Assembly: GCF_010747475.1 (NCBI RefSeq)
Contig: NZ_VSLZ01000003.1
Location: 310,001 to 374,000 of the forward strand
Length of the DNA stretch: 64,000 nucleotides
Direction: 5' to 3'
From: Halorussus sp. MSC15.2
Lineage (GTDB): Archaea; Halobacteriota; Halobacteria; Halobacteriales; Haladaptataceae
In this document: in pieces, positions 1 through 64,000 of the stretch
Layout of the letters: each line of letters begins with the position of its first letter
Position numbering within the stretch: the stretch's first letter is position 1
The notes under the pieces: generated by a model
The model's input: only the letters and a program-made list of their open reading frames with translations
The model's database searches: none
Told to the model about the DNA's origin: nothing
Program-made: the position numbers and the translations under genes

Positions 1-362
1 AGTTCGACCGTCACTTGGTCCTTCCCTTCGTCGATGCGCTGGACCTGCGCCTTCTCGCCCTTGAACGGACCGGCGATGAGTTCCACGATGTCGCCCTCCG
101 CGATGCCCTCGACGTCCGGCGTCGGCGAGAGGAAGTGTTCGACCTCGGAGATGTCGCTCGCGCCGGGCACCATGCTCCGGGCGTGCGGAATCTCTTCGAG
201 AACGCGGCTGATGACCGCGTCGTCGTCGGCTTCCACCATCACGTAGCTCGTCAGCGAGTCGGGCGCGAGCGCGGCGTGAATCTCCGGCTCTTCCCGGTTG
301 ATAATCATGTCTGCGACGGTGCGTTCCTGACTCGCGGTCGTCTTGACTGCGTACATTGGCAT
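1..362 (-). CDS. spt5: Transcription elongation factor Spt5 (NusG-like), 3' end outside window
   Basis: About 120 N-terminal residues are visible; the rest lies beyond base 1. The protein begins MPMYAVKTTASQERTVADM, typical of archaeal Spt5, with the NGN domain followed by the start of a KOW motif (GPFKGEKAQVQRI near the window edge). Spt5 with Spt4 (RpoE2) clamps RNA polymerase and raises processivity. The ATG at 362 is preferred; a second ATG two codons in (356) is possible. It lies 10 bases after secE, the classical secE-spt5 pair, so co-transcription is likely. Confidence 0.93.
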   Translation of the reverse strand, partial: MPMYAVKTTASQERTVADMIINREEPEIHAALAPDSLTSYVMVEADDDAVISRVLEEIPHARSMVPGASDISEVEHFLSPTPDVEGIAEGDIVELIAGPFKGEKAQVQRIDEGKDQVTVE

Positions 363-372
363 TCTGAATCAC

Positions 373-540
373 CTACGCTGGGAGGAAACTCATGACGGCG
401 AAGATGATAAAGCCGAGCAGTCCCACGAGGATGATTCCGGCACCGGCGATTTTCGAGATTTTCGAGAACTCCTCCCACGAGGGCGTGCTGGCGAGTTTCA
501 GCACCCGCACGTACGACGAGAGGTCGAGTTTGACGTCCAT
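373..540 (-). CDS. secE: Protein translocase subunit SecE (Sec61 gamma)
   Basis: A 55-residue protein with an amphipathic N-terminus (MDVKLDLSSYVRVLKLARTP) and one C-terminal membrane helix (about residues 33-52, rich in Ile/Leu/Gly). This is the size and architecture of archaeal SecE, which clamps SecY in the translocon. It sits between ftsZ1 and spt5, and its stop lies 10 bases before the spt5 start, so the two are probably one transcript. The 290-base gap back to ftsZ1 leaves room for a separate promoter. Confidence 0.9.
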   Translation of the reverse strand: MDVKLDLSSYVRVLKLASTPSWEEFSKISKIAGAGIILVGLLGFIIFAVMSFLPA

Positions 541-830
541 GTTACCGGGGGTTAGAGACCGTCCTTTTTCTATCTATTGCTATCGGGTCGGTCGTTCGTT
601 TCCAGACACGTTCCTCTGTGTCCGCTACGAAACGACGCTCGCACAGAAGTCATTCGAGAATGCGGTGAAGGCGGTCGGCGCGGCAGTCTTCGGTCGGCCC
701 GCGTCCGAACGGGCGTCCTCGAAAGGTAGACGACTCAGTGCGTTACTCCCCGAGAATCAGAGCGAGAGGGGAACGGGGCAGGGCGACACCCGATAGCTCC
801 CAAACCTGCGCTCGACGGGGGCGGACGCGA

Positions 831-1976
831 CTACTCCACGTAGTCGATGTCTTGGAGTCGCTTGTTGGCCTTGGCCTGCTGGGCCTCGTTGCGGCCGTAA
901 ATCTGGGGCGACTCGACGCCGGTGACGACTATCATCGTGCGCATCTCGCCGTCGAGTTCCTCGTCGATAGAGGTCCCCCAGATGATGCGGGCGTCGGGGT
1001 CGATGCGGTCATATATCTCCTCGACGACGCCCTCGGCTTCCTCGATGGACATGTCGTTGCCGCCGGTGACGTTGACCAGCGCGGAGTTCGCGCCCGAGAT
1101 GTCCACGTCGAGCAGCGGCGACCGCATCGCGGACTTCACGGAGTCCTGTGCCTTGGAGTCCGAGTCGCTCTCGCCGAGTCCAATCATCGCCACGCCGCCC
1201 TTCTCCATGACGGTGCGAACGTCGGCGAAGTCGAGGTTGACGAGACCGGGTTTGGTGATGAGTTCCGTGATGCCCTTGACCGAGCGCATCAGCACCTCGT
1301 CGGCGACCTTGAACGCCTGCCGGACGGGGAGTTTGCCCACGGAGTCGAGCAGGCGGTCGTTCGGCACGACGATGACCGTGTCGGACACGTCGCGCAGACG
1401 CTCCAGTCCGGCCTCGGCGTTGGTCCGTCGGACCTCGCCCTCGGCCGTGAACGGCGTCGTGACGATGGAGATTGTCAGCGCGCCCGACTCGCGGGCGGCC
1501 TTGGCGACCACGGGAGCCGAACCGGTCCCCGTCCCGCCGCCGAGTCCGGCGGTGACGAACACCATGTCGGACCCCTGAATCGCGTCGTATATCTCCTCTT
1601 GACTCTCGAGGGCGGCTTCCTCGCCGACCTGCGGAAGCGAGCCAGCGCCGCGACCTTGGGTCTTCTGCTCGCCCATGAGAATCTTGGTGTCGGCTTCGAT
1701 TTCCACGAGGTGCTGTACGTCGGTGTTGGCCGCCACGAGTTTCGCGCCGTGGATGCCTTCCTCGGCCATTCGATTGACCGTGTTGCCACCGGCTCCGCCG
1801 CAACCGACCACGGTGATGTCGGTCTGGAGGTCCTGTAGAACGTCCTTGAGTTCCTCGTCGGTCATCGTCCCCGAGGCGTTGGCGGCGTTCGCCTTGGACC
1901 CAGCCCCCGAACTGGGCTGTTGGGAGTCCTGTCCCCCCTCGGCTTCCTCGATGGCGTCTTCGACTAGCGAGTCCAT
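831..1976 (-). CDS. ftsZ1: Cell division protein FtsZ1
   Basis: A 381-residue tubulin-like GTPase. After an acidic, Ser/Gly/Ala-rich N-terminal extension (about residues 1-48) comes the Rossmann start [17 protein letters not shown] and the tubulin signature [11 protein letters not shown] (about 146-156). The C-terminal half ends in a short acidic tail. Position upstream of secE-spt5 is the usual haloarchaeal place for FtsZ1, the paralogue that stabilises the division ring, rather than FtsZ2. A TATA-like AT-rich tract on the minus strand (around 2003-2012) lies about 30 bases before the ATG, which fits a leaderless transcript. Confidence 0.96.
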
Positions 1977-2247
1977 GCTGAAGTTGGCTTGAGAACGGAG
2001 CTTAATTATCTTTCCCCTCTATGTCGGACGAATGTCTGACATATGCTGTCATTTAGCGTGATACCGCCGAGACAAGAGATACGGTTGACACGTATTCGAG
2101 GGTGATGCGACGTTCGAGGTGCTAGACGGTCGACGGAAGCAGTTGACCGAGACGGCACGCTCGGAACGCGCATCGACGGACATCGTCCGTGCTGCTCCGA
2201 ACGCACTGCCACAACCCCAAAGTCCGTATCCGTCGAACTGAGTTAGC

Positions 2248-3609
2248 ATGCACGGACAGGAGACCGAGAGGGACGACCGCGAGCGGAGCGGGGAGAGACG
2301 AGTCGGGGAAAGCGGTCGCCTGCGCGAGGGCGCGGCCGTCGCGGTCGCGCTGCTCGCGACCGTCTTGCTCGGCAGACCGCGCGGCGAGGCGGGCGTCGAG
2401 GAGACGCGGGGAACGCGGAACGGTCGGACCGTCGAGACGGGTCCGACCGAGAGAACGGGACTGACTGGCGGGACACGACTGACAGAGGCCGTGACTCGCG
2501 TGCGCGAACGGACGCCGCCCGTCGCGACCGGAAGCCGCGACGGAAACGGGACGGCAGACTGGCCGGAGGTCCTGCGAAACGTCGCGGCGAACAGGCGCTT
2601 GCAGTTGGGCGCGGCACTCACGATAGCCCTCTTGGCGGGGATGCTGCTCGCCGGGCGAGGCGACGAGGCGAGCGACGCGGAGGCGAACAGCGGAACCAGC
2701 GCCGGGGAGAACCGCTCCGGGACCGACGCGATTCGACCCGGGGAAATCGAAGCCACCGGAATCGAGGGCGACGTGTCAGACTACACCGCACCGACGACGC
2801 GCGGGATGCCGATGCTCGGCCTCGGCACCTATCAGGACGCGGACTACGACGAGTGCGTCGAGAGCGTCCGGACGGCCCTCGAGATAGGGTATCGGCACGT
2901 GGACGCGACCGAGCGGCGGGAGGCCTACTACAACGAGACCGCGGTGGGCGATGCAGTCGAGCAAGTAGGCGTCCCCCGCGACGAACTCTTCGTGGCGACG
3001 AAAGTCAGCCCCGAAGACCTCGACTACGACCACGTGTACAGGAGCGTCGAGGAGAGTCTCGACAGACTCGGGATGGAGTACGTCGACCTGCTGTACGTCC
3101 ACTGGCCGACCGGCGACTACGAGGCCACCGAGACGCTCGACGCCTTCGCGGACCTCCGCGAGGAGGGCCTCATCGAGCGAATCGGCGTGAGCAACTTCAC
3201 GGTCGACCTGCTGGCGGAGGCCGTCGGTGTCGCGGACGAGCCGATATTCGCCAATCAGGTCGAGATGCACCCGCTGCTGCCCCAGACCGAACTCCGGGAG
3301 TTCTGCGCGCGCGACGACGTGAACGTGGAACTGGTGGCCTACTCGCCCATCGCACGCGGAAACGTCGAAGCGGTCGACGAGTTGTGGGAGGTGGCCGAGA
3401 AGCACGGGGCGACGCCCGAGCAGGTCAGCCTCGCGTGGCTGCGCGAGAAGGGGGTGACCGCCATCCCCGAGTCCACCAGCGAGGACCACCTCCGGGAGAA
3501 CTGGCTCAGCCTCGGCGTGGACCTAGACCCCGAGGACGTCGAGACGCTGGACTCCATCGACGAGCGACGCCGCATCGTGGACCCGGAAGAGGCCCCGTGG
3601 AACTGGTGA
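2248..3609 (+). CDS. Aldo/keto reductase with an N-terminal two-helix membrane extension
   Basis: A 453-residue ORF. The C-terminal part from about residue 185 is a complete NAD(P)H-dependent aldo/keto reductase barrel (MPMLGLGTYQ start). The expected catalytic tetrad is visible: Asp219, Tyr228 (YYNE), Lys252 (FVATKV) and His285 (YVHWP). The first ~180 residues are not part of the family. They hold two short hydrophobic helices (about 28-42 and 119-136) separated by a charged, Gly/Thr-rich linker, so the enzyme would be tethered to the membrane. Alternatively a separate small membrane-protein gene has fused in frame, or translation starts inside. Substrate unknown. Confidence 0.85.
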   Translation: MHGQETERDDRERSGERRVGESGRLREGAAVAVALLATVLLGRPRGEAGVEETRGTRNGRTVETGPTERTGLTGGTRLTEAVTRVRERTPPVATGSRDGNGTADWPEVLRNVAANRRLQLGAALTIALLAGMLLAGRGDEASDAEANSGTSAGENRSGTDAIRPGEIEATGIEGDVSDYTAPTTRGMPMLGLGTYQDADYDECVESVRTALEIGYRHVDATERREAYYNETAVGDAVEQVGVPRDELFVATKVSPEDLDYDHVYRSVEESLDRLGMEYVDLLYVHWPTGDYEATETLDAFADLREEGLIERIGVSNFTVDLLAEAVGVADEPIFANQVEMHPLLPQTELREFCARDDVNVELVAYSPIARGNVEAVDELWEVAEKHGATPEQVSLAWLREKGVTAIPESTSEDHLRENWLSLGVDLDPEDVETLDSIDERRRIVDPEEAPWNW

Positions 3610-3710
3610 CCGAGACGGTCTCCCGATGCGCGTCGGTCGGACCGACTACACTTCTGTCCGGCCCGAACCGCCCCGACCGACCTGCCCGACCCCCGGCGCT
3701 CGCGCCAGAA

Positions 3711-5045
3711 TCAGACCGAGAACTCGCGGACCTGCTCGCTCCGGACTTTCTGGGGGTCTATCTCTCGGCCGCCCACCGTGACCGGCTCCCCCGCCGAGAG
3801 TTTGCCGAACGCGGGACCCTCCTCGACGCCGAGCGTGCGGGCCTTCTCCGGGTCGAACGCGGTCTGTCGCGCGACGATTCGGCCGTCCTCGCGCGCGACC
3901 GAATCGTACTTCTCGCGGAGGAAGTCGGCCAACTCGTCCACCAGTTCCTCCCGGTCGCTCGGGTCGAGGACCGCCGCGCGGCCCGCCGCGCGCGTCCCGC
4001 TCTGTTCGGTCTCGAACGCCAGCGTCCGGGCCGCCACCGCCTCGCGCGTCGCGTCGGCGTCGATACCCTGCGCCTCCACGAGCAGGTCGTCGGGCAGGTC
4101 CGCGAGTTCGTACGCCGTCGCCTCGGGGTCGCAGTTCCGGGCGGCCTCGCCGAATCGGAGGCCCGCCGAAATCGGCGAGAGGTCGGATTCGAGGTCGGCC
4201 ACGAGGTCGAGGGGAACGCCGGTCGTCTCCCGGACCCACGTCTCGCTCACGACGCCGTAACCGAGGTCCGCGACGGTCGCTTTCAGTTCCGGATAGTCGC
4301 CTTCGATTACCGCGCGGTCGGCCCGGCTTTGCTCGAAGGCTCGCCTGATTACGTCGCGGTTGGCCTCGGGCGCGCCCATCGCGTCGAGTACCCAATCGGC
4401 CGCGATGTGACCCACGGTCCAGTCGGTCTCGCGCTCGATTCGCTCGAACCGCGGGACGTAGTGTCCGCCGCCGAAGCCGACCAACTGCCTGTCGCGGTGT
4501 GGTTCGACGTCGTTCAGGTCGAGGACGGCCCGCGCGACCGCTCGCGCACCCTCGGGGTCGCTCCACTGCTCCTCGCCGCTCCCGAGTTCCGCGAACAGCG
4601 AAGGGACGCCCACCTCCGAGGGACCGTGGTGGGTGCACTCCATGCCGACCTCGTAGGAGTCGGGCGCGTGTTCCTCGAACGCTTCGAGCAGGCGCGCGTG
4701 AGCGTTCGGGCACGCATCGGCGAGACCGCCCGCGACGCCGCCGAACTCGGCCGGGCCGAAGTTCCCCGTGAAGTGGGCGGTCAGCAGCGCCCCGGTGTCG
4801 CCGGAGTGGCGGGAGACGAACACGAGCAGGTCGGGGTCGGAGAACGGGGCCGCGGTGTCCTCGATTTCGAGGTGGAGGTCGTCGAACTCCCGGAGTTCGA
4901 AGCCCTCGCGGGAGTAGACCGTGCCGCCGCCCTCGCCGTCGGGGAGCGAGTCGTCCTCGCGGGCGTCCCAGTCGGCGAGGTCCAACAGGTGGTCGCCGAT
5001 GCGTTCGGAGGCCAAATCGGCTCTGCTGACGACGATGGCAATCAC
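3711..5045 (-). CDS. dtdA: D-aminoacyl-tRNA deacylase DtdA
   Basis: About 444 residues matching the archaeal/plant DtdA family (formerly GEK1-like), which hydrolyses D-aminoacyl-tRNAs such as D-Tyr-tRNA to keep D-amino acids out of translation. Recognisable segments are VIAIVVSRADLASERIGDHL at the start, FVSRHSGDTGALLTAHFTGN, MECTHHGPSEVGVPS and GFGGGHYVPRF; the His-rich stretches are the conserved, probably metal-binding or catalytic ones. I chose the GTG at 5045 because family members begin (M)IAIVVS; an ATG at 5069 would add eight residues. It lies 46 bases after the upstream exchanger gene on the same strand. Confidence 0.9.
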   Translation of the reverse strand: MIAIVVSRADLASERIGDHLLDLADWDAREDDSLPDGEGGGTVYSREGFELREFDDLHLEIEDTAAPFSDPDLLVFVSRHSGDTGALLTAHFTGNFGPAEFGGVAGGLADACPNAHARLLEAFEEHAPDSYEVGMECTHHGPSEVGVPSLFAELGSGEEQWSDPEGARAVARAVLDLNDVEPHRDRQLVGFGGGHYVPRFERIERETDWTVGHIAADWVLDAMGAPEANRDVIRRAFEQSRADRAVIEGDYPELKATVADLGYGVVSETWVRETTGVPLDLVADLESDLSPISAGLRFGEAARNCDPEATAYELADLPDDLLVEAQGIDADATREAVAARTLAFETEQSGTRAAGRAAVLDPSDREELVDELADFLREKYDSVAREDGRIVARQTAFDPEKARTLGVEEGPAFGKLSAGEPVTVGGREIDPQKVRSEQVREFSV

Positions 5046-5091
5046 GGCCGAACCTACGGCGGGAGCCAAAGAAAAGCGCGTCGGATGGGAG

Positions 5092-6435
5092 TCAGTCGGC
5101 GTGTTCGACCGCCTCGGACCCGCCCGGTAGAGCGTTGCGGGCGTTCGCGGCGGTGCGGTCGAAGATGGCCCGGAGTTCGCCGCGCCGCAGGACGAACAGC
5201 GCCCCGCCGAGGACGAGGTAGAGGGCGGTGTAGGCGTAGAGGATGAGGATGCTCAGTTCCGTCGCCTGCGCTTCGCCCATGGTCTGGATGACCCAGAACT
5301 CGGCGACGACTTGCGAGGTGAACAGGACCAGAAGCACGACCGCTTCCCGGACGCTGATTTCGAAGTTCGTCAGGACGCCGATGGCGAAGAAGCTCTGGGC
5401 CGCGGTAATCCAGATTTCGGCCTGCTGTTTCTCGTCGAAGGGCAGCGTGCCGATACTCCCCGCGGCGATGCTGTAGACGACCGCGAGGGTCCCGATGAGG
5501 AGCGTCCACTGGTTGAGCTTCGAGGAGATGAGCGCGTTGAACCCAGCGGTCGAGCGCGCCTTGTTGACGAGGTAGGCGACGACGATGAGTTCGGGACTCT
5601 CGCTCGCCAGCGGCGCTATCCACTGAATCATGAAGAACGGCGGGATGCCGAGCGACAGTCCGAGGTGTTCCAGACCCTCCGCGAACGGGTGGACCGCTGT
5701 GTAAATCATCCCGCCGGAGTAACCGAACAGCAGGAGGACGCTGGCGATTCGCGGTCCCTTCGAGAGGCCCTGAAAGTACGCCGGAACGCCGACCTGTTCC
5801 TCGTGGTCCTCTACGTCGCCGCGGATGACGATGCCGATGTAAATCGCGTACAGACCGACGAGGAAGATGGTGTCGGTGATACCGATGCCGCCGCCGAGCG
5901 GCACGAAGAAGGCGTAGGCGGTCGCGGCGAGCAGGAACGCGATTTCGGTGGCGATGTCGCGGTCGAGTTGCACCTTGCTCTTCAGGAATCCGGGTTCGCG
6001 GACGACCGCGGGGTCCTCGGAACTGAGCGTGCGGTACACGGTGAACAGGGCGATGCCGGACCATCCCAGACCGATGAGGATTCGGTTTGCGCCTGTCATG
6101 TTCGCCACCGCGAGGTTCGCGGCTTCCAAGCCGGCGTCGGTGCCGACGTTCGCCCCCGCGGTCCACGCGTAGAGCGCGTCCACCGCGTACTCGGGGGCGA
6201 CCGCGAGCACCGCGAGCACCGCCAGCGCGAACGCTCGCGGCACGTCCTTCTCGGCCGTCTCGGCGGCCCACGCGAGCATGAACGACGCACCGAGCACTGC
6301 GACACCACTGACGGCGACCGTCTGGAAATCGCTGAGCGAGTGCGCGTTACCCGTCGCCCAGACGAAGACCCACGGGAGCGTGAGCGCCGTCGTTAGACCG
6401 ACTGCTGATAGCGGATGCCGTAAACGACTCAACAT
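5092..6435 (-). CDS. Sodium/calcium exchanger-family membrane protein
   Basis: A 447-residue polytopic membrane protein. Two inverted alpha-repeat-like motifs are visible: one around PEYAVDALYAWTAG with ANMTGANRILIG, and one around APLASESPELIVVAYLVN with LISSKLNQWTLLIG. These place it in the CaCA (Ca2+:cation antiporter) superfamily, with acidic residues in each repeat as expected for ion coordination. Ion specificity cannot be read from sequence. It follows the second exchanger at 6484 by 48 bases on the same strand, so the two are probably co-transcribed. It is longer and quite divergent from that neighbour, so this is not a recent duplication. Confidence 0.85.
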   Translation of the reverse strand: MLSRLRHPLSAVGLTTALTLPWVFVWATGNAHSLSDFQTVAVSGVAVLGASFMLAWAAETAEKDVPRAFALAVLAVLAVAPEYAVDALYAWTAGANVGTDAGLEAANLAVANMTGANRILIGLGWSGIALFTVYRTLSSEDPAVVREPGFLKSKVQLDRDIATEIAFLLAATAYAFFVPLGGGIGITDTIFLVGLYAIYIGIVIRGDVEDHEEQVGVPAYFQGLSKGPRIASVLLLFGYSGGMIYTAVHPFAEGLEHLGLSLGIPPFFMIQWIAPLASESPELIVVAYLVNKARSTAGFNALISSKLNQWTLLIGTLAVVYSIAAGSIGTLPFDEKQQAEIWITAAQSFFAIGVLTNFEISVREAVVLLVLFTSQVVAEFWVIQTMGEAQATELSILILYAYTALYLVLGGALFVLRRGELRAIFDRTAANARNALPGGSEAVEHAD

Positions 6436-6483
6436 TCTGTCCGAGGATAGCTTACCCCGAAAAGTAGGTCTTGCGTTATGAGG

Positions 6484-7461
6484 TCAGGGAAACAAGAGGT
6501 AGACGAACCCTGCGTACCCGCCGACCAGCGCGACGCCGCTCCACCGCGAGAGGTTGCGACCGTAGGCCATCAGCGCCATCGCGCCGACCGTGAAGCCAAT
6601 CATCATCGGGAAGTGGAACGTCTGGACGGTGGTATCGACCGACAGGGGGTGGACCACCGCGAGCAGGCCGATGACCGCGAGGACGTTGTAGATGTTCGAC
6701 CCGACGACGTTTCCGATACTGAACCCCGCCTCGTCGCGAATCGAACTCACGAGCGAGGTCGCCAGTTCGGGCAGCGACGTGCCGAACGCGATGATGGTGA
6801 TGCCGATGAAGAGGTCTCCGAAGCCGAACGACCGGAGGATACCGGTCCCGCCCTGCACGAGACCGAACGAACCGCCGAGCAGACAGACCCCCGCGCCGAC
6901 GAGGAGCGCGATTTCGCGCGCGCTCGCCGACCCGTCGGTGTCCTCGACCTGCATCTCGTCGGGGACGACCTCCCCGTCAGCGGACCGGGAGCTGTAGAGC
7001 ATGTAGCCGGTGAACACAGCGAGCAGGAGGAGCATCCCCACGCCGTCCGCCGGGCCGAGCATCCCGTCGCTGCCGAGGACGACGAGGAGCACCGCCGCCG
7101 CGAGCATGAACGGGCCGTGTCGCCACAGTAGTTTCGAATCGACCGACAGCGGTTGGACGAGCGCGGAGGCCCCGAGGACGAGACCGATGTTGGCGATGTT
7201 CGACCCGATGATGTTCCCGAGACCGATGTCGCTGGAGATACCGATGCCACCGATGAGACTGACGAACAGTTCGGGCGCAGTCGTCGAGAAGGCGACGATG
7301 GTGACGCCGACCGTCGCGGGCGCGATGCCGTACCCGAGCGCCAGCGACGAGGCGCTGGAGACGAGCAGTTCCGCGCCGAGATACAGGAGGAGGATACCGC
7401 CGACGAGGTAGAGCGCCTCGACGGAGAAGAGTATCCCTCCCAGCGTTTGGAGTGATATCAT
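6484..7461 (-). CDS. Calcium/sodium antiporter (CaCA family, YrbG-like)
   Basis: A 325-residue membrane protein with the canonical duplicated alpha-repeats of K+-independent Na+/Ca2+ antiporters. First repeat: STTAPELFVSLIGG with GNIIGSNIANIGLVLG. Second repeat: GTSLPELATSLVSS with GNVVGSNIYNVLAVIG. About ten hydrophobic segments are split by a central hydrophilic acidic loop (near residues 155-180, SADGEVVPDEMQVEDTDGSA). It probably exports Ca2+ driven by the large Na+ gradient of a halophile. An AT-rich box (7491-7498) about 30 bases upstream of the ATG fits a leaderless promoter. Confidence 0.93.
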   Translation of the reverse strand: MISLQTLGGILFSVEALYLVGGILLLYLGAELLVSSASSLALGYGIAPATVGVTIVAFSTTAPELFVSLIGGIGISSDIGLGNIIGSNIANIGLVLGASALVQPLSVDSKLLWRHGPFMLAAAVLLVVLGSDGMLGPADGVGMLLLLAVFTGYMLYSSRSADGEVVPDEMQVEDTDGSASAREIALLVGAGVCLLGGSFGLVQGGTGILRSFGFGDLFIGITIIAFGTSLPELATSLVSSIRDEAGFSIGNVVGSNIYNVLAVIGLLAVVHPLSVDTTVQTFHFPMMIGFTVGAMALMAYGRNLSRWSGVALVGGYAGFVYLLFP

Positions 7462-7490
7462 TTCCCTACTGCAGTCCGAACCAGACGACC

Positions 7491-7498
7491 AATATAAA
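7491..7498 (-). promoter_or_regulatory. Probable TATA box for the antiporter operon
   Basis: Plus-strand aatataaa reads TTTATATT on the minus strand, about 30 bases before the antiporter ATG at 7461. This is the distance expected for a leaderless haloarchaeal transcript. Confidence 0.5.
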
Positions 7499-7512
7499 CA
7501 CTCGGATAATTA

Positions 7513-7529
7513 CCGATTCTGAGAATCGG
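7513..7529. promoter_or_regulatory. Perfect 8-bp inverted repeat in a divergent promoter region
   Basis: ccgattct-g-agaatcgg is a perfect palindrome around a single central base. It lies between the divergently transcribed antiporter gene (start 7461) and aroE (start 7586), so it could be an operator for either. A second 10-base palindrome, ggttcgaacc, follows at 7542-7551. No bound regulator can be named. Confidence 0.4.
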
Positions 7530-7585
7530 CAGGCCGCAGTGGTTCGAACCCAGTAGTTAACCCGGTCGCAGACCTTCCGGCCGAC

Positions 7586-8421
7586 ATGGACGTATTCGGA
7601 CTGCTCGGTAACCCGGTGGGTCACTCGCTGTCGCCGCCGATGCACGAGGCGGCCTACGACGCCCTCGGGATGGACGCGCGCTACGTCACTTTCGAACCCG
7701 ACACCGACGAACTGGGCGACGCAATCGAGGGTGCGCGGGCGCTGGGCGTGTCTGGCCTGAACGTCACGATTCCGTTCAAACAGGACGCACTGACCTACGT
7801 CGAACCCGACGACCTCGCGGCCCGCATCGGCGCGGTCAACACCATCGACTTCTCGGACGCAGACGCCGAACGTCCTCCCACCGGTCACAACACCGACGCC
7901 GCGGGCGTGCGCCGGTCGTTCGCCCACCACGACGTGACGCTCGCTGACCGAGACGCTGTAGTCGTCGGCGCTGGCGGTGCCGCGCGCGCGACGGCGTTCG
8001 CCCTCGCCGACGCAGGTGCGAGAGTCCACGTCGCTAATCGGACGGTCGAACGCGCGGAGCGACTCGTCGCCGACGTGGAGCGCGAGACGCCCGACCGCTC
8101 GGCGGAGACGACGGCTGGCGGTCTGGACTCGCTCGACGCCCGCGTTCCGGACGCCGAGGTAGTGGTCAACGCCACCAGCGTGGGGATGGAGGAGGACCGC
8201 TCGCCGGTCCCGGCCGACGCACTCCACGCCGACCTCGCGGTACTCGACGCGGTGTACCGACCGCTCGACACTCGCCTGCTGCGGGACGCCCGCGAACGCG
8301 CGCGACGGCCATCGACGGCGCGTGGATGTTACTGTATCAGGGAGTCGAAGCATTCGAACTGTGGACAGGTGAAGACGCGCCCGTGGACCGTATGAACGAG
8401 GCGCTTCGGGCACGGCTTTAA
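7586..8421 (+). CDS. aroE: Shikimate dehydrogenase, one-base frameshift near 8301
   Basis: AroE reduces 3-dehydroshikimate to shikimate with NADPH. The substrate-binding start ([20 protein letters not shown]), the catalytic Lys in [11 protein letters not shown], the NTDAAG motif and the nucleotide-binding [11 protein letters not shown] are all present. After RLLRDARER the frame breaks; in the +2 frame the expected C-terminus resumes ([20 protein letters not shown]) and ends at the TAA 8419-8421. The context gaacgcgcgcgacgg is explained by loss of one G from gaacgcggcgcgacgg. The corrected product is about 278 residues, normal for the family. Without correction the ORF ends at 8395 with a foreign Arg/Cys-rich tail. 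Other shikimate genes (aroD, aroB') lie about 42 kb away. Confidence 0.93.
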
Positions 8422-8448
8422 GTACCACGGCCCTCTACTGTCGCGCAA

Positions 8449-9170
8449 ATGGGACTGCTCACGAAGCTGAAGTCGTTGCTCGGACTCGACGAGGACCGCT
8501 CGCAGGTGCGTCGGACCGAATCCGGCGTCACAATCGAGCGAGAACCCGACGAGTCGGTCGAACCGGATTCGGAAGTCGAGAGCGCCGTGAAGGGCGTCGA
8601 TACCGGCGCGGAGGAGTCCAGCGAACCCGAGCGCGGCCGCACCGCCGACGACGAGACCGGTGAGGATGCGACCGGCGACGTCGCCGGAATTGAAGAAGCC
8701 GAGGGAAGCGAGACGGAGACGGCCGAGCAGAGACGACCGAGGAACCCGAGCCGACAGAGACGACTGACGAGACCGAAACGACAGACGAACCCGAGGAAGA
8801 CGCCGAGACGGGTGTCTCCACCGAGGACGTGACGACCACCCCCGAGACCGAGAGCGCCGAGACCGAACGCGAGGAGGCCGCCGAACCCGCGGAGGCGACT
8901 CAGCCCTCGACGGACGCCGCCGAACCCGACCAGACGGCGCGCGACGAACCCGAACCGACGCCCGAGGACGAGGAACCCGACGCGGTCGGCGAGGGCGAAC
9001 CCCTCGAAGACGTGAAGGGCATCGGACCGGCCTACGCCCAGCGACTCCGCGACGCGGGCGTCGCCGACGTGACGGAACTGGCGAACGCCGACGCCGAACG
9101 ACTCGCCGAGGAGACCGGTCTCTCGGACAAGCGCATCTCGTCGTGGATTGACCGCGCCAAAGCGCGATAA
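8449..9170 (+). CDS. Acidic helix-hairpin-helix protein, frameshifted near 8729
   Basis: The N-terminus MGLLTKLKSLLGLDED is followed by a long Glu/Thr/Asp-rich disordered linker. The C-terminus (about the last 60 residues) is a helix-hairpin-helix pair typical of DNA-binding proteins: EDVKGIGPAYAQRLRDAGVA and then LAEETGLSDKRISSWIDRAK. Reading straight through gives an Arg/Pro-rich nonsense segment from 8730; switching frame there restores the acidic repeats (ETTEEPEPTETTDETETTDE) and the HhH end. So one gene of about 240 residues with a 1-nt deletion between 8727 and 8730 is most likely. Known haloarchaeal proteins share this architecture; the function is not established. Confidence 0.8.
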
Positions 9171-9439
9171 CCGGACGACGCTTCGAGTCGGCTCCGACCT
9201 CCCCGACCGGACGACCTAGAGTCCGCGATTCGGTCGTGACGACACGCGTGCTGTGGAGACGCCCTATTTTGCAATTTCCGCGCTCTGCAGCCGAATATCC
9301 GGAAGTCAGAACGGGGGTTGCGTCGCAGGAGAAGCCAGTGCCGGAAGCGGAAGTTCGGACACCGTGAACGAGACCTGCCGACATCGGAACTCGGAACGAG
9401 ACCTGACAACACAAGTCAATCGGGTCCGAACCCCGACCC

Positions 9440-10363
9440 ATGCAGTACCACGTCGATGGCGAACTCGTGGCCGCCGAGGATGCCACCGTCAGCGTCCGGG
9501 ACCGCGGGTTCATGTACGGCGACGCCGCCTTCGAGACCCTCCGGGCGTACGGCGGTCAGGTGTTCGAGTGGGACGCCCACGCCGAGCGCCTCCGTCGAAC
9601 CTGCCGCGCCCTGTCGCTCGACCACGGTCTCTCGGACGCCGACCTCCGGGGGCGAGTCCGCGAGACGCTCGCGGCCAACGACCTCGACGACGCCTACGTC
9701 AAACTCTCGATTTCGCGGGGCGTCCAACCCGGCAAGCTCGCCCCCGGACCGGTCGAGGACCCGACCGTCGTCGTCTACGTCGCGGACCTGCCCCGCGGCG
9801 GGCGGGCCGACCGCGGGGGCGAATCGGTCTGGGACGCCCCGGCGACCGCCGCGGTAGTCGAGACTCGTCGAATCTCGGACGCCGCGCTCCCGGCGCACGC
9901 GAAGACGCACAACTACCTGAACGGGATTCTCGCGCGCCTCGAACTCGGCGACAGAACTGCCAGCGAGTCGGGAGCGGCGGACCCGCCCGACGAGGCCCTC
10001 ATGCTCGACTCGGAGGGGAACCTCGCCGAGGGCGCGACGAGCAACCTGTTCTTCGTCCGCGACGGCGTCCTCCGCACGCCGAGTCTCGACGGGCCGATTC
10101 TGCCGGGAATCACGCGCCGAGTCGTCCTCGAACTCGCCGAACGCGAAGGGGTCCCCGTCGAGGAAGCCACCGACGGTCCCGCCGCTCTCCGCGACGCCGA
10201 CGAGGCGTTCCTGACCAACTCGACGTGGGAGATTCGACCGCTCGCGGCGGTCGAAGGACCGGACGGCGAGACCGTAGCACTCGGCTCGGGGCCGGTTACC
10301 GACCGACTCGCCGAGGCCTTCGACGACCGCGTGGAGCGCGACCACTACGAGTACGACGAGTAG
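9440..10363 (+). CDS. Class IV aminotransferase (aminodeoxychorismate lyase-like)
   Basis: A 307-residue PLP enzyme of fold type IV. It begins YHVDGELVAAEDATVSVRDRGFMYGDAAFETLR, typical of 4-amino-4-deoxychorismate lyase and branched-chain aminotransferases. The PLP Lys lies in HAKTHNYLNGILARLE, and EGNLAEGATSNLFFV plus PGITRRVVLELA complete the cofactor site. The length and start resemble PabC, which makes p-aminobenzoate, but no pabA/pabB genes adjoin it, so a branched-chain or D-amino-acid aminotransferase role is possible. It stands alone between a 269-base gap and a convergent gene. Confidence 0.82.
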   Translation: MQYHVDGELVAAEDATVSVRDRGFMYGDAAFETLRAYGGQVFEWDAHAERLRRTCRALSLDHGLSDADLRGRVRETLAANDLDDAYVKLSISRGVQPGKLAPGPVEDPTVVVYVADLPRGGRADRGGESVWDAPATAAVVETRRISDAALPAHAKTHNYLNGILARLELGDRTASESGAADPPDEALMLDSEGNLAEGATSNLFFVRDGVLRTPSLDGPILPGITRRVVLELAEREGVPVEEATDGPAALRDADEAFLTNSTWEIRPLAAVEGPDGETVALGSGPVTDRLAEAFDDRVERDHYEYDE

Positions 10364-10369
10364 GCACGG

Positions 10370-11758
10370 TCAGAGGTAGTCGAACTCGCGGTCGGCGTCG
10401 GCGGCGTATCCCTGTCGCTCGTGGGCCCACTCGAAGGGACTCTCGTCGCGTCGTTCGGCGAGGAAGTCCACGATGCGCTCGCCCACGTCGCTCCCGTAGA
10501 GGTCCGGCCCCTCGGTCATCCGCTCGCGGGTCCGGTCGTCCTCGTAGACGTACTCGACCGTCTCGCGCATGAACTCGCCCGATACCGGCGGGACGAGAAG
10601 GTTCGTGTTGGCGTCGAACACCGTCTCGGGCCTGTCGGTGTTGAACCGGGCGGTGAGACAGAGCGCCTCGTCGATGTGGTTCAGTTCCTCCTGCATGCTC
10701 CCGGAGTCGGTCAGTTCGGCGAAACACTGGCCGGATTCGAGGAACTCGTAGACGTGAGCGTGCTTCTTCCAGAGGTCGGTGAACAGGAAGTTGTCGTTCT
10801 CCTCGGCCAGTCGAACGAGTCTCTCGCGGAGACCGTACTCCCGGAGGGCGACTTCGGTCGCGTTGAGTTCCACGAAGTTGACGTTGTGGCCGTCCTCCAC
10901 GAGACCGACGACGGCGGCCACGATGCTCTCGAAGCGCTCCGGCAGGAGGTTCGCGCGCCGGTGGATGTCCACCCGAATCCAGTCGTCGCGCTCCTCCAGT
11001 GCGGGATACACGTCGAAGACGCTCTCATCGAGGTCGGCATCCTTCTTCATCTCGATGGCGTCCACCACGGAGTTTCCGACGACCGGGATTCGCTCGCGGT
11101 CGCCGACCGCTTCCGGGTACCCCTCGTCGCGGAGGTGTCGGCGATTCAATTCGGTCGGGGCGAAGTGGTACAGCGACGCCGCCGACCCGACGAACGTGTC
11201 GTACTGCTCGGGGAACGGTTCGGCCCGGTTGCGCTCCCACTCGCCGTCCCACTGCCGAGCGACGACGGTCTCGGGGTCGGCGCTCGGGTCGAACGAGACG
11301 GGAGCCATCCCGCGGAGTCCCGCTTCGTTGTGCGCGACCAGTTGGTTCGTGGCGAACATCCACGCCTGCGGGACGACGCCCGCCGCCAGCGTGTCGCCGT
11401 GGACGACGGGGAGGACGGTCGTCTCCGGGTAGCGGTCGTCCAGCACCTCGGCGAACCGCTTTATCCGGGTCATCACCTGTGCGGTCTTCTCCGAGAGGTC
11501 GCCCCGAATCCCGAGGTCCACGGCGACGCGGTCCTCGATACCGTACTCGGCGAGTCCGTGGCCCAGTAAGTCGTCGTAGTGCTGGCCCGTGTGCAGGACG
11601 AAGCACGGCAGGTCGCGCTCGTCGGCGGCGGGAACCAGCGGGGCCTGCTTGTAGAAGTCGGGTTTGGTGGCGGTCACGACCGCTACCACGTAGTCGCCGC
11701 GTTCCATCTGTGCGGCGAGGCGGTCGTCGTGTACCGCCATCTCGGTCGGTTCACTCAT
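10370..11758 (-). CDS. UDP-N-acetylglucosamine 2-epimerase family protein
   Basis: A 462-residue GT-B-fold protein related to WecB-type UDP-GlcNAc 2-epimerases, which convert UDP-GlcNAc to UDP-ManNAc. Visible family segments include VVTATKPDFYKQAPLVPAA, FVLHTGQHYDDLL, VVHGDTLAAGVVP, VVGNSVVDAI, VDIHRRANLLPERF and the UDP-binding LTDSGSMQEELNHI. It is longer than bacterial WecB (about 375 residues), with insertions in the N-terminal half, so substrate may differ. The convergent neighbour is the class IV aminotransferase. A sugar nucleotidyltransferase lies 1.6 kb away; both may feed surface glycans. Confidence 0.85.
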   Translation of the reverse strand: MSEPTEMAVHDDRLAAQMERGDYVVAVVTATKPDFYKQAPLVPAADERDLPCFVLHTGQHYDDLLGHGLAEYGIEDRVAVDLGIRGDLSEKTAQVMTRIKRFAEVLDDRYPETTVLPVVHGDTLAAGVVPQAWMFATNQLVAHNEAGLRGMAPVSFDPSADPETVVARQWDGEWERNRAEPFPEQYDTFVGSAASLYHFAPTELNRRHLRDEGYPEAVGDRERIPVVGNSVVDAIEMKKDADLDESVFDVYPALEERDDWIRVDIHRRANLLPERFESIVAAVVGLVEDGHNVNFVELNATEVALREYGLRERLVRLAEENDNFLFTDLWKKHAHVYEFLESGQCFAELTDSGSMQEELNHIDEALCLTARFNTDRPETVFDANTNLLVPPVSGEFMRETVEYVYEDDRTRERMTEGPDLYGSDVGERIVDFLAERRDESPFEWAHERQGYAADADREFDYL

Positions 11759-11847
11759 TCGTTCCGGAGAGTAGCGACGAACCGTGTTAGTAACTTCTCA
11801 TCCCGAACGAAAGCGTTCATAGGCGACGACCGAGTACGGCGGACAAG

Positions 11848-12258
11848 ATGGACGAGGACAGTCGCATTGCCGACGCGGCCGAGGTCCCCGACGATTCGAC
11901 GCTGCTGTTCACGGTCCGAGACGGCTTCGACGAGCGCGAGGCCATCCTGACCAGGACCGCAGCGGGCGAGGTGACGGCGTTCGAGAACTACTGCCAGCAC
12001 TGGACCGACGTGCGCCTCGACAAGGGCAGCGGCGCGACCAAGCGCGACGGCGAACTAGTCTGTGGCAAACACGGCGCGCTCTTCGAGGACGATTCGGGCT
12101 GTTGCACCTACGGTCCCTGCGAGGGCGCAGTTCTCGAACGAATCGCCGTGACCGTCGAGAACGGCGGGGTCTACCTCACCGACGACGACTACGAGTTCGT
12201 GCAAGTCGGCTCTTCGATGGAGTACGACTTATCCTCGAACCGGTCGCTCGGGTTCTAA
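11848..12258 (+). CDS. Rieske [2Fe-2S] ferredoxin-like protein
   Basis: A 136-residue soluble protein with one Rieske cluster site: C49-x-H51 (CQHWTD) and C72-x2-H75 (CGKHGALFE), followed by GCCTYGPCEGAVLERIAV, which matches the usual C-terminal part of the fold. No signal peptide or membrane helix, so it is probably a cytosolic electron-transfer protein of the dioxygenase-ferredoxin or NirD type. Conserved stand-alone gene in haloarchaea; partner unknown. It is divergent from the 2-epimerase-like gene, with about 90 bases between the starts. Confidence 0.9.
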   Translation: MDEDSRIADAAEVPDDSTLLFTVRDGFDEREAILTRTAAGEVTAFENYCQHWTDVRLDKGSGATKRDGELVCGKHGALFEDDSGCCTYGPCEGAVLERIAVTVENGGVYLTDDDYEFVQVGSSMEYDLSSNRSLGF

Positions 12259-12314
12259 CGGGACGCCCGACCGCAGACCACAGCGGCTGACGGTACGGCA
12301 CCGCCAGCAGTTTT

Positions 12315-12605
12315 CTACTCGATTCGGAACACCGGTTCGTCAACCGATTCGCTCTTGCAGTCGGGACACCGGGAGGGCCGGTTCGCGGGGTCGTCGAACT
12401 CGCTGAACCCGCAGTCGTCGCACTCCGGCGGTGCGACCAGCAGCTGGTCGTCGCTCGCGGAGAGCGACTGGGCGATGTGGCGGACGTGGTCGATGGCTGC
12501 GGACGCCGTCACGTCGAACTCGGTCGCCAGCGCGCTCGGCGAGGCGGGCGTCTCGCGGAGGTGGTCGGTGATTCGCTCGCGGGTGGTTGCGTCGGCCTCG
12601 CGCAT
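12315..12605 (-). CDS. Winged-helix/zinc-ribbon transcriptional regulator
   Basis: Starting at the ATG at 12605, the protein is 96 residues (MREADATTRERITDHLRETP). The N-terminal half is a predicted helix-turn-helix (SPSALATEFDVTASAAIDHVRHI). The C-terminal half has two CxxC pairs (CDDCGF and CPDCKS), a zinc ribbon. Such small HTH-plus-ribbon proteins are common predicted archaeal regulators. An upstream ATG at 12704 would add 33 residues unlike the family, so I did not use it. Target genes unknown. Confidence 0.78.
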   Translation of the reverse strand: MREADATTRERITDHLRETPASPSALATEFDVTASAAIDHVRHIAQSLSASDDQLLVAPPECDDCGFSEFDDPANRPSRCPDCKSESVDEPVFRIE

Positions 12606-12842
12606 ATTCCTGCTCGCCGCTGGTCGGACATAACCCTTTCCCGCGACCACAATTTTGTGTGACCGAGGCGGCGCAGTATCCTCGAATCGCCGGGTAAACG
12701 GCATTGACGATTCACCAGAACGTATAGAAGGCCCAGCGAGGGGTTCTCCGGAGGTTCTCCGACCGCGACGGCGACCGACCCTAGCTGTTTAGGTCCACTG
12801 TTCTTAGTGGTCGGGGAGAGAGTATCCGTCGGCGCGCCGCAC

Positions 12843-13238
12843 ATGAGTAACGAACACGCACCGACGGGAGGAGAGGGGACGGCGACAGACGCACCCCCGT
12901 CCGCTGTAAACGGACGGAGTATCGACATCGACGGACTTTTCGAAGTCCTCGCGGATAGGCACCGCCGTCGCGTCCTCGAATACCTCGGCGGGACCGACGA
13001 CGGCGTTGCGGCGTTCTCGGAACTCGTCGAACACGTCGCCGAGTCGGACGGGGACTCGACGGACGACCACGGACGAGTCGAGGTGGACCTCCACCACAAC
13101 CACCTGCCGAAACTCGACGACGAGAACCTCGTCGAGTACGACTCCCGCAGCAAGACGGTCCGATACCGCGCGGGACCGGCCGTCGGGGAGTGGGTCGAGT
13201 TCGCCCGGTCGTACGAGTCCGGTCGCCGACGGCAGTAG
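12843..13238 (+). CDS. Winged-helix DNA-binding protein (DUF7344-like)
   Basis: 131 residues from the ATG at 12843. After a low-complexity start, residues from about 25 onwards (IDIDGLFEVLADRHRRRVLEYL) form the typical start of haloarchaeal ArsR-like winged helices now grouped as DUF7344. It continues through FSELVEHVAE, an inserted acidic segment, and the wing HLPKLDDENLVEYDSRSKTVRYR. Probably a transcription regulator; ligand and targets cannot be inferred. An ATG at 12807 is in frame, but its extra residues look like leader sequence. Confidence 0.75.
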   Translation: MSNEHAPTGGEGTATDAPPSAVNGRSIDIDGLFEVLADRHRRRVLEYLGGTDDGVAAFSELVEHVAESDGDSTDDHGRVEVDLHHNHLPKLDDENLVEYDSRSKTVRYRAGPAVGEWVEFARSYESGRRRQ

Positions 13239-13337
13239 CGTGCCGGTTCGCGGGAGAGAGTGACCCGACGGTCCACCGCCTCGTGTCCGACCCGAGAAAT
13301 GAAAAGGGACTTATCCTGTCGGATAGACCGTCGTCGT

Positions 13338-14306
13338 ATGAAAGCCGTCGTTCTTGCGGGTGGGTACGCGACGCGACTCTGGCCGATTACGAAGCACCGA
13401 CCGAAGATGTTCCTTCCGGTCGGCGACTCTACCGTCATCGACCAGATTTTCGCCGAGTTAGAGGCCGACGAGCGCATCGACGACGTGTACGTCTCGACCA
13501 ACGAGCGGTTCGCCGAGGACTTCCGAGACCACCTCGCCGAGAGCGAGTTCGACAAACCGCGACTCACCGTCGAGGACACGACCGAAGAAGACGAGAAGTT
13601 CGGCGTCGTGGGCGCGCTGGCCCAACTGTTCGACCGCGAGAACATCACGGAGGACACCCTCGTCATCGCCGGTGACAACCTCATCAGTTTCGGCATCAGC
13701 GACTTCGTAGACTTCTTCGAGGCGAAGGAGTCGCCGACGCTGGCGGCCTACGACGTCGGGTCTCGCGAGCGAGCGAAGTCCTACGGTCTCGTGGAACTCG
13801 ACGGCGACGAAGTGGTGGACTTCCAAGAGAAACCCGAAGACCCCAAGAGCACGCTGGTCTCCATCGCGTGCTACGCCTTCACCGCCGAGACCATCCCGCT
13901 GTTCGACGAGTATCTCGACAACGACAACAACCCGGACGAACCCGGATGGTTCGTCCAGTGGTTGCAGTCCCGCGACTCGGTGTACGCCTACACCTTCGAC
14001 GAGGCGTGGTTCGACATCGGCACGCCCGAGAGCTACCTCGAAGCGGTCGGGTGGAAACTCGACGGTGAGAACCAAATCGCCGACTCCGCCACGGTCGAGA
14101 ACACCACGCTCGGCGAGAACGTCCACATCATGCCGGGCGCGGAACTCGTCAACTCCAGCGTCAACAACTCCATCGTCTTCCCGTCGGCGACGATTCGGGA
14201 CTGCGACATCCGCAACTCCATCATCGACGAGAAGACGCACGTCGAGAACATGGACCTCGCGGGCGCACTCATCGGCGCGCACACCCAGATTCTGAACGGC
14301 GAGTAA
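13338..14306 (+). CDS. Sugar nucleotidyltransferase (glucose-1-phosphate thymidylyltransferase-like)
   Basis: 322 residues. The N-terminal nucleotidyltransferase signature MKAVVLAGGYATRLWPITKH with the catalytic Lys in HRPKMFLPVGD is followed by VIAGDNLISF (metal-binding Asp), a sugar-binding VDFQEKP, and DIGTPESYLEAV. The last ~60 residues are hexapeptide-like repeats (ATVENTTLGENVHI, NSSVNNSIVFPSATI), as in GlmU/RmlA-long type enzymes. It activates a sugar phosphate to an NDP-sugar for glycan synthesis; the specific sugar is uncertain. The ATG at 13338 fits the family start exactly; the in-frame upstream extension to 13260 is not conserved. Confidence 0.9.
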   Translation: MKAVVLAGGYATRLWPITKHRPKMFLPVGDSTVIDQIFAELEADERIDDVYVSTNERFAEDFRDHLAESEFDKPRLTVEDTTEEDEKFGVVGALAQLFDRENITEDTLVIAGDNLISFGISDFVDFFEAKESPTLAAYDVGSRERAKSYGLVELDGDEVVDFQEKPEDPKSTLVSIACYAFTAETIPLFDEYLDNDNNPDEPGWFVQWLQSRDSVYAYTFDEAWFDIGTPESYLEAVGWKLDGENQIADSATVENTTLGENVHIMPGAELVNSSVNNSIVFPSATIRDCDIRNSIIDEKTHVENMDLAGALIGAHTQILNGE

Positions 14307-14319
14307 CCCGGCGCTCGGT

Positions 14320-14892
14320 TCAGTAACCGTTCTCTCGCACGCCGAGATACGCCTCCTGTCCTTCGAAGTCGCCGCCTCGGAGGAGATGGAGCACGTGGGC
14401 CACCGCGCGGTGGTTCCCGTCGGCGACGTACGGGGGGTCGTCGCTCTCCGCGACGACTATCAGCCGACTTTGCGGCCCCTCCGCGTCGATGCTGTCGGCG
14501 AGTTCGACGACCTCACGGAGGTCCTTGGGCGTCTCCTCGTCCAACGCCGCCGCGTCCTCGGACTCGTAGATTCGGCGGGCGATGGACTCGATTCGGTTGT
14601 CGTCAGTGAGCGCGCGCCACCCCTCGTCGTGGGGACCGACGACGACCCGGAGGTCCCGGAGCGCCTCCTCCGAGAGGTCGGCGTGGTACCAGTCGGCCCG
14701 CTCGGGGGCGAACACGCGCTCGGCGATGGGTTTGCGCTCGAACAGTTCCTCGCGGAGCGCGGGGTCGGTGTCGAGGGCGTCGGGGTCCGGGCCGCCGTCC
14801 TCCTCGTCGAGTTCCTCTCGGAGCCAGTAGCGCATCACCTCGGACTCGGAGACCGGTTCCGGGTCGCCGCGGAGGCGGTCTTCGATGCTCAT
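14320..14892 (-). CDS. Conserved hypothetical protein with ParB-like DGNHR motif
   Basis: 190 residues, very acidic, no signal or membrane segment. The C-terminal part, PPYVADGNHRAVAHVLHLL, resembles the DGxHR core of ParB/sulfiredoxin-like folds, which bind nucleotides or act as nucleases. The N-terminus (MSIEDRLRGDPEPVSESEVMRYWL) is not recognised. It is convergent with the nucleotidyltransferase, ending 13 bases after it. I cannot assign a function; the ParB-like reading rests on one motif. Confidence 0.65.
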   Translation of the reverse strand: MSIEDRLRGDPEPVSESEVMRYWLREELDEEDGGPDPDALDTDPALREELFERKPIAERVFAPERADWYHADLSEEALRDLRVVVGPHDEGWRALTDDNRIESIARRIYESEDAAALDEETPKDLREVVELADSIDAEGPQSRLIVVAESDDPPYVADGNHRAVAHVLHLLRGGDFEGQEAYLGVRENGY

Positions 14893-14983
14893 CGTGGTGG
14901 TGTTCGAAAGGCGGCCACGAAAAGAAGGGTTACGGGCGACGGAAGTCGGCGCTCTCCACGACGGCCCGCGAAATCGTCGGAAC

Positions 14984-15730
14984 TCACTCGCCGAGCCACG
15001 CGTCCTGAATTTCGAGCGTCCCGCGCGTCCCGTCCCACTCGGTCTCGTACTCCAGTTCGATGGGCCGCTCCATGTGCGGGCCGTCGGTCACCAGCGTCTC
15101 GAACTCGCCGCCCTCGCCGAGAACGTGGACGCCGTGGCTCTCGTTCAGGTCCTCCAACTCGGCGATGGCCCCCTCGTCCAAGGTTCGGCCGAGCCACGAC
15201 TCGTCCAGTCCGTACGCGGCCACCCTGATAATCGTAATCTCGAAGCCAGCGTCGAGCATCGCGTCGGCGAGTTCGCGGGGGTCCTCCTGCCAGAGCGGCG
15301 CGAACACCTCGGCGCCGAGGCGGTCGGCCATCGCCTCGATGCGGGAGGTCTGGTACTCGCTCTCGACCGCGCCCGCGGTCACGCCCGCGACGCCGTCGGG
15401 GAGTTCGGCGTCGAGTTCGCGCACCGCGGCCTCCAGCGGTCGGAGTTCCGCGTCGCCCTGCGCGCCCGACTCGTCGGCCTCGTCGGCCTCGAAGTCGTCG
15501 GGTTCGACCTCCACCAGCGGGATGCCGACGCTCTCGGCCGCGAGCGACGCGAGTCGCGTCGCCGGGACGTGATACATGTAGGAGTCGCCTTCGGGGTGGA
15601 CCGTGACGAGTCGCGTCACGTCAAGTCCCTCCTCCAGCGCGCGGTAGAGCGCCCACGACGAGTCCTTGCCGCCCGAGAAGAGGCTCAGCCACTCGCCCTG
15701 CTGTCCGGCCGACGATGGCCCTTCGGTCAT
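14984..15730 (-). CDS. Diphthine-ammonia ligase-like ATPase (Dph6/MJ0570 family)
   Basis: 248 residues of the adenine-nucleotide alpha-hydrolase superfamily. The PP-loop ATP-binding motif LFSGGKDSSWALYRALEEG lies near residue 17. The family-specific C-terminal motif HVLGEGGEFETLVTDGPH is present. Dph6 amidates diphthine to diphthamide on elongation factor 2, and archaeal members of this family are the probable diphthamide synthase. It stands in a minus-strand cluster of single genes; there is no visible operon partner of the diphthamide pathway. Confidence 0.87.
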   Translation of the reverse strand: MTEGPSSAGQQGEWLSLFSGGKDSSWALYRALEEGLDVTRLVTVHPEGDSYMYHVPATRLASLAAESVGIPLVEVEPDDFEADEADESGAQGDAELRPLEAAVRELDAELPDGVAGVTAGAVESEYQTSRIEAMADRLGAEVFAPLWQEDPRELADAMLDAGFEITIIRVAAYGLDESWLGRTLDEGAIAELEDLNESHGVHVLGEGGEFETLVTDGPHMERPIELEYETEWDGTRGTLEIQDAWLGE

Positions 15731-15802
15731 GCGAGAGAGTCGGGAGCGAGCGGATTTAGGTGCGGCGAATCGGTCGGCACGACGCTTCGACCGTGCGCGA
15801 GT

Positions 15803-16216
15803 TCACTCGGGACCGACGACTTCGACCTTGACTCCCTCGGGGTCCTCGCAGTAGAGGGCGTAGTACCCACCGGCGAAGGGGTGGCGGTCCTCGTACAGCA
15901 CGGTCGAGTCGCCGCGGTCGCGGACGCCCGCCGTGAGGTCGTCCACCTGCTCGCGGGAGGCGGCGTGGAACGCCACGTGGTTCAGTCCGGCGGCGAGTCG
16001 GTCGAACTCGGCGTCAGAACCGTCGGCTTGCACGAGGACGACGTACGTCGGACCGTTGACCCACGACCGGCCGCCGTCCCACTCGTTCTTGGGTTCGTAG
16101 CCGAGTTCGCCGAGCAACCAGTCCCAGAACGCGACCGACGCGTCGAGGTCGGAGGCGTACAGTTCGAGGTGGTGGAGCTGCCCGGCGCGGTCGGGGTCGG
16201 CGTGGTCGTGGTCCAT
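15803..16216 (-). CDS. VOC (glyoxalase/bleomycin resistance) family protein
   Basis: 137 residues forming one complete vicinal-oxygen-chelate domain with two beta-alpha-beta-beta-beta modules. It starts QLHHLELYASDLDASVAFWDWLL and continues to GLNHVAFHAASREQVDDL and YALYCEDPEGVKVEVVGPE. The metal-binding His/Glu positions of the superfamily (HLEL, HVAF, KVEVV) are visible. The reaction cannot be inferred, since the fold serves lyases, dioxygenases and resistance proteins. Confidence 0.85.
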   Translation of the reverse strand: MDHDHADPDRAGQLHHLELYASDLDASVAFWDWLLGELGYEPKNEWDGGRSWVNGPTYVVLVQADGSDAEFDRLAAGLNHVAFHAASREQVDDLTAGVRDRGDSTVLYEDRHPFAGGYYALYCEDPEGVKVEVVGPE

Positions 16217-16258
16217 GGGAACAGACGCACAGGGCAGCGGTAAAGAACGGACGGTCTC

Positions 16259-17416
16259 CTACTCGACCAGTTCCTCGTCCTCGAACTCCTCGCCGAACGA
16301 GGTTTCGGTGAGGTACGACGAGAGTTGGACGCCGAGCAGGCTCACGACCACGCCCGCGACGACGAACAGCGCCATCCGCGTCCCCGAGTGGAGGACGATG
16401 CGCTCCACCGACAGGCTCCCGAGTTCCATGTGCGGGACGACGACCGGTTCGACGTAGCCCTCGCGCTGGAGGAAGTACGCCGAGAAGCCCCGCACCACCA
16501 GTCCGACCGCGAGGACGCCGAACGGGAGGTTGAGATAGGAGTTTCGCACCCGGTCGTTGCGGATAATCTCGTCGAGGAGTCGGCCGGTCGATGCCGCCAG
16601 CGCCGCCGCGGCCAGCCACGGGACGCTGGCGAACGCGAACGCCATCGCGGGCAGGAGGACGCCCTCCGTCGAAACCGAGGAGTTCGAGACCCGCAGCGCA
16701 CCGGCGAACAGGCCGATGAGCGAGAGTCCCGCGGCGACGACGTACGTCACGATGGAGACCCGGCCGGAGTAGAGGGCGTCTTTGATGTCGGTCGGCAGGT
16801 CGGCGACGTACTCGTCCACGCCGAGTCCCTTGTAGAGGACGAACAGGCCGATGACCGCAGTGATGGCGGCGACTGCGGTCGCGGGTCCGGCCGCCATCAG
16901 GATGATGGGGAACGCCAGCAGCGCGACCCCGACCGGGACGAGGACGGTCTGGCGCAACTCCTCGTCGGCGAGGAACTGCTTGAGCAGGTAGTACGTCGAT
17001 TCGATGTCACGGGCCTGCCGGACGACCACGCGGTCCACGGCGTCCACCTGCAACCGACTCTCGATGATTGGAACTAATCGCTCGTCCTGCGCGCTGTCGA
17101 TGACGACCACGGCCGAGTCGGGGTCGAACTCCGCGATGAGGTCGTCCATCTGGTCGGCGACCGCGCGGTCGCGGCCGACCATCGTCTCGGCGGCCCCGGA
17201 GATGACCGCCACGGTGACCTCCTCGTCGCCGTCGCGCAGGTCCCGGGCCACGCGCAGGGATTCGAGCAGGCAGTTGACGCTGGAGTCCTCCGGGTCCGCG
17301 AGACCGACCTCCGTGACGAGCGACCGGACCGCTTCCCACCCGGCGACCGGGGTTTCGAGACCGGTCTTGGTCCCGATGTCGTCGTTCCGGTCGACGCAGA
17401 CTACCAGCGTACTCAT
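16259..17416 (-). CDS. DUF373 family membrane protein
   Basis: 385 residues. The soluble N-terminal domain (about 1-150) begins MSTLVVCVDRNDDIGTKTG and contains GAAETMVGRDRAVADQMDDL. The rest has about seven to eight membrane helices, starting with VLVPVGVALLAFPIILMAAG, and ends in an acidic tail. This is the archaeal DUF373 family, whose function is unknown. The soluble part has a Rossmann-like look (alternating hydrophobic strands with Asp residues), but I see no certain cofactor motif. Confidence 0.88.
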   Translation of the reverse strand: MSTLVVCVDRNDDIGTKTGLETPVAGWEAVRSLVTEVGLADPEDSSVNCLLESLRVARDLRDGDEEVTVAVISGAAETMVGRDRAVADQMDDLIAEFDPDSAVVVIDSAQDERLVPIIESRLQVDAVDRVVVRQARDIESTYYLLKQFLADEELRQTVLVPVGVALLAFPIILMAAGPATAVAAITAVIGLFVLYKGLGVDEYVADLPTDIKDALYSGRVSIVTYVVAAGLSLIGLFAGALRVSNSSVSTEGVLLPAMAFAFASVPWLAAAALAASTGRLLDEIIRNDRVRNSYLNLPFGVLAVGLVVRGFSAYFLQREGYVEPVVVPHMELGSLSVERIVLHSGTRMALFVVAGVVVSLLGVQLSSYLTETSFGEEFEDEELVE

Positions 17417-17535
17417 GTCGCGTAGCTGAATCCAGACGGTCCCGCGTTAAAAACCCTCGTGCTTGGGCGGCGTCGCGGGATTCGGCGGCGGTCGGAGTCG
17501 GAACTCGCCGAGCGAAGTCGGCGCGAGCACCGACC

Positions 17536-18258
17536 TCAGAACCGCGCGAAACTCGGCACGCTCCCGGCGACGCCGTGGCCGACTTTCCGTCCGGCACCCA
17601 GCGCGTAGTGGCGCACGCTCCGGTAGAGCGGTTGGCGGTGACCGTGAATCTCGGCGTCGCCGTCGGTGAAGGCCCGGACGACGTGGTCGCGGTCGATATC
17701 GGCCTTCGAGGACGCGCCCTCGACGGTGAGTTCGGTGTAGGCACGGCCGAGGTACTTCGCGGAGTGAGCGTCGCTGGCCGCGACGCCGGGGTAGTCGTTG
17801 CGGGCCGCGAACTGGCGCGCGCGGCGGTTCCGGTAGCCCGTGAATATCCACGAGTTGTACACCTCGATGGCGTCGCAATCGGTGATTCGCCCCTTCCGAA
17901 CCCCGTGACGCGTGCGCTGGAACGGGTGGGGAACGACCGCGACTCCGCCGCTGTCGCGGATTTCGGCGACCGTCTCGTCGAGCGGTCGGTGGGGTTCTGG
18001 GCGCTCCTCGACGCCGATAGCGAGCAGGTGGCCCGCCGCGGTGGAGACCTCGACCCCCGGAACGCCGACGAGTCCGTACTCCGGGGCGAGTTCCGCCGCC
18101 CGGAGCGACTCCCGGATGGTGTCGTGGTCGGTCACCACGATGCCATCGAGACCGATGTCGCTGGCCTGCGCCAGCAGGAGTTCGACGGGTTCGTGCCCGT
18201 CGTAGGACCCCTCCGAGTGGACGTGCGGGTCGATGGTTATCGTCGTCTCTGAGGCCAT
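17536..18258 (-). CDS. PHP-domain metal-dependent phosphoesterase
   Basis: About 240 residues with the ordered PHP motifs: DPHVHSEGSYDG (metal-binding HxH), VVTDHDTIRES (DHD), GVEVST (metal-binding Glu), VVPHPFQR (His) and ASDAHSAKYLG (D-x-H). All metal ligands appear to be present, so it is likely an active hydrolase of phosphate esters such as 3',5'-bisphosphonucleotides or histidinol phosphate; substrate unknown. I prefer the ATG at 18258 (MASETTITIDPHVH); another ATG lies at 18264. It is divergent from the 18319 gene, with about 60 bases of shared promoter space. Confidence 0.86.
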   Translation of the reverse strand: MASETTITIDPHVHSEGSYDGHEPVELLLAQASDIGLDGIVVTDHDTIRESLRAAELAPEYGLVGVPGVEVSTAAGHLLAIGVEERPEPHRPLDETVAEIRDSGGVAVVPHPFQRTRHGVRKGRITDCDAIEVYNSWIFTGYRNRRARQFAARNDYPGVAASDAHSAKYLGRAYTELTVEGASSKADIDRDHVVRAFTDGDAEIHGHRQPLYRSVRHYALGAGRKVGHGVAGSVPSFARF

Positions 18259-18318
18259 TTGCAATCTCTAGCGCCCGAAACGGCAAAAGTCCAGCCATCG
18301 AAACACCCGACGGACTCG

Positions 18319-18672
18319 ATGCCGGACCTGACCCTCGAATCGGAGGAGTGGTACGTCCTCACGAACTGGTTGTGCGAGCGAGAGAACCGACTGCAGTACG
18401 CGCTCCGGTCGAAGTCCCGGGAGTGGGAGTTCGTCCACGAACTCCGGCGAGAGATAGAGACCCAGAACGCCGGCGGTGAGACCGACGGCGCACCGCAGAC
18501 CGTCGCGCTCTCGGACCGGCAGGTGACGTACCTCTCGTCGTTCCTGCGGAGACGGGCGCGGAAACTGCTCCTCTTCCCGTGGCGCGACCGGGAGCGTCGG
18601 GACGTGCGCCACCTCCGGGACCACCTGCTCGAAGAGAGCGGGCTAGCGGAGGAGACTGAACGCTCGGATTAG
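18319..18672 (+). CDS. Conserved hypothetical protein
   Basis: 117 residues with many Arg and Glu residues (MPDLTLESEEWYVLTNWLCE), no signal, membrane helix or metal motif. The middle (QTVALSDRQVTYLSSFLRRRARKL) looks helical. I do not recognise a family. The ATG at 18319 is chosen because the in-frame extension back to 18259 overlaps the divergent promoter region. Its stop overlaps the convergent endonuclease III gene by four bases (18669-18672). Confidence 0.68.
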   Translation: MPDLTLESEEWYVLTNWLCERENRLQYALRSKSREWEFVHELRREIETQNAGGETDGAPQTVALSDRQVTYLSSFLRRRARKLLLFPWRDRERRDVRHLRDHLLEESGLAEETERSD

Positions 18673-19529
18673 TCGGCGTCCGCGGGGTCTACGACCGAGT
18701 CGGACTCGGTATCCACGCCCACGCGGTCGCAGAGGTCCGACATGGGGCACTCGTCGAGTCCGTCGAGACACGCGGGCTTCCGAGCTGAGCAGTACTCCCG
18801 ACCGAACTGGATGCTCGCGGTGTGACCGAATCCGCACTTCTCGTCCGGAACCTCTCGCTCAAGTACCGCCCGGACCGCCTCGTGGTCGGCGTCGGCGGGC
18901 GCGACGCCGAGCCGCCGGTAGATGCGGTGGACGTGCGTGTCCACGGGAAAGACGCCGGACCGTCCGCCGGCGAACAGCAGGACGCAGTCGGCGGTCTTGG
19001 GACCCACGCCGTCCATATCGAGGAGGGCGGTGCGGACCTCCTCGGGGTCGCGCTCCCTGACGAACGCGTCGAACGCGGCCGCGCTCCCGTACTCGTCCAG
19101 CACTCGCGCGGCGACCGTGGTCAGCACGTCGGCCTTCCGGTTGTAGAGTCCGGCCGACCGGATGGTGTCGGCGAGTTCGTCGTGGTCGGCGTCGGCGAGC
19201 GCGGCGGCGAGGTCGGCCGCGTCGTCCCCGTCGCCTGTTCCATCTGCGTCGCTTGCACCGTTCCCGTCGTCCGCACCGCCGTACCGCTCCGTCAGCGCGT
19301 CGTGGGCGGGTTGGCTCGCCACGTCGCTGGTGTTCTGGCTCAGAATCGTCCGGACTAAACACTCGAAGGCGTCGCGTCCGCCGTATGTCTTCTGCCAGTA
19401 GAGGTCGCCGAGACGGTCCACGACCGCTTCGGCGCGGGTGGCGGCCTCGCCCGACGCGAACTCGGCGGGCGAACTCACTTCGGCCTCGCCGCCGCTGATG
19501 TTCTCCGCGGGTTCGGAGTTCTCCGGCAT
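18669..19529 (-). CDS. nth: Endonuclease III (HhH-GPD DNA glycosylase/AP lyase)
   Basis: 286 residues. It excises oxidised pyrimidines and cleaves at the abasic site. The helix-hairpin-helix with the catalytic Lys is MDGVGPKTADCVLLF and the catalytic Asp is in VDTHVHRIYRRLG. Four Cys for the [4Fe-4S] cluster are near the end (CSARKPAC, then CPMSDLC). The Cys spacing is x6-x6-x5, while the classical Nth pattern is x6-x2-x5, so there are four extra residues in the second interval. A Gly/Asp-rich low-complexity insertion (around residues 80-105) is typical of halophilic elongation. Start at 19529 gives an acidic leader; a later start is possible. Confidence 0.9.
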   Translation of the reverse strand: MPENSEPAENISGGEAEVSSPAEFASGEAATRAEAVVDRLGDLYWQKTYGGRDAFECLVRTILSQNTSDVASQPAHDALTERYGGADDGNGASDADGTGDGDDAADLAAALADADHDELADTIRSAGLYNRKADVLTTVAARVLDEYGSAAAFDAFVRERDPEEVRTALLDMDGVGPKTADCVLLFAGGRSGVFPVDTHVHRIYRRLGVAPADADHEAVRAVLEREVPDEKCGFGHTASIQFGREYCSARKPACLDGLDECPMSDLCDRVGVDTESDSVVDPADAD

Positions 19530-19600
19530 GTGTCCCGTTTGGGGCTGAAACCGTTTACCGTTACGGATAGAGTTATTGTGTTCTCCTCGGAGTCGTCCGT

Positions 19601-20731
19601 ATGGGTCTTTTTAGCCGGGATTCTGACGACACCGACGACACCGACGACGTTCTCGCCGAGGCGCTGGTCGGCGAGGCGGAGGGGGAGACCGTCACCGAAG
19701 CAGCGCTGACGAACGCGCGCCGCCGAAAGTGGCTCCGGAACCGGTCGTACCTCTCGGAACCGGTCCTCTCGCACCTCGACGACGAGAGGCTCCACCACGT
19801 CTACTTCGACCCGAAGTCGGGGTACCGGCGGGGAGACGCCACCGAGTCTCCGTATCGAAAGCGCGGCGCTTGCTTCGCGTTCACCGGCCGACGACTCCTC
19901 CTAATCGTCGGAAAGAAGCGCGAGGACGAGCGACTCGAAATCGACTACGAGGACGTTTCGGGTGTAGACGTGGACTCCGAGGCGGGCGAACTGACGCTCC
20001 GACTCGACGACGGCGCGCCGGTCACCTTCGCACCGAAGACCGGCCCGAGCGACCCCGAAACCCTCTCGGAACGCGACTGGGTGGTCCTCGCGGAGTTCCT
20101 CGACGAGTACGCCGGCGCGCCGGTCCCCGCCAGCGACTCCGAACTGGCCGACGCGGCTTCTCGCCGACACCGCGCACGCGGTCTCACCGAGTCCGTCGAG
20201 GGTCCCGCGACGGTCGAACTGATGGAGACCTACCTCGGGCGGTACCCACGGGGCGACGGCGAGGACGAGCGCCCCGTCCGCGTCGCGCCGTTCGACGACC
20301 TCCGGCGGCGGGACTTCGACGCTTTCGACGAGGTGCGAACCGACCGAGAGGGCGTGCTCGTCGTCTCTCGTACCCGACTCCTCCTCGACGTCGAGCGCGA
20401 GCGCCTGCGACCCGAAGGCGTCTGGGTAGAGCAGATTCGACAGGCGGCCGGACTCTCGAAGAAACGAGGATACGACGACGAGGACTTCCTCGACCGCGGC
20501 ACGGACATGCTCGAAATAGACTACCGGTCGGTCGAAACCACCTTCACACGAGACCTCGACCCCGTCGAGACGGAGATTCGGTTCGCGGACCTCGCGAGCG
20601 ACGGCGCGGCCGCCGACGGTCGGTGGTTGGTCCTCCGGGAGCGAAACGACGACCCGCTCCGGATTCGGACGGAGTCCGAGGCGATGGCCCTCGCGCTCTC
20701 GAAGTTCGTCGCCAAGTACGGTCCCCAGTGA
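19601..20731 (+). CDS. Conserved hypothetical protein, possible PH-like domains
   Basis: 376 residues, acidic, without signal or membrane helices. The start MGLFSRDSDDTDDTDDVLAE carries short Asp-Thr repeats. About residues 45-165 have the pattern of a bacterial-type pleckstrin-homology domain (RKRGACFAFTGRRLLLIVGKK, then LEIDYEDVSGVDVDSEAGELTLRL). A second region (about 245-370) repeats the theme (REGVLVVSRTRLLLDVERE, LEIDYRSVETTFT). So it may be a tandem PH-like protein; I cannot give a role. Confidence 0.7.
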   Translation: MGLFSRDSDDTDDTDDVLAEALVGEAEGETVTEAALTNARRRKWLRNRSYLSEPVLSHLDDERLHHVYFDPKSGYRRGDATESPYRKRGACFAFTGRRLLLIVGKKREDERLEIDYEDVSGVDVDSEAGELTLRLDDGAPVTFAPKTGPSDPETLSERDWVVLAEFLDEYAGAPVPASDSELADAASRRHRARGLTESVEGPATVELMETYLGRYPRGDGEDERPVRVAPFDDLRRRDFDAFDEVRTDREGVLVVSRTRLLLDVERERLRPEGVWVEQIRQAAGLSKKRGYDDEDFLDRGTDMLEIDYRSVETTFTRDLDPVETEIRFADLASDGAAADGRWLVLRERNDDPLRIRTESEAMALALSKFVAKYGPQ

Positions 20732-20740
20732 CTGCTCGAC

Positions 20741-21163
20741 TCAGTTTTCGCGCGTTACCGAGAGCGTCACCGTCAGTTCCGCCCCATCTGCCAGCGCCGC
20801 CACGAGGTCTCTGTCGAACCCCTCTGCCGCGAATTCCGCGCCGACCAGAATCGTCCGGTCGTCCACGTAGTCGCTGGTCCGGCCCACCGCGCTCCGGTCG
20901 CTCTCGAATTCGAGGTCCGGGTGGCCGCGGCCGACGACCGTCTCGGTGTGGCCTGCGGCCTCGAACGTCGCGGTAATCGTCGCGTCGGCGTTCTGGCAGG
21001 CCGCGACGAACTCGTCGTCGAAGTCGGCCGGAGCGCGGTCCGCCTCGATGCCGAGGATGCAGTCGCCCGCGGGCGTGAGATAGTCGTCGGTCGTCACCTC
21101 GAAGGTGCTGGCGTGGGCGGCCGAGACGTTCTCGTGACCGCGCGCGTGGAGCACTTCGTCCAT
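20741..21163 (-). CDS. DUF371 family protein
   Basis: 140 residues. The N-terminus, EVLHARGHENVSAAHASTFE, followed by LTPAGDCILGIEADRAP, matches the archaeal DUF371 family. That family is small, soluble, conserved across archaea and of unknown function; the conserved RGHxN and GDCIxG motifs suggest a shared active or binding site. It is convergent with the 19601 gene, with nine bases between the stops. Confidence 0.88.
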   Translation of the reverse strand: MDEVLHARGHENVSAAHASTFEVTTDDYLTPAGDCILGIEADRAPADFDDEFVAACQNADATITATFEAAGHTETVVGRGHPDLEFESDRSAVGRTSDYVDDRTILVGAEFAAEGFDRDLVAALADGAELTVTLSVTREN

Positions 21164-21257
21164 GGGGACGGATTTCGACAGCGGACACTTGAATCGCGGG
21201 AAACCGACTGCGGTGGCCGGTCCGAAGTGGCTGGGCGGACCGACGACACTTGACGAA

Positions 21258-21410
21258 CTACCGCACCACAGTCACCGTGACCGCGCCGCAGGCGCACTCG
21301 TAGGCGCGGCGCTCGCCCGCGTCGGTCGTCATCCGGAGCATCAACTCGTCCTCGCCGAGGGTGCGCTGACAGTTACGGGCGTCGCAGGCACACCGCAGGT
21401 CTTCGAGCAT
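21258..21410 (-). CDS. Small cysteine-rich protein (probable zinc binder)
   Basis: 50 residues from the ATG at 21410 (MLEDLRCACDARNCQRTLGE). Cys residues occur as CxCxxxxC in the first half and CxC (YECACG) in the second, which suggests one small zinc site. A slightly longer start at 21431 adds seven residues. No family is recognised; the small size and Cys pattern recall the many haloarchaeal micro-zinc-finger proteins. Codon usage fits the genome and there is no competing ORF of better quality. Confidence 0.62.
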   Translation of the reverse strand: MLEDLRCACDARNCQRTLGEDELMLRMTTDAGERRAYECACGAVTVTVVR

Positions 21411-21522
21411 ACCCGAACGTGGTCCCGCCATCCTACTTAAATTGAGCCATGGGCGCGGTGAAAGTGAAAGTGGTCGGCTCCGGTACGTAAAACCTATCTG
21501 GTGTGGGTGTAGTTGCCCGTGT

Positions 21523-23420
21523 ATGTCCCTCACCGACTGGACGGGCGCGGCGGTCGAACCGTCCGCCGGAGCCGAGCCGCCCTCCCCCGACGAGTGGCAC
21601 CCGGTCGAACTACCGGGCCGCCCCGAGCGGTTCGCAGACGCCGACGCCGTGGCGTACCGAACCGAGTTCGCCGACCCCCGCGCCGCCGACGAGCGAGCGA
21701 CCCTCGAACTCCGCGGGTTGTTCGCCCACGCTCGCATCTGGCTGAACGGCGAGTTGCTCGGCGAACACGACGCCTACTTCGTCCCCGCGCGTACGAAGTG
21801 GACCTCGAAACCGACAACGAACTGGTCGTCGAGTGTCGCGCCCCCGAATCGTACGGCGGCGTCTACGCGACCGACCGAGTCCCGGACGAGCAGGCGGTCC
21901 CGGGCATCTGGTGGGCCGCGGACCTCGAAACGCATCCAGAGACGTTCGTGGACACGCTCTCGCTGACGCCCCGGCGGACCGACGACGGCGCGGTCATCGA
22001 CGCCGAGTTGGCCGTCGAGGCGGGCGAGGCGCTGGACGAGCGCATCTCGCTGTCAGTGCGCCCGCAGGGGTTCCGGGGCGGCGGCGTAATGGAACGCGCT
22101 CGAATCGAGGCCGACGCGGGCGAGCGCGCTGTCGTCGAGAAGACGCTCGAACTCCGCGACCCGGCTTACTGGTGGCCCGCGGGTCACGGCCCGCAACACC
22201 GGTACGCGGTCCGGGCGAAACTCGGCGACTCCGAACGGGTCGTGAAGACCGGTCTCTCCGAAATCCGCGACGCCGGGGACGACGGATTGGTCGTCAACGG
22301 ACAGGAAGTCCGGGGACGTGGGTTCTCGCTCCTCCCGACGGGCGACCCGACGTGGGACGTCGAACGGGCCGCCAACGCCAACGCGAACGTCGTCCGCGCG
22401 TACGGCCACGTCCCGCCCGCCGAGTTCTACGAGGCCGCCGCCGAGGCGGGCCTGCTGGTCTGGCAGGACCTCCCCATCTCCGGGGCGGGCGAGTCGGCCG
22501 GAACCGACCCGGACCGCGCGACGGCGTTGGCAGAGACCCTCTCGTCGTCGGTCGAGCGCCACCCCTGCGTGGCCGCGTTCGGCGTCCGCGCCGACCCGAC
22601 CGACCACCTCGCGGGCGTCGGTCCCTCCCGTCTCGCCCGGTACAAGGTCCGCTGGCGAGCGTGGCGCGCGAACTACGACGCCACCGCGGACCGCGAACTC
22701 GCCAAGACCTTCCCCGACGACACGACAGTGTTCCCTGTCTCCGGCGCGCCCGGCATCGACCCCGACGCCGCACACGTCTACCCCGGATGGCAGTACGGCG
22801 ACGCCGACGACGCCGAGTGGGTCCTCGACAAGTACGACTGTACGGGCGCGGTCGGCGCGTTCGGCGCGGGGTCGCTCACCGCGGCGGAGGGCCACGACGC
22901 CGCCGGGTTCGACGCCGACGCCCACGACGCCTACGTCGCCGGAAACGTCGAGACGTTGGGCGGCGACGAAGCGACCCCCGTCGAGGCCTCTCAGACGTAT
23001 CAGACGCGGGTCCTCAAGCACGTCACCGAGACGCTCCGCCGCCGGGGCACCGGCCTGCTCGTGGCCGACGCGCTCCGGGACGCCGACGCCGGGGCGGGCA
23101 TGGGCGTGCTGGCGGCCGACGGGTCCGAGAAGGACGGGTACGAGGCGATGGCGGCCTCGCTGGAACCCGTACAGGTCGTGCTCGACGGGTACCCGACGCA
23201 CGGTTCGACCAGAGAGTTGACGGTCATCAACGACACGCCCGAGGCGGTGTCGGGCACGGTCTCGTGGACCGCCGGTGACCGGACCGGCGGGTCCGACGTG
23301 GAGGTCGAAGCCTACGGTCGTTCGCGTGCCGGGACGCTGGAGGTTCCAGACGACGCCCGAGCGGTCGAACTCTCCTTCGGGCGTGCCGACGGAGCCGTCC
23401 AGAACATCTACCCGCTGTAG
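21523..23420 (+). CDS. Glycoside hydrolase family 2-like protein, frameshifted near 21791
   Basis: After correction it is about 632 residues. The N-terminal jelly-roll (LRGLFAHARIWLNGELLGEH) and following segments resemble the sugar-binding, immunoglobulin-like and barrel domains of GH2 beta-mannosidase/glucuronidase-type proteins (AYWWPAGHGPQHRY, LLVWQDLPISG, RHPCVAAFGV). The frame breaks at FVPAR: one base is missing before tacgaagtggac, after which YEVDLETDNELVVECRAPES resumes. Where GH2 enzymes have the acid/base Asn-Glu after the RHPS-type segment, this protein reads AAFGVRADPTD, so the usual catalytic Glu is not visible. It may be a non-catalytic or divergent member. No signal peptide, so probably cytoplasmic. 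Confidence 0.72.
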
Positions 23421-23520
23421 CGTCCGGCGGTGTTTATTACCCCACCGAAGAGTGTGGGAAGGCCTTACACGGCCGTTAGCGGACGTGTGAACGGTTTCCA
23501 CGCCCCAATTCAACGCAACA

Positions 23521-23530
23521 TTTATATATA
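23521..23530 (+). promoter_or_regulatory. TATA-like box upstream of the coiled-coil gene
   Basis: tttatatata is the most AT-rich element in the 279-base gap before the coiled-coil gene and has a good archaeal box A core. It lies about 170 bases before the ATG, which would imply a leader of about 145 bases. Confidence 0.45.
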
Positions 23531-23699
23531 CACAGCGAATATTTGCAGATACCAGAACGCCACGAGCGTTCGGCAAGCATCGCGCGACAAATGACATGGG
23601 ACTATTGTCAACGGTCGATTGCCAGTTGTAGACAGCAGTTGCTGTCGTCCACTGGCTCGCCGAACGCCGAGGCGGGCATGGAATCGAGGTTAAATTAGC

Positions 23700-24563
23700 A
23701 TGGTAAGTGTAACAGAAGAGGAACTTCAGAACAAGTCGAAAGGCGAACTAATCAAACTTGCGGGCCAGCTCCGAGACCGACGAAACGAGCTGAATCAGAA
23801 GGCCAGCAAGCGCGCCTCCAAGCGTGACGACCTGAACGCCAAGACCCGCGAGAAGGTCGACGAGGCTCAGGAACACCGCGAGAAGCGCGACGAACTGAAC
23901 GAGCAGGTTCAGGAGCACAAGGAGAAGCGCAACGAACTCAACGCGAAGGCCAACGAACTGTTCGACGAAGTCGAGCAGAAGAAGTCCGACCTCGAACTCA
24001 ACGAGGGAAAGGACATCGAGGAACTCGAATCTGAAATCGAAGACCTCGAATTCAAGCAGCAGACCGAGGTCCTCTCGACCGAGGAGGAGCGCGAACTCAT
24101 CGAGAAAATCGAGGCCAAGCGCGAGAAGCTTCAGGACCGAAAGGAGAAGCTCAACGACAGCGAGGACCTCGAAGGACTCGTCGAGGAAGCCGAAGAGGTT
24201 CGCGCCGAAGCTAGCCGTCACCACGAGAAGGTGACCGAACTCGCGGACAAGGCCCAAGAGCATCACAACCAGATGATTGAGGCCTACCGCGAAGCCGACG
24301 AGATTCGCGACGAGGCCGACGAGATGCACGAGAGCTTCGTGGAGGCCCAGGAGGCCGCCGACCAGCACCACGAGGACTTCGTGCGCGTCCAGAAGCGCCT
24401 GCGCGAACTCGACAAGCAGGAAGAGGAAGAGCGCAAGACCGAGAAGGAGAAGGAGCGCGAAGAGGCCAAGGAAGAGGCCGAGGAAATCTACCAGCAGTTC
24501 AAGGACGGCGAGACCCTCGACACCGAGGACCTCATGAAGCTCCAGAAGACGGGTCTGCTGTAA
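23700..24563 (+). CDS. Coiled-coil protein (COG1340-like)
   Basis: 287 residues composed almost entirely of heptad-pattern Glu/Lys/Arg-rich coiled coil (repeats such as REKRDELNEQVQEHKEKRNE), ending in a short non-coiled tail, FKDGETLDTEDLMKLQKTGLL. It belongs with the conserved archaeal coiled-coil proteins of COG1340. Unlike its neighbours it uses relatively many Lys residues, because of the coiled coil. Function unknown; a structural or chromosome/RNA-associated scaffold is speculation. Confidence 0.85.
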   Translation: MVSVTEEELQNKSKGELIKLAGQLRDRRNELNQKASKRASKRDDLNAKTREKVDEAQEHREKRDELNEQVQEHKEKRNELNAKANELFDEVEQKKSDLELNEGKDIEELESEIEDLEFKQQTEVLSTEEERELIEKIEAKREKLQDRKEKLNDSEDLEGLVEEAEEVRAEASRHHEKVTELADKAQEHHNQMIEAYREADEIRDEADEMHESFVEAQEAADQHHEDFVRVQKRLRELDKQEEEERKTEKEKEREEAKEEAEEIYQQFKDGETLDTEDLMKLQKTGLL

Positions 24564-25355
24564 ACTCCGTAGTTCTGCGGCATTAGTTTCTCAGTTCTTC
24601 AGTTTCGGGTAGCGGTGGCTTCATCGGTAGTGGTCGACGGGGTGGTACGGATTTACCACTTCGCTACTATCGAAGCCCGCGACCCCACGTCACAGCACTG
24701 CGATTTTGGTAGTCTCGTCCGCGTAGTGGCCTCGTCTGCACTAGCTTCTGCCGGTACGAACGAGTCACCGCAACCGTACCGCACCGCGATAGCCTCACAC
24801 CCCCTCGTCGGCCGCCCGAACGCGGCGACTCCACCGGCGGACAGACCGCGTCCGCCGAGCAGTCGTTCGCGACGCTCACGACGACCTCGCGCAGCGGGCG
24901 CGACACGAGGTCGCGCTCGTACGCGCCGACCACAGTCGGTGGACGAACCGTCGGAATTTCGAGGAGAGAGGCCTCTTTCGGGCGGTCGTATACACCCCAG
25001 TTCTACGAGTCGGACGCTTGGACCAGCGACAGTGGCGTGTGGTGCCTCGTGACAGAGCTAACGAACGTTTAAATATCGAGACACCCAACCCAAAATCGTG
25101 CCGTCCACGGTCCGAGGTTCCGGCGTCACGGAATTCCAGACGCCCGACCGCGCGATGCGTATGCGTACGCCGAGCAACGCATAACGTCGGGAGGACCCAC
25201 CCGGACCGTGGCACGCGGACGGTTTTTCGCGGTGGCGAAACCCGACCGAGCGGTCGAGTCGCCACCGAACGTCTACCAGCGAATCCCATCGACCAGCGCC
25301 ATGCCCGAACACGAAAATCGGCGGGTTTTACACCCGCCACGAAGGATTGGATAGT
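24564..25355. other. 792-base stretch without a convincing gene; metG leader region
   Basis: Open frames here (24615-25052 plus, 24667-24933 minus) have unnatural Arg/Ser/Pro-rich compositions and match nothing known to me. Two features stand out: a box A-like gtttaaatat near 25067-25077, about 280 bases before metG, and a perfect 7-bp hairpin directly before the metG start (listed separately). It may hold a long metG leader or a small RNA, but I see no SRP or RNase P RNA signature. Confidence 0.4.
25320..25338 (+). promoter_or_regulatory. Hairpin in the metG leader
   Basis: Stem ggcgggt (25320-25326), loop tttac, stem acccgcc (25332-25338), perfect over 7 bp, ending 17 bases before the metG ATG. 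It could end an upstream transcript or affect ribosome access. No canonical poly-T follows. Confidence 0.45.
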
Positions 25356-27489
25356 ATGAGCCACGACGACTTTCCCACGGAGAAGCCAGCGGTGGTGACC
25401 TGTGGACTGCCGTACGCCAACGGCGACCTCCACATCGGCCACCTCCGGACGTACATCAGCGGGGACGCCTACGCACGGTCCCTAGAGAAGTTAGGGCAGG
25501 AGACCGCCTTCGTCTCGGGGTCCGACATGCACGGGACCCCGGTCGCGGTCAACGCCGAGAAGGAGGGCGTCTCTCCCGAGGAGTTCGCCTTGGAACACCA
25601 CGAGAAGTACGCCGAGACGTTCCCCCGGTTCGGCGTCGAGTTCGACAACTACGGCCACACCCACGACGAGACCAACACCGAACTCACGCAGGAGTTCGTC
25701 CGGTCGTGGATAGACGCGGGCCACGTCTTCGAGAAGGAGATTCAGGTCGCGTGGGACCCCGAGGCCGACACGCCCCTGCCCGACCGCTTCGTTGAGGGGA
25801 CCTGCCCGTACTGCGGCGCGAAGGCCCGCGGCGACGAGTGCGACGAGGGGTGTCAGCGCCACCTCGAACCCGGCGAAATCGAGGACCCGGTGAGTACCAT
25901 CACCGGGAACCCCGCCGAGTACCGCACTCGCGAACACGAGTTCCTGCGACTCTCCGACTTCCAGGAGTACCTCGAAGGGTTCATCGACCGACTCGAAGGC
26001 ACCAGCAACGCGCGAAACCAGCCCAGAGAGTGGATAGAGGGCGAACTACAGGACCTCTGTATCACGCGCGACATGGACTGGGGCATCGACTACCCCGGCG
26101 AGGGGAAAGAAGACCTCGTCCTCTACGTCTGGGTGGACGCCCCCATCGAGTACGTCGCCTCCACCAAGCAGTACACCGAGCGCGTCGGCGAGGACGTGTT
26201 CGACTGGGAGGAAGTCTGGAAGGACGGCGCGCCGGAGGCGGGTGCCGAGGGCGAGACCGAAGACGAGACGTGGGCCGAGGCCGACACGGGCGAAATCGTC
26301 CACGTCATCGGCCGCGACATCATCCAGCACCACACCGTCTTCTGGCCGTCGATGCTCCGAGGCGCGGGCTACAACGAACCCCGTGCGGTGATGGCCAGCG
26401 GGTTCGTCAACCTCGACGGCGACGCGTTCTCGACCAGTCGCAACCGCGCGGTCTGGGCCGACGACTACCTCGACGAGGGGTTCCACCCGGACCTCGTGCG
26501 GTACTACCTGACCACCACCGGCGGGTTCCAGCAGGACGTGGACTTCTCGTGGGAGAAGTTCCAAGAGCGCGTGAACGGCGAGTTGGTCGGCACGCTCGGC
26601 AACTTCGCCTACCGGAGTCTGCTGTTCGCGGCCCGCAACTACGGCGGCGCGCCGGACGCCGACACCTCCGCGGAGGTCGCCGAGCGCATCGAGGAGGCCG
26701 TCTCGGAGTTCGAGGCCGCGGTGAACGACTACTCGCTCAAAAAAGGCGGGCGACACCGCCGTCGCGCTGGCGGGATTCGGCAACGAGTACATCCAGCGCA
26801 ACGAACCGTGGAACCTCACCGACGACGACCCCGAACGGGCCGAGCAGGTCATCTACGACTGCGTCCAGATAGCCAAGGCCGTTGCGGTCCTCTCGGCACC
26901 CATCCTCCCCGACAAGGCCCAGCGCCTCTGGGAGCAGTTGGGCGAGGCGGAGTCGGTCCACGACGCCGACCTCGACACCTGCCTCGAATCGCCGCCGGGC
27001 GACTTCGGCGAACCCGACGAACTGTTCGAGCAGATAGAGGACGAACGCGTCGAGGAACTGAACGAGAAGTTGCAGGAGCGAGTCGAAGCGGCGACGGAAG
27101 AAGCGAACGAAGACGACGACAACGAGGAGACTGACACCGTGAGCGACATCGACATCGAACCCGTCAGCGACGACCGCATCAGCTTCGAAGAATTCCAAGA
27201 CCTCGACGTCCGCGTGGGCGAAATCGAGGTCGCCGAACCCATCGAGGGCGCGGACGACCTCGCGCGCCTCGAAGTGGACATCGGCGTCGAGACCCGCCAA
27301 ATCGTCGCGGGCATCAAGCAACTCCACGACCTCGACGAACTTCCGGGCACGAAGGTCGTCGTCGTGGCGAACCTCGAACAGGCCGAACTGTTCGGCGTCG
27401 AGAGCAACGGCATGGTGCTCGCTGCGGGCGAGGACGCCGACCTGCTGACGACCCACGGCGACAGCGTCCCGGGCACGAAGGTCAAGTAA
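25356..27489 (+). CDS. metG: Methionyl-tRNA synthetase with C-terminal tRNA-binding domain, frameshifted near 26740
   Basis: Class I aminoacyl-tRNA synthetase. The HIGH motif (GDLHIGHLRTY) is at residues 26-29, the zinc knuckle CPYCGAKARGDECDEGC at about 149-165, and the KMSKS-equivalent is FSTSRNRAVW near 358. The anticodon-binding helical domain follows. The last ~110 residues (ISFEEFQDLDVRVGEIEVAE) are a Trbp111/EMAPII-type tRNA-binding domain fused after an acidic linker. The frame breaks in an A6 run (ctcaaaaaaggcggg); with five A residues the protein reads SLKKAGDTAVALAGFGNEY and continues to 27489, giving about 710 residues. An extra A is the likely error. Start at the ATG 25356; the TTG at 25347 is less likely. 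Confidence 0.95.
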
Positions 27490-27844
27490 GCCCTTCCTGA
27501 CGATTTTCCGGACAGTATCGGTCTACTATAGATGAACGTCGAGGACGGTTACTATTGAGACCGGGACGTACGAGGTTCGACAGTCGGAGGGTATTATTCG
27601 GACGTGAAACCGACCCGAATCTCGGCTACCGCCTCCGTTACAGGTCCGACGCCGTCCTGATTGGTTGCACACATATCTCTCGACAGACAATAATTACAAA
27701 ATCACTAATAGAATAATTTAGTCTATTCTTAATCTAATTAATCTCTCAATTGTATAAAAACTGCAGCACTGAGCTACATCCCCAAAGTGATTGAAATTAT
27801 AACACCTTATGTTTCAGACGTTCCTATCATCGGATGCAGTCCCC
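27490..27844. other. 355-base AT-rich gap before a secreted-protein gene
   Basis: No gene seen. From about 27660 to 27800 the base composition falls well below that of the chromosome (runs such as caataattacaaaatc). It contains an inverted repeat agaata-N8-tattct (27708-27727) and several TATA-like tracts. It is probably the promoter and operator region of the Tat-exported protein at 27845, or a scar of transfer. Confidence 0.5.
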
Positions 27845-28438
27845 ATGACCCGAAGCACCTCCAACCGACGTGCGTTCCTGAAGAAGGCAGCGCTGACGAC
27901 CACTGTCGCTGGCGGCGCGCTCGCCAGCGCTCAGCCCGCCGCCGCGGCCGACCAGAAGGTGATTCTTGAGGGCAACGGTGGGAGCGGAAGCTACCACGTT
28001 TACGTCAACGACCCGAACGCGTCGGCCGTCAGCAGTACGCTCGAAAGCTCCGACGGCGTCGACAACAGCTCTACCAGTTCGCGACTTTCGGGCGAACTCA
28101 GTGACGGTGACCGCGACGAGTACACGTTCGACGGGCAGGTGACCGGCGTAGGCCTTCGCGGCGACGTGTGGCTCGAGGTCGTGAATCCCAACGGCATCAA
28201 CCGTGGCGGTCGCCTCGACATCGAGGGCGGTGGCGATTCCAGCTACTGGGTCAAAGCCAGTCGAGACATGCGTGACGAGTACGGCAACCTCGAATCCAGC
28301 GACAGTGTGAGTGACGATACCTGTGACGGTACGCTCGACTTCAGCGACACGGACAGTTACTACCTCGACGGTACGATTTACGCCGTCAACGCGAGCGTCG
28401 CCGACGGGGACTCGGTCATCATCAATCACGACCTCTGA
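27845..28438 (+). CDS. Tat-exported hypothetical protein
   Basis: 197 residues from the ATG at 27845. The signal peptide has a twin-arginine motif (NRRAFLKKAALTTTVAGGAL) with cleavage probably after AQPAAAA. The mature part is Ser/Asp/Gly-rich, without Cys pairs for metal or a C-terminal anchor, so it should be released outside the membrane. It looks like a small all-beta domain (ILEGNGGSGSYHVYVND, VWLEVVNPNGINRGGRLDIE). Not recognised. The low-GC upstream region and lack of operon partners suggest an accessory, regulated gene. Confidence 0.72.
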   Translation: MTRSTSNRRAFLKKAALTTTVAGGALASAQPAAAADQKVILEGNGGSGSYHVYVNDPNASAVSSTLESSDGVDNSSTSSRLSGELSDGDRDEYTFDGQVTGVGLRGDVWLEVVNPNGINRGGRLDIEGGGDSSYWVKASRDMRDEYGNLESSDSVSDDTCDGTLDFSDTDSYYLDGTIYAVNASVADGDSVIINHDL

Positions 28439-28474
28439 GTCCGGCCCTCGAACATCATTTTTATCGGTGTTTAG

Positions 28475-28759
28475 TCAGAGGTCGTCCACGACTTCCGCCA
28501 ACTCCTCGGTCGGGATTATCTCCATCGTCTGGGCGTCGAGACCGTGGCGCTCCAGCGCGACCCCGGCCTGATACGCCGCGTTCCGGTCCGGTGCCTCCAT
28601 GACCACGAGGAAGTCGTACTCGCCGAGGATGGCGTACGTGTGTTTCAGGTCGGCGTGCTGGTCTTCGAGGTCCGACCGGATGTCGCCCCAGACTGACGTG
28701 AGTTCCTGCGCGTTCTGGAAGTCAGTCCGGACGTCCACGAGGGAGGCGTACTGTGGCAT
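28475..28759 (-). CDS. GYD-domain protein
   Basis: 94 residues. The pattern of a ferredoxin-like fold with the eponymous GEYD turn (YAILGEYDFLVVMEAPDRNA) identifies the GYD family, small proteins found widely in archaea and bacteria, probably oligomeric, with no defined role. It ends 36 bases after the convergent secreted-protein gene and is divergent from pyruvate kinase. Confidence 0.85.
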   Translation of the reverse strand: MPQYASLVDVRTDFQNAQELTSVWGDIRSDLEDQHADLKHTYAILGEYDFLVVMEAPDRNAAYQAGVALERHGLDAQTMEIIPTEELAEVVDDL

Positions 28760-28877
28760 AACTATTCCATTCGGAAGCGATGCAATAAGGGGTTGTGGCT
28801 AGCGGAACAACTCGATGGTGAGTGAACTCTGGGCCAATCACCGGGGGTTTTTGGCCCGGACGGGCGTACGCCGACCC

Positions 28878-30626
28878 ATGAGAAACGCCAAAATCGTCTG
28901 TACGCTGGGACCGGCCTCCGACTCCCGGCGTACTATCCGGGAACTGGCAGAGGCCGGGATGACGCTCGCCCGACTCAACGCCAGTCACGGCACGCGAGAA
29001 GACCGCGCAGAACTCATCGACCACGTCCGGACCGTGGACGAGACGACCACCAACCCCCTCGCGGTGATGGTGGACCTTCAGGGTCCCGAGATTCGGACCG
29101 CAGAGGTCGAGGAGCCGATTCACCTCGAAACCGGGTCCACCGTCCGGTTCGTGGCGGGCGACACCGCCACGCCCGAGGAAGTCGGCCTGAGTTACTCCAT
29201 CACCAACGTCGAACCCGGCGACAAGGTACTGCTGGACGACGGCCGCATCGAGACGACCGTCGAGGAGACCGATGGGGAGACGGTCCTCGCGCACGTGGAG
29301 AGCGGCGGCGAACTGAGCAGTCGAAAGGGCGTCAACGTCCCCGGCGTCGACCTCGACCTCGACGTCGTGACCGGGAAGGACCGCCGTGACCTCGAACTCG
29401 CGGCCGAGAAGGGCGCGGATTTCGTCGCTGCGAGTTTCGTCCGGAGCGCCGAGGACGTCCTCGAAGTGAGCGAGGTGTTGGAGGAACTGGGCGCTGACAT
29501 CCCCATCATCGCCAAAATCGAGCGCAGGGGCGCGGTCGAGAACCTCGACGAGATAATCGGGGCGGCCTACGGCGTGATGGTCGCCCGCGGGGACCTCGGC
29601 GTCGAGTGTCCGCTCGAAGACGTGCCGATGATTCAAAAGCGCATCATCCGGAAGTGCCAGCAGGCCGGCGCGCCGGTCATCACGGCGACCGAGATGCTCG
29701 ACTCGATGGTCCACGCCCGCAGGCCCACCCGCGCGGAGGCCTCCGACGTGGCGAACGCCGTGCTGGACGGCACCGACGCGGTGATGCTGTCGGGCGAGAC
29801 CGCCATCGGCGACAATCCGGTCCGGGTCGTGGAGACGATGGACCGCATCGTCAGGGAAGTCGAAGAGAGCGACGAGTACGACGAAATCCGCGAGCAGCGC
29901 GTCCCTTCGGCCGAGGACGCCCGGACCGACGCGCTCGCGCGGTCGGCGCGCTACCTCGCCCGCGACATCGGCGCGTCGGCCATCGTCGCGGCCAGCGAAT
30001 CCGGGTACACCGCGCTCAAGATATCGAAGTTCCGACCCCAAGTCCCCGTGGTGGCGACCACGCCCAACGACGACGTGCGCCGCCAACTCGCGCTCGCGTG
30101 GGGCGTCAACGCCCAGTACACGCCCGTCGCGGAGGGCGTGGACACCATCATCGAGGACGCCGTGCAGGCCGCGCTCGACGCGGGCGTGGCCGACAGCGGC
30201 GACACCGTCGTCGTCGTCTCGGGCATGATGTCGGAACTAGAGGACACCAGTACGACCAACATGCTCAAGGTCCACGTCGCGGCCGAGACCATCGCGACCG
30301 GCCGGAGCGTGGTCCGAGGTCGAATCGCCGGACCGGTCGCGCGCACCGAGAACGGCGACCTCTCGGCGGTCGCCGAGGGGTCGATTCTGGCCCTCGACCC
30401 CGAGTTCGACGGCGAGTTCACGGGCGACCCCTCGAAACTCCTCGGCATCGTGGACGCCCGGCCCGGGATGACGGGCTATCCCGCGATGATAGCCCGCGAA
30501 CTCGACATCCCGATGGTGAGCGGTGCGCCACTCGACCCCACCATCCGGAACGGCGACGTGGTGACCCTCGACGCCGAGCGTGGCGTCGTCTACGACGGCG
30601 ACGTAACCCACGCCGAGCGACCGTAA
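28878..30626 (+). CDS. pyk: Pyruvate kinase with C-terminal PEP-mobile-like domain
   Basis: 582 residues. Glycolytic transfer of phosphate from PEP to ADP. The barrel motifs are complete: RNAKIVCTLGPASDS, LARLNASHG, MVDLQGPEIRT, IIAKIERRGAVENLDEII (catalytic Lys), MVARGDLGVE and ATEMLDSM. The last ~100 residues resemble the PEP-utilising mobile domain found on some bacterial pyruvate kinases, but the phospho-accepting His is replaced (MTGYPAMIARELDIPMVSGA, where the active motif is TSHAA). So this domain is probably structural or regulatory. The ATG at 28878 matches the family start; the in-frame ATG at 28815 is less likely. Confidence 0.95.
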   Translation: MRNAKIVCTLGPASDSRRTIRELAEAGMTLARLNASHGTREDRAELIDHVRTVDETTTNPLAVMVDLQGPEIRTAEVEEPIHLETGSTVRFVAGDTATPEEVGLSYSITNVEPGDKVLLDDGRIETTVEETDGETVLAHVESGGELSSRKGVNVPGVDLDLDVVTGKDRRDLELAAEKGADFVAASFVRSAEDVLEVSEVLEELGADIPIIAKIERRGAVENLDEIIGAAYGVMVARGDLGVECPLEDVPMIQKRIIRKCQQAGAPVITATEMLDSMVHARRPTRAEASDVANAVLDGTDAVMLSGETAIGDNPVRVVETMDRIVREVEESDEYDEIREQRVPSAEDARTDALARSARYLARDIGASAIVAASESGYTALKISKFRPQVPVVATTPNDDVRRQLALAWGVNAQYTPVAEGVDTIIEDAVQAALDAGVADSGDTVVVVSGMMSELEDTSTTNMLKVHVAAETIATGRSVVRGRIAGPVARTENGDLSAVAEGSILALDPEFDGEFTGDPSKLLGIVDARPGMTGYPAMIARELDIPMVSGAPLDPTIRNGDVVTLDAERGVVYDGDVTHAERP

Positions 30627-30722
30627 ATCGCACTACGCATCCACGGACGGTATCCGCCGCAGTCCCCGAAACACACCGCGATGGGAGCCAACCTTTTAGC
30701 GGTGGGACGCCTACGCACGGCT

Positions 30723-30905
30723 ATGTCGGATTGGAAGTACGAGACCGACGAGGTCGGCGAGGACGGGTACGAACCCGAAGCGGCGGACGAGTCGCTCGAA
30801 CCGCTCGAACCGGGGTCGCCGTCAGTCGAGAACGCGCTCTTCGTCGCGCTCGGCGTCGGGACGATGCTGTTCGTCTTCGCTCGCATCGTCCTGCTAGCCG
30901 GATGA
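30723..30905 (+). CDS. Small single-helix membrane protein (DUF7312-like)
   Basis: 60 residues: an acidic N-terminus (MSDWKYETDEVGEDGYEPE) and one C-terminal membrane helix (about residues 38-58, ENALFVALGVGTMLFVFARI). Small proteins of this type are conserved in haloarchaea beside nfeD; a role in the NfeD/stomatin membrane complex is an inference from position. The start ATG at 30723 gives the conserved length. Confidence 0.72.
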   Translation: MSDWKYETDEVGEDGYEPEAADESLEPLEPGSPSVENALFVALGVGTMLFVFARIVLLAG

Positions 30906-30995
30906 GGCCGCTCGCGGCGTGCGCTCGGGCGGTCGTCGGGACGACCGTCGGCCACACTGCAAAACGTTAACCCGTCCGAATTCCAAGACGATGGT

Positions 30996-31556
30996 ATGGC
31001 ACCGCTGTTGGACTCGCTCCCGCTGTTGCTCCTCGTCGCCGGTATCGGTCTCGCTATCGCCGAGGCGCTGATTCCGGGCGCACACTTCGTCGTCCTCGGC
31101 GTCGCACTCGTTCTCGCGGGGTTGGTCGGACTGCTCCTCGGTCCGGCCGCCTCGCCGCTTCTCTTGGCCGCGCTGGTGTTGGGCTTCGGGGCGGCCTCGC
31201 TGTACGCCTACCGCGAACTCGACCTCTACGGCGGCAAGGGAGTCGCGCGAACCCGGGACTCCGACTCGCTCAAGGGACAGACCGGTCGCGTCACCGAACG
31301 GGTCACGACGCAGGACGGTCAGATAAAGCTCCACGAAGGCGGCTTCAACCCCTACTACGCCGCGCGGAGTATCCACGGCGAGATTCCGGAAGGGACGGAG
31401 GTGATGGTCGTGGACCCCGGCGGCGGCAACGTCGTCAAGGTCGAGGCCCTGGAGGCCATCGAGGACCCCATCGACCGGGAGTTGCGTGACGGGCGCGAGT
31501 CGTCCTCTCGTGACGACAGTCAGCGCGAGCGGGACCGTGAAACAGAAGAGACGTGA
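30996..31556 (+). CDS. NfeD family membrane protein
   Basis: 186 residues. Four hydrophobic segments in the first ~75 residues (LLLLVAGIGLAIAEALIPGA, FVVLGVALVLAGLVGLLLG and following) and then a soluble OB-fold NfeD domain (KGQTGRVTERVTTQDGQIKLHE to VEALEAIEDP). The tail is charged. NfeD proteins are partners of SPFH/stomatin proteins and the genes normally adjoin; here the SPFH gene is 8.4 kb downstream, separated by the accessory block. The truncated short form lacks the ClpP-like protease domain of long NfeD proteins. Confidence 0.88.
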   Translation: MAPLLDSLPLLLLVAGIGLAIAEALIPGAHFVVLGVALVLAGLVGLLLGPAASPLLLAALVLGFGAASLYAYRELDLYGGKGVARTRDSDSLKGQTGRVTERVTTQDGQIKLHEGGFNPYYAARSIHGEIPEGTEVMVVDPGGGNVVKVEALEAIEDPIDRELRDGRESSSRDDSQRERDRETEET

Positions 31557-31572
31557 GTCCTCTCCGGCCCGT

Positions 31573-31680
31573 TAGCTCTCCGTCGTCTCGTTCTGTATCG
31601 TCGTTTCGGTTCCGTCGGTCTCGAAGTCGAAGATGCCGTCGGGTCGTCGACTGCACGCCGGTCGAAACGGTAATAGAAAA
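31573..31680 (-). pseudogene. Possible remnant of a coding tail (duplicate linker)
   Basis: On the minus strand one frame reads RRPDGIFDFETDGTETTI followed by QNETTES and stop. The ETDGTETTIQNET part is identical, at DNA level over 39 bases, to the linker of the PQQ dehydrogenase (35104-35142). No start or domain precedes it, so it looks like a truncated copy of a gene 3' end left at the edge of the accessory block. Confidence 0.45.
31584..31622 (+). repeat. 39-nt direct repeat, copy 1
   Basis: Identical to 35104-35142, same orientation, about 3.5 kb apart. The segment between them holds the DUF7282 and YVTN genes and most of the dehydrogenase linker region. It may mark a duplication or recombination point. 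Confidence 0.85.
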
Positions 31681-31767
31681 CGAGGGCGGTCTACCTATCT
31701 CGGAGGTCGGCCCCCACGACTCTCCAGTTACTCAGCTATGGCCGTGGCCATCTTCTCGTCACGATTA

Positions 31768-32688
31768 CTATTCCACAACGACGAAGGCGATGTCGACGAC
31801 CGCCGCGCCGCCTCTGGTGAACGGACCGTCTTTCTCACCGCCCGACTGGACGAAGTCGTACGTCTCGTTGTCGTTCGTACTCTTGTGGGGCATCGCGATG
31901 AGCGCCTGCGTCGACTGGAGTTCATCCTGATTGAACTCTGCACCCGGTACGCTCTCGAACAGCGGCACCTCCACGTCTTCGTGTTCGCCCGCATCGAGGA
32001 GTTCGGACGCGCCGATGACGCTGTCCACCGGATTTAACCCGTCTGCCACCAAGCTCAGGTCGTGGATGGCCATGAACCCCTCCTCCGGCAGGAAGGTCTC
32101 CTGCACCGTGACCTTGCTACCGCCGTACGTCTGATTCCGGAACGTGACCGTCGCACCGTCGACCTCCTTCTCCTCGTCATCGTCCTCGTCTTCGAGGTCG
32201 ACGGGTTCGTACGCGACCTTGAGGAACTCGAACTTGCCCTTTTCGTCGCCCTCACAGGGAGCCGGTTCGCCGGCGAACTTGTAGACTTGCGCCGTCTCCA
32301 CGTCGGTCCCCGTCGGAACGAGCAGGTACGACTCCCGGGCGGCCGCGTCGGCGTCCTCCGAGAGATAGAATATCTGGTAGACGTGGTATTCCTCTTTCGA
32401 CCCTCCGCACGCGACCGGACGCGTCTGGGGGAACTTCCCACCTTCGGGATTCTCCAGCAGGATGAACTTGCCGTCGCCGAACTTCTCGAACTTCTTTTTG
32501 GGCGTGAGCGCGGCCGGCTGTCCGGATGCCGCGACGGTGCCCGTACCCATCGATAGGCCAAGACCCGCTGCCGACATGGCAGTTGTCTTCTTGAGGAAGT
32601 CTCGCCGGGAGTCGAACGGACCGCCCAGTTTTTCGGTTAGTGCCTCGATGCTCTCTTTCGAACTAATGGTGTCGTTTTTCTCAGTCAT
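31768..32688 (-). CDS. Tat-exported DUF7282 domain protein
   Basis: 306 residues from the ATG at 32688. The twin-arginine signal is SRRDFLKKTTAMSAAGLGLS, preceded by a ~35-residue polar leader. The middle (about 70-190) is not recognised; it holds two Cys and an acidic DEDDDEEKE run. The C-terminal ~130 residues (VTFRNQTYGGSKVTVQETFL to GAAVVDIAFVVVE) match the haloarchaeal extracellular DUF7282 domain, often found in surface proteins. No membrane anchor is visible. It is the last gene of the minus-strand accessory block and probably has its own promoter, since 526 bases separate it from the next upstream gene. Confidence 0.78.
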   Translation of the reverse strand: MTEKNDTISSKESIEALTEKLGGPFDSRRDFLKKTTAMSAAGLGLSMGTGTVAASGQPAALTPKKKFEKFGDGKFILLENPEGGKFPQTRPVACGGSKEEYHVYQIFYLSEDADAAARESYLLVPTGTDVETAQVYKFAGEPAPCEGDEKGKFEFLKVAYEPVDLEDEDDDEEKEVDGATVTFRNQTYGGSKVTVQETFLPEEGFMAIHDLSLVADGLNPVDSVIGASELLDAGEHEDVEVPLFESVPGAEFNQDELQSTQALIAMPHKSTNDNETYDFVQSGGEKDGPFTRGGAAVVDIAFVVVE

Positions 32689-33214
32689 TGTCAGTTTGGT
32701 CTGCGGTAGCTCCGGTCTCATCCCAACACTCCTCGTTCGTCCGACACCGTGTCTATCCCATCAAACGGGAAAAATTGGAGAAACTGTTTCAGTTGTCTCG
32801 GGACTGTTGAGAGGTAATAGAGATAGATTATCCAGCGCTACAGCAAGAATCCCTCCGTTTTCAACCCCTTAATCGACGTTTCGGAGGATAACGCAATCGT
32901 TACACTCTCGTGAAGTGCAGAAGTGTATCTTCTCTCGACCGAAAGTGGAAACACGCACTCACTTATCGTCTCCCTCTTCCACTGTCAATGGCTCTGTAGC
33001 GTCCAGAGATTCCGTTTCGGTCTGTAGGAAAACTGCGCTTTCGTGCATCGTCTCGTTGCGTTCGACTTATTTTCCAGAAATAAAACTCTAGTTTCGGACC
33101 CTCGGAGAATTCTGCTCAGTTCCGGGGGATAACGCGCCCTCCGACCCTCGCGAAATCGGTGAGACGGTCAGGTGCTTTCCGCGATGAATGAGGAGTCTGT
33201 TCGAAAGAGTGTAT
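32689..33214. other. 526-base gap inside the accessory block
   Basis: No gene seen on either strand. The composition is clearly more AT-rich than the flanking genes (for example attttccagaaataaaactc near 33070). It should contain the promoter of the DUF7282 gene. I found no convincing copy of the shared promoter module seen upstream of the other two transcription units. Confidence 0.5.
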
Positions 33215-34408
33215 TCACCCGGACCTGGTAGTGGTCTCTCCAGTCGTCTTGGCAGTAGTGGCGTTCGTCGTGGTCGTCTCCCTCGCCTCAGCATCGTGCC
33301 GAATTGCGAAAGCGTACGGAGCTGGCGTGGACATTCTATCAACCACCTCGTCCGTCTCAGTGTCGATGGTGACGACCTGATTATTTCCGAGGAACGCGGC
33401 GTACGCCAGCTTTCCGTTCGGACCGACGGTGATTCCGTACGGGCCTGCCGTATACGCTTCGTGGCTCTCGACCGGAATCTCCTTCAGGGAATCGTTGACG
33501 GTGATGATGTTCGAGAGTTCGTAGCTCGGTCCGGAACCGCCTCCGTCGTTGCCGGACGCCGCCTCGTAGACGACGACCGTCCCCGCCCGCATTCCAGTCG
33601 CGTAGGCTTTACTCCCGTCGGGCGTCAGTGCGACATCCGCCGGGCCGTCGGTCAGCGGCCGTGTGCCCAAGAGCTTTCCCTGTTCGGTATCGACGACGCC
33701 CAAATCGTTCGAGACCGTGTTCGTTGTGTAAAGACGATTTCTCTCGGCGTTGAGCGCGATAGTGCGAGGCCCGTCGGCGACCTTAATCGTTGAGGTCATC
33801 TTCAGGCGCTCGACGTCGATAACGCCGACGGTATCGCTCCCGTGATTCGTGACGTAGGCCTGCGTACCGTCGGGACTGAACACGACGTCGTGTGGGTTCT
33901 CTCCGACGTCGATAGTGGTCTGGACCGCGAGTTTTTGGGTGTCGATTACGGCGACGGTGTTCTCGCCCCGATTCGCGACGAACGCGTACTGGCGGTCGGC
34001 ACTGACGCCGACACCTCGCGGTTGCTGACCGACTGGGATACGTTCGGTCTCCTCTTTCTTCTCGGGATTTATCACCGAAACGTCGCCGCTCTCGGCGTTC
34101 GTCACGAAGAAGGACTGCCCCCCGACTCCGCCCGAGATGTAGAGCGGTGCCTTCCCGACCTTGATGTGAGTGGTGTCCTTCACCGACTTCGGCAGTTTTG
34201 CGTCGGCCTTCGTCACCACCACTACGTTCGCCTCCCAGCACGTGGTGTACAGATTACCTGTGCCCGTCCCGCCACCGTCATCTTGCGCGAGGGCGGGAAC
34301 AGCACTGCCGCCGATTGCGGTTGCGGCTCCAATTCCGCCAGTGGTCCGAAGCAGTTTCCGTCTGGTGAGTCCGCTATTCTCTGTCCGCGATTCGTCATTT
34401 TGCGTCAT
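33215..34408 (-). CDS. Tat-exported YVTN beta-propeller protein
   Basis: 397 residues. The twin-arginine signal is TRRKLLRTTGGIGAATAIGG, cleaved after VPALA. The mature protein is a seven-bladed propeller of YVTN/NHL type, with blades such as SADRQYAFVANRGENTVAVI, SPDGTQAYVTNHGSDTVGVI and TPDGSKAYATGMRAGTVVVY. A Thr-rich tail ends it without a membrane helix. YVTN propellers occur in surface and periplasmic proteins, some with copper-redox partners; function here unknown. A clear Shine-Dalgarno, GGAGG (34416-34420), lies seven bases before the ATG, so the transcript has a leader. Confidence 0.85.
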   Translation of the reverse strand: MTQNDESRTENSGLTRRKLLRTTGGIGAATAIGGSAVPALAQDDGGGTGTGNLYTTCWEANVVVVTKADAKLPKSVKDTTHIKVGKAPLYISGGVGGQSFFVTNAESGDVSVINPEKKEETERIPVGQQPRGVGVSADRQYAFVANRGENTVAVIDTQKLAVQTTIDVGENPHDVVFSPDGTQAYVTNHGSDTVGVIDVERLKMTSTIKVADGPRTIALNAERNRLYTTNTVSNDLGVVDTEQGKLLGTRPLTDGPADVALTPDGSKAYATGMRAGTVVVYEAASGNDGGGSGPSYELSNIITVNDSLKEIPVESHEAYTAGPYGITVGPNGKLAYAAFLGNNQVVTIDTETDEVVDRMSTPAPYAFAIRHDAEARETTTTNATTAKTTGETTTRSG

Positions 34409-34529
34409 TCTCGTACCTCCTCGGACAGTCCCCGACGTCCGTGGTCTCTTGCCGGAATCGTCTGCGCGATGCGTCTATTTGGTCTTGGCGTGTCGTCTCT
34501 CATACCCGAGGCCCGCTACATCGTTTCGT

Positions 34530-34571
34530 CGAATAAAACGGAGCTACCGTTTGGGGTGTTCGGTTGTACAA
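34530..34571 (-). promoter_or_regulatory. Shared promoter-like element, copy 1 (upstream of YVTN gene)
   Basis: Plus-strand core cgaataaaacgga then accgtt and gtgtt. It aligns without gaps to 38367-38408, with about three quarters of bases identical over 42. On the minus strand it contains a box A, TTTATTCG, with conserved upstream bases. The box lies about 120 bases before the YVTN ATG, fitting the leadered transcript implied by its Shine-Dalgarno. Confidence 0.55.
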
Positions 34572-34704
34572 CCGGAGGTTCAGGAGTTATTCTGAATTTT
34601 AACGCGTGCTGTCGACTAGCAATTCAGACCACACTCTCAGTAAACGAGTAGTTCGTGGACAACGGTGATACAGTCTGATTATCCACGAAACAGAGGCAGG
34701 CGAG

Positions 34705-34871
34705 TGTGCATGCAACCTGCACATCCGATGCGATTACAGCGGAAGCAGGGCGAAAGCCCACGGTTGCAGCCGTGCGATGAAGCTGTAAACGCGAGTGGTA
34801 TCCATTAGATACCGAGGTCGGGTGGCGCCGACCAACGCCGCTATATGGGTCCGAGCGTGCTGATTCGGCCC
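34705..34871 (+). ncRNA. Hairpin-rich segment, possible structured RNA or mobile-element end
   Basis: Six successive potential stems: tgtgca/tgcaca (34705-34723), gggc-gaaa-gccc with a GNRA loop (34748-34759), cacgg/ccgtg (34759-34774), ggtat/atacc (34797-34813), ggtcgg/ccgacc (34816-34833) and ccga/tcgg extended by ggg/ccc (34847-34871). The GNRA loop on the plus strand suggests a plus-strand RNA. I do not recognise a riboswitch class. A TnpB-type element end is an alternative, but no transposase is seen. Confidence 0.3.
34706..34723. promoter_or_regulatory. Distal inverted repeat, copy 1
   Basis: gtgcat-N6-tgcaca followed by tccgatg, 176 bases upstream of the promoter-like element at 34530. 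The second unit has the same element (38544-38561) at 177 bases. It could be a regulator-binding site. Confidence 0.5.
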
Positions 34872-34977
34872 AGACCCCGACAACCCCCATTTGTGCGGTT
34901 TCAGACTCGATAAGCGGAATATTCGAGCACAGTCGGCAACTCGGAGTCTGGAAACCGAGGAGGGAGATAACCTAGGT

Positions 34978-36999
34978 TCAGTCGTCGTCTCCCAAGTAAC
35001 GCTGGAGTGCAGCGAAGCCCCCAAGTCCGCCGAGCGCAGTCGACGCACCAAATCCTGGCGCGCGTGCCCGACTAACGAGGTCCCGTCCGACATCGTTAGC
35101 GGCCGTCTCGTTCTGTATCGTCGTTTCGGTTCCGTCGGTCTCCGTCGTCTCGTTCGCGGCCGGTCGCTCGGTTGCGTTGACGTTCACCTGTTCGACTCGC
35201 CCTTCACCAGCGGGGACGAGTTTGTAGAGCGACCCCTCGTTCTGCTGACGAAGGAACGTCTCACTGGTCAGCACGTAGAGTTCTCCAGCTTGGTCTTCGC
35301 CGAACGAGATGACGAACCGGCTGATTCGGTTGTCGGGACGACTGAGACCCTCGGTCACGACTCGGAGCTTGTCGACACCCCAGACCCCGGTCTCCTCCGA
35401 CTCGGTGGCGACCAACAGCGTCCCGTGCGGGGCGACGGGCGAGAAACTCCAGTCGCCGAACACGTACTTGTCTTGGAGGTCCGGAAGCTGTTCCCCGGTG
35501 TAGACGTGTCCGCCGACGACGGCCTGCCCCACCGGCTTGTCCTCGTGAACGTGCGGATATTCGAGAATTGGGTCGAGCAACGGGTCGCTTCGGGGCGGGT
35601 AGCTCGTATCCGCGCACTTGAACTGTTTCGGCGGATTCCCCTGCGAGTACGGGTCGAAGCAGTGTTTCCCCTCTCGGAGCCGCCAGCCGTAGTTTCCGCC
35701 CTTCTCCACGATATCGACCTCCTCGTACAGCGCCCGACCGACGTCGCCCACGAACAACCGACCGTTCGGTCCGAACGACATCCCCCACGGGTTGCGGAAG
35801 CCCCAAGCGTAGTGTTCGTCGAGACCCGCTTGACCGACGAGCGGGTTCCCGTCGGGAATGGCGTACTCCTTCTGCTCGCCCCGGACGTTCTGACTGCCGT
35901 CCACGTCGATACGGAGGATGCTACCGAGCAGGTTGTTGTAGATGTCCTGCCCGTTGCCACCCGTGACGTGGCCCTGCATGTCGCCCGTGTCGCCGCCGAA
36001 TCCGCCGTCGCCGATAGGGACGTAGAGGAGTCCGTCGGGACCGAACGAGATGTTTCCGCTGTTGTGGTTCGACCCCGGCGACGGCATCGCCAGCACTATC
36101 TTCTCGGTGTCGGGACTCGCGCCCTCGAGGTTCGGGTCGGCCTCGAACTCCGAGACCAGCGACGCGTGGTGGGTCTCCCCGCCCATGTCGTCCTGTACGG
36201 GCGCGCTGTACCGGACGTAGAACTTCTGGTTCTGCTGGAAGTTCGGGTGGAACGCCAGTCCCAGCAGTCCGGTCTCGGGGTGCGGTCCCGCCTCGTGGAA
36301 GATGCGGTCGCTGATGTCGATGAACGGTTCGCGCTCGCTCACGTCGAGCGCCTGTTGCCCGGTAATCTCGCTCCTGTCGAGGACGTAAATCTGGCCGGGC
36401 TGGTCCGCGACGAACAGTCGGTCCTCGCCCTCGGGTGCCTTCATCGCCACCGGGTACGAGAAGCCGCTGGCGACCTCTTTCAGTCCGACCTTCGGGCCTT
36501 TCGGGAAGTAGCCCGCGTCCACCGGGTCGGGTTCCTGCTGAGTCTGGCCCTCGACCTCGATGTCGCCGCGCATGCTGAGGTAGTGGACGTCGCAGTAGTA
36601 CTGGACCATGTTCTCGGTCGCGACGAACTCGACGGTCTGGGTGTCGCCCTCGGCGTCGAGATACGGCGAAAACACGACCAAGTTCCCCTTCGTGGTGTAG
36701 ACCGAGAAGTTGTGCGACCGACCGTCGAGGTTCTCCCAGACCACCCGGTACTTCTTCCCGGCTTCGAGGTTCAGCGTCGGGTTCTTCACGCCCGAGATTC
36801 GCTCGGGCGCTCGCCCAATCCAGTAGTCGGCCACGCCGTCCAATCTGAACGTCTGCGCTACGTCCGAGTCGTCCTGCGCGGCCGCGACGCTGGCCGCACC
36901 TGCGGCGGTCGCTCCGGCCGCCCCCACGGCCTTCACGAAGTCCCGACGCGACGTGTCTCCGAAGAATCGTTCCGTTGGTGAGTTCGTGTCTCGTGTCAT
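34978..36999 (-). CDS. Tat-exported cupredoxin-PQQ aldose dehydrogenase with PGF-CTERM anchor
   Basis: 673 residues in four parts. (1) Tat signal, TSRRDFVKAVGAAGATAAGA (RR at 18-19). (2) Blue-copper domain, about 48-152, with type 1 ligands His96 (SHNF), Cys136, His139 and Met143 (YYCDVHYLSM). (3) Soluble PQQ-dependent sugar dehydrogenase propeller, about 165-600, with LLGLAFHPNF (catalytic-type His251), IGDGGFGGD, GFRNPWGMSFGPNGRL and EEVDIVEKGGNYGW. (4) A Thr/Asn-rich linker and a C-terminal PGF motif (648-650) with helix and acidic end, a PGF-CTERM signal for archaeosortase processing. It should oxidise aldoses outside the cell and pass electrons to its own copper domain. It follows the copper protein gene by 28 bases, so they form an operon. 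Confidence 0.88.
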   Translation of the reverse strand: MTRDTNSPTERFFGDTSRRDFVKAVGAAGATAAGAASVAAAQDDSDVAQTFRLDGVADYWIGRAPERISGVKNPTLNLEAGKKYRVVWENLDGRSHNFSVYTTKGNLVVFSPYLDAEGDTQTVEFVATENMVQYYCDVHYLSMRGDIEVEGQTQQEPDPVDAGYFPKGPKVGLKEVASGFSYPVAMKAPEGEDRLFVADQPGQIYVLDRSEITGQQALDVSEREPFIDISDRIFHEAGPHPETGLLGLAFHPNFQQNQKFYVRYSAPVQDDMGGETHHASLVSEFEADPNLEGASPDTEKIVLAMPSPGSNHNSGNISFGPDGLLYVPIGDGGFGGDTGDMQGHVTGGNGQDIYNNLLGSILRIDVDGSQNVRGEQKEYAIPDGNPLVGQAGLDEHYAWGFRNPWGMSFGPNGRLFVGDVGRALYEEVDIVEKGGNYGWRLREGKHCFDPYSQGNPPKQFKCADTSYPPRSDPLLDPILEYPHVHEDKPVGQAVVGGHVYTGEQLPDLQDKYVFGDWSFSPVAPHGTLLVATESEETGVWGVDKLRVVTEGLSRPDNRISRFVISFGEDQAGELYVLTSETFLRQQNEGSLYKLVPAGEGRVEQVNVNATERPAANETTETDGTETTIQNETAANDVGRDLVSRARAPGFGASTALGGLGGFAALQRYLGDDD
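35104..35142 (+). repeat. 39-nt direct repeat, copy 2
   Basis: Lies inside the dehydrogenase gene, encoding the ETDGTETTIQNET linker on the minus strand. Identical to 31584-31622. Confidence 0.85.
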
Positions 37000-37027
37000 T
37001 GGTTGTCCTGTTGTGGTCGTTGTCGGT

Positions 37028-38332
37028 TCAGGGCGTGACGACGAGCGTCCCTCGCATTCCCTCTCGGGCGTGGCCGGGGACGCCGCAGACGTAGGTGAAC
37101 TTCCCGACCTCCTCTGGCGTGAACGTGACGCTGGCGGTTCTTCCGGGGAGTATCGTGTCGGTCTTGACGCCGAATTTGGGCAGTTTGAAGTTGTGCGAGA
37201 TGGTCCCGACGTTCCGGAATCGGATGGTCACTTCGTTCCCCTGCTCGACGGTGATTTCCTCTGGGTCGAAGGTGTACTCCTGACCAGTTACCTCGATTTC
37301 GGTACCCGCGGCTTCCTGCGTGGTCGGAGTCGGCGTGTCCTCGAACTCAGTCGGATACTGCGGTTCGAACGGCGCTTTCTGGAGCGTGTTCTCCTCGAAC
37401 ATCACGTGGATGAACTTCTGTTTGACCGGGATGCCGTCGAGGGGCGCGTATTTGGGCTTTCCCTGCTTGGTTATCTTAATCGGGAGCACTATCAGATGCG
37501 TGTGAAGGAGTCGTCCGGCGATGGTGTTCTCGGGGCGAAGCGGCAGGTCTTCCTCGATAGCAAGGTTGTACGTATCGGTCCGGACCGTCTGCGTCGTCAT
37601 CCAGTGAGTGACTCGGCGCTTGCTTACGGTCGTACCGTTCACGATGACGTCGGCGAGGGAGTACGAGGCCCCGTACGTGTACACCTTGGGCATGAGGGGC
37701 GACCCGGTGTCCGTAAGCCCGTGGTGGAATCTGTCGGTGAACACGCCCCCGCCGGTCTGGTACTCCGGAATCGGCGGCGCGAATATCGTCCGGAAGTCGA
37801 GTTCGTAGTTGTTCCGCTTCGGGTCCGTGAACCGGAGTTTACCGACCTCTATCGCGTCCTCGGTCTTCGTCGGCTTCCCCGAGTCCTTCGGGTCGCGGTC
37901 GTGGTACGTCAGTTCGAACTCGCCGTCGATAACTCGTCCCTCGTCGCTGAACGCCGTCGGGACCGTCGTCGTGGTGAACTCGCCGTCCTCGACCGCGCGC
38001 TTGTCGAGCGGAACGCCGACGGGAAACGGGTACTGCCGGAGTAGCTCTTTGATTGCCGGTTTCTTTGCCTTCTCGATGACTGGTTCGACGAGTTGCTTGG
38101 GATTCTCCGGCGTTCCGAACACCTTCTTGCTCAGTCGGCGCTTGCCCGGAAGGACCCAGTAGACGAGTCGTCCCGCGTCCTGCTTCACCTGTACTTCGGT
38201 CGGTAAGCCCTGACCCTGCGTCGTCTCTTGGGCCGTCGCCGCACCACCGAGGCCCGCAGTTATTCCCACCCCTGCGGTCGCTCGCAGGAATCGCCTGCGC
38301 GATGCGCCGCGTCCGTTACTGTCGTTGCTCAT
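37028..38332 (-). CDS. Tat-exported protein with C-terminal blue-copper (cupredoxin) domain
   Basis: 434 residues. Twin-arginine signal, SRRRFLRATAGVGITAGLGG. Residues about 40-320 form a domain I do not recognise, with several His residues (FHHGLTD, LLHTHLIVLP) and no Cys. After a Thr/Pro linker, residues about 340-434 are a plastocyanin-like cupredoxin with His380 (ISHNF), Cys416, His421 and Met426 (YVCGVPGHAREGM). There is no C-terminal anchor, so it should be a soluble extracytoplasmic electron carrier or a copper-dependent enzyme. It is the first gene of the operon with the PQQ dehydrogenase; a GGAGGG ribosome-binding site lies about six bases before the ATG. Confidence 0.85.
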   Translation of the reverse strand: MSNDSNGRGASRRRFLRATAGVGITAGLGGAATAQETTQGQGLPTEVQVKQDAGRLVYWVLPGKRRLSKKVFGTPENPKQLVEPVIEKAKKPAIKELLRQYPFPVGVPLDKRAVEDGEFTTTTVPTAFSDEGRVIDGEFELTYHDRDPKDSGKPTKTEDAIEVGKLRFTDPKRNNYELDFRTIFAPPIPEYQTGGGVFTDRFHHGLTDTGSPLMPKVYTYGASYSLADVIVNGTTVSKRRVTHWMTTQTVRTDTYNLAIEEDLPLRPENTIAGRLLHTHLIVLPIKITKQGKPKYAPLDGIPVKQKFIHVMFEENTLQKAPFEPQYPTEFEDTPTPTTQEAAGTEIEVTGQEYTFDPEEITVEQGNEVTIRFRNVGTISHNFKLPKFGVKTDTILPGRTASVTFTPEEVGKFTYVCGVPGHAREGMRGTLVVTP

Positions 38333-38366
38333 TCTCTCCCCTCCACCGTCGCCATCAGCGAACGAG

Positions 38367-38408
38367 CGAATAAAGCGGAACGACCGTTCAGAGTGTTCCG
38401 TTTCGCAA
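38367..38408 (-). promoter_or_regulatory. Shared promoter-like element, copy 2 (copper protein-dehydrogenase operon)
   Basis: Plus-strand core cgaataaagcgga then accgtt and gtgtt; aligns gap-free to 34530-34571. The box A TTTATTCG (minus strand) begins about 35 bases before the ATG at 38332, giving a very short leader. The box itself is generic (ppsA has the same octamer at 56228), but the similarity continues upstream of it. Confidence 0.6.
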
Positions 38409-38543
38409 GGCGTAATTCGTCGGTCGCAAATCGCCGTTGAAGTTACCGACCGACGTCAGAATCGTACTCGTCGCCGGGAATCGAGGTCTCCAACGCGGAA
38501 ACACGTCATTGCTAATCGTTCACAATGTGAGTGTGTGGTGGAC

Positions 38544-38561
38544 GTGCATCGAGCGTGCACA
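38544..38561. promoter_or_regulatory. Distal inverted repeat, copy 2
   Basis: gtgcat-N6-tgcaca followed by cccgacg, 177 bases upstream of the promoter-like element at 38367. Matches copy 1 in both half sites and, at five of seven positions, in the following heptamer. Confidence 0.5.
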
Positions 38562-38683
38562 CCCGACGGAGGAGAGACTCGGAACACGGTGGAGACTCCG
38601 AAACGGTGTGTAGTTACGAGAGAGTGTATCGTCTGTAAATGTGTACGTCCACAGACGGCGGCAAATATCTGTGACCGACCGGT

Positions 38684-39808
38684 TCACGTCCGAATCGCGT
38701 ACAGTCGTCCGTCGTTGCTGCCCACGTAGAGAACGCCGCCGACCACGGCCGGTGAGGACATCACCATGTTCCGAGTCCCGAACTGCCAGCGCGTCACTCC
38801 GTTACTCCTGTCGAGCGCGTACACCGTACCGTCTCCGCTCCCCACGTACAGCATTTCGCCGACGATGGCCGGGGACGATTCGACGACGTCGCCGGTCTCG
38901 AATCGCCAGCGTTCGGTCCCGTCGTCCGCCGCCAAGGCGTAGACGTTCCCGTCCCAACTCCCGACGAAAACCGCGTCGCGGCCGACCGCAGGCGACGATT
39001 TCACGAGGTCCGCGGTGCCGAACTGCCAGCGCTTCGTTCCGTCCGCGGCGTCCAGCGCGTACGCGTTCCCGTCGTTGCTCCCCACGTAGACGGTGTCTCG
39101 CGCGACGCTGGGGGCCGAGGCCACCGCGTCGTTCGTTTCGAAGCGCCAACGCCGGGTACCGTCGGCGAGATTCAGCGCGTACACGCTCCCGTCGTTACTC
39201 CCGGCGTAGAGGGTCTCGTCGGCGATAGCGCACGCCGCGTCCATCGCGTCGCCGGTTTCGAATCGCCAACGCTCGGTGCCCTTCGACGCATTGAGCGCGT
39301 ACACGGTCCCGTCTGTATCCCCGACGTAGACGGTGCCGTTCGAGACTACGGGAGACGCCGCGACCGGGTGACCGGTATCGAATCCCCACCGTCGCCGCCC
39401 GCTTCCGGCGGCGAGAGCGTACAGCGTCCCGTCCAGACTCCCGACGTAGACGGTGTCGCCTTCGACCGCCGGCGAGGAGAAGACGTGGTGGTCCGTCTCG
39501 ACCGCCCAGCGCTCGTCGCCCGTGACGGTGTCCACGGCGTAGACTATCCCGTCCGTACTCCCCACGTAGGCGGTGCCGTTCACGACTGCGGGAGAGGAGA
39601 CGACCGGGTGGTGAGCGTCGAAGCGCCATCGCGTCCGCTCCGTCGGGTCGCCCGACACCTGCTCGCCTCGCGTCTCGCGGGTCTGAGCGGACCGACGGGG
39701 TCTGCCGGTGTTCGCCGTGTCGTACTGGAACGTCGGCCAATCGTCCGCGCGGCGTCTCGGTGGGGTTGTCATCGATTCTCGGTCGGGAGCGTCGGTGGCG
39801 TCGCGCAT
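38684..39808 (-). CDS. PQQ-like eight-repeat beta-propeller protein
   Basis: About 374 residues (start at 39808; an ATG at 39772 is also possible). From about residue 55 it consists of eight tandem repeats of 40 residues with the pattern SSPAV-x4-YVGS-x-DGxVYAL-x6-RWxFET. Each is one blade of a PQQ-like (BamB/quinoprotein type) propeller, and the last blade is closed by an N-terminal DWPTFQYDTANTG strand. No signal peptide is visible even in the longest frame, so it appears cytoplasmic, unlike its neighbours. Catalytic residues of true quinoprotein alcohol dehydrogenases are not evident, so a sensor or scaffold role is more likely than an enzyme. Confidence 0.82.
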   Translation of the reverse strand: MRDATDAPDRESMTTPPRRRADDWPTFQYDTANTGRPRRSAQTRETRGEQVSGDPTERTRWRFDAHHPVVSSPAVVNGTAYVGSTDGIVYAVDTVTGDERWAVETDHHVFSSPAVEGDTVYVGSLDGTLYALAAGSGRRRWGFDTGHPVAASPVVSNGTVYVGDTDGTVYALNASKGTERWRFETGDAMDAACAIADETLYAGSNDGSVYALNLADGTRRWRFETNDAVASAPSVARDTVYVGSNDGNAYALDAADGTKRWQFGTADLVKSSPAVGRDAVFVGSWDGNVYALAADDGTERWRFETGDVVESSPAIVGEMLYVGSGDGTVYALDRSNGVTRWQFGTRNMVMSSPAVVGGVLYVGSNDGRLYAIRT

Positions 39809-39943
39809 CCGTCTTCCGGCCGCCTGAACGCAGTATCGATTCGGCACTCGTCGTCTCGATAGTGCGGTCACCTCGAACTTCGCTAGAGGAAGAGTGGCGG
39901 TGAGGGGGAACGCTTAACATTCATTCTTGCTAACAGACCAAGT

Positions 39944-41101
39944 ATGTTCGTTCCACTACAGGCCGCCGCGGTCGGTGGCTTCACGATAGTCGCCCTGCTG
40001 GTACTCGCACTGGCAGTAATTACCATCTGGCAGTCGGTCGAAATCGTCGATGCCACCGAGAAGCGCGCGCTGACGGTGTTCGGCGAGTACCGGAAACTCC
40101 TCGAACCCGGTATCAACTTCGTGCCGCCGTTCGTGAGCGCGACCCACCGCTTCGACATGCGAACCCAGACCCTCGACGTGCCCCGACAGGAGGCCATCAC
40201 CCGCGACAACTCGCCGGTGACCGCCGACGCCGTGGTCTACATCAAGGTCATGGACGCCAAGAAGGCGTTCCTCGAAGTCGAGGACTACAAGCGCGCCGTC
40301 TCGAACCTCGCCCAGACCACCCTGCGGGCCGTGCTGGGCGACATGGAACTCGACGACACGCTCAACAAGCGACAGGAGATTAACGCCAAAATCCGCCGCG
40401 AACTCGACGAACCCACCGACGAGTGGGGTATCCGCGTCGAGAGCGTCGAAGTTCGGGAAGTCAACCCGAGCAAGGACGTTCAGCAGGCGATGGAGCAACA
40501 GACCTCCGCCGAACGGAAGCGCCGCGCCATGATTCTGGAGGCGCAGGGTGAGCGACGGAGCGCCATCGAGACCGCCGAAGGTGACAAGCAGTCGAACATC
40601 ATCCGTGCGCAGGGTGAGAAGCAGAGCCAGATTCTGGAAGCGCAGGGTGACGCGGTTTCGACGGTCCTCCGCGCGAAGTCCGCCGAGTCGATGGGCGAGC
40701 GCGCGGTCATCGACAAGGGAATGGAGACGCTCGAATCCATCGGTCAGGGCGAGTCCACCACCTTCGTGCTCCCGCAGGAACTCTCGTCGCTGGTCGGTCG
40801 CTACGGCAAGCACCTGACCGGGAGCGACGTGGAGACCGACGGCGAGAAACTCGATAGCCTCGACTTCGACGCCGAGACCCGCGAACTCATCGGTCTCGAC
40901 AACATCGAGGAGATTCTGGGTCAGATAGACGAGGAGGCCGAGATGGACGTCGAAGCGATGGAGAAGGAGGCCCAAGCCATCAAGGAGGGCGAGGACCCCG
41001 CCAACATCAAGAGCGCCGACGAGGTCATCGAAGAGATGGACGAGGAGGACCCCGACCTCGAAGACGTGCAGGCCGAGATGGACGCGGAGTTAGAGAAGTA
41101 G
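39944..41101 (+). CDS. SPFH/stomatin-prohibitin family membrane protein
   Basis: 385 residues. One N-terminal membrane helix (about 12-32, TIVALLVLALAVITIWQSVE), then the SPFH/Band 7 domain (KRALTVFGEYRKLLEPGINF, PRQEAITRDNSPVTADAVVY), a long Ala/Glu/Gln-rich coiled coil (EAQGERRSAIETAEGDKQSN and repeats) and an acidic C-terminal tail. Such proteins form large membrane microdomain rings with NfeD partners. The NfeD gene lies 8.4 kb upstream across the accessory block. A T-rich tract after the stop (41109-41122) may terminate it. Confidence 0.93.
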   Translation: MFVPLQAAAVGGFTIVALLVLALAVITIWQSVEIVDATEKRALTVFGEYRKLLEPGINFVPPFVSATHRFDMRTQTLDVPRQEAITRDNSPVTADAVVYIKVMDAKKAFLEVEDYKRAVSNLAQTTLRAVLGDMELDDTLNKRQEINAKIRRELDEPTDEWGIRVESVEVREVNPSKDVQQAMEQQTSAERKRRAMILEAQGERRSAIETAEGDKQSNIIRAQGEKQSQILEAQGDAVSTVLRAKSAESMGERAVIDKGMETLESIGQGESTTFVLPQELSSLVGRYGKHLTGSDVETDGEKLDSLDFDAETRELIGLDNIEEILGQIDEEAEMDVEAMEKEAQAIKEGEDPANIKSADEVIEEMDEEDPDLEDVQAEMDAELEK

Positions 41102-41250
41102 CCCCCGATATTTTTCGTTTTCCGGAACGTGCGCAGCCTCTGACGAACCTATCCGTAATTTTTAGGAAAATTATTACTCGTCCTCCTGAGTGGTGACCAG
41201 TAGCGCGGCGGTCCGACTCCACCGTCGGGTCTGCGCCGCTCTGTCGTACC

Positions 41251-41499
41251 ATGGCACGCGAGAACGTAATCGAAGAGCCGACCCCGACGAGTAGTAGCGA
41301 TACCGAATCGAACGTTTGCGACCTGACCTGTCCGGAGTGCGGGTCGGGATTAGAGCGCATCGACCGCGCCAATCCGGCCTGCCCCGACTGTCGAACGGCG
41401 TTCTCCGTGAGCGTCCACGACGAGTTCGCACTGGTCGAACGTGCGGGATGGGCCGTGGCGTTGTCACTTGGCGGTCACGAGACGGACAGGGGACCGTGA
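41251..41499 (+). CDS. Small zinc-ribbon protein
   Basis: 82 residues. Two CxxC pairs, CPECGS and CPDCRT, separated by about 14 residues, form a zinc ribbon; the rest is polar. Its stop (TGA 41497-41499) overlaps the GTG start of the next gene, so the two are translationally coupled. Partner unknown. Confidence 0.68.
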   Translation: MARENVIEEPTPTSSSDTESNVCDLTCPECGSGLERIDRANPACPDCRTAFSVSVHDEFALVERAGWAVALSLGGHETDRGP

Positions 41500-41681
41500 A
41501 CGATGACTTCCGGAACGTCGTCGAGGACGCGCTCGACGGTCCCGACGTCGAGAGCGTTTACGAGTGCGCTCACTGCGGCGCAGGTCACGACGACTGGCGC
41601 GACGACTGTCGGCGTTGCGGCGGCGTTCCGATGCGAATCGTGACCGACGTCCGAAACGACGACACACCGACCTCCCCCTGA
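41496..41681 (+). CDS. Small zinc-ribbon protein, GTG start
   Basis: 61 residues starting from the GTG at 41496, which overlaps the upstream stop. Two CxxC pairs, CAHCGA and CRRCGG, form a second zinc ribbon after a short helix (NDDFRNVVEDALDGPDVESV). No known family; the coupling suggests that it works with the preceding zinc-ribbon protein. Confidence 0.62.
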   Translation: MNDDFRNVVEDALDGPDVESVYECAHCGAGHDDWRDDCRRCGGVPMRIVTDVRNDDTPTSP

Positions 41682-41785
41682 CCGGCGAGGTAGCCCCTCT
41701 CCGTCCCGTCTCCGATACCTCACCCGTGCGACCGTCTCGCAAGCCGAAGGTGTTTTAATCTTCCATCACGACCATTTTCTTGTAG

Positions 41786-42400
41786 ATGGTTGAGCGCTCC
41801 GAAGTGGATGAAAATAAGCGGGCGACCCTTCGCCGGTTCGCGGTCCTCGGGGCCGCGACGCCGCTGGCCACGTTCGGCGGCGACGACGAGACCGGCGGCG
41901 AGAGCGAGGCCCGCGACGCCATCGCGGGCTACGTCGCCACCACGCCGGGCGCGCACTTCTCGAAGATTCGTGACGACCTCAAACTGGGGACCGGTGAAGC
42001 CCAGCACCACCTCCGACAGTTACTCGAATCGAAGGTGGTCGAGAGTCGCCGCGACGGTGACTACCGGCGGTTCTACCCGGCCGAGCAGTTCGCCTCGTTC
42101 GAGCAAGTCGCGTTGGGCTATCTCCGCAGGGACACGCCCCGCGGGATGCTCATCGAGTTGCTGCGCGACCCTGACGCGACGGGAAGCGACCTCGCGGAGG
42201 CGTTGGACGTGTCGAGACCGACCGTGAGCAAGTACGCCGCCGACCTCGAAGAAGCGGGCCTGCTGGACCGCGAGGACGGCTACGCGGTTCGCAACCCCGA
42301 GACGGTCATCACTCTGCTCGTCAGGTACGCCGACTCGTTCGGCGAGAACGCCGCGACGTTCGCCGCACAGGCCGACGGCTTCATCTCGTTCGACCCGTGA
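41786..42400 (+). CDS. Winged-helix transcriptional regulator with two HTH domains
   Basis: 204 residues. A charged N-terminus with a short hydrophobic stretch (RFAVLGAATPLATFG) is followed by a first winged helix (DAIAGYVATTPGAHFSKIRD, HHLRQLLESKVVESRRDGDY) and a second (GMLIELLRDPDATGSDLAEA, VSKYAADLEEAGLLDRED). Tandem wHTH proteins of this layout are common haloarchaeal regulators. The N-terminal segment could be a membrane or Tat-like signal remnant, but more likely is not functional as a signal. Targets unknown. Confidence 0.8.
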   Translation: MVERSEVDENKRATLRRFAVLGAATPLATFGGDDETGGESEARDAIAGYVATTPGAHFSKIRDDLKLGTGEAQHHLRQLLESKVVESRRDGDYRRFYPAEQFASFEQVALGYLRRDTPRGMLIELLRDPDATGSDLAEALDVSRPTVSKYAADLEEAGLLDREDGYAVRNPETVITLLVRYADSFGENAATFAAQADGFISFDP

Positions 42401-42480
42401 AGTCCGCTCGGTCCCGAGGCGCGAGGGTGTAGCCCCGCAAATTCCGTACCTTTTCGGACGTTCGTACTCGTTCACTCTCT

Positions 42481-43353
42481 ATGGACACCGTCGCAGTCAC
42501 CGGCGGGAACGGCGAGTTAGGTTCGGCCGTGCTCTCGGAACTCGCCGAGCGCGGATACCACACGGTGAATCTGAGTCGGGGCGAGCGCCGAGAGTCGGTC
42601 GCCGACGAGTACCGCCGGACCGACCTCCTCGACCCCGGCGAGGTGTACGGGTCGCTGGCCAGCGCCGCCCCCGACGCCGTCGCTCACTTCGGAACGATTC
42701 CGCGACCCGACGAGACCCCCGGTCACGTCACCTTCCGGAGCAACGCCCAGACGCCCTATCACGTGCTGGACGCCGCCGAAGCGCTCGACGTCGAGACGGT
42801 GGTACTCGCGTCTAGCCTCTCGGCGATGGGCGCTAGCTTCGAGGACGAAGTGGACGTGCGCTTCCTCCCGGTTGACGAGACCCACCCGCTGACGCCGTCG
42901 AACCCGTACGGTCTCGGCAAGCAGGTCGCCGAAGCGGTCGCCGACGGGTTCGGGCGACGCGAGCGAGCACCGACCACCGTCGCGTCGCTCCGGTTTCCGC
43001 TCGTGACCGGCGAGGCGGAACTCCGGACCGTCTTCGCCGAGGCCGACCGCTCGCCGGAGGCGGTTCGAGACGCCGGGTTCTTCGAGAAGGCGCGCAAGAC
43101 CCTGTTCGCGTACCTCCACGTAGACGACGCGGTGGCCCTCGCAACTCGGGCGCTAGAAGCAGACTTCGCGGGCCACGAGGTGTTCTTCGGGGCCGCCCGC
43201 GACACGACCGTGGCCGCGCCGAGTTCCGAGTTAGCGGGCCACTACGACGCAGAGATTCGGGAGTCGTTCGAGGGGTACGAGAGCCTCATCGACACGGGGA
43301 AGGCCGATGAGTGGTTGGGCTGGTCGGCCGACCGGTCGTGGCGAGACCTGTGA
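42481..43353 (+). CDS. NAD-dependent epimerase/dehydratase (extended SDR)
   Basis: 290 residues with the Rossmann start VAVTGGNGELGSAVLSELAE (GxxGxxG), a Ser-rich catalytic strand (VVLASSLSAMG), the catalytic YxxxK (NPYGLGKQVAEAV) and a C-terminal substrate domain. It acts on nucleotide sugars or related carbonyl compounds; the exact substrate cannot be read. It stands alone, 80 bases after the winged-helix regulator on the same strand, which could control it. Confidence 0.87.
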   Translation: MDTVAVTGGNGELGSAVLSELAERGYHTVNLSRGERRESVADEYRRTDLLDPGEVYGSLASAAPDAVAHFGTIPRPDETPGHVTFRSNAQTPYHVLDAAEALDVETVVLASSLSAMGASFEDEVDVRFLPVDETHPLTPSNPYGLGKQVAEAVADGFGRRERAPTTVASLRFPLVTGEAELRTVFAEADRSPEAVRDAGFFEKARKTLFAYLHVDDAVALATRALEADFAGHEVFFGAARDTTVAAPSSELAGHYDAEIRESFEGYESLIDTGKADEWLGWSADRSWRDL

Positions 43354-43524
43354 GCGAGTACGCACCGAATAAGAAGCGAGACGGGCCGAGGACGGACGAT
43401 AGGCATCGAGAGACTGGAAACCGCACTCCCCCGAGCGCGTGCCAGCAGCGTCTCCGTCGGGTCGAGACTCCGGACCGGACAGAATCCGCGGTCTGAGCAG
43501 ACCGGGTTCGGTCCGACTACGTCG

Positions 43525-43767
43525 TCAGGTCGTGACTTTCCACGTCGTGGAGGAGGAGTAGCCCCACTTCTCGACGTCCACGTCGAACTCGCCGTCGGCG
43601 ATGGCGGTCATGTTCGCGCCGACTTCCTTGGCGGTCATGCCCAGTTCCTCGCCGATGAGTCGGGACTTGAAGTACGTCTTCATCTGGCCCTTCTCGCGGA
43701 GGAACTGGAGGATGCGCTGTTGCTTGTCGGTCAGGGCGGTCGTGCCAGCAGTTGCGGTCGTGCTCAT
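43525..43767 (-). CDS. Small winged-helix protein (DUF7123)
   Basis: 80 residues. TDKQQRILQFLREKGQMKTYFKSRLIGEELGMTAKEVGANMTAI is a helix-turn-helix, and the C-terminus, WGYSSSTTWKVTT, forms a wing strand. This matches the haloarchaeal DUF7123 family, predicted DNA-binding. It may act locally or globally; no operon partner. Confidence 0.82.
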   Translation of the reverse strand: MSTTATAGTTALTDKQQRILQFLREKGQMKTYFKSRLIGEELGMTAKEVGANMTAIADGEFDVDVEKWGYSSSTTWKVTT

Positions 43768-44146
43768 GACTATTTCTCCATTGGACGGAAGCCGCCTTAG
43801 TGGATTTGGTACGTGGAGTTAACACGCAGCCCTCTTGCGATTTCGCACCAACTACAGTTGAACTAAACTACCCCCGAGGGGCCTGTTGGTACAGCTGGTT
43901 AATCTGAGGTTTCGGTGACCGGTACGGACCGGAGTCGGGGGCGGTCGGCGACCTGTCAATCGTCGTCGTCGCCCGAACAGTCCGGAATAATCCGCGATTA
44001 CCGAGCGTAACGACGTCGCAACTCCGCTCCACGGGCCGTTTCCGCGTGAATCTGCGTGAACGAAGCCGCAAGGACCGGCCTAGAGGCGTGAAGCGTCCGG
44101 AACGGAGCAGAAGGTACTTAGGCGGCGGGACTGTCTCACTTCGATA
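43768..44146. other. 379-base gap with no gene
   Basis: Divergent promoter region between the DUF7123 gene and the aglD-like gene. One minus frame (43868-44071) has no coding character. A weak TATA-like ggtacttagg lies about 30 bases before the aglD ATG. Nothing else recognised. Confidence 0.45.
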
Positions 44147-46005
44147 ATGAGCGGTCGTGCAGTCGAGGTGAGCGTCGTCCTTCCGGCCTACAACGAGGAG
44201 GCCACCATCGAGAACACGGTCGAGACGACACTCGCCACGCTAGGCGAATTCCTCCCCGCGGGGACGTTCGAAGTCATCGTCGCCGAAGACGGGTGCGACG
44301 ACCGCACCCCCGAGATAGCCGACCGGATGGCCGCGGACGACCCGCGGGTCCGGCACTATCACAGCGACGAGCGACTGGGCCGGGGAGGCGCACTGAATCG
44401 AGCGTTCGAGGCCGCCGACGGAGACACGCTGGTGTACTTCGACACGGACCTCGCAACCGACATGAAACACCTCGAGGAGTTGGTCGAGAGCGTCCGGTCG
44501 GGGGAGTACGACTTCGCCACCGGGTCGCGCTGGATGCCCGGCGAGCAGGCCGACGACCCGCCAAGCGCGACGTGGCGAGTCGAGGATTCAACGGCCTGAC
44601 GCGGACGTTCCTCGGGTCGGAGATGCGCGACCACCAGTGCGGGTTCAAGGCGTTCGACCGGACCGCGCTGTTCGACGTGCTGAACGAGGTGGAGGACGAA
44701 CACTGGTTCTGGGACACCGAAGTCCTCGTTCGCGCCCAGCGCCGGGGCTACGACGTCAAGGAGTTCGCGGTCGATTGGACGCCGAAGGGCGACTCGAAGG
44801 TGGACATCGTCCGGGACGTGTTCGGGATGGGGAGCCAGATTATGCGGTGCTGGTGGGAGTTCTCGGTCCAACCCCGCATCACCAAGCGCGTCTCCATCGC
44901 GGCGGGCATCTTCCTGACCGTCGTCGCGGTCCTCCTGATGGGACAGTACCTCCCGCTCGGGGAAGTGCTGACCCAGATGAGTCACGCAGACCCCGTGCTA
45001 GTCGGTCTCGCCGCGCTCGTTTACGCGATTTCGTGGCCCCTGCGCGGGACGCGCTACCGCGACATCCTCGAAGAGCTGGGCTACTCGGAGGACGCTAACT
45101 TCCTGACGGGAGCCATCTTCGTGAGCCAGACCGGTAACCTCGTGTTCCCCGCGCGCGCTGGTGACGCGGTCCGCGCGTACGTGGTGAAGGCCAGACGCGC
45201 GATTCCCTATCCCACGGGGTTCGCGTCGCTGGCGGTCGAACGCGTCTTCGACCTGCTGACCATCACGATGCTCGCGGGCGTCGTCCTCATCGGCCTCGCG
45301 CTGACGGGTGCGACCGCCGGACTCGAATCGACTCTGTTCGGGTCACCGCCCGCCGGGGGCGCGTCCGCCTCGGGCGGCGAGTACGGCGCGGCCGGACAGA
45401 CCGCCCTCTACGTCGCGGGCGGCGTGGGTCTCGCGGCCATCCTCGCGGTGGTGGCCATCGTGGCGAGCGCTCGCTCTGACCGCAACCTCGTCCGCGAAGT
45501 CGTCTCCGGACTCAGTAGCGACTCGTACGCCGACTACGTCGCGGGCGTCGTCGAACGGTTCACCGGCGACGTCCAGACCGTCGCGGGCAACCGGAGCGCC
45601 TTCCTCACGGTCGGCGCGAGCAGTCTCGCCATCTGGACGCTCGACGTGGTGACGGCGTTGCTCGTGCTGAGCGCCTTCCCGAGCGTCGCGCTCCCGATTC
45701 CGATGCTCGCGGCGGTGTGTTTCTTCGCGGTCAGCGTGGGCAACCTCGCCAAGGTCCTGCCGCTGTCGCCGGGCGGCGTCGGTCTCTACGAGGGCGCGTT
45801 CACCCTGCTCGTGGTCGCCCTGACGCCGCTAGGGTGGAGCGTCGCGCTGGGCGCGGCCATCCTCGACCACGCGGTGAAGAACGTCGTCACGCTGGTCGGC
45901 GGCGTGGCCTCGATGCTCTGGCTGAACGTCTCGCTGACCACGGCGGTCGAGGAGAGCAAGGAGGCGCGGGCCGCGGCCGACCCGGCGGAACCGACCGACG
46001 ACTGA
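44147..46005 (+). CDS. aglD: AglD-like glycosyltransferase fused to flippase-type membrane domain, frameshifted near 44553
   Basis: Corrected length about 619 residues. N-terminal GT2 domain (VSVVLPAYNEEATIENTVET, EDGCDDRT, DTDLATDMKHLEEL) of the dolichol-phosphate sugar synthase type. It is followed by about seven to eight membrane helices of the UPF0104/lysylphosphatidylglycerol synthase-like family (ISWPLRGTRYRDIL, LSPGGVGLYEGAF). This architecture matches AglD, which charges dolichol phosphate with the last sugar of the S-layer N-glycan. The frame shifts after PGEQAD: one C appears lost (gccgacgaccc for gccgaccgaccc), after which RPAKRDVASRGFNGLTRTF continues to 46005. Symbol given by homology of architecture. 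Confidence 0.88.
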
Positions 46006-46017
46006 GCGGTTTTCCTT

Positions 46018-46230
46018 CTACGTCAGGTCGGCGAGCAGTCCGACCGAGTCGGCGACCAGTTCGAGAATCTGCCCGAGGACGGCGGGTCGGAGCGCGAACA
46101 CAGCACCGAAGACGACCAGCGGGACTCCGACCGTCGCCGACTCCAACGAGAGGAACGCGCCGACCACTGCGACTGCCACGCCGAACAGACGGACGAACGC
46201 CCCGAGCGCGCGGTGCAGAAAGCCGGTCAC
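46018..46230 (-). CDS. Small two-helix membrane protein, GTG start
   Basis: 70 residues from a GTG at 46230 that overlaps the stop of the upstream NTPase gene (translational coupling). Two hydrophobic stretches (LFGVAVAVVGAFLSLESATV and GVPLVVFGAVFALRPAVLGQ). Not recognised; the coupling implies co-expression with the NTPase. The frame is convergent with aglD, ending 12 bases after it. Confidence 0.62.
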   Translation of the reverse strand: MTGFLHRALGAFVRLFGVAVAVVGAFLSLESATVGVPLVVFGAVFALRPAVLGQILELVADSVGLLADLT

Positions 46231-46745
46231 TCGTACAGGTCCGTCACGAACGGACCCAGCGCGCCAGCGACCGCCTGCCGGAGCGCGCTCTCGCGGTCGA
46301 TGACGTGGCCGGTCAGCGCGCCCGCCGCGCCCTCCTTCTCGGCGACGTTCTCCATGTCCAGCACGTCGTCCATCACGGGACCTAACTCCTCGCCGTCCCG
46401 GACTCTTCCGGCGATGGACTCGGGCAGGCGGAGGCGCGGTCCCGCGCCGCGGCCGACGCGCTCCCCGTCGGTGGCTGCCGCCCACATTATCAGGAAGAGA
46501 CCGTCCGCGCCCTCGACTTCGGCGACGCCGCCCTCCAGTCCGACGCCGAGGTCGTAGTCGCCCGCCGCGAGAACGTTCCGAGCGCGGTTCTCCGCGCCCT
46601 CGACGGTCTCGCGCTCGCCGACGGGTTGCTCGCTCACGTTCGACTCGACAGCGACCGATTCGACCACCGTGCCGGGGAACTCCGTTAGGGCGGATTCGGT
46701 CGCGCCACGCTTCACCGGATTAGTGCTTCCGACGCCGACTCGCAT
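46227..46745 (-). CDS. Inosine/xanthosine triphosphatase (YjjX/DUF84 family)
   Basis: 172 residues. Starts VGVGSTNPVKRGATESALTE, with family segments ESNVSEQPVGERETVEGAENR and DLGVGLEGGVAEVEG. It hydrolyses non-canonical purine nucleoside triphosphates (ITP/XTP), cleaning the nucleotide pool. Its length is close to the family norm. Its stop overlaps the small membrane protein start. Confidence 0.9.
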   Translation of the reverse strand: MRVGVGSTNPVKRGATESALTEFPGTVVESVAVESNVSEQPVGERETVEGAENRARNVLAAGDYDLGVGLEGGVAEVEGADGLFLIMWAAATDGERVGRGAGPRLRLPESIAGRVRDGEELGPVMDDVLDMENVAEKEGAAGALTGHVIDRESALRQAVAGALGPFVTDLYE

Positions 46746-46895
46746 GGGCGTGGAGAGACACCCGGCCGACTTGGGAATTGCGCTCCGGACGGCGACGGTT
46801 CGCTCGCGTGACCGAACTGTCGCCTAGAAGTGAACCGCCGCGTAGGAGTCGGGCGTCAATCGGGAGTCGAGCGCCACTCCGAAGTCGAGCGTCGC

Positions 46896-47654
46896 TCACG
46901 AGTCGAGCGCGTCGGGGTGGAGCAGGGCCGCGAGCGTCTCGATGCCCTCCACGAGTTTCGGACTCGGCTGGTTCAACAGCGAGTCGTCCACGACGGCGAC
47001 GTTCCCGCGTTCGATGGCCGGGAGCGTCCAGTCGCGCTGGCGAACCGCCTCCGGGTCGGCGCACTCGCCGTGCCCGCAGACGTGGAGGACGACGTGTTCC
47101 GGTCGAGCGGTTTCGACCTCCGTGGCCGACACCTCCCGCGAGCGCTCGCCCGCGTCCACGAAGGGGTACCGGCCGCCGGCGGTCTCGACCGCGTCGGGCA
47201 CCCAGTTGCCCGCGGCCATCGGCGGGTCCGACCACTCCTCGCAGTAGACCACGGGGCGGTCGTCGTCGGGCGTGAGACGACGGACGCGGTCGAGGCGACT
47301 CCGAGCGCGCCGAGCGAGCGCCGCCCCTTCGTCGGCGAGTCCGACCGCCGCCCCGAGGTCGGCGAACGACTCGACCACCTCGTCGAGCGTGGCGGGCGCG
47401 GCGTGGAACACCTCGTGGCCGCGCTCCCGGAGGTCGGCCGCGACGTCGGCCTGCAAGTCGTCGGCGGTCAGAACGAGGTCCGGGTCGCGGTCGGCGACGG
47501 TCTCGTAGTCCGGGTTGAGCCATCCGCCGACCGCGGGAGCGTCGGCGTCGCAGTGATGAGTTACGCCGACGAGACGGTCGGTCGCGTCGAGTGCCTGCAG
47601 GATTTCGGTCGCGCTCGGGGCCAGCGAGACGACTCGCTCCGTCTGAGCTACCAT
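46896..47654 (-). CDS. BtuF-like cobalamin/metal-binding protein without signal peptide
   Basis: 252 residues from the ATG at 47654. The ABC substrate-binding fold of the BtuF/FepB type is visible: RVVSLAPSATEILQALDATD, DLVLTADDLQADVAADLRER, PVVYCEEWSDPPMAAGNWVP and VCGHGECADPE. Unlike transported binding proteins it has no Sec, Tat or lipobox signal, so it is apparently cytosolic, as for a group of archaeal BtuF-like proteins. The longer frame to 47903 crosses a likely promoter region and adds no signal. Ligand uncertain; no permease adjoins it. Confidence 0.8.
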   Translation of the reverse strand: MVAQTERVVSLAPSATEILQALDATDRLVGVTHHCDADAPAVGGWLNPDYETVADRDPDLVLTADDLQADVAADLRERGHEVFHAAPATLDEVVESFADLGAAVGLADEGAALARRARSRLDRVRRLTPDDDRPVVYCEEWSDPPMAAGNWVPDAVETAGGRYPFVDAGERSREVSATEVETARPEHVVLHVCGHGECADPEAVRQRDWTLPAIERGNVAVVDDSLLNQPSPKLVEGIETLAALLHPDALDS

Positions 47655-47802
47655 CGACCGGGAGTTCGGACCCCCGGCGGTTAAATCGACCGACCGACTC
47701 GCTCGGCACAACAGAGGGGTGTTTAAAATTTTCCACCGGGAGACCGAGACCGGCGTTTCGAGGGTGTGTGTGACCTGTTCACGAGACTCTGAAAAGTAAA
47801 TT

Positions 47803-47818
47803 CCGAAAATACTAAATA
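47803..47818 (+). promoter_or_regulatory. Probable promoter of tfb
   Basis: ccgaaaatactaaata resembles a BRE followed by a TATA box. It lies about 100 bases before the tfb ATG (47916), implying a leadered transcript. A second AT-rich tract (47720-47731) lies further upstream. Confidence 0.4.
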
Positions 47819-47915
47819 GCTTTCGGAACAACACAAGGTCAAGGAACCGAGTCCGGGGTTTTCCAGGTTTTCCCTGCCCGGTAGCCCGCGCCATCTCCGG
47901 CAACGAGGAGTCAAC

Positions 47916-48886
47916 ATGTCAGACGTAAGCACGAGAGTCAAGCGAACCGAAGAGGAAGAGGAACGAACCGAACAAGAGTCCGAGGAGTCCACCGCCTGCC
48001 CCGAGTGCGGCGGTAACCTCATCTCCGACACCGAACACGGCGAGACGGTCTGTGAGGAGTGCGGCCTCGTCGTGGACGAAGACCAAGTGGACCGCGGGCC
48101 GGAGTGGCGCGCGTTCGACTCGAAGGAGAAGAACGAGAAGTCCCGCGTCGGCGCGCGACGACGAACACGATGCACGACAAGGGACTCTCGACCAACATCG
48201 ACTGGCGGAACAAGGACGCCTACGGCAACTCGCTCGGGAGTCGCCAGCGAGAGAAGATGCAGCGTCTCCGCAAGTGGAACGAGCGCTTCCGCACCCGCGA
48301 CTCCAAGGAGCGCAACCTCAAGCAGGCGCTCGGCGAAATCGACCGCATGGCCTCCGCGCTCGGCCTGCCGAACAACGTCCGAGAGACCGCCTCGGTCATC
48401 TACCGCCGCGCGCTCGACGAGGACCTCCTGCCCGGCCGCTCCATCGAGGGCGTCTCGACGGCCTGCGTCTACGCCGCCGCGCGACAGGCGGGCGTCCCCC
48501 GCAGTCTGGACGAAATCGCCGACGTGAGCCGAGTCGAGAAGAGCGAGGTCGCCCGGACGTACCGCTACGTCGTCCGCGAACTCAACCTCGAAGTCAAGCC
48601 CGCCGACCCCGAGAGCTACGTCCCGCGGTTCGCGTCGGGACTCGAACTCTCGGACGAGGCCGAACACCGCGCCCGCGAACTGCTCCAGACCGCCAAGGAG
48701 AAGGGCGTCCACAGCGGCAAGTCGCCGGTCGGTCTCGCGGCCGCCGCCGTCTACGCCGCCGCGCTCCTGACCAACGAGAAGACCACGCAGGCCGAGGTCA
48801 GCGAAGTCGCCGACATCAGTGAAGTTACCATCCGCAACCGCTACCACGAACTGCTGGAGGCCGAAGAGGCCCCGGCGATGGCCTGA
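47916..48886 (+). CDS. tfb: Transcription initiation factor TFB (TFIIB), frameshifted near 48156
   Basis: Corrected length about 323 residues. N-terminal zinc ribbon with Cys28, Cys31 (CPECGG), Cys46 and Cys49 (CEECGL), B-finger region ([20 protein letters not shown]), and two cyclin-like repeats ([20 protein letters not shown] and [20 protein letters not shown]) ending in a helix-turn-helix ([17 protein letters not shown]). The first frame derails after KSRVGA; one C missing before gacgacgaacacg restores [23 protein letters not shown] recruits RNA polymerase to TBP-bound promoters; haloarchaea carry several paralogues and I cannot tell which this is. Confidence 0.94.
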
Positions 48887-49023
48887 TACTGTCGGCCTGT
48901 CCGTACCTGTCACGACGCCGCGGCCGACGAACGAGTCGCATACGACCATCGGTGTTTTCTAGTTACACATAGTTCGAAACCGAAAGAGAAATCTGTCGCC
49001 CCGGCGACTGCGCTACAGAGCGG

Positions 49024-50049
49024 ATGGAGACCGAACACCGGATTCACGTCGGCGACGCCCGCGAGATGGCCGCGCTCGGTGACGACGCCGTCGAACTCGT
49101 CGTGACTTCGCCGCCGTACCCCATGATAGAGATGTGGGACGGCCTGTTCGCCGAACTGGACCCGGATGTCGAAGACCTGCTCGCCGCGGGCGACGGCGAG
49201 GCCGCCTTCGAGGCGATGCACGCCGCACTCGACCCCGTGTGGGACGAACTTGCCCGAGTCCTCGTGGACGGCGGCGTCGCCGCGATAAACGTCGGCGACG
49301 CGACCCGGAGCGGGGGCGACGGCTTCCAACTCTACCCGAACCACGCGGAACTCATCACTCGGTTCCGGGACCGGGGGTTCGACCTCCTACCGGACGTCCT
49401 CTGGCGCAAACCGGCCAACGGTCTCACCAAGTTCATGGGGTCGGGGATGGTGCCCCCGAACGCCTACGCCACCCTCGAACACGAGTACGTCCTGCTGTTC
49501 CGAAACGGCGACTCCCGGTCGTTCGAGGCGGGGGCGGACCGTCGGTACGAGGCGGCGTACTTCTGGGAGGAGCGCAACGACTGGTTCTCGGACCTCTGGA
49601 CCGACGTGCAGGGCGAGGGCCAGCGACTCGACCACGACGACCTCCGGGCGCGCTCGGCCGCGTTCCCCTTCGAGGTCCCCTACCGTCTCGTGAACATGTA
49701 CTCGGTGTACGGCGACACCGTGCTGGACCCCTTCTGGGGAACCGGCACGACGACGCTGGCCGCGATGGTCGCGGGCCGCAACTCGGCGGGGTACGAACTC
49801 AGTCGGGAGTTCCGCGAGGTGTTCGACGACCGCCTCGCGGACGTCGAGCGGTTCGCCGACGAGAAGAATCGCGAGCGACTCGACGCCCACCGGGAGTTCG
49901 CGACGGGCCAGGACCTCGCGTACGACGCCGAGAACTACGACTTCGGCGTCAAGACCAAACAGGAGCGCCAGTTGCAGTTGTACACGGTCGAGGGCTACGA
50001 GCGCGACGGCGACCGCTACGTGGTCTCTCACGAAGCGTTCGAGGGGTAA
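49024..50049 (+). CDS. Orphan DNA methyltransferase (beta-type, m4C-like)
   Basis: 341 residues. Catalytic motif IV, TSPPYP (about 28-33), comes before the SAM-binding motif I, DPFWGTGTTTLAA (about residue 235), which is the order of beta-class amino-methyltransferases; SPPY is typical of N4-cytosine enzymes. No restriction endonuclease gene adjoins it. It resembles the widespread haloarchaeal orphan methyltransferase that modifies CTAG (zim in Haloferax), and CTAG is indeed scarce in this window. The specificity is an inference. The tail (about 290-341) is not part of the family core. Confidence 0.85.
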   Translation: METEHRIHVGDAREMAALGDDAVELVVTSPPYPMIEMWDGLFAELDPDVEDLLAAGDGEAAFEAMHAALDPVWDELARVLVDGGVAAINVGDATRSGGDGFQLYPNHAELITRFRDRGFDLLPDVLWRKPANGLTKFMGSGMVPPNAYATLEHEYVLLFRNGDSRSFEAGADRRYEAAYFWEERNDWFSDLWTDVQGEGQRLDHDDLRARSAAFPFEVPYRLVNMYSVYGDTVLDPFWGTGTTTLAAMVAGRNSAGYELSREFREVFDDRLADVERFADEKNRERLDAHREFATGQDLAYDAENYDFGVKTKQERQLQLYTVEGYERDGDRYVVSHEAFEG

Positions 50050-50166
50050 GTGACCGACCTACGAGAACGCGACGAGGACGTCGAGAGCGGTCCACGATAG
50101 TCCACTCGCGTTTCGGTCCTCAGACCAACGAGTACACTTTTACTCGCCGACGCCACAGTTCCGCCC

Positions 50167-50838
50167 ATGGACTTCGAGGAGTTCGTCCTCACCGCCAGCC
50201 TCACGGACCTCGACGCCGAACCCCGCGCCCGCGACCACGCCGACGCCGTGGAGTTTCGGATGGACCTCGCCGACGACCCGCTCGCCGCGTTAGAATCGTA
50301 CGACGGCGAGCTTCCGGTCCTCGCCACCAACCGCGCGGCGTGGGAGGGCGGCGAGGCCGAGGACGACGAGGTGCGACTCGCCGAACTCGCCGAGGCCGCG
50401 GAACTCGCCTGCGTCGGCGCGGTGGACGTCGAACTGAAGAGTCTCACCGCGGGCGAGGGAGAGCGAGTCGCCGAGCGCGCGCGCCGGACCGCCTCGGCGG
50501 TGGTCGCGTCGGTTCACGACTTCGAGCGCACGCCGCCGAAAGCGGACCTGCGCGGCCACCTCGACGCCGCGACCGAACGCGCCGACGTCGGCAAACTCGC
50601 GGTCACGGCCGAGAGTCGCGGCGACGTACTGGACCTCTTGGCTGTCACGCACGAGTACGCCGCCGCGGGCGAGCGCGTGGCGACGATGGCGATGGGCGCG
50701 CCGGGTCGCCACTCGCGGGCGGTAGCACCGCTCTACGGGTCGAAAATAGGCTACGCTCCGGTGGACCCCGAGGACGCGACCGCGCCCGGCCAGTACGACC
50801 TCGAAACGCTGTCTCGTCTGGTGGGTGAGTTAAAATAG
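50167..50838 (+). CDS. aroD: 3-Dehydroquinate dehydratase, type I
   Basis: 223 residues. Dehydrates 3-dehydroquinate to 3-dehydroshikimate through a Schiff base. The barrel motifs VEFRMDLADD, VDVELKS, the catalytic His in VASVHDFERTP and the Schiff-base Lys in VGKLAVTAES are all present, ending MAMGAPGRHSRAVAPLYGSK. Its pathway neighbour aroB' lies 570 bases downstream on the other strand, with a zinc-ribbon membrane protein between them. Confidence 0.94.
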   Translation: MDFEEFVLTASLTDLDAEPRARDHADAVEFRMDLADDPLAALESYDGELPVLATNRAAWEGGEAEDDEVRLAELAEAAELACVGAVDVELKSLTAGEGERVAERARRTASAVVASVHDFERTPPKADLRGHLDAATERADVGKLAVTAESRGDVLDLLAVTHEYAAAGERVATMAMGAPGRHSRAVAPLYGSKIGYAPVDPEDATAPGQYDLETLSRLVGELK

Positions 50839-50911
50839 AGCGCTCGTATTGACTGAATTGGCGGTGCTCGTGGGACAGCATTTATTAACGTCGGTCGGTT
50901 AGCCGCGGGTA

Positions 50912-51364
50912 GTGACCCGTACGAAATCCGAAAAGCGTCCGTGGTTGGGCGCGCTGCTGTCGTTCCTCCTCCCCGGACTCGGCCACGTCTACCTCAAGGA
51001 GTGGCTCCGTTCGGCCATGTGGTTCGCCTTCATGGTCAGCGCGGTGCTGCTGTTCATTCCGCTCCCCGACGCCGCGACCACCGGCGCGACCAGCATCGGG
51101 GCGGCGTTCGACGCGGCGATGAAAGCGACTCAGGACCTCCCGCTGGAGGCCCTACTTCCGATGTGGGTCGTGCGAACGTTCAGCGCCGTCGACGCGTACT
51201 GGCTGGCGCTCCAGACCGGGTCCGACGAGGAACCGGGCGAGCAGTGCCCGTCCTGCGGTAAACCCGTGGACGAGGACCTCGACTTCTGTCAGTGGTGCAC
51301 GACGCCGCTCCCCGAGCGCGACGGTCCGAACGGTCCGACGGAGAACAACGCGGTCTCTCGCTGA
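50912..51364 (+). CDS. Membrane protein with C-terminal zinc ribbon (DUF7575-like), GTG start
   Basis: 150 residues starting at a GTG. Two to three membrane segments (LGALLSFLLPGLGHVYLKEW, AMWFAFMVSAVLLFIPLPDA, and a weaker third) precede a zinc ribbon, CPSCGKPVDEDLDFCQWC. The GLGHVYL start resembles TM2-type membrane proteins. Function unknown. It sits between aroD and aroB' in many haloarchaea as far as I recall, which is not evidence for a role in that pathway. Confidence 0.75.
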   Translation: MTRTKSEKRPWLGALLSFLLPGLGHVYLKEWLRSAMWFAFMVSAVLLFIPLPDAATTGATSIGAAFDAAMKATQDLPLEALLPMWVVRTFSAVDAYWLALQTGSDEEPGEQCPSCGKPVDEDLDFCQWCTTPLPERDGPNGPTENNAVSR

Positions 51365-51410
51365 ACCCCTTTCGTCTCGTCTGAGGAGGTAGTTCCCGCT
51401 CGTTACTGTT

Positions 51411-52577
51411 TTACTGTTCGATGATACTCTCCTCGACCGTCTCGCCGAAGTGACGAGCGCCGCCCTCGCGGTAGACCCGGAGTTCGTCGCCGACTTCGAG
51501 GTCGGTGACGGCGGTGCGACCGTCGCGGGTGGCGACCTTGATGGTCTCGGCGTTCTGGAGCAGGGTCTCGACTCTGTCTCCGTCCTCGAACTCGGCGACG
51601 ACCCGAAACATCGGCCGCTTCTCGATTTTGACCCGACCGACCGTCGCCTCACGGGTGTGACCCTCGGTGTCCACGATTTGCACGTCGTCGCCCGATTTGA
51701 GTTCGGCGAGGTACTTGGTCCCCCCGTCGGGCGTCCGGACGTAGGCGTGGACCGCCCCGGCGTTCACGCGGAACGGTCGAGAAGCCACGTAGGGCGACTC
51801 GGCGGTCTCGGCGTGGACGAAGAACAGGCCCCGCGACATCGACCCCACGAGCATCCCTTCGTCGTGTTCCATCAGACTGCCCGTATCGACGCACACCCGG
51901 TCGGCGCTCCCGGTTCGTTCGACCGCCGTGACCTCGGCCCAGTCCAAGTCCAGCGTCTCGCGTTCGGCCTCGTCGCGCACCTCGACGGTCCTGCGAATCT
52001 CGTCGGGGTCGCCGCTGTCGAGCAGGACCGCGTCGCTCCCGATTTCGAGCGTCTCGAACGCGGTCTTGGCCTCCTCGGCGCTCGTGACGCCGGCGACGAG
52101 GTCGGTCTCCTCGCCGATGCGCGCGATGAGGTTTTCGAGCGGGATGATGGTCCAGTCCTCGCCGACGACGATGGTGTAGTCGGCCTCCCCGGCGGCCGCT
52201 TCGGCGAACGCCTCGTACTCCTCGCTCAGGATGCGGACGTACGCGCCCTCGGTCCGGTCGTCGTCGCGTCGGAGCGTCGAGAGGTCCGCGGACCCCGAGA
52301 AGTCAGACGGGAGGTCCACCGTGCCGTCGCCCTCGCCGTCCTTGCCGACGACGAAGACGTCGGGGTCGGCCCGCGTTTCGGCCTCGTCTATCACCGTCGC
52401 GTCGCCGTCGGCGAACGCCGCGACGTTCACGTCGCCGAGTTCCCGAACGCGTTCCACGTCGGCGGCGTCTACCAGTACCCAATCGACGCCTGCTTCGAGT
52501 CCCGCCGTGATTCGCTTCCGGCGGTCGTCCCAGTCGCCGACCTCGTCGTCGGCCTTGAGCCAGACGGAGCGTGTCAT
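51411..52577 (-). CDS. aroB': 3-Dehydroquinate synthase II (AroB', archaeal type)
   Basis: 388 residues from the ATG at 52577. This is the archaeal enzyme that oxidatively deaminates and cyclises 2-amino-3,7-dideoxy-D-threo-hept-6-ulosonate to 3-dehydroquinate, replacing classical AroB. Family segments: VDWVLVDAADVERVRELG, VVGEDWTIIPLENLIARIG, VCVDTGSLMEHDEGMLVGSM and FRVNAGAVHAYVRTPDGGTK. Together with aroD and aroE in this window it supplies the DKFP-type shikimate pathway. The longer frame back to 52730 has no conserved extension. Confidence 0.94.
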   Translation of the reverse strand: MTRSVWLKADDEVGDWDDRRKRITAGLEAGVDWVLVDAADVERVRELGDVNVAAFADGDATVIDEAETRADPDVFVVGKDGEGDGTVDLPSDFSGSADLSTLRRDDDRTEGAYVRILSEEYEAFAEAAAGEADYTIVVGEDWTIIPLENLIARIGEETDLVAGVTSAEEAKTAFETLEIGSDAVLLDSGDPDEIRRTVEVRDEAERETLDLDWAEVTAVERTGSADRVCVDTGSLMEHDEGMLVGSMSRGLFFVHAETAESPYVASRPFRVNAGAVHAYVRTPDGGTKYLAELKSGDDVQIVDTEGHTREATVGRVKIEKRPMFRVVAEFEDGDRVETLLQNAETIKVATRDGRTAVTDLEVGDELRVYREGGARHFGETVEESIIEQ

Positions 52578-52653
52578 ACTCCCACGCTTGCAGCGAGTGG
52601 GCTTGAACGTGGCGGATGCGACGAATCGTGCGTCCGGCCGCCCGTGGCGGTCG

Positions 52654-53637
52654 TCACTCGGCGGTCGCCGTCGTGTTACGCTCGGAGACCGTCGTCGTCG
52701 CGTTCGCCTTGGTCGGCGGTGTCGCGGCACCCACCCACGTCGGACGCTCCACGGAGACCGACCCGAGGTCGGTCAACTCGAACTCGTAGTGAATCCGGGT
52801 CTCGTCGTCGCCCGCGTAGGCCGCGGTCAGCGAGAGCGAGTGGACCCTGCCCTTCGCGTCCACGACGGCCGTCGCGTCGAAGTCGGTGAAGTTGTCGGCC
52901 GACACGGCCTCGGTCGCCCGGAGGACCGCCACCTTACGGCCGTCGCGGCGCTCGATTCGGTCGAATTCGAACTCACCGGCGGTCAGCGCGAGTTCGACCA
53001 GCCACGCCTGCGTGACCTGCGAGTCGAGGTCGGCCCGCGGCAGGTGCGCCCACGTCTCGTCGGCGAGATTCCCGCCGGTTCGATTGTATCGGCGGATTTC
53101 GGTCCGGTTCTCCCCACTGTACCGGACGACGACCGCCGTCTGGTTCGCCCAGAGGTCGGTGGTGACCCGAGTCGTTCCCTCCTCGAACCGACGCACGCTG
53201 TCGGAGTGAACCACCAGCGGCGACAGACCCGCCTCGACGGTGCCGCGCTGGCGAGTCCACTGGTTCGCGGGACCCACCGAGACGTTGGCGTGGAACCGGA
53301 ACGCGAAACTGGTGTCGTTGAGCGCGGTCCGGTGGGCCGCCACCAGCGTCGAGGCGTCTCGGACGCCCGACGCGTTCACGCCCGGCGGGAGCGACGCGTT
53401 CGGCGGTGGCGACAGCGTGGTGGTCGCGGCGGTCACGGAGGTAGTCGTGGTAGTTCGGGAGGCGGTCGCGGCCGTGGAGGAGGCGTTCGTGACCGTCTCG
53501 TTCTGGGCCGCGGCGAGCGTCGCGTTCGCCGCGGTCGTGGTACTCTCCGGGGCGGTCGTCGGTGTCGTCTGGTCGGTTCCGGCGCAGCCGGCCACGAGGA
53601 CCAGCGCGACGACGACCGCGGCACGACGAGGAACCAT
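52654..53637 (-). CDS. Lipoprotein (DUF7537-like)
   Basis: 327 residues. N-terminal lipobox signal, MVPRRAAVVVALVLVAGCAG (lipidated Cys18), then a ~70-residue Thr/Ala-rich linker, probably glycosylated, and a ~230-residue globular domain (AAHRTALNDTSFAFRFHANV to HYEFELTDLGSVSVERPTWV). The globular part resembles the LppX/LolA-like haloarchaeal lipoprotein family DUF7537; function unknown. It precedes aroB' on the same strand by 76 bases, which does not look functionally linked. Confidence 0.8.
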   Translation of the reverse strand: MVPRRAAVVVALVLVAGCAGTDQTTPTTAPESTTTAANATLAAAQNETVTNASSTAATASRTTTTTSVTAATTTLSPPPNASLPPGVNASGVRDASTLVAAHRTALNDTSFAFRFHANVSVGPANQWTRQRGTVEAGLSPLVVHSDSVRRFEEGTTRVTTDLWANQTAVVVRYSGENRTEIRRYNRTGGNLADETWAHLPRADLDSQVTQAWLVELALTAGEFEFDRIERRDGRKVAVLRATEAVSADNFTDFDATAVVDAKGRVHSLSLTAAYAGDDETRIHYEFELTDLGSVSVERPTWVGAATPPTKANATTTVSERNTTATAE

Positions 53638-53811
53638 TTCCCCGTACTCCGGCCCCGGAACTCATAAACTGACAGTATCGTGCCGTGTCGTTTTAGCGAG
53701 TAGCTGTGATTTATCCGCTCTAAGCAGGGCTTACTCGGGCGAAAATCGAGGGTCTCAGAATCCGAGCACGGAGAATCAGAGATGGTCGGCAGTGACGACG
53801 CGTCTCCGCCC

Positions 53812-56202
53812 TTACCGCACCGAGTCGAGCAGGAGTTTCTGCTCGACGCGCTTGACCTCGTGTTGCACATCCCGGACCGCGTCGATGTTGGCCGAGATAG
53901 ACGAGACGCCCTCGTCCACGAGGTGCTGGACCATCTTGGGCTTCGACCCCGCCTGTCCGCAGATGGACGTGTCCACGTCGTGTTCGCGGCAGGTCTCGAT
54001 GGTCTGGCTGATGAGTTGCAGGACCGAGGGGTGGAGTTCGTCGAACCGGTCGGCCACCTTCTCGTTGTTGCGGTCCACCGCCAGCGTGTACTGGGTGAGG
54101 TCGTTCGTCCCGAACGAGGCGAAGTCGATGCCCTGTTCGGCCATCTTCTCGACGCCCAGCGCAGAGGCGGGCGTCTCTATCATCACGCCCCACGTCCGCT
54201 TCTCGGGGTCGATGCCCGACTCCTCCATGAGGTTGCGGGCCTGAATCACGTCCTCGGCGTCGTTGACCAGCGGGAGCATGATTTCGACGTTGTCGTAGCC
54301 CATCTCGTAGAGGCGGGCGAACGCCTCGAGTTCGTGGGCGAACACGTCGGGGCGGTCGAGACTCCGGCGGATACCCCGGTAGCCCAGCATCGGGTTGTGC
54401 TCGTCGGGTTCGTCCTCGCCGCCCTGCAACTGGCGGAACTCGTCGGTCGGGGCGTCGAGCGTCCGGACCCGCACGGGACGGGGGTAGAACTCGTCGGCCA
54501 CGCCTCGGACGCCCTCCACGATTTCGTTGACGTACGCGTCCACGCCGTGGTCGTCGATGTACCGGGCGGGCGTCTTGTTCGTCGAGAGAATCATGTGTTC
54601 CATCCGAAGCAGACCCACGCCGTCCGCACCCGTCGCGGCGGCGCGCTCGGCGGCCTCCGGGATGGAGACGTTGACCTTCACCTCGGTCGCGGTCATCGGC
54701 TTGACCGGCGTCTTCGGGCGGGCCTCCTCGATGGGTTCGCGCTCCTCGGTGGTCTCCTTGCGGCCCTCCGTGATGGTCCCCTTGTCGCCGTCGATGGTGA
54801 TGCGCTGGTCGTCGGTCAGCGTCGTGGTGGCGTCGGTACACCCGACGACCGCGGGGACGCCCAGTTCGCGGGAGACGATGGCGGCGTGGCTGGTCATACC
54901 GCCCTCGTCGGTGGCGATGCCCGCCGCGCGCTTCATCGCGGGCACCATGTCGGGCGTGGTCATCTCGGTGACGATGATGTCGCCCTCGCTCACCTTGTCG
55001 AGTTGGTCGAGTTGAGTGACGATGCGGACCGCGCCCGAGGCGATGCCGGGACTCGCGCCCAGACCCGAGACGAGAACGTCGCCCTCGCCCGCACCGGTTC
55101 CGGCGTCGCTCTCCGCGCCCGCGGTCTCGACCGCACCGCTTCCGTCGGTGATACCCTCGGACTCCGACGCGCTGGCCTCGGTCGCGTCGGTCTGAATTTC
55201 GGTCTCGCCGTCGTCGATGGTCGTGATGGGTCTCGACTGGAGCATCAGGACCTCGCCGTCCACGATGGCCCACTCCACGTCCTGTGGCGTCCCGTAGTGG
55301 TCCTCGACGCGTTCGCCGAGTTCCACGAGTCGCGCGATGTCGGCCTCGTCGAGGACCTGCGCCTCACGTTTGTCCTCGGCGACCTCGCGTTCGACGGTCT
55401 CGCCGGTCGCCTCGTCTTTCTCCATCATCGTCTTCTTGTCGGCGATGGTGAGTTCCTCCACCGCGCCGGTCTCGCGGTTCACGACGTAGTTGTCGGGCGA
55501 GACAGACCCCGAGACGACCGCCTCGCCGAGTCCCCACGCGGCCTCGATGATGATTCGGGGGTCGCCGGTCGAGGGGTGACTGGTGAACATCACGCCGGAC
55601 TTCTCGGCGTCGACCATGCGCTGGACGACGACCGCGATGTCCACGACTGAGTGGTCGAACCCCTTCTCCTGTCGGTAGTAGATGGCGCGCTGAGTGAACA
55701 GCGACGCCCAGCAGCGCTTGACGCGGTCCACGAGGTCCTCGCGGGTGACGTTGAGGAACGTCTCCTGCTGGCCCGCGAAACTCGCGTCGGGGAGGTCCTC
55801 GGCGGTCGCGGACGACCGGACGGCGACGAAGTTCTCGCCAGCGCGGGACCCTGTCCCGCGTGCCTCCGAGTCGTTGGACTCGGAGACGCCCCCGAGGTCG
55901 TCGTACGAGTCGAGAATCTCCTGTCGAATGTCCTCGGGCATCTCGGTCTCCAGTACGAGTTCCTTGGCCCGCGACTGGGCCTCGGCGAGCGCCGCGGAGT
56001 CCTCGGCGTCCACGTCCACGGCCTCGAACAGTTCCTCCGCGATGCCGGTGTCCTCGATAAACGAGCGGTAGGTGCCAGCCGAAACCACGAACCCCGAAGG
56101 AACTGGGAGACCCGCGCCCGTGAGTTCCCCGAGCGACGCGCCCTTCCCGCCGACCAGTTCGAGGTCGTCCGCGGTGATTTCGTCCAGCCAGAGTACAGCC
56201 AT
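53812..56202 (-). CDS. ppsA: Phosphoenolpyruvate synthase
   Basis: 796 residues. Converts pyruvate, ATP and water to PEP, AMP and phosphate for gluconeogenesis. Order: N-terminal ATP-grasp (VGGKGASLGELTGAGLPVPS; RSSATAEDLPDASFAGQQET), the swivelling phosphohistidine domain (GGMTSHAAIVSRELGVPAVV, His near residue 437) and the C-terminal PEP/pyruvate barrel (PMLGYRGIRRSL, FGTNDLTQYTLAVDRNN, CGQAGSKPKMVQHLV, the last providing the catalytic Cys). A Ser/Glu/Gly-rich insertion of about 50 residues (after IDDGETEIQTDATEASASES) lies between the first two domains. A box A TTTATTCG at 56228-56235 fits a leaderless promoter. Confidence 0.95.
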   Translation of the reverse strand: MAVLWLDEITADDLELVGGKGASLGELTGAGLPVPSGFVVSAGTYRSFIEDTGIAEELFEAVDVDAEDSAALAEAQSRAKELVLETEMPEDIRQEILDSYDDLGGVSESNDSEARGTGSRAGENFVAVRSSATAEDLPDASFAGQQETFLNVTREDLVDRVKRCWASLFTQRAIYYRQEKGFDHSVVDIAVVVQRMVDAEKSGVMFTSHPSTGDPRIIIEAAWGLGEAVVSGSVSPDNYVVNRETGAVEELTIADKKTMMEKDEATGETVEREVAEDKREAQVLDEADIARLVELGERVEDHYGTPQDVEWAIVDGEVLMLQSRPITTIDDGETEIQTDATEASASESEGITDGSGAVETAGAESDAGTGAGEGDVLVSGLGASPGIASGAVRIVTQLDQLDKVSEGDIIVTEMTTPDMVPAMKRAAGIATDEGGMTSHAAIVSRELGVPAVVGCTDATTTLTDDQRITIDGDKGTITEGRKETTEEREPIEEARPKTPVKPMTATEVKVNVSIPEAAERAAATGADGVGLLRMEHMILSTNKTPARYIDDHGVDAYVNEIVEGVRGVADEFYPRPVRVRTLDAPTDEFRQLQGGEDEPDEHNPMLGYRGIRRSLDRPDVFAHELEAFARLYEMGYDNVEIMLPLVNDAEDVIQARNLMEESGIDPEKRTWGVMIETPASALGVEKMAEQGIDFASFGTNDLTQYTLAVDRNNEKVADRFDELHPSVLQLISQTIETCREHDVDTSICGQAGSKPKMVQHLVDEGVSSISANIDAVRDVQHEVKRVEQKLLLDSVR

Positions 56203-56530
56203 TGGTGCATGTGAGAGAACAGGAAGGCGAATAAAGAATGTTCCGACCGGCTCACGCCGGAAATATTAACTCGGATTCGGGTTCATCCGCGACTCGTAAG
56301 ATTTGCCGGACGCGAACGGTTCGCGGTGGCTCCCGGCCGCAGGACGGAGGACGACGAGTCCGCGAGACCATCGAGTAGTCCGTGCTTTATTTACCCATTT
56401 TGGGGACCCAGATACGCCAGCGAAAGAGAGTCACTACCGGCGCAGCGGCCCGCCAGTCACTGGCCCGACGTTTTCGCTCTCCGACACGAAAACGGGTGAG
56501 TTTATATCCCCGCGTTCGTCTCACCCACGC
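56203..56530. other. 328-base divergent promoter region
   Basis: No gene. It holds the ppsA box A (cgaataaa on the plus strand, 56228-56235, about 26 bases before the ATG) and a second AT-rich tract (aaatattaa, 56261-56269). The half next to the 56531 gene contains a candidate box near gtgagtttatatccc (about 56495-56509). Confidence 0.5.
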
Positions 56531-56962
56531 ATGGACGCGAGTCGTTCGCTTCGGTGGGCAGTGTACTACGTGGTCCTCGCCGGGGTCGCCACCATCGTCG
56601 GTGGTGCGCTCGTCGGCGGGGGCGTCGTACTGGGCATCGCAGAGGGATACAGTAAACTGGACAGCGGCGCGGCGCTCTCCTCGGCGCTGACGACCGCCGC
56701 GCCCGGACTGGCACTGGCGACACTCGGCGTGGTCGTCTGGGCCGTTGGCAGCGTCACCGCCTTCGTGCGGGTGTTCACCGCCGCCGTCGAGGAACAGATG
56801 CGCGAGCGCTTCGACAGCGAGAAGGTCAAGAGCGAGATTCTGTCGGTGCTGGACGACCGCCTCTCGGACGTTGAACACGACGTCTCGGAGATGCGCCGTC
56901 AGGTGTCGGAACTCAAGCGCGAGGACAGCGCCGAGGAGTTCCAGTTCGGCGAGCAGCAGTGA
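56531..56962 (+). CDS. Two-helix membrane protein with coiled-coil tail
   Basis: 143 residues from the ATG at 56531. Two membrane helices (YYVVLAGVATIVGGALVGGG and PGLALATLGVVVWAVGSVTA) followed by a cytosolic coiled coil (VLDDRLSDVEHDVSEMRRQV). No recognised family. The box A-like tttatatcc about 25 bases upstream supports this start over the in-frame ATG at 56303. Confidence 0.72.
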   Translation: MDASRSLRWAVYYVVLAGVATIVGGALVGGGVVLGIAEGYSKLDSGAALSSALTTAAPGLALATLGVVVWAVGSVTAFVRVFTAAVEEQMRERFDSEKVKSEILSVLDDRLSDVEHDVSEMRRQVSELKREDSAEEFQFGEQQ

Positions 56963-57022
56963 CGGGTTACCGACTCAAAATCTACCACGAGAAAATACTG
57001 TCGCACTAACAGCGATACGAGT

Positions 57023-57199
57023 ATGGAGAATTCGGATACGTTCTCGTTTGCGATGATGGTCCTCGTTTGTAGCGTAGCGCTGTTCGTCTACGCCGAAACC
57101 CAAGACGACGGGGTCAGAGAGGCAGCCACGTTTGCAGTAGTGACGAGTACCGTCGTGATGACCGGTTTCGGGTATCGAATTGTAAAGGACGCTACGTGA
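57023..57199 (+). CDS. Small two-helix membrane protein
   Basis: 58 residues: MENSDTFSFAMMVLVCSVAL then a short hydrophilic turn (AETQDDGVREA) and a second hydrophobic helix (ATFAVVTSTVVMTGFGYRIV). No family recognised. It is less GC-rich at third codon positions than its neighbours. The reading frame is clean from ATG to TGA, and the two-helix hairpin pattern makes it a credible micro-protein. Confidence 0.55.
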   Translation: MENSDTFSFAMMVLVCSVALFVYAETQDDGVREAATFAVVTSTVVMTGFGYRIVKDAT

Positions 57200-57380
57200 T
57201 TGCCATCGGGGAATCCATCTAACCCCGGTGTACTTCGTGAACGGGGACGCGACGCGCCACGAAGGCCACGGCGAGACCCGCGAGCAAACCGTCACTCCAC
57301 CGCAGGCCGGGCCGTCGTCCGAACACGGAACCCGTCCCGAGTTTGCGCCTTTCCGCAAGCACTCGGTCTGACTTCGCCAC

Positions 57381-58292
57381 CTACACCGTCGCGTCGATGA
57401 TGTCGTCGCCGTCGTCGCGGTCCGGAACCTGCAACTCGCCGTCGAGCGCGGTGGCCGCCCGCCCGCCGACGCGGACCTGTTCGGCCACGCGCACGCGAAC
57501 GTGACCCGGCCGGTCCACGAAGTGACCCTGCTCGAAGACCATCTCGTCGGGGAACTCGCCGTCGAACGCCTCGACCTCGCGCAGGTAGGCCCCGGTGGCG
57601 CCGCTCGCGGTGCCTGTCACGGGGTCCTCCGGCACTCCGGCGGCGGGCGCGAACATCCGGCCGTGGAGCGTCGAATCCGCTTCGAGCGCGTCGAAGGAGA
57701 ACGCGTAGATGCCGGTCGCCTCGACCTCCTCGCTGATGGCCTCGACTTCGCCGAAGTCGGGGTCCATCGCCGAGACGTGTTCGAGGAAGTTCACCGGCAC
57801 CACGAGGAAGGGGAGTCCCGTCGAGGCGACCGCCAGCGGGAAGTCCGCGCCCACGTCTTCGAGCGCGGCGTGGTCGATACCGAGCGCGTCGGCGATTCGC
57901 TCGTAGTCGAGGTCCACCTCGCGGATTTCGGGGCGGTCTTGGGTCATCCAGACGGTCCCGTCTTCCTCGACTTCGATGTCGAGAACGCCGACGTTGGTTT
58001 CGAGGCTGTGGGTTCCGGCGTCGATGACGCCGTCTTCGAGCAGGTGGGCGTGGGAGGCGATGGTGGCGTGTCCGCAGAGGTCCACCTCCGTCGTGGGCGT
58101 GAAGTACCGGACCCGGCGGTCGGCCTCGTCGCTCTCGCGGAAGAAGGCGGTCTCGCTCACGGCGAGTTCGTTGGCGATGGCCTGCATCTGGGCGTCGTCG
58201 AGTCCGTCGGCGTTCGGCACCACTCCGGCCGCGTTTCCGGCGAACGGTTCGGCGGTGAAGGCGTCCACCTGCAGCGCGCGTAGCGTGTCCAT
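57381..58292 (-). CDS. PhzF family isomerase/epimerase
   Basis: 303 residues with the duplicated hotdog-like PhzF fold: LQVDAFTAEPFAGNAAGVVP, the conserved Glu in NELAVSETAFFRES, YFTPTTEVDLCGHATIASHA and EDPVTGTASGATGAYL. In PhzF the Glu acts as general acid/base in isomerisation; related proteins are diaminopimelate-epimerase-like. No phenazine genes are nearby, so the substrate is different and unknown. Confidence 0.9.
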   Translation of the reverse strand: MDTLRALQVDAFTAEPFAGNAAGVVPNADGLDDAQMQAIANELAVSETAFFRESDEADRRVRYFTPTTEVDLCGHATIASHAHLLEDGVIDAGTHSLETNVGVLDIEVEEDGTVWMTQDRPEIREVDLDYERIADALGIDHAALEDVGADFPLAVASTGLPFLVVPVNFLEHVSAMDPDFGEVEAISEEVEATGIYAFSFDALEADSTLHGRMFAPAAGVPEDPVTGTASGATGAYLREVEAFDGEFPDEMVFEQGHFVDRPGHVRVRVAEQVRVGGRAATALDGELQVPDRDDGDDIIDATV

Positions 58293-58426
58293 GGTCGCCC
58301 CGAGGGGCGCGCGACTCTTAGTAATTGGTTCGTCGGAACCGGGCCGCCGTCTCCGGGAACGACTCCCACGGCCGGAGACCCACCTGTAAACGGTTAAGTG
58401 TGCGGGAGTGCGAGTCCCGAGTTGGT

Positions 58427-59140
58427 ATGAGCGAACTCCCCGACGAGTTCAAGTGCACGATTACGAACTGGGAGTACATCTACGGTCTCTGCCGCGACGT
58501 CAGCGACCAAGTGAAACGGGACTCCTTCGAACCGGACGTGGTGGTCGCGCTGGCCCGCGGCGGGTGGTTCGCGGGGCGGTGTATCTGTGACTTCCTCGGA
58601 ATGGACGACCTGACGAGTCTCAAGATGGAACACTACGTGGGGACCGCCGAGAAGGCGGGCGAACCCGAGGTGCGCTATCCGATGCCCGAGGGGAGCGTCG
58701 CGGGCAAGGACGTCCTCATCATCGACGACATCGCCGACACCGGCGGGTCCATCGAGCGCGCCGAGGAGTATGTCTCCGAGCGCGACGCCGGTGAAATCCG
58801 GACGGCGACCCTCCAACTCCTCCAGACCAGCGAGTTCGAACCGGACTACATCGGGGAGCGACTCGACGAGTGGGCGTGGATAGTCTACCCGTGGAACTTC
58901 ATCGAGGACATGATAGACATCACCTCGGGCGTGATGGACAAGGCCGACGGCGACGCCTTCACGACCGAGGAGATTCGCCACCTCCTCAGCGAGTACCACG
59001 ACGTGGAGCGCATCGAGATGGAAATCGCCCAACCCGACCGCATGGAGGAAGTCCTCAACGAGATGACCCGCCGGGACGTTCTCGAAGCGGAGGGGGACGC
59101 GTGGCGACTGGTCGAGAACGAGGACGGCGTTGGGGCCTGA
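58427..59140 (+). CDS. Phosphoribosyltransferase with C-terminal extension
   Basis: 237 residues from the ATG at 58427. Type I PRTase fold with VVALARGGWFAGRCICDFLG and the PRPP-binding loop VLIIDDIADTGGS; a C-terminal extension of about 80 residues (FTTEEIRHLLSEYHDVERIE) looks like a winged helix. This layout is typical of archaeal xanthine/hypoxanthine PRTase-like proteins that salvage purine bases; base specificity is not certain. The MTA phosphorylase gene 0.6 kb downstream also belongs to purine salvage. Confidence 0.87.
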   Translation: MSELPDEFKCTITNWEYIYGLCRDVSDQVKRDSFEPDVVVALARGGWFAGRCICDFLGMDDLTSLKMEHYVGTAEKAGEPEVRYPMPEGSVAGKDVLIIDDIADTGGSIERAEEYVSERDAGEIRTATLQLLQTSEFEPDYIGERLDEWAWIVYPWNFIEDMIDITSGVMDKADGDAFTTEEIRHLLSEYHDVERIEMEIAQPDRMEEVLNEMTRRDVLEAEGDAWRLVENEDGVGA

Positions 59141-59239
59141 GGAACGACTCTCAGAGTTCGGACTCCTCTCGTGACGTTTCGAACGCCAAACCTGTCCAAT
59201 TTACGAACGTTTAACACGTTACGCGAACGCCGTGGCTAT

Positions 59240-59578
59240 ATGCGAGAATACATCTACCTCGGTGGTGCCATCGCAGCCGAGGTGACCGGCACCGCGGCGC
59301 TCAAGTTCTCGGACGGGTTCGCGAACGTCGTTCCGTCGCTCGTCGTCGTCCTCGGCTACGTCGGTTCCTTCTACCTACTGAGTCTCACCCTTCAGGAGTT
59401 ACCGATAGGGCTGGTGTACGCGACGTGGTCGGCGGTCGGAATCGTGGCCGCGGCGCTCCTCGGCGTCGTCGTGTTCGACGAACCGGTCGACGTGGCTGGT
59501 GTCGTCGGAATGGCGCTCATCGTCGGCGGCGTCGTCGTTCTGAACGTCTTCTCTGACGCGTACAGTCCCGCTCACTGA
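59240..59578 (+). CDS. SMR family multidrug/quaternary-ammonium transporter
   Basis: 112 residues, four membrane helices, with the essential Glu14 in IAAEVTGTAALKFSDG and the family segments LSLTLQELPIGLVYATWSAV and GIVAAALLGVVVFDEPVDVA. It works as an antiparallel dimer exchanging cations or guanidinium-like compounds for protons. It occurs singly rather than as a paired SMR, so it is probably EmrE-like in topology. The ATG at 59240 is well placed after a TATA-like gaacgtttaa (59203-59212). Confidence 0.92.
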   Translation: MREYIYLGGAIAAEVTGTAALKFSDGFANVVPSLVVVLGYVGSFYLLSLTLQELPIGLVYATWSAVGIVAAALLGVVVFDEPVDVAGVVGMALIVGGVVVLNVFSDAYSPAH

Positions 59579-59693
59579 CTGCCGTCCGACGCCCTCGGAC
59601 GGGGGAAGTCGAAACGATTCCGACCCGAGAGGTGACCGTCGGTCGTGACGCCGAAGGGTAGCCGTTTAGTATCCGCCGACGCGAGTCTACGCC

Positions 59694-60548
59694 ATGACGA
59701 TTGGATTCATCGGCGGAAGTGGAATCTACGAGGCCCTGCCCCTCGAGAACACCCGCAAGGAAGAGATTTCGACCCCCTTCGGCGACCCGAGCGCGCCCGT
59801 CACCATCGGCGAGTTCGCGGGCGAGGAGGTCGCGTTCCTGCCGCGCCACGGCCCGGACCACCAGCATACGCCGACCAACGCCCCGTACAAGGCCAACATC
59901 TACGCCCTGAAGCAGGTCGGCGTCAAGCGCGTGCTGTCGAGCAACGCGGTCGGGAGTCTGCGCGAGGACCTGCCGCCCCAGACGCTCGTGGTGCCCGACC
60001 AGACGTTCGACCGGACCAAGCACCGCGACTCGACGTTCTTCGGCGACGGCATCGTGGTCCACATGCCCTTCGCGGACCCCTACTGCCCGCACATGGTCGA
60101 GCATCTGGCCGACTCGGCCGACGCCGCCACCGACGCCGACTCCGAGAAGGGCGGCACCTACGTCTGTATCGAGGGGCCGCAGTACTCGACCCGCGCCGAG
60201 AGCGAGTTCTACCGCGACCAAGGCTGGGACGTCATCGGCATGACGACGATTCCGGAGGCCAAACTGGCCCGCGAGGCCGAACTCTGCTACGCCACCGTCG
60301 CGGGCGTCACCGACTACGACGTGTGGAAACAGGACAGCGAGGTCACGCTCGAAGAGGTGCTGGACAACGCCGCGGAGAACGAGGAGGCCATCAAGGAAGT
60401 CGTGGAACACGCCATCCGAAACATGCCCGACGAGCGCGACTGTGACTGCGGCCACGCGCTGGAAGGTACCATCAACACGCCGACCGAGGCGATTCCGGAC
60501 GAGACCCGCGAGCGCGTCGAACCGTTCGTCGGCGGCTATCTGGACTGA
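59694..60548 (+). CDS. mtnP: S-methyl-5'-thioadenosine phosphorylase
   Basis: 284 residues. Phosphorolysis of methylthioadenosine to adenine and methylthioribose-1-phosphate in methionine salvage. Family motifs: IGFIGGSGIYEALPLE, FLPRHGPDHQHTPTNAPYKA, SSNAVGSLREDLPPQTLVVP, CIEGPQYSTRAES, IGMTTIPEAKLAREAELCYA and TDYDVWK. The Asn/Asp selectivity positions that distinguish it from purine nucleoside phosphorylase look like MTAP (TDYDVW). It could also act on adenosine, as in other archaea. Confidence 0.93.
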   Translation: MTIGFIGGSGIYEALPLENTRKEEISTPFGDPSAPVTIGEFAGEEVAFLPRHGPDHQHTPTNAPYKANIYALKQVGVKRVLSSNAVGSLREDLPPQTLVVPDQTFDRTKHRDSTFFGDGIVVHMPFADPYCPHMVEHLADSADAATDADSEKGGTYVCIEGPQYSTRAESEFYRDQGWDVIGMTTIPEAKLAREAELCYATVAGVTDYDVWKQDSEVTLEEVLDNAAENEEAIKEVVEHAIRNMPDERDCDCGHALEGTINTPTEAIPDETRERVEPFVGGYLD

Positions 60549-60556
60549 GCCGTTCC

Positions 60557-60588
60557 CGTCGGAACTGTTCCTCTCGTCGGAACTGTTC
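60557..60588 (+). repeat. 14-nt tandem direct repeat
   Basis: Two copies of cgtcggaactgttc with period 18, immediately downstream of the mtnP stop. Significance unknown. Confidence 0.6.
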
Positions 60589-60773
60589 TCCTCGGCGGGA
60601 GAAAGCAGGGGTACAAGCGTCGAAAAGCTAGCTTCGAGCCTGAGCGGCAGAGTCTCCCGCAACCGCATCGCGACCGCGAACCTCACACCTCCCGACCTCT
60701 TCCTCGCTTCGCTCGGTCATCCCTCGCACGACGCCCGAGGTCGTGCCGTGGAAGCGAAGCTCCCCTCCCACGA

Positions 60774-60823
60774 GTCTGCGCGAGCGTAGCGAGCGCAGAC
60801 GCCAGCGTGTGCCGAACGCACAC
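60774..60823. terminator. Paired hairpins between convergent genes
   Basis: 8-bp perfect stem with 11-base loop (60774-60781/60793-60800) and 6-bp stem with 5-base loop (60807-60812/60818-60823). Position after both genes suggests a bidirectional transcript end or a dispersed palindromic repeat. Haloarchaeal terminators usually rely on T-tracts, which are absent here. Confidence 0.35.
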
Positions 60824-60863
60824 CTGACGCACTGAACGAAGGGAGACAGGAAATCGGCCGACC

Positions 60864-61853
60864 TCAGTCCGCAATCGCGGGCGCTTCGGCTTCCTCGGCG
60901 GCATCGGCGTCCTCGACCCAGAGGTCGCCGAACATGTCGTCCTGCTCCAGCGTGACCACGCCGCGGTGCGAGAGGAACAGGAGCGCGAGGAACGTCTGGA
61001 TGCGCGACCCGCCGATACGCTCGATTTCGGCGTACAGCACCTCGTCGCGCCCCTTGTCGTAGTGGACGCGGAGTTCCTCGCGCACCTCGTCGATGACCGC
61101 CTCGATGTCCTCCTCGTGGGCCGTGCCGGTCACGTCGTCGGCGGAGGGTTCCTCGTCAACACGCATGTCGTCGTCCATCCGGTAGTCCAGCGTCTGGGTC
61201 CCGCGCTGGAACCCCGAGGGCGAGTCGCTGGTGTCGTAGCTTCGGGAGTCCTTCCACCACGACCCGCGCTCGCGCTCCCGGAGTTCGTGGACGAGTTCGT
61301 CCAGCGTCTCGGGCGTCCCGCGGGCGGTCTTGCGGTCGAGGCGGCGCTCCATCTCGTCTTCCAACTTCGACACCGGGTCGAACTCCGGGAACTCGCCGTC
61401 GGCGGGGTCCATCGGCGGTTCCGCGCCGGGTCCCCACTCGTCCCACGCCTCCTCCGATTCGGGTTCGTCCTCGTCGTCGTCGGCCAGCATCGCGTCGCTC
61501 TTCATCCGGAGGAGGACGCTGGCGTAGAACAGCGCCCGGCCCGAGGTCCGGAGGTCGGCCTCGTCCAACCGGTCGAGGAACTTGTCGGTGACCGTCACGA
61601 TGTCGATGTCCCACGGTTCGATTTCGCCGTCCTCGGCGAGTTGCACGAGGAGTTCGACGGGTTCGGCCTCGTCGTCGTCCGCGTCGGCGTCCACGTCGAG
61701 TTCGTCCGAGAGGATGTCGTCTGTCTCCTCGGACGCGTCAACCTCGGAGTCGGGACTGCCGGTCTCGTCGCCGAAGAGACCCGACGCTTCGCCCTCGCGC
61801 TCGCGCTTCTCCTCGTCGTGGCCCGCGATGTTGAGGGGGACGTCCTCAGTCAT
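60864..61853 (-). CDS. scpA: Segregation and condensation protein ScpA
   Basis: 329 residues, kleisin subunit of archaeal condensin. A long acidic N-terminal leader, then EPVELLVQLAEDGEIEPWDI, DIVTVTDKFLDRLDEADLRT, ALFYASVLLRMKSDAMLADD and a C-terminal winged helix (IQTFLALLFLSHRGVVTLEQ) that contacts the Smc head. The middle is an acidic linker, longer than in bacterial ScpA (about 250 residues). Its ATG overlaps the smc stop by eight bases, so the pair is translationally coupled. Confidence 0.92.
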   Translation of the reverse strand: MTEDVPLNIAGHDEEKREREGEASGLFGDETGSPDSEVDASEETDDILSDELDVDADADDDEAEPVELLVQLAEDGEIEPWDIDIVTVTDKFLDRLDEADLRTSGRALFYASVLLRMKSDAMLADDDEDEPESEEAWDEWGPGAEPPMDPADGEFPEFDPVSKLEDEMERRLDRKTARGTPETLDELVHELRERERGSWWKDSRSYDTSDSPSGFQRGTQTLDYRMDDDMRVDEEPSADDVTGTAHEEDIEAVIDEVREELRVHYDKGRDEVLYAEIERIGGSRIQTFLALLFLSHRGVVTLEQDDMFGDLWVEDADAAEEAEAPAIAD

Positions 61854-64000
61854 CGGCGGGCACCTCCTCGTCGCCGTCGTCGCCCAACTGGATTCCCGTC
61901 ACGGTGCTCACGTTGTCGCCCTGCATCGTGACGCCGATGGCGCGCTCGGAGCGCTCCATCATCGCCGAGCGGTGCGAGACGACGACGAACTGGGCGTCGC
62001 CCGCGAGTTCGTCCACCATCTCGCCGACGCGCTCGGCGTTGGCGGCGTCGAGGAAGGCGTCCACCTCGTCCAGCGCGTAGAACGGCGCGGGGTTGTACCG
62101 CTGGATGGCGAAGATGAACGCGAGCGCGGTCAGACTCTTCTCGCCGCCCGACATCGCGTCGAGGCGCTGGATGGGCTTGTCGCCCGGTTGGGCCTTCATC
62201 GTCAGGCCGCCCTCGAAGGGGTCTTCGTCGTCTTCGAGGTGGAGCGTGCCGGTCCCGTTCGAGAGTCGCTCGAAGATGTCGGTGAACTGCTCGGCGATGG
62301 CCTCGTAGGCGTCCATGAACGTCGCCTTCTTCTGGTCCTCGTAGGAGTCGATGCGGTCGCGGATTCCCTCGCGCTCCTCGACGAGGACCGACTTGCGCTC
62401 CTCGATGTCGTCGAGGTCGGACTTCACGTCGTCGTACTCCTCGATGGCCAGCATGTTGACGGGTTCGAGTTCCTCCATCTGGCGTTCGAGGCGCTCGATG
62501 TTCTTCTCGACCTCCTTCAGGTCGGGAATCTCCTCGGCGTCGTACTCGCCGACCTGCTCGCGGAGTTGCTCGATGTCGGCCTCCAGACGCTCCTCGCTCC
62601 GCCGGAGACTCTCGAGGCGGTTCTCGACTGTCTCGACCTCGGCCTTCTTGTCGTCGCGCTCCTGCTGGGCCTCCCGGAGGTCGTCCTTCACGTCCTCGCG
62701 TTCGTCCTTGAGGTCGGCGAGTTCGTCTTCGAGTTCGGCGACGGCGTCGCGCTTCTCTTCGAGCAGGGCCTCCTGGTCCTCGATTTCGCCTTCGAGGTCC
62801 GCTATCTTCTCCTCCTGCTCGGCCTTCCGGTTCTGGGCCTGCTCGATGTCGTCGTGGAGGTCCTCGATGGCGTCCTCGGCGTACTGCTTCTCCAACTGGA
62901 GTTCGTTGAGTTCGCCGTCCAACTCGTCGATTCGGTCCTCGTACTCTTCGATTTCGGCCTCGATGTCCTCGGCCTCCGCGGTGAGTTCGGGAATCCGGGA
63001 GTCGGCGAGTTCGGTCTCCAGTTCCGCGATGGCGTCCTCGATTTCGGCGATGGACTCCTCGTGGTCGTCTATCTCCGCTTCGAGTTCCTCCATCTGCTCG
63101 TTGACGGCCTCGCGCTCGGCCTCCATCGCCACGAGTTCGTCTTCGAGGTCGTCGATGCGCTGTTTCGCGTCTTCGAGTTCCGACTCGGTTCGCTCCACGT
63201 CGGACTCGATGGAGCGCACTTGGTCGGTGGCGTCGCTCTTCCGGTCGCGGGCGTCGTCGAGTCGGTCCTCGACGTCTCGCACGTCCTCGCGGATGGACTT
63301 GCGCTCGTCCTCCAACTCGTTGATGCGCTGGGCGACTCGCTCTAGTTGGCCCTTGCCGGACTTCGAGAAGGAGTAGCGCGACCCGGACTTCGAACCGCCG
63401 GTCATCGCGCCGCTCTTCTCGACCAGTTCGCCGTCGAGGGTCACGAGTCGGTAGTCGCCCATCAGGTCGCGGGCGGTCTCCATGTCCTCGACGACCAGCG
63501 TGTCCCCGAGGACGTAGGCGAACACGCCCGAGTACTGCGAATCGAAGTCCACGAGGTTGTACGCGAAGTCCACCACGCCCGGCACGCTCGGCGCAGAGGG
63601 GAGGTTTCGGTCGTGCATCTCGGTCAGCGGCAGGAACGTCGCCCGCCCGGCGTTCCGTGACTTGAGGTATTCGATACAGTTCTGGCCGACGCTGTCGTCG
63701 TCTACCACGACGTGGGCCATCCGTCCTCCGGCCGCCGTCTCGCAGGCGGTGGCGTACTTCCGGTTGACGCCGCCCAACTGGCCGACCGTCCCGTGGACGC
63801 CGGGCTTCTCGGCGTTCAGAATCGTCGAGACCGCCCGGCCGTACGAGGAGTCGCCGCTCTGGTCGGCCTTGGCTTCGAGTTCGGCGTACTCCTGCTGTTT
63901 GGCCTGAATCTCGTCTTCGACCGAGTCGAGGTCGTCCTGCAACTCGCGTTTCTCCTGCTTGAGGTCCTCGACCACGTCGTCTATCTGGGCGCGGTTGCGC
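61846..64000 (-). CDS. smc: Chromosome segregation ATPase Smc, 5' end outside window
   Basis: The C-terminal ~718 residues of about 1190 are visible; the N-terminal head and most of the first coiled coil lie beyond base 64000. Visible parts: end of coiled coil, hinge (about GTVGQLGGVNRKYATACETA to FLPLTEMHDRNLPS and on to SGSRYSFSKSG), second coiled coil, and the C-terminal head with signature motif MSGGEKSLTALA, Walker B PFYALDEVDAFLDAAN and VVVSHR. With ScpA it forms condensin that organises and separates chromosomes. No frameshift was seen. Confidence 0.95.
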   Translation of the reverse strand, partial: RNRAQIDDVVEDLKQEKRELQDDLDSVEDEIQAKQQEYAELEAKADQSGDSSYGRAVSTILNAEKPGVHGTVGQLGGVNRKYATACETAAGGRMAHVVVDDDSVGQNCIEYLKSRNAGRATFLPLTEMHDRNLPSAPSVPGVVDFAYNLVDFDSQYSGVFAYVLGDTLVVEDMETARDLMGDYRLVTLDGELVEKSGAMTGGSKSGSRYSFSKSGKGQLERVAQRINELEDERKSIREDVRDVEDRLDDARDRKSDATDQVRSIESDVERTESELEDAKQRIDDLEDELVAMEAEREAVNEQMEELEAEIDDHEESIAEIEDAIAELETELADSRIPELTAEAEDIEAEIEEYEDRIDELDGELNELQLEKQYAEDAIEDLHDDIEQAQNRKAEQEEKIADLEGEIEDQEALLEEKRDAVAELEDELADLKDEREDVKDDLREAQQERDDKKAEVETVENRLESLRRSEERLEADIEQLREQVGEYDAEEIPDLKEVEKNIERLERQMEELEPVNMLAIEEYDDVKSDLDDIEERKSVLVEEREGIRDRIDSYEDQKKATFMDAYEAIAEQFTDIFERLSNGTGTLHLEDDEDPFEGGLTMKAQPGDKPIQRLDAMSGGEKSLTALAFIFAIQRYNPAPFYALDEVDAFLDAANAERVGEMVDELAGDAQFVVVSHRSAMMERSERAIGVTMQGDNVSTVTGIQLGDDGDEEVPADD

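Follow-up and report, generated by a model that had tools for sequence, protein, structure and literature searches.

Genes at the locus

The DNA analysed here, called the window below, is a stretch of 64,000 nucleotides from the haloarchaeon Halorussus sp. MSC15.2. Five complete open reading frames, all on the minus strand, lie between an nfeD-type gene and an SPFH/Band 7 gene and span positions 31768-39871 (Table 1). In the direction of transcription they encode an eight-repeat PQQ_2/BamB-type propeller, whose 120-bp period was confirmed as real by repeat analysis, a copper protein (CuP), a cupredoxin-GSDH fusion (GSDH), a YVTN/lactonase-type propeller, and a protein ending in a DUF7282 domain, for the function of which no description was found in the literature.

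Table 1. Features of the block and its flanks, in window positions
Feature	Position	Strand	Basis and remarks
nfeD-type gene, left flank	30996-31556	+	Pfam NfeD 20 bits, under its cut-off
Insertion between nfeD and SPFH	31557..39897 (8.3 kb)	.	DNA alignment to sister genome and empty site in congeners
39-bp exact repeat of GSDH linker-coding DNA	31584..31622	.	Repeat search; left edge of insertion
Tat-motif protein with C-terminal DUF7282	31768-32721	-	Pfam DUF7282 107 bits; separate unit, 490-bp gap
Tat-motif YVTN/lactonase-type beta-propeller	33215-34408	-	Pfam/NCBIfam; 570-bp gap from operon
Cupredoxin-GSDH	34978-36999	-	Pfam GSDH 104.3 bits (cut-off 25)
Matching 39 bp within GSDH gene	35104..35142	.	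Repeat search
Copper protein (CuP)	37028-38332	-	Pfam Cupredoxin_1 53 bits (C-terminal)
Eight-repeat PQQ_2/BamB-type propeller	38684-39871	-	Pfam 205 bits
SPFH/Band 7 gene, right flank	39944-41101	+	Pfam Band_7 about 145-146 bits

Twin-arginine motifs are found in the four downstream products: SRRRF at residue 11 of CuP, SRRDF at residue 17 of GSDH, TRRKLL at residue 15 of the YVTN protein, and SRRDF at residue 38 of the DUF7282 protein. The NCBIfam Tat model scores above its cut-off only for the DUF7282 protein and GSDH, while the YVTN protein and CuP are recognized by motif alone. CuP and GSDH are thus predicted to be exported by Tat. Neither the sequence nor the Tat model reveals an export signal in the eight-repeat propeller, which is probably cytoplasmic. 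The initial annotation, made from the letters alone, had described four consecutive minus-strand Tat genes with an eight-repeat propeller gene upstream, and the reading frames are as it listed them; its picture of an extracytoplasmic module suits the four genes with Tat motifs but not the fifth. Judged by their spacing, the five genes form four or more transcription units. Only CuP and GSDH, separated by 28 bp, are predicted from their spacing to form an operon. Upstream of the YVTN gene, a 42-bp stretch (34432-34473) resembles the DNA of the CuP Tat signal (79%), and is possibly a degraded signal or a chance likeness.

An insertion between nfeD and SPFH

How did these genes come to lie between nfeD and SPFH? 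The closest sister genome (L088), which is 93-96% identical in DNA and has an SPFH protein 100% identical to that of the window, carries an empty site. Its DNA alignment to the window ends near 31489 and restarts near 39900, which bounds the insertion to within some tens of bases, on the left between 31490 and 31583 and on the right at about 39897. For comparison, the SPFH locus with about 14 kb upstream was taken from each of 17 other Halorussus genomes, and in all 17 nfeD adjoins SPFH and the block is absent; in one of them (L101) a partial SPFH-like stretch lies between the two genes, still with no block gene there. Identity to these congeners is 74-92% for nfeD and 92-100% for SPFH. Among 43 other haloarchaeal SPFH loci, the 17 congeners counted in, nfeD is found within 1.5 kb of SPFH in 39. 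The G+C content of the block is 61.3%, and every 8.3-kb flank window is higher (63.7-68.9%). Because all the congeners, the closest sister among them, have nfeD next to SPFH and lack the block, the block is a species-specific insertion, and the adjacency in the genus and in the wider sample, together with the low G+C, places it beyond chance. The usual adjacency of the two genes and the insertion between them, the one stated and the other proposed in the initial annotation, are borne out.

A tRNA scan and Pfam gave no tRNA target, integrase or transposase at the edges or among the block genes. At the left edge, 39 bp repeat exactly the linker-coding DNA of the GSDH gene, and they are probably what is left of the 3′ end of a second GSDH-like gene. 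Two further observations concern the DNA to the left of nfeD. The MetRS gene carries a one-base frameshift relative to the sister genome (26735-26760); in this essential gene, an error of sequencing or assembly is the likeliest cause. A gene for a small Tat-motif protein with no Pfam match (27809-28438) separates the MetRS gene from pyk. Relatives of it, 49-78% identical, were found at the corresponding site in just two of the 17 congeners, so that this stretch is variable too.

The cupredoxin-GSDH fusion

The predicted GSDH protein consists of the Tat motif, an N-terminal type-1 cupredoxin, a six-bladed GSDH/AA12-like domain, a linker rich in Thr and Glu, and a C-terminal PGFG with a hydrophobic segment. 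These last two are present in most relatives as well, with no match to the NCBIfam PGF-CTERM model. The type-1 His-Cys-His-Met ligand set of the cupredoxin is complete (H96, C136, H139 and M143). No description of such a fusion was found in the literature. In RefSeq, however, haloarchaeal proteins are annotated as cupredoxin-fused PQQ-dependent sugar dehydrogenases; they have the same domain order and about 40-48% identity to GSDH, and some genomes carry several copies. GSDH of the window differs from them in forming a deep orphan branch and in standing in an operon with CuP. In Haladaptatus halobius, the cupredoxin is annotated as a separate reading frame adjoining the GSDH frame.

Is the propeller a PQQ enzyme? 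By sequence and by fold it is nearest to human HHIP, and then to the PQQ-dependent Asd and sGDH, with which it has the fold in common. The alignment to Acinetobacter sGDH extends across the regions of His144 and Arg228-Asn229. H312 corresponds to the catalytic His (sGDH H144, CcPDH H363) and R402-N403 to the Arg-Asn pair at the PQQ quinone (sGDH R228-N229, CcPDH R430-N431; PMC6881789 for the CcPDH residues), and H312, R402 and N403 are invariant in 21 aligned sequences. Equivalents of sGDH Lys377 and of the Arg in the last blade are not evident: R561 lies near the position of the last-blade Arg for the PQQ carboxylate (CcPDH R621, sGDH R408), in a region where the alignment is weak, and is unconserved in relatives. 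GSDH also differs from sGDH and Asd by its fused cupredoxin and its predicted surface anchor. Similar again are the AA12/CcPDH-type PQQ pyranose dehydrogenases, which have in common with GSDH a six-bladed propeller with catalytic His and Arg-Asn, secretion (predicted for GSDH) and a fused one-electron carrier; archaeal homologues of AA12 enzymes were noted earlier (PMC4133262; PMC6881789). In the CcPDH type the carrier is an AA8 cytochrome b with heme b, whereas in GSDH it is a type-1 copper domain; GSDH also differs in that the Arg matching CcPDH R621 is unconserved in its family and in that its PQQ binding is putative.

A search for PqqC came up empty in all 99 genomes of the order that were covered, that of Halorussus sp. 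MSC15.2 included (best score 19 bits against a cut-off of 240); it had no positive control, as the control genomes gave no match either. Together with the unconserved last-blade Arg and the best match to HHIP, this suits a reading in which the propeller does not use PQQ in vivo but is an HHIP-like ligand binder or works with another cofactor, and the cupredoxin serves for copper binding at the surface. We regard this as unlikely. HHIP, which also has no cupredoxin and is not known as an enzyme, has lost the Arg-Asn pair (GLHDP in place of GFRNP), while the GSDH family keeps it invariant. Moreover, CcPDH is PQQ-dependent in spite of missing several PQQ ligands of sGDH (PMC4133262), and many bacteria that do not synthesize PQQ scavenge it (PMC12124388). 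PQQ use by GSDH is therefore plausible, and it would require scavenging. Of the PQQ-type sugar oxidation first proposed for the locus, the catalytic residues speak in favor, and the PqqC search and the one unconserved ligand do not.

Five genes, one module?

If the five genes worked together, they might be expected to travel together. A search of 293 genomes of the order gave relatives of CuP in 26, and one of 146 genomes gave GSDH, cupredoxin-fused or plain, in 81. Among 195 genomes, DUF7282 relatives are present in 29, eight-repeat relatives in 51 (the best 48-52% identical), and close YVTN relatives (E below 1e-40) in only three, all Halorussus. Neighbourhoods of 20 CuP and 20 GSDH genes were compared: no dehydrogenase was found near CuP, no CuP near the dehydrogenase, and neither the YVTN nor the eight-repeat gene near either. 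DUF7282 appears near CuP at three loci, only as a domain of a large unrelated protein 6-7 kb off. When the neighbours of CuP and GSDH were screened for conservation, those that emerged were all confined to particular clades, and several are likely antisense reading frames. In Natrinema thermotolerans, the CuP homologue is preceded, at a distance of 149 bp and in the same orientation, by a gene for a DUF7405 (DyP-peroxidase-like) Tat protein (L185:6437-7720). The one exception to the separation of the pair is in Halosimplex aquaticum, where the N-terminal domain of CuP (CuP-N) and a cupredoxin-GSDH are encoded by divergent neighbours about 345 bp apart. CuP-N is nearly absent from the family of this organism (one other, partial, among 146 genomes), and the odds of such an adjacency by chance were estimated at a few percent, assuming that a genome has a few copies of GSDH and that there are some 28 CuP loci; it is suggestive only. 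In trees, CuP and GSDH of the window both sit on long orphan branches, to which the Halosimplex pair is not sister, and therefore no donor can be named.

The idea of a single module, as initially put forward, is only partly supported by this comparison: the five genes are not a conserved set. Could the block then be a loose assemblage, in which unrelated genes for secreted proteins gathered at an insertion site and have no joint function beyond, or even without, the CuP-GSDH operon? The number of transcription units points this way, as do the differing distributions of the YVTN, DUF7282 and eight-repeat genes and the fact that the set of five recurs in none of the neighbourhoods compared. Tat is the common export route in haloarchaea, and four Tat genes in a row are therefore weak evidence of a shared role. 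The gap of just 28 bp, however, and the independent adjacency in Halosimplex argue for a link between CuP and GSDH, and we consider this reading unlikely, to about the same degree as that of a propeller that does not use PQQ. The preferred reading, a CuP-GSDH operon with a joint function, tentatively treats the DUF7282, YVTN and eight-repeat genes as parts of the same insertion but as separate units with no evident link to the operon.

The copper protein and its N-terminal domain

CuP consists of the Tat motif, CuP-N (about residues 45-320), and a C-terminal plastocyanin-type cupredoxin with a complete type-1 set, H380, C416, H421 and M426. The His-Cys-His-Met ligands in CuP and GSDH are those of halocyanin-, plastocyanin- and auracyanin-type cupredoxins, but unlike these types the two cupredoxins here are each joined to a larger domain, of which CuP-N is undescribed. 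CuP-N, whose family is rich in histidine, gave no match to any described family in Pfam (17 members searched), in NCBIfam (4 members, the Tat signal model aside) or in PDB (phmmer). Relatives in genome contigs were found with an alignment query, a single CuP sequence having given no matches. Near-invariant motifs of CuP-N are HG (H204), HxM (H243, M245), HxH (H277, H279) and a second HxM (H309, M311), with M245 about 90% conserved in the haloarchaeal set. They are common to haloarchaea and to metagenome-assembled genomes of a gammaproteobacterium (L169) and an actinobacterium (L172), whose contigs may be misbinned. In the latter (L172:6001-7589), at least two CuP-N-like stretches stand in tandem. 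The AlphaFold model of CuP is weak (pLDDT 60) and its significant PDB matches are cupredoxins; no fold is therefore claimed for CuP-N, and the metal site of CuP is deduced from sequence only.

What does CuP-N work with? In most Halorussus that carry it, the domain stands alone. In Natrialbaceae and two Halorussus it is joined to a cupredoxin of the GSDH type, and in CuP of the window to one of the plastocyanin type. In Haloferax mediterranei (E6P09_RS15805/RS15800) and in the gammaproteobacterial genome, a plastocyanin-type cupredoxin is encoded by a gene of its own next to that of CuP-N. These repeated fused or adjacent pairings are the best evidence that CuP-N may work with a cupredoxin. That CuP-N represents a hitherto unrecognized class of copper redox domain acting outside the cytoplasm, marked by these four motifs, found in haloarchaea and a few bacteria, partnered with an attached or neighbouring cupredoxin and here wired to a copper-fused AA12-like dehydrogenase, is conceivable but on balance doubtful. 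The HxM and HxH motifs and the cupredoxin partners could also suit a domain for storage, delivery or detoxification of copper, the locus then serving copper handling and not catabolism, and copper-related operons with plastocyanin-like proteins have been described in Haloferax mediterranei (PMC11218638). By Pfam, however, the block has no copper ATPase, chaperone or CopC-type gene, and the operon partner of CuP is a dehydrogenase-type propeller, so a copper-handling locus seems decidedly improbable. The initial annotation knew of no described system with this gene set. This needs narrowing, as cupredoxin-fused GSDH is common in haloarchaea and already annotated; the undescribed part of the locus is CuP-N.

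A proposed secreted copper-relay pair

We favor, with somewhat less than even confidence, a laterally acquired insertion of 8.3 kb whose core is a CuP to cupredoxin-GSDH operon encoding a secreted oxidoreductase pair with a copper relay, set among loosely assembled exported proteins. What is observed is the insertion, the short gap between the two genes, their domains and the conserved catalytic and copper-ligand residues, and from these we infer the steps beyond domain assignment as follows. CuP and GSDH would cross the membrane via Tat, and the C-terminal PGFG segment of GSDH would anchor it on the cell surface. The propeller would oxidize an aldose or a similar alcohol using bound PQQ scavenged from outside, and pass the electrons on to the type-1 copper domain fused to it. 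The next acceptor may be the cupredoxin of CuP, or else halocyanins and a terminal oxidase; halocyanins are copper proteins that serve haloarchaea where others use cytochrome c (PMC8305020). CuP-N would be a copper-binding redox domain, through its HG, HxM, HxH and HxM motifs, and trade electrons with the cupredoxin of CuP. The copper relay, which the initial annotation proposed as a possible path to the respiratory chain, is reasonable because GSDH and its neighbour CuP both carry type-1 ligand sets.

In favor of this pair count the empty site, the low G+C, the 28-bp gap, H312, R402 and N403, the type-1 ligands, the pairings in Haladaptatus halobius and of CuP-N, and the Halosimplex neighbours; against it count the PqqC search with no positive control, the unconserved last-blade Arg, the separation of CuP and GSDH in almost all genomes and the poor CuP model. 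The genome is a draft of 25 contigs with 3.7% contamination, and the MetRS frameshift nearby hints at base errors, but an assembly artefact or contamination is very improbable: the contig that contains the block is 727 kb long, the sequence on both flanks is Halorussus, and the block's genes have haloarchaeal relatives.

If the copper-relay pair is real, GSDH, as a propeller dehydrogenase that carries its own copper relay, would parallel the fungal AA12 enzyme with its fused heme, and it would illustrate a way for extracellular sugar oxidation to feed an archaeal respiratory chain. Haloarchaea have many PQQ-type enzymes while known PQQ synthesis is apparently missing, which makes cofactor supply a testable question. 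As for CuP-N, a member is present in the cultivable Haloferax mediterranei, and thus its metal content and role are directly testable.

Follow-up and report, generated by a model that had tools for sequence, protein, structure and literature searches.

In Halorussus sp. MSC15.2, a single gene joins a type 1 copper domain to a propeller of dehydrogenase fold, and the two-domain architecture of its product, predicted to be exported by the Tat pathway, is supported as real by the sequence and by structure prediction. We think it rather probable that this protein is an exported oxidoreductase, in which the propeller would act as a dehydrogenase and pass the electrons of its substrate, via the fused copper, to a mobile carrier. 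In the proposed mechanism, the C-terminal propeller, which resembles the human Hedgehog-interacting protein (HHIP), would oxidise a small external substrate (an aldose or a related polyol is the default guess) most likely with the help of calcium and a scavenged quinone such as PQQ. The two electrons would leave singly through the N-terminal copper and pass to a mobile halocyanin-type carrier, which would deliver them to the respiratory chain; a cupredoxin protein encoded immediately upstream is a candidate for this carrier. We infer the identity of the cofactor, the substrate, the direction of electron flow and the membrane anchoring from the features described below.

The gene lies in a stretch of 64,000 nucleotides (the window), to which the coordinates in Table 1 refer. 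The limits of the open reading frame in the original prediction proved exact, and the strand, which had been left unstated, is the minus strand. From the N to the C terminus, the protein comprises a Tat signal, a cupredoxin domain (approximately 45–150), the propeller (approximately 167–600), a Thr/Asn-rich linker and a PGF tail. The Tat signal, already recognised in the original prediction, is backed by the motif SRRDFVK and by a profile search (TIGR01409, 17.7 bits, above the cut-off of 16.7). An AlphaFold model of the whole protein, built from 59 aligned sequences, is confident in both domains, while residues 1–42 (pLDDT below 50) and 606–673 are disordered; its strands, at 49–150 and 167–596, match the domain limits first proposed (48–152 and 165–600). 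The names given to the gene in databases, “PQQ-dependent sugar dehydrogenase” or “plastocyanin”, cover one half of it only.

Table 1. Features of the fused gene and its neighbours (coordinates in the window; residue numbers are those of the fused protein).
Feature	Coordinates	Strand	Remarks
Whole gene	34978..36999	minus	673 aa + stop; ATG start at 36999
Tat signal region, residues 1–42	36874..36999	minus	twin-arginine motif SRRDFVK at residues 17–23
Cupredoxin domain, residues 45–150	36550..36867	minus	PF00127 above cut-off; model pLDDT 94.8
His96, putative type 1 copper ligand	36712..36714	minus	invariant 78/78; aligns with plastocyanin HN
Putative copper loop Cys136-x2-His139-x3-Met143	36571..36594	minus	Cys, His and Met each invariant 78/78
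Six-bladed GSDH/HHIP-type propeller, residues 167–600	35200..36501	minus	PF07995 104.3 bits
His312, counterpart of catalytic His144 of sGDH	36064..36066	minus	invariant in all groups
Arg402-Asn403, counterpart of PQQ-binding Arg-Asn	35791..35796	minus	His-Asp in human HHIP
Gly421-Glu426, presumed counterpart of sGDH calcium loop	35722..35739	minus	aligns with sGDH EQGPNSDDE; G421 and E426 invariant
Residues 557–573, site of Arg-x-Arg in sGDH/Asd	35281..35331	minus	motif missing in fused protein
PGF motif (648–650), hydrophobic tail, acidic end	34981..35058	minus	possible archaeosortase signal (sequence)
Upstream gene: Tat-like signal, ~300 residues of unknown domain, C-terminal cupredoxin	37028..38332	minus	PF13473 52.8 bits, cut-off 27
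YVTN propeller gene	33215-34408		downstream of fused gene
DUF7282 Tat protein gene	31768-32721	minus	downstream of fused gene

A Pfam scan of the whole protein does not show the cupredoxin domain; the isolated domain passes PF00127 (23.2 bits, cut-off 21.2), and this family is matched at E<0.1 by 45/45 aligned relatives. The four type 1 copper ligands claimed from the sequence are all present: H96, C136, H139 and M143 are invariant in 78/78 non-redundant fused haloarchaeal homologues, far above what chance would give, and these homologues were gathered by similarity, with the motif playing no part in their selection. A chance origin of the motif is ruled out by this full conservation together with the fold, and the domain is predicted to bind copper. 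The same His-Cys-His-Met set is found in halocyanin, amicyanin and plastocyanin, although the Cys-x2-His-x3-Met loop is one residue shorter than that of plastocyanin and, we presume, one residue longer than that of amicyanin.

Searches with a profile of this cupredoxin's own family bring up plastocyanins and amicyanins, as well as the N-terminal domain of the Hyphomicrobium denitrificans nitrite reductase. It is also this last domain (2dv6, residues 24–134) that gives the best fold match of the modelled cupredoxin (mean pLDDT 94.8), with a Z of 15.5 over 103 residues and the next group at about 11. The three-domain nitrite reductase (2dv6, 6tfo) likewise carries a tethered N-terminal type 1 cupredoxin, but its partner is a nitrite reductase, whereas the partner here is a propeller. 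The resemblance would fit a reverse flow, in which the copper would feed the propeller, as is thought for the tethered cupredoxin of the three-domain enzyme, and the protein would be a reductase; this is very improbable, given that the fused protein has no nitrite reductase domains and that the propeller-fold relatives of known activity are dehydrogenases.

The propeller belongs to the glucose/sorbosone-dehydrogenase fold (PF07995, GSDH; 104.3 bits, cut-off 25) and, as judged by sequence and fold comparisons, to an HHIP-like branch that is nearer to human HHIP than to the soluble glucose dehydrogenase (sGDH) of Acinetobacter. The nearest solved structure by sequence is human HHIP (3ho3, 2wft, 7pgm; E 2.9e-31), ahead of sGDH, and HHIP is also the best Foldseek match of the propeller; in the fold comparison, the best HHIP entries (Z up to 38.9) and the best Asd-type entries are tied at 37–39, and sGDH follows at 33–34. 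In the trees, the whole HHIP-like set, with its archaeal and bacterial members, is split, with a support of 99–100, from three Asd-type proteins, two of which come from the Halorussus sp. MSC15.2 genome itself, where there are nine GSDH matches in total. The closest paralogue in this genome (L004, G000 C6:42423-43697) has a propeller that is 51% identical, has no copper domain and is extended at its C terminus by a stretch without a match in Pfam.

Human HHIP is not known to be an enzyme. As the top match by sequence and by Foldseek is thus a ligand-binding protein, the propeller could be a non-catalytic, HHIP-like module for binding or adhesion, with a copper domain that works independently in copper holding or surface redox buffering. 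This reading is unlikely: where human HHIP has His-Asp, the family of the fused protein has kept the Arg-Asn pair, which was counted in favour of an enzyme, and the propeller has been fused repeatedly to several kinds of electron carrier. The position of HHIP as the nearest solved structure was nevertheless counted against the oxidoreductase that we favour, as were two observations that follow, the absence of a C-terminal Arg-x-Arg and that of pqqC.

The six-bladed propeller is shared with sGDH (1cq1) and with the Asd enzymes (E. coli YliI, 2g8s; Pyrobaculum, 3a9g; Streptomyces, 3das), and so are the catalytic His, the Arg-Asn and the position of the stretch that we take to be the calcium loop (Gly421-Glu426, EQGPNSDDE in sGDH). 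In the alignment of the fused homologues, H312, N403, G421 and E426 are present in 72/72 and R402 in 71/72, and all five residues are kept in the aligned non-fused haloarchaeal (n = 25), bacterial (n = 40) and further archaeal (n = 26) relatives. The sGDH and Asd enzymes differ in standing on a separate branch, in having no fused copper domain and in their C-terminal Arg-x-Arg, a motif that grips the carboxylates of PQQ and occurs in 3/3 of the aligned Asd-type proteins and in 0/72 of the fused homologues. In sGDH, the two arginines of this motif are presumably Arg406 and Arg408. Arg408 is described in the literature (PMC6881789), as is a different set of carboxylate anchors holding PQQ in the AA12 enzymes, so the missing motif makes PQQ less likely but does not decide against it. 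With the curated model for PQQ dehydrogenases, TIGR03606, the score of 83.2 bits is far below the cut-off of 434.55. The PQQ aldose dehydrogenase propeller with its characteristic motifs, as given in the original prediction, stands as to the fold, the His, the Arg-Asn pair and the calcium-loop Glu, and fails as to Arg-x-Arg and TIGR03606; PQQ is a putative cofactor.

The cofactor question is sharpened by the genomes. No pqqC match above the cut-off was found in 391 genomes of the class sample (haloarchaea) or in 392 genomes of the phylum sample, a wider archaeal set that includes methanogens with the propeller; the two samples overlap, and the Halorussus sp. MSC15.2 genome is included. The positive control for this search, the pSymB plasmid of Sinorhizobium meliloti, gave 429 bits. 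The use of pqqE as a sign of PQQ synthesis was rejected: the cut-off is 381 bits and its best match reached only 139, and all 14 control genomes gave matches in this search too. Halorussus sp. MSC15.2 and its relatives thus appear unable to make PQQ, so either PQQ is scavenged or the cofactor is another one. PQQ is used without synthesis of their own by E. coli and fungi (PMC6881789, PMC12124388).

One alternative keeps the redox chain but not PQQ: the HHIP-like branch would rely on a different bound cofactor or on a site with metal only, and the label “PQQ-dependent” would have been transferred from sGDH in annotation. We regard this as possible but doubtful. The loss of the PQQ-gripping Arg-x-Arg, the lack of pqqC in the haloarchaea and in the phylum sample with its propeller-bearing methanogens, and a TIGR03606 score far under the cut-off all speak for it, but the His, Arg-Asn and calcium-loop residues, which in characterised enzymes touch calcium or the quinone of PQQ (PMC6881789), are kept, AA12 binds PQQ through other carboxylate anchors (PMC6881789), and scavenging is feasible (PMC12124388).

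The best evidence for electron transfer is the recurrent fusion of the propeller to one-electron carriers. Among the haloarchaea, 231/391 genomes match the fused protein (some by one domain only), and 82 non-redundant fused open reading frames were gathered. Three methanogen-type archaeal proteins (L175, L176, L177) have a different N-terminal cupredoxin on the propeller, with a DUF7282 domain lying between the two in L176 and L177, and six others (L193, L194, L197, L199, L200, L201) have a C-terminal cupredoxin with a full His-Cys-His-Met set; seven bacterial relatives carry one or two in-frame CxxCH motifs of c-type haem. All ten of the propeller-bearing genomes that were searched for methyl-coenzyme M reductase, those of the cupredoxin-fused proteins included, gave a match, nine of them above the cut-off, and are for this reason considered to be methanogens or their close kin. 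The fusion states are scattered over the tree, which requires several gains or losses, and the propeller seems to have acquired its carriers more than once, as a haloarchaeal cupredoxin, in two methanogen arrangements and as bacterial c-type haem.

An enzyme that releases electrons would be expected to show just such a joining of one propeller to varied carriers. The repeated fusions strengthen the original proposal that the copper is a built-in electron acceptor, of which copper binding and the direction of the electrons are the parts that we infer. There is also a fairly small chance that these proteins form a family of extracellular oxidoreductases, widespread in archaea, whose propeller has a non-PQQ cofactor and has been wired to copper by several independent fusions, those of methanogens included. 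The link between blue copper and a dehydrogenase fold in anaerobic, methanogen-type genomes was unexpected. One of these proteins (L200, 896 aa) has, in addition to the propeller and the C-terminal cupredoxin, a carbohydrate-binding module (CBM6/35), which hints at a carbohydrate substrate.

That separate or haem-fused acceptors are normal for such enzymes, as had been stated at the outset, agrees with the literature (PMC6881789, PMC4332668). Haloarchaea have halocyanin, and not cytochrome c, as their one-electron carrier (PMC8305020), and copper in place of haem fits with this. The pyranose dehydrogenase of Coprinopsis cinerea, an AA8-AA12 quinohaemoprotein, follows the same logic of a six-bladed quinoprotein with a fused one-electron carrier (PMC4332668, PMC6881789), except that a haem b cytochrome serves as carrier and that the AA12 branch is distant from our propeller (13–15% identity, Z 26–28). 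The haem-fused quinoproteins and the copper-tethered nitrite reductase are the closest precedents; our search of the open-access literature brought up no study of a copper-fused member, no experiments on one and no papers on haloarchaeal PQQ sugar dehydrogenases, and a Thaumarchaeota genome paper supposes cupredoxins to be the acceptors of separate PQQ dehydrogenases (PMC6657660). If the proposal is correct, the fused protein would be a dehydrogenase of the quinoprotein type that carries its own blue copper, in parallel to the fungal and bacterial enzymes with fused haem, and it would give haloarchaea a route for electrons from external sugars without cytochrome c. The apparent lack of PQQ synthesis makes the cofactor question sharp and testable, and a self-contained, copper-wired dehydrogenase active in high salt would be of interest for electrodes and sensors.

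A PGF-CTERM lipid anchor was also predicted, and lipid anchoring is possible. The Thr/Asn-rich linker is indeed followed by PGF and a hydrophobic stretch, and the genome encodes a predicted archaeosortase A (322.8 bits, cut-off 75); against this, the tail matches neither PF18204 nor TIGR04126, and it ends in Asp residues, so that it is acidic rather than basic. A PGFG-like tail is present in only 17/82 fused homologues, and PGF was rejected as a family-wide anchor.

The upstream gene lies on the same strand, with a gap of 28 bases, and its cupredoxin has a Cys-x4-His-x4-Met loop; its product is a possible partner of the fused protein. At 62 other loci of the fused gene, neither a neighbour of this kind nor any informative conserved neighbour was found, and the neighbourhood was set aside as a clue. 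A DUF7282 gene lies nearby and the domain is also present inside two of the methanogen-type fusions; it may be a component of the same redox system. In several genomes, Halococcus among them, fused genes stand in tandem head-to-tail pairs (L009, L010, L159, L160, L163).
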